A stretch of 5,811 bases of DNA, from assembly GCA_030698575.1 (NCBI GenBank), contig JAUYMQ010000095.1:1-5811 (forward strand), written 5' to 3'. The notes beneath the pieces were generated by a model that was not told where the DNA came from, did no database searches, and saw nothing but the letters and a program-made list of their open reading frames with translations. This stretch comes from Deltaproteobacteria bacterium (lineage in GTDB: Bacteria; JAUYMQ01). Below are positions 1-5,811 of this stretch, piece after piece; position 1 is the first letter of the stretch; the number at the start of each line of letters is the position of its first letter. The translations under genes were made by a program, and so were the position numbers.

Positions 1-90
1 GCGCCCGGCCGGGGTGCGCGCGGCGGCGAAGTCGGTTTCCGTGAACGGGGGTTCCGGGTCGAGGCCGAAGACGCTGGGGGGCGGCCCCAC
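1..90 (-). CDS. Start of an unidentified protein gene, cut by the window edge
   Basis: A minus-strand frame stays open from about 129 to the left edge. Its only usable start is GTG at 90-88, giving about 30 residues that include SVFGLDPEPPFTETDFAAAR. From position 75 leftward nearly every codon ends in G or C, which fits real coding in this genome and is better than the competing plus-strand frame. It would be the next gene of the structural operon, 20 nt after the stop of the 186-aa gene. Against it: no Shine-Dalgarno sequence is visible, and the GTG lies inside a strong hairpin (84-110). No function can be given. It could also be chance openness in GC-rich DNA. Confidence 0.35.
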   Translation of the reverse strand, partial: MGPPPSVFGLDPEPPFTETDFAAARTPAGR

Positions 91-110
91 CGGGCGGCGC
101 CCGGTGGGGC
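84..110 (-). terminator. Perfect GC-rich hairpin after the 186-aa gene (terminator or attenuator)
   Basis: GCCCCACCGGGC (84-95) and its exact complement (99-110) form a 12-bp stem with a 3-nt loop, directly after the TAG stop at 113-111. No T-tract follows on the minus strand, so it is not a textbook intrinsic terminator. It may act as a weak terminator, an mRNA 3'-end stabiliser or an attenuator for the partial downstream frame, whose GTG lies in the stem. Confidence 0.45.
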
Positions 111-671
111 CTACAAGAAAGTTGCAAGCTCACTCGGCGTCAGCCCGACCAGGAGCCGGATATAGCCATTGAGGTTGATGGCGCCGGCCGTGTTCATGAC
201 GAGCCGGAGCTTGAGGTAAAAGTCGTTGTCCGTGATCGGGTACTTCAGCGTGGCTTCGCTAGCCTGCCACGGGACCGGCTGCTCGCCCGAGAAGGGGATG
301 CCGCCGGCAGCCGCGGGCAGGAAGCCGTCGCTCCGGACCACGCTGGGGGCGGTCCAGATTCCCCTGCCCGAGGGAATGAGCGTGCTGGCGAGATTGATGC
401 CGCCCCCGCCGCTGTCGCTCGCGACGAACAGCTGGACGGCGGTGAGCGGATTTCCGCTCGCGTGCTGAATGCCCCAGTACAGCTTGTCGATGACGGCCTG
501 ACCACTGAAATGGGGCGAGACGACGACGTGGGAGGTATTGAGGCCGAAGGCCCGGATCATGAAGGGCCAGAGCACGACCTGCGGCGGGGGGACGGCCGCG
601 GCCTGGGCGAAGGCGGCCCCGCCGAGGCGCCCCGGTCGGAGCCTGGGGTAGGTGCCGGCGACGACGGGCAC
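111..671 (-). CDS. Unidentified beta-rich structural-operon protein, 186 aa
   Basis: This protein is not recognised. It begins at GTG (671-669), 4 nt after the stop of the 71-aa gene; no clear Shine-Dalgarno is seen, so translation probably depends on coupling. Residues 1-35 are Arg/Ala/Pro-rich. The rest alternates short hydrophobic strands with turns (SHVVVSPHF near 48-55, AVQLFVASD near 78-86, FYLKLRLVM near 151-159, GYIRLLVGL near 169-177), with a GGGG turn at 88-91. There is no signal peptide or convincing membrane span. Its place downstream of the capsid gene and its beta-rich texture suggest a minor virion protein such as a spike or vertex component, which is inference only. A later start at Met38 (MIRAFGLN) is possible. 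Confidence 0.75.
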   Translation of the reverse strand: MPVVAGTYPRLRPGRLGGAAFAQAAAVPPPQVVLWPFMIRAFGLNTSHVVVSPHFSGQAVIDKLYWGIQHASGNPLTAVQLFVASDSGGGGINLASTLIPSGRGIWTAPSVVRSDGFLPAAAGGIPFSGEQPVPWQASEATLKYPITDNDFYLKLRLVMNTAGAINLNGYIRLLVGLTPSELATFL

Positions 672-675
672 GGCG

Positions 676-891
676 CTACCGGAGCCGCGAGAAGCGCGGC
701 GCGGCGCCGATGCCGCTCGCGGCGCGGCTCACTTCGCTTTGCTCGCGGGCCTCGACCGCTTCGAGCTTTTCTCTGACCGCGCGCAGCGCGAGAAGCAGGC
801 CGGGGCCGGCCGGGTCGTCCAGCCCTTCGATCTGCTCTCGCATCAGCTTCAGCTGGGCGAGCAGGGCGCTCGCGGCGCCGGGCTTGGGCAC
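676..891 (-). CDS. Small helical protein, 71 aa, GTG start
   Basis: The gene starts with GTG at 891-889, one base after the TAA stop of the 153-aa gene (TAA-C-GTG), the same arrangement as the capsid gene and its follower. The product is mostly charged and helical: residues 5-24 and 31-56 read as two amphipathic helices (LAQLKLMREQIEGL; LLLALRAVREKLEAVEAREQ) around a DDPAGPG turn, followed by a basic Ser/Arg tail. There are no cysteines and no membrane span. A short coiled-coil-like protein inside a capsid operon could be a scaffold, linker or cement protein, but no family is recognised. It is short and lacks an independent ribosome site, so it is less certain than its neighbours. Confidence 0.65.
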   Translation of the reverse strand: MPKPGAASALLAQLKLMREQIEGLDDPAGPGLLLALRAVREKLEAVEAREQSEVSRAASGIGAAPRFSRLR

Positions 892-892
892 G

Positions 893-1354
893 TTACACTT
901 CGTGACCGAGGAAGTAGACGCGCACGGTGTCCGATGCCTGCTCGAGGAAGATCATCGGATACTTGCCGGCCGGCACCTCGAGGTAGTAGTCAACGTCATA
1001 GATCACGTTCGCCGTGGCGGCGAGGAGCAGATTGCCCGCCGGCGTGAGCGAGCCGTCAGACCCGACGGCATTAGCGGGGGCCACGGCCGAGCTGAAGGCA
1101 ACGTCGTCATCTCCGTACCCCGCGGTCCAGGGGGCGATGACCGCGCTCGCGGTGTAGAGGATCCTGGTGATGACCAGGGTTTTCCCGGCGGTGACTTGGT
1201 AGCCGGCTGCGGCGTTGATCTTCCGTAGCGTGGTGTACCGGACGACGCCCGCCGCCGCGGTGACTCCACCGCGAAGGGCCAGTGGTGTCTGACGTGTCGC
1301 TCGCTCGTGAAGCCCGAATTTCCAGACTTCCGGGAAGACGCGCGACAGGAGCAT
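893..1354 (-). CDS. Unidentified beta-rich structural-operon protein, 153 aa
   Basis: The start ATG (1354-1352) shares one base with the TGA stop of the preceding gene (TGATG), a classic reinitiation junction, so I prefer it to upstream in-frame starts. No strong Shine-Dalgarno precedes it. After a basic N-terminus (about residues 1-30) the protein is a run of predicted beta-strands: YQVTAGKTLVITRILYTA (52-69), NVIYDVDYYLEVPAGKYP (116-133) and DTVRVYFLG (142-150). The pattern would suit a small single jelly-roll or spike domain. In tailless jelly-roll viruses, penton or spike genes often lie beside the capsid gene, so a vertex role is a reasonable guess. No family motif is recognised. Confidence 0.82.
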   Translation of the reverse strand: MLLSRVFPEVWKFGLHERATRQTPLALRGGVTAAAGVVRYTTLRKINAAAGYQVTAGKTLVITRILYTASAVIAPWTAGYGDDDVAFSSAVAPANAVGSDGSLTPAGNLLLAATANVIYDVDYYLEVPAGKYPMIFLEQASDTVRVYFLGHEV

Positions 1355-1698
1355 CAGTAGCGCCCGATCACTTGCACGCTCGCCACCAGGCCGGCGACGA
1401 GGTTGTTGCCGAAGACGTACCGGGCATTGACATCCGGCGCCCACGTCTGACCGGCCCGGACGGTGATGGGGTCGGCGGCGACGTTGAGTTCCTTCCGGAG
1501 GTCGATCTGGGCGTCGTTGTTCTCGACGGAGATCTCCAGCCGGTTCGGCCGGCCGGTGAAGGCGAGCACGAGGGCGGCCGTCGTACCGAGCGCCACATAC
1601 CCGGCCGTCGCCTCGATCCCGCTGAAGCGGTCCGTGAGCACCCGCGGTTCACACCGCGGGCGCTCACGCTGCTGCGGATAGCCCCAGTGCTGGGGCAT
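1354..1698 (-). CDS. Unidentified small structural-operon protein, 114 aa
   Basis: The ATG at 1698-1696 lies one base after the capsid gene stop (TAA-C-ATG), with GAGGGG about 5 nt upstream inside the end of the capsid gene. This fixes the start and implies coupled translation with the capsid protein. Residues 1-27 are polar and basic (HWGYPQQRERPR), with a single Cys at 16. The remainder looks beta-rich: YVALGTTAALVLAF (34-47), RLEISVENNDAQIDL (53-67), and a hydrophobic C-terminal stretch VAGLVASVQVIGRY. The last part is too short and broken for a convincing membrane anchor. The position suggests a minor capsid or membrane-associated virion protein. The family is not recognised. Confidence 0.82.
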   Translation of the reverse strand: MPQHWGYPQQRERPRCEPRVLTDRFSGIEATAGYVALGTTAALVLAFTGRPNRLEISVENNDAQIDLRKELNVAADPITVRAGQTWAPDVNARYVFGNNLVAGLVASVQVIGRY

Positions 1699-1699
1699 G

Positions 1700-2683
1700 T
1701 TATCCCCTCGCGGTGACCCGCTCCAGCGGGTAGTACCGCACGTCCGTTGCCTCATCGCCCTGGCCGCGGATCTTCAGGTCGGCGGCCCCGGCGGTTTCCA
1801 TTTCATAGCTGCCGTCCCGCAGCGGGTCGAAGTCGAGGTAGGCGTACCCGCGGCTGCCCGTCGAGAGCGGCTGCACCACGTCGTCAGACGCCAGCTCGGC
1901 GCCGGCACCCTCGGAGGCCAGGTGCGTATGCCCGGCGTGCAGCGCGAACGCATTGCCCATCTGGTTGAGGAGCATCCCCGCCAGCGTCTCGAAGTCGCTG
2001 AGCGGGTAGTACTGCTCCACGTTGTCCTTGAGCAGCTTGACGGTGCCCCAGGAGAGCACCTCGTCGGAACTGGCGGCCAGGCCGGTGTCGAAGAGCAGGA
2101 TGCCGAGCAGCGGGTTGCCGATCGGCAGCGGGGCGTCGAACTGCCCGGCCACGCTCACGCGGGCCTGGCGCACATACTTCAAGTACTCGGTGGGCGTGGA
2201 GTCGATCAGCTCCACCGCCTCGAGGCTGAAGTTGATGTCATCGTACGCGGCCCCGTCCGCGCCCGCGTCCATCTCGAAGCGCAGATTTCCGCGCGAGGTC
2301 GCGGGGAAACACGAGTCCGGGTCATACATCCGCTTCCCGAGGCAGAGCGGGAACACGAGCGAGCGCACCCCGTCGTTGAGGTCGGTGATGTGGGACCACC
2401 CGGGGAAGGCGCGCTGATACACGGCGTTGAGCACCATGAGGTCGCGCAAGCTCCCGGAGATGATCTGCTCGCCCTTGTGGAGCACGCGCACCCCGGTGAT
2501 CTGGGTGATCGCGTCGTCGATGGCGCTGTAGGTGGCGATGGCGGCCGGGTCCACGCTCGTCAGCTGAAGCCGCAACAGCAGGACGCTGAGCGGGTTGACG
2601 GGCAGGTCGAACGGCGTGATGGAGGCCGACGCCACCAGGTCGGTGTTCGGCTGGACGATGGAGTGAAGGAACCGCTTGCCCAT
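1700..2683 (-). CDS. Probable double jelly-roll major capsid protein (PM2 P2 / FLiP type)
   Basis: This 327-aa protein starts at ATG 2683-2681, with a purine-rich GAGGGAGACG about 9 nt upstream. No signal peptide, membrane span or catalytic motif is visible. Its texture matches capsid proteins carrying the P2 N-terminal domain: strand LSVLLLRLQLTSVDP (32-46), a short Asp-containing loop, ITGVRVLHKGEQIISGSLRDL (62-82), a second strand set around FPLCLGKRMYDPDSCFPA (111-128), NLRFEMDAG (133-141), then a second-half fold ending in YAYLDFDPLRDG (280-291). Two jelly rolls of roughly 160 residues each fit the length, which exceeds PM2 P2 and is close to FLiP-like capsid proteins. It is the largest gene of a packed operon of small unknown proteins, as expected for a tailless icosahedral virus. 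The assignment is by recognised pattern, without alignment. Confidence 0.75.
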   Translation of the reverse strand: MGKRFLHSIVQPNTDLVASASITPFDLPVNPLSVLLLRLQLTSVDPAAIATYSAIDDAITQITGVRVLHKGEQIISGSLRDLMVLNAVYQRAFPGWSHITDLNDGVRSLVFPLCLGKRMYDPDSCFPATSRGNLRFEMDAGADGAAYDDINFSLEAVELIDSTPTEYLKYVRQARVSVAGQFDAPLPIGNPLLGILLFDTGLAASSDEVLSWGTVKLLKDNVEQYYPLSDFETLAGMLLNQMGNAFALHAGHTHLASEGAGAELASDDVVQPLSTGSRGYAYLDFDPLRDGSYEMETAGAADLKIRGQGDEATDVRYYPLERVTARG

Positions 2684-2707
2684 GGTGGTCTCGTCTCCCT
2701 CGCGCGC

Positions 2708-3133
2708 TTAGCGCATCTTCAGCGCGTGCAGCGCCTGGGTGATGGGCGTGATCCGGCCGATGTTCGACGGATCGCCAGCAGGCCGCCGGGCCGGCAGGTC
2801 AGTCCGGCCGATCAGCTCCAGGTACGGGCCGATGCCGGCCTGGAACTCCGGTCCCGCCACCGCGGCGCCCTGCGCGTAGCGTGCGGGGCCTTTCTCGACC
2901 GTGTTCTTCTTCCACTTCGCGGTGCCCGCCTTGGTGACGCCCTTCTCGAAGCGGCCCGCGGCGGCGGCCGCCGTGACGGCCTGGCGGTAGCTGGGGCCGG
3001 CAGCCACCGCGGCGCCCGACCAGTCCTTGCTGGTCGTCTCGACGCCCTTCTGGTAGTCGGGCGAGGCAGCGGCCGTGCGCCGCGTCCATCGCTCGGCGGT
3101 GTCTCCGAGTGACTTGACCTTCGGGGTTGGCAT
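2708..3133 (-). CDS. Repetitive Ala-rich virion-associated protein next to the capsid gene, 141 aa
   Basis: ATG 3133-3131 is chosen over an in-frame start at 3220 because GAGGAGGG lies just upstream, and the longer start would include promoter-like DNA. This is the first gene of the structural operon, 24 nt before the capsid gene. Residues 13-104 contain degenerate repeats built on an aromatic residue followed by Gly/Ala-Val: PDYQKGV (25-31), PSYRQAV (47-53), RFEKGV (61-66), ARYAQGA (84-90), PEFQAGI (95-101), interleaved with Trp16, Trp38 and Trp74. The C-terminus has PAGDPSN and a short helix. From memory, similar repetitive proteins sit beside capsid genes in metagenomic viral contigs, with no established role. 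A virion-interior, scaffold or DNA-binding function is possible. Confidence 0.82.
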   Translation of the reverse strand: MPTPKVKSLGDTAERWTRRTAAASPDYQKGVETTSKDWSGAAVAAGPSYRQAVTAAAAAGRFEKGVTKAGTAKWKKNTVEKGPARYAQGAAVAGPEFQAGIGPYLELIGRTDLPARRPAGDPSNIGRITPITQALHALKMR

Positions 3134-3183
3134 GCTCTGACCCTCCTCGTCACAGGTTTGGCGGGCGGCCGCTCGATTCCGAC

Positions 3184-3219
3184 TGACGGAAGTGTCGGCC
3201 AGGCTGACACTTCCTGTCA
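3184..3219. promoter_or_regulatory. Inverted-repeat operator or enhancer-type site
   Basis: GGAAGTGTC (3188-3196) and GACACTTCC (3206-3214) are perfect complements separated by 9 nt. TGAC/GTCA flanks (3184-3187, 3216-3219) extend the symmetry past one unpaired T at 3215. The dyad overlaps the TTGACA box of the leftward promoter. Its centre is about 96 bp upstream of the predicted start of the rightward sigma-54 transcript, a normal distance for a bacterial enhancer-binding protein site. It may serve one or both promoters. Confidence 0.55.
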
Positions 3220-3220
3220 A
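3197..3220 (-). promoter_or_regulatory. Candidate sigma-70-type promoter for the structural operon
   Basis: On the minus strand a perfect TTGACA lies at 3220-3215. An 18-nt spacer puts GACACT (3196-3191) at the -10 position, a poor match at 3 of 6 positions. It is about 60 nt upstream of the first structural gene. The -35 and the spacer are embedded in the dyad, which suggests repression or activator dependence. The -10 assignment is weak. Confidence 0.35.
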
Positions 3221-3269
3221 GCCTTGGTTCGCGTGACTCAGCAGGTGGTTGATTTCATTGGACTCTTCG

Positions 3270-3286
3270 CTGGCACGGCTCCTGCA
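3270..3286 (+). promoter_or_regulatory. Sigma-54 (RpoN) -24/-12 promoter for the rightward operon
   Basis: CTGGCACGGCTCCTGCA matches the -24 element exactly (YTGGCACG) and four of five bases of the -12 element (TTGCW). The invariant GG (3272-3273) and GC (3284-3285) are separated by exactly 10 nt, the spacing RpoN requires. Transcription would begin near 3297, just before an AAGGAGG ribosome site and the ATG at 3324. Such promoters need an enhancer-binding ATPase, and the dyad upstream is a candidate binding site. Confidence 0.65.
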
Positions 3287-3323
3287 TTTTCAATGGGGCA
3301 AGGGACCAAGGAGGCCCGAGGAG

Positions 3324-3503
3324 ATGGCGAGTTGGGGACGCGGTGGGATGGTCGGGGTGAGGAAGGCGATCTACACGCACGAGCGCACGCTGCGCCTCGC
3401 GTCGGTGATCCTGGCCGACGAGCACGGGGACAAGCACGCGCCCGGGACGCGGCGGGATCTCTGCCCGAAGTGCGCGGGGGCGCGGCGGGAGGAGGCGCGA
3501 TGA
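3324..3503 (+). CDS. Small possible zinc-binding protein, 59 aa
   Basis: AAGGAGG at 3308-3314, 9 nt before ATG 3324, is the strongest ribosome site in the window and fixes this start against an earlier in-frame one at 3249. The product is basic and reads VRKAIYTHERTLRLASVILA in its centre. It ends with His34, His38, Cys47 and Cys50 (HxxxH then CPKC), a plausible zinc site, followed by a charged tail. It is the first gene of the rightward operon, directly behind the sigma-54 promoter, and its TGA stop overlaps a possible ATG of the next gene. No family is recognised. A small regulator or nucleic-acid-binding protein is a guess from size, charge and Cys/His content. Confidence 0.65.
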   Translation: MASWGRGGMVGVRKAIYTHERTLRLASVILADEHGDKHAPGTRRDLCPKCAGARREEAR

Positions 3504-3799
3504 GATGCGGGGGTGTTGTGAGGGTCGGTGAGATTAGCTTCGAGCGTGCGCTACAGGAGGCGTCGAGCGTGAACACGATCAAGCGCCCGCGGACGCGCCC
3601 GCGGGTGAAGTCGGTCAACTTCCGGTCCTTCTGGTGGCTGGTTCGCCGGCAGGCCGCGCTACAGATCATCGCCGGCCCGCTGTCGCACCTGGTCTCGGAT
3701 GCCTTCGTCCGGTGGGTACTTCATCATCGCCCGGATGCGCTGCGCGATCGTGTCGCGCGGACGCTCCGGCAGAAACCAGAACGGAGAATCTACCCATGA
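3500..3799 (+). CDS. Small basic protein of unknown function, 99 aa (or 76 aa)
   Basis: ATG 3500 overlaps the previous stop (ATGA), with GGAGG repeats 4-7 nt upstream. A second start, GTG 3569 (76 aa), has AGGAGG 8 nt upstream. The first 23 codons use third-position A/T more often than the rest, which favours the shorter form. From residue 24 the protein is strongly basic (NTIKRPRTRPRVKSVNFR), with a hydrophobic/aromatic helix-like block FWWLVRRQAALQIIAGPLSHLV (about 44-65) and a second helix RDRVARTLRQKPERR. It may bind nucleic acid or sit at a membrane surface. It is not recognised. It is translationally coupled to both neighbours. Confidence 0.6.
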   Translation: MRCGGVVRVGEISFERALQEASSVNTIKRPRTRPRVKSVNFRSFWWLVRRQAALQIIAGPLSHLVSDAFVRWVLHHRPDALRDRVARTLRQKPERRIYP

Positions 3800-4092
3800 G
3801 CATGACAGCATCCCTTCAAGCGAACCTCCCCGGATTCCTTCGCTCGGCGGCGCTGCCTGACATCGCCCTGGTGCTCGAAGCGGCGGCCGTCGAGCTGCGC
3901 GCGCGGGCGATGCCGGGGACGGTGGAGCTCGCGCATGCCGCTCACGTCCTGCGCCTCTACGTCTCCGCGTTCATCTCGGCCGGCGTCCCGATCTTCTCGG
4001 GTGACTGCGCGCCGGCGACGTGCATCTGTCTCGCTGGTCCCCTTGGTGCGCGCGTCCGTGGGTGGCATCGCCTCGACTGCCCGGCAAAGTAA
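3796..4092 (+). CDS. Unidentified small protein with C-terminal Cys/His cluster, 98 aa
   Basis: ATG 3796 overlaps the TGA of the previous gene (ATGA), with a modest GGAG about 10 nt upstream; a second Met at codon 3 is an alternative. The N-terminal two thirds are helical and Ala/Leu-rich (LPDIALVLEAAAVELRARA, 20-38; ELAHAAHVLRLYVSAFI, 44-60). The end holds Cys71, Cys76, Cys78, His91 and Cys95, a possible metal site. This is the last gene of the rightward operon and is followed by several hairpins. No family is recognised. With the 59-aa protein it makes two genes in one operon carrying candidate zinc clusters. Confidence 0.62.
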   Translation: MSMTASLQANLPGFLRSAALPDIALVLEAAAVELRARAMPGTVELAHAAHVLRLYVSAFISAGVPIFSGDCAPATCICLAGPLGARVRGWHRLDCPAK

Positions 4093-4103
4093 CCCACCGT
4101 CTC

Positions 4104-4126
4104 GACCGGGCGCCCGCGGCCCGGTC
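4104..4126 (+). repeat. Hairpin just after the rightward operon
   Basis: GACCGGGC (4104-4111) and GCCCGGTC (4119-4126) form a perfect 8-bp stem with a 7-nt loop, starting 11 nt after the last stop codon. No T-run follows. It may stabilise or weakly terminate the transcript. Confidence 0.4.
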
Positions 4127-4145
4127 CTTCGCTGCCCGGTCTTCC

Positions 4146-4197
4146 GGGCGCGCGTTTCTTCGGGCTCGCGCGCTTCGCCGTCTACAAACGCGCGCCC
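4146..4197. repeat. Perfect 12-nt inverted repeat with a 28-nt spacer
   Basis: GGGCGCGCGTTT (4146-4157) is exactly complementary to AAACGCGCGCCC (4186-4197). It lies in gene-free DNA between the rightward operon and the DnaA-like boxes. Alternating CG favours chance symmetry, but the AAA/TTT ends make the match less trivial. Confidence 0.45.
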
Positions 4198-4261
4198 TGG
4201 CCCGATGGAGACCCTTCTCCTCCGTCCCTCCCCTGGTCTGGTGTTTCCTCAGGGGGAGGCC

Positions 4262-4295
4262 GGCGGCGCCGGGGGGCGAAGCCCCCCAGGCCGCC
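4262..4295. repeat. GC-rich hairpin with GAA loop
   Basis: GGGGGGC (4271-4277) pairs with GCCCCCC (4281-4287) across a GAA triloop. GGCGGC (4262-4267) pairs with GCCGCC (4290-4295) beyond a small internal bulge, giving about 13 bp in all. No T-tract follows. Confidence 0.5.
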
Positions 4296-4312
4296 CCAAG
4301 TCGTACCAAGCG

Positions 4313-4360
4313 GGCAGGGGGCGTGCCGGGCCGTTCTTGCCCGGCGCGGCCCCTGCCTTT
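4313..4360 (+). terminator. Rho-independent terminator-like hairpin
   Basis: A 19-position stem (4313-4331 with 4339-4357) has one G-G mismatch and one G-T pair, a 7-nt loop CGTTCTT, and is followed by TTT. The U-tract is short, but the strength and position make it the best terminator candidate for the rightward operon. It may also block readthrough into the origin-like boxes. A smaller hairpin, TGCCCC/GGGGCA, follows at 4373-4388. Confidence 0.55.
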
Positions 4361-4519
4361 GACGCGGTAAGATGCCCCAAACGGGGCACCCTCTACTGTT
4401 TCTTCTGTTGTAGTTCAACTGCTCTTGGGGGTATGGGGGGGCACGGATCGTGCTTGATCCCTCGTTTGGCGGGGAGGGCAAGCCGCGTGCCAACTACCCC
4501 ATTTTGACGCGACGCGCAG

Positions 4520-4550
4520 TTATCCCCAAGTTATCCACCGGATATCCACC
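4520..4550 (+). repeat. Three DnaA-box-like repeats at 11-bp spacing
   Basis: TTATCCCCA (4520), TTATCCACC (4531) and ATATCCACC (4542) each differ from the DnaA consensus TTATNCACA at one or two positions. They are in the same orientation and repeat every 11 bp, about one helical turn, so a protein array would sit on one face of the DNA. They could be DnaA boxes or iterons for another initiator. Confidence 0.6.
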
Positions 4551-4592
4551 GAGCTTTGGGTGGGATTGTACCGATCGGTCTACCGCAGCGCG

Positions 4593-5408
4593 TTAGCCCT
4601 CGTGGGGCGAGCCGGCCGAGGCCGTCGCGCTGTGCTTCGCCACGATCAGTTGGTGGTGGCAGTCGAGGCACAGCCGAAGCCCGCGGGTATGCTCGAAGGC
4701 CGTCAGCTCGTCGCACCACTCGCAGGGGTAGGTGATGACGAAGCTCGCCCGCGCGGCCGCAAGCTCGGTGATGGTTCGCTCGTTGCTGATGATCCGCGTC
4801 CGGTCGGACAGGTAGTGCGCGCGCCATTCGTTCACGACGGCCGCGGTGGCGCCGCCCCGTTCCGCTTCGCGGATCAGGTCGCGCCGGTACGGCTCGTGGT
4901 CAATGTCGCTGAGGATCGCCACCACGGCCAGCGGCAGCCGTTTCTCCTCGACCGCGGCTTGCAGGTCGGCGGGCAGGGCGAGGAGCTCGAGCCGTTGCGA
5001 CACCCACGATGGGGTGCGCCGGAACAGCCGCGAGAGCGCCGCGAGCGAGTCGCCGCGGTCGCGGAAGCGCGCGAGCGCGGCCGCCTCTTCCATCGGGTTG
5101 AGGTCGGTGCGCTGCAAGTTTTCGCTGACGGCTGCAAGGAGCGGGTCGAAGTCTTGCGGGAACACGCGCGCGTGAATGCTCGGCCACTGGAGCAGCCGCG
5201 CCGCGAGCAGCCGGCGGTGGCCCCAGACGATTTCATACGCCCCGGATGGATCGGGGCCGCGTACGCCGACGGGCTGATGCAGCCCCTCGGCGGACATACT
5301 GTCCGCCAGCTCCCCGAGCGCGCCTTGATCCATCGTCGCGCGCAATCGGTGGCTCGGTTCCAGAATCAACGCGAGCGGCAAACTGGAGTAAACCGTTTCG
5401 GTCTGCAT
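4593..5408 (-). CDS. ParB-family DNA-binding protein with C-terminal zinc-ribbon-like motif
   Basis: ATG 5408-5406 is chosen because GGAGG lies 6 nt upstream; a longer in-frame start at 5441 has no such support. The 271-aa product has the ParB/Spo0J order: box GLHQPVGVR (42-50), EIVWGHRRLLAARLL (59-73, with GHRR where GERR is usual), ENLQRTDLNPMEEAAA (96-111), then a helix-turn-helix with SLAALSRLFRRTPSWVSQRL (121-140). ParB proteins bind parS-like sites to segregate plasmids or regulate transcription. Unlike typical ParB, the C-terminal part carries Cys229, Cys232, Cys247 and Cys250 (CEWC and CLDC), a likely zinc ribbon replacing the usual dimer domain. No ParA is in the window, so it may instead be a regulator or replication factor. 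Confidence 0.88.
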   Translation of the reverse strand: MQTETVYSSLPLALILEPSHRLRATMDQGALGELADSMSAEGLHQPVGVRGPDPSGAYEIVWGHRRLLAARLLQWPSIHARVFPQDFDPLLAAVSENLQRTDLNPMEEAAALARFRDRGDSLAALSRLFRRTPSWVSQRLELLALPADLQAAVEEKRLPLAVVAILSDIDHEPYRRDLIREAERGGATAAVVNEWRAHYLSDRTRIISNERTITELAAARASFVITYPCEWCDELTAFEHTRGLRLCLDCHHQLIVAKHSATASAGSPHEG

Positions 5409-5580
5409 TGGGCACCTCCGGGAAGCTGACGAGGAACGCACGGCCGGGCGCCCGCGTGATGATGCAGTATTCCCGCGGCCCGGTCTGAAGCTCGCGGACC
5501 AGATCCGCGGGGATGCAGAACGCAGTCGCGCGCCCGATCTTCCAGAGCCGGTGCAGCGAGGTCGGAAGGTTCAGAGCCAT
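5233..5580 (-). CDS. AbrB/SpoVT-like small DNA-binding protein with out-of-frame overlap tail
   Basis: Residues 11-53 (RLWKIGRATAFCIPADLVRELQ, then EYCIITRAPGRAFLVSF) read like a SpoVT-AbrB swapped-hairpin domain, found in transition regulators and antitoxins; members are often 50-90 aa. The ATG at 5580-5578 has no Shine-Dalgarno. TACATT ends 9 nt before it, so a leaderless transcript is possible. The frame stays open to 5233, giving 115 aa and overlapping parB by 176 nt from codon 58 on. That tail is Arg/Gly-rich, as expected from reading parB out of frame, so it may be incidental or reflect a sequencing frameshift. It probably regulates its own operon with parB; no partner toxin was seen. 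Confidence 0.6.
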   Translation of the reverse strand: MALNLPTSLHRLWKIGRATAFCIPADLVRELQTGPREYCIITRAPGRAFLVSFPEVPNADRNGLLQFAARVDSGTEPPIARDDGSRRARGAGGQYVRRGAASARRRTRPRSIRGV

Positions 5581-5636
5581 GTCTTAAGCAATGTAGCACA
5601 GGGGTTCAACAACTCGGCCCCCCCCCCGCCCGCTCA

Positions 5637-5671
5637 TCCGGTCGAGCGCATGATGCACGCGCTCGACCGGA
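5637..5671. repeat. Perfect 13-bp hairpin
   Basis: TCCGGTCGAGCGC (5637-5649) pairs perfectly with GCGCTCGACCGGA (5659-5671) across a 9-nt loop, ATGATGCAC. Confidence 0.7.
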
Positions 5672-5683
5672 GGGGAGCGGAGG

Positions 5684-5692
5684 ATATCCACC
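5684..5692 (+). repeat. Fourth DnaA-like box, identical to the third box of the distant array
   Basis: ATATCCACC recurs here. With flanks, GGATATCCACCG (5682-5693) is a 12-nt exact copy of 4540-4551, in the same orientation. The copies bracket the AbrB-ParB operon, which supports a functional repeat over a chance match. Confidence 0.5.
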
Positions 5693-5710
5693 GCCCCAAC
5701 CCCCCACGCG

Positions 5711-5735
5711 GTTTTTCTTCCACGGGAAGAAAAAC
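5711..5735. repeat. Perfect 11-bp hairpin with T-rich 5' arm
   Basis: GTTTTTCTTCC (5711-5721) and GGAAGAAAAAC (5725-5735) are exact complements with a 3-nt loop ACG. T-runs lie on the 5' arm on both strands, the reverse of an intrinsic terminator. The core is shared with the hairpin at 5787-5811. Confidence 0.7.
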
Positions 5736-5738
5736 AGC

Positions 5739-5787
5739 GGGGCGCCTGGGGCTCACGTGCCTCAACAACGTGAGCCCCAGGCGTCCC
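5739..5787. repeat. Long hairpin with TCACGT/ACGTGA half-sites
   Basis: CGCCTGGGGCTCACGT (5743-5758) and ACGTGAGCCCCAGGCG (5768-5783) form a perfect 16-bp stem with a 9-nt loop, extended by one G-T and three more pairs to about 20 bp. TCACGT and ACGTGA facing each other resemble the halves of bacterial parS (TTTCACGTGAAA) split by a spacer. This is suggestive given the nearby ParB gene. Confidence 0.7.
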
Positions 5788-5811
5788 CTTTTCTTACAGA
5801 GTAAGAAAAGG
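5787..5811. repeat. Perfect 11-bp hairpin ending at the window edge
   Basis: CCTTTTCTTAC (5787-5797) and GTAAGAAAAGG (5801-5811) are exact complements with a 3-nt loop AGA. The stem may continue beyond the window. It shares TTTTCTT/AAGAAAA arms, loop size and layout with the hairpin at 5711-5735. Confidence 0.7.

Follow-up and report, generated by a model that had tools for sequence, protein, structure and literature searches.

A small, GC-rich metagenomic contig raises the question of what the 327-aa product of a gene at positions 1700 to 2683 is, and what kind of genetic element encodes it. The stretch of DNA analysed here (the window) is the entire contig C116 (5,811 bp, 68.2% GC), a member of a 4.13-Mb metagenomic bin of 653 contigs that is the sole genome of its phylum in the genome collection used. 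According to the original prediction, this open reading frame (ORF) specifies a divergent double jelly-roll (DJR) capsid protein of the PM2 P2/FLiP type. Its coordinates, 1700-2683 on the minus strand, are exact; the ORF begins with ATG, is preceded by a plausible ribosome-binding site, and has GC contents at its three codon positions (0.65/0.43/0.94) that are expected for a genuine gene in GC-rich DNA. Codon-position GC backs the minus-strand genes of the window generally; a 471-aa ORF on the plus strand (1697-3112; 0.92/0.48/0.66) was rejected as a shadow of the capsid gene. Because full-length homologs exist, the 327-aa ORF is far beyond chance and is a real gene. The features assigned to the window are as follows.

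83 to 111, no strand assigned: inverted repeat just 3′ of p186, a possible transcription terminator
111 to 671, minus strand: p186, 186 aa, a possible spike or minor capsid protein (from position and a GC3 of 0.89)
676 to 891, minus strand: p71, 71 aa (from position and a GC3 of 0.89)
893 to 1354, minus strand: p153, 153 aa, a possible penton or minor capsid protein, by position only
1354 to 1698, minus strand: p114, 114 aa, a possible minor capsid protein, by position only
1700 to 2683, minus strand: candidate major capsid protein, 327 aa, predicted double jelly-roll (from homologs and a model)
2708 to 3133, minus strand: p141, small basic protein, 141 aa, first gene of the operon (from homologs)
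3324 to 3503, 3500 to 3799 and 3796 to 4092, plus strand: three small divergent ORFs between the capsid operon and the ParB/AbrB end
4593 to 5408, minus strand: ParB-like protein combining ParB_N and HTH_ParB domains with a tail rich in cysteine
5233 to 5580, minus strand: AbrB-like ORF, 115 aa, overlapping the ParB start (from a sequence pattern and the same overlap in relatives)

The operon runs along the minus strand in the order p141, capsid gene, p114, p153, p71 and p186, followed by the inverted repeat. The capsid gene, which had been proposed to head this operon, is thus its second member, behind the 141-aa gene. The accompanying description of the accessory genes as entirely unrecognised was too strong, since the ParB-like protein is known to Pfam (2e-9 and 2.2e-6) and PHROGs (5e-25) and is homologous to the ParB proteins of the relatives described below, and p141 likewise has relatives. 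For p114 there is a weak, sub-threshold Pfam match to bPH_10 (E 0.003). No significant match in Pfam or PHROGs was obtained for p153 or for the ORFs at 3500-3799 and 3796-4092, and the AbrB-like ORF has no Pfam match. Near the right contig end, the region 5743-5811 contains perfect inverted repeats (CGCCTGGGGCTCACGT...), which are likely to form hairpins where the assembly stopped.

No relatives of the capsid protein were found in Pfam, PHROGs, PDB sequences, INPHARED phages or PLSDB plasmids, and scans of IMG/VR with capsid and p141 patterns revealed none, the stretches returned by one scan being unrelated. Weak matches in genomes (e.g. L005 and L006, E 0.004-0.009) were rejected as lying within ordinary host genes. 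Relatives were reached via the neighbouring p141, the capsid candidate alone having found none. A p141 homolog (E 7.5e-28) occurs in an unrelated bin, on a contig of 6,424 bp, and a two-sequence p141 alignment searched against 84,980 species genomes recovered loci in three bins, five in all and including this first contig. Nine contigs of the Phycisphaerales bin CSMAG_1251 (G290) carry p141 matches, one of which (C64) is weak, and in 7 of the nine p141 is directly followed by a gene for a homolog, complete or partial, of the 327-aa protein (alignment A4); L083 is a further contig encoding such a homolog. Full-length capsid homologs, which reside in small contigs of the Phycisphaerales bin, share about 31-34% identity, as exemplified by that of L045 (BLASTP E 2e-40, with 31% identity across residues 4-323). 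In genome bins p141 is rare (2/386 genomes searched), and wherever a relative has both genes, that for p141 immediately precedes that for the capsid protein.

Two of these relatives, L060 and L064, possess terminal overlaps of 141 bp and are therefore circular, with lengths of 7,855 and 7,833 bp. Common to the relatives are genes for p141, the capsid protein, two further proteins (~154 and ~161 aa), a nuclease and a tyrosine recombinase, together with ParB and an AbrB-like protein; the recombinase is recognised by Pfam in L062 at 8.6e-31. The nuclease (~145 aa) exhibits the motifs D, ExK and QxxxY (alignment A6) and weak Pfam matches to NucS_C and HSDR_N, both of which are PD-(D/E)XK folds. 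None of the window proteins encoded 3′ of the capsid gene matched these 154- and 161-aa proteins significantly.

Several observations concern the Phycisphaerales bin itself. The occurrence of nine p141-matching contigs in one metagenome-assembled genome points to a community of related small viruses that were binned together. Positions 6017-6571 of one virus contig, L066 (G290:C123), code for 184 aa of DNA gyrase B (Pfam 1.8e-9), a fragment with 76% identity to the complete gyrB that the bin also contains; it might have been captured from a host or left as a scar of integration, and it hints that the host is a planctomycete. The circular 7.8-kb genome L064 encodes a SnoaL-like cyclase-fold protein (341-850, minus strand; Pfam 3.9e-13), possibly an auxiliary metabolic gene.

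The fold of the 327-aa protein was assessed by structure prediction. The model obtained from the single sequence by AlphaFold is poor (pLDDT 36), and its best PDB matches are nonetheless DJR proteins (E 3e-3). When three relatives were added (alignment A5, four sequences), AF2 produced a model that is still of low confidence (pLDDT 49, pTM 0.51), with the C-terminal half the worst. In a Foldseek search of the PDB with this four-sequence model, ranks 1-42 are occupied throughout by DJR capsid or scaffold proteins, led by STIV (3e-9) and FLiP (3.6e-9) and including PM2 P2 (2.5e-8), and in a library of predicted virus structures Bacillus phage Wip1 (4e-12) and STIV (9e-11) are on top. Comparison by VIA-align returned STIV (Z 12.4, 263 residues aligned, 5.1 A), PM2 P2 (Z 12.2, 230, 4.9 A), PRD1 (1w8x; Z 12.2, 264, 5.4 A), phiCjT23 (Z 11.8, 224, 4.1 A) and FLiP (Z 10.1, 239, 5.1 A), with matches spanning residues 1-327 and the first 48 rows consisting exclusively of DJR capsid or scaffold proteins. 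A profile-against-profile comparison of the two capsid halves starts in register and is suggestive, at most, of an internal duplication (E 0.07). The fold assignment is strong despite the weak second half of the model, because the list of matches is consistent and the two models agree. The predicted capsid identity is supported in that the four-sequence model matches DJR capsids over its full length, PM2 P2 and FLiP among them, and in that no profile match to a non-capsid family was obtained. On the evidence of these models, we consider with high confidence that the 327-aa product is a DJR capsid protein.

DJR proteins also exist in cells, and it is conceivable, if very improbable, that the gene encodes a DUF2961/GH172-like carbohydrate enzyme or another double jelly-roll protein that does not form capsids. 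The first VIA-align row outside the DJR capsid and scaffold proteins, at rank 49 (Z 7.3), is indeed a GH172 enzyme, a member of the DUF2961 family, which is a proposed cellular relative of DJR capsids. However, this score is far below those of the capsids (Z 12), and the 327-aa protein has no Pfam match. Moreover, the gene is always found in small, partly circular elements beside p141, mostly together with ParB and recombinase genes, and circular genomes of capsid-compatible size that contain it have already been found among the relatives.

Given a DJR capsid protein, to which viruses is it related? The models give the proposed PM2 P2/FLiP type no preference over other DJR viruses: both proteins are structural matches, but STIV and PRD1 match equally well, and comparison of the family with the capsid protein of FLiP revealed no detectable sequence similarity (hhalign probability 0.1%). 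FLiP and phiCjT23 share with the window virus and its relatives the DJR fold and a small circular genome, and FLiP also lacks a packaging ATPase, whereas both encode a rolling-circle Rep and have different neighbouring genes. PM2 and its prophage group (Corticoviridae) share the DJR fold of P2 and differ in having an FtsK-like packaging ATPase, none of which was found in the window, which is incomplete, or in the circular relatives. STIV and the tectiviruses (PRD1, Wip1, GC1) match the fold equally well or better (Z 12.4 for STIV; E 4e-12 for Wip1, the best predicted structure), but they too have a packaging ATPase, and their gene sets differ. No Walker A motif indicative of such an ATPase was detected in the incomplete window or in the circular L060, and no HUH motif of a rolling-circle Rep in the window, L060 or L064; the one Walker A match, in L064, falls in a short frame that seems spurious and is not convincing.

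These comparisons make it unlikely that the window derives from a lipid-containing phage of the FLiP/PM2 type, equipped either with a Rep, like the ssDNA phage FLiP, or with a packaging ATPase, like the dsDNA phage PM2. The presence of PM2 P2, phiCjT23 and FLiP among the structural matches, the similar genome size and the lack of an ATPase in FLiP are what such an origin would lead one to expect. Against it stand the equally good matches to STIV and PRD1, the missing sequence similarity to FLiP, the lack of a convincing Rep or ATPase in the circular L060 and L064, and the ParB, AbrB-like and nuclease genes, which are outside the FLiP/PM2 core. Instead of kinship with PM2 and FLiP, the gene content points to the ATPase-less Odin group.

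The Odin group comprises unclassified DJR viruses without a packaging ATPase; in their genomes of 7-11 kb the capsid gene follows a conserved small one, and ParB, PD-(D/E)XK nucleases and AbrB are also encoded, with an integrase and an M15 peptidase appearing sporadically (Yutin et al., 2018; PMC5894146). A virus of Ca. Odinarchaeum, Huginn, belongs to this group (PMC9246712). In a 2021 study the Odin group was kept unclassified, outside the phylogeny, and Phyre2 models of its capsid proteins did not match DJR structures. The assignment of the window virus to the Odin type is made because the gene set of its relatives equals the list published for this group: a capsid gene preceded by a conserved small one, no convincing packaging ATPase, a ParB gene, a putative AbrB-like gene and, in the relatives, a PD-(D/E)XK-like nuclease and a tyrosine recombinase. 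The Odin genomes are circular and 7-11 kb long, and the relatives L060 and L064 are circles of ~7.85 kb. Within the window itself, membership rests on p141, the capsid protein, ParB and the AbrB-like ORF, because the nuclease and the recombinase are absent from it. From this comparison of gene content with published descriptions, we regard an Odin-type virus as likely.

The window also departs from the group as described. It has 68% GC, and its bin is alone in its phylum within the genome collection used. By position, p141 would be the counterpart of Odin 'cons1', an equivalence that is not certain because the protein contains conserved polar residues (D34, R58, K61, R82, R113, D118, N121 and R124; alignment A3), whereas the authors who described cons1 saw none (PMC5894146). 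We read the virus as an apparently new and distant Odin-group member, from a GC-rich host bin.

How complete is the viral genome in the window? In the relatives the order of genes is capsid operon, nuclease, AbrB-ParB. In the window, the capsid operon runs out to the left edge and AbrB-ParB starts from the right edge, so that the order fits a circle from which the nuclease region is missing. The window's bin contains another contig, C386 (L081; 3,280 bp, 70.7% GC), which encodes a nuclease-family protein homologous to that of the relatives (E 1.9e-15), a product weakly resembling M15 peptidases (89 aa), a YvrJ-family membrane protein, a lipoprotein-like product and a 353-aa protein. Its tetranucleotide use agrees with that of the window at 0.968, a weak discriminator given that a further contig of the bin reaches 0.949, and no end overlap was found. 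C386 may be the missing part of the window virus, or it may represent a sibling virus.

An incomplete gene complement might also signify a defective provirus remnant, or a satellite dependent on the capsids of another virus, rather than a functional virus. The window lacks both the nuclease and the recombinase of its relatives and shows no terminal overlap, as a remnant might. Its genes, on the other hand, are all intact with strong GC3 signatures, and C386, with its nuclease-family and lysis-like genes, could be the missing part; we accordingly judge a remnant or satellite to be improbable.

We therefore favour the interpretation that the window holds only part of the genome of an icosahedral DNA virus, small and tailless, that infects bacteria and is of the ATPase-less Odin type, an explanation that, taken as a whole, we consider probable. 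Each capsid protein chain is predicted to fold into two upright jelly rolls, and, by analogy with known DJR capsids, three chains would come together as pseudo-hexameric capsomers, the units from which the shell is tiled. A circular genome of about 8-10 kb is probable, circularity having been shown for two relatives. The small proteins encoded after the capsid gene may serve as penton, spike or membrane-linking components, and AbrB and ParB would act as regulators. In the group, the tyrosine recombinase of the relatives is likely to mediate integration or dimer resolution, and their PD-(D/E)XK-like nuclease would process the genome for replication or encapsidation. p141, in place of an ATPase, would most likely condense DNA or guide the assembly of the capsid around it. 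The protein is strongly basic in the window (pI 10.3, charge +10.6), and its charge is +9 to +15 in nine relatives. That p141 acts in encapsidation instead of a motor is a plausible proposal to which we assign slightly less than an even chance.

The pairing of p141 with the nuclease is also observed beside other proteins. Both genes accompany a 263-267-aa protein in L028 and L043, and in L065 (G290:C36), a 10.5-kb contig that also carries nuclease, ParB and recombinase genes, a 359-aa protein (3203-4282) occupies the position of the capsid gene directly after p141. No sequence link was found between either of these proteins and the 327-aa DJR family. The protein of L028 (2196-2987, minus strand) and L043 (3672-4475, plus strand) is homologous (hhalign probability 98%) to that encoded at 1767-2483 of MW202783.1 (L086), a circular genome of 3,063 bp filed as Inoviridae sp. 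ctULK797. This 238-267-aa family is possibly an unrelated capsid protein, and the Inoviridae label is doubtful. An extension of this idea, which we offer as speculative and rather doubtful, is that p141 and the PD-(D/E)XK-like nuclease constitute a portable, ATPase-free encapsidation module that is associated with at least three unrelated capsid candidates (the 327-aa DJR protein, the 359-aa protein of L065 and the 263-267-aa protein of L028 and L043). If true, this would describe a virus lineage defined by its mode of packing DNA and not by its capsid.

The scans made here revealed no relatives of these viruses in IMG/VR, INPHARED or PHROGs, suggesting that virus catalogues may undercount them. 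The predicted structure of a capsid protein from an Odin-like genome now matches DJR proteins, where the models of 2021 failed. Viruses of the Odin group, which rank with the smallest DJR viruses known, have no packaging motor, and p141 and the nuclease offer testable candidates for the missing packaging function.
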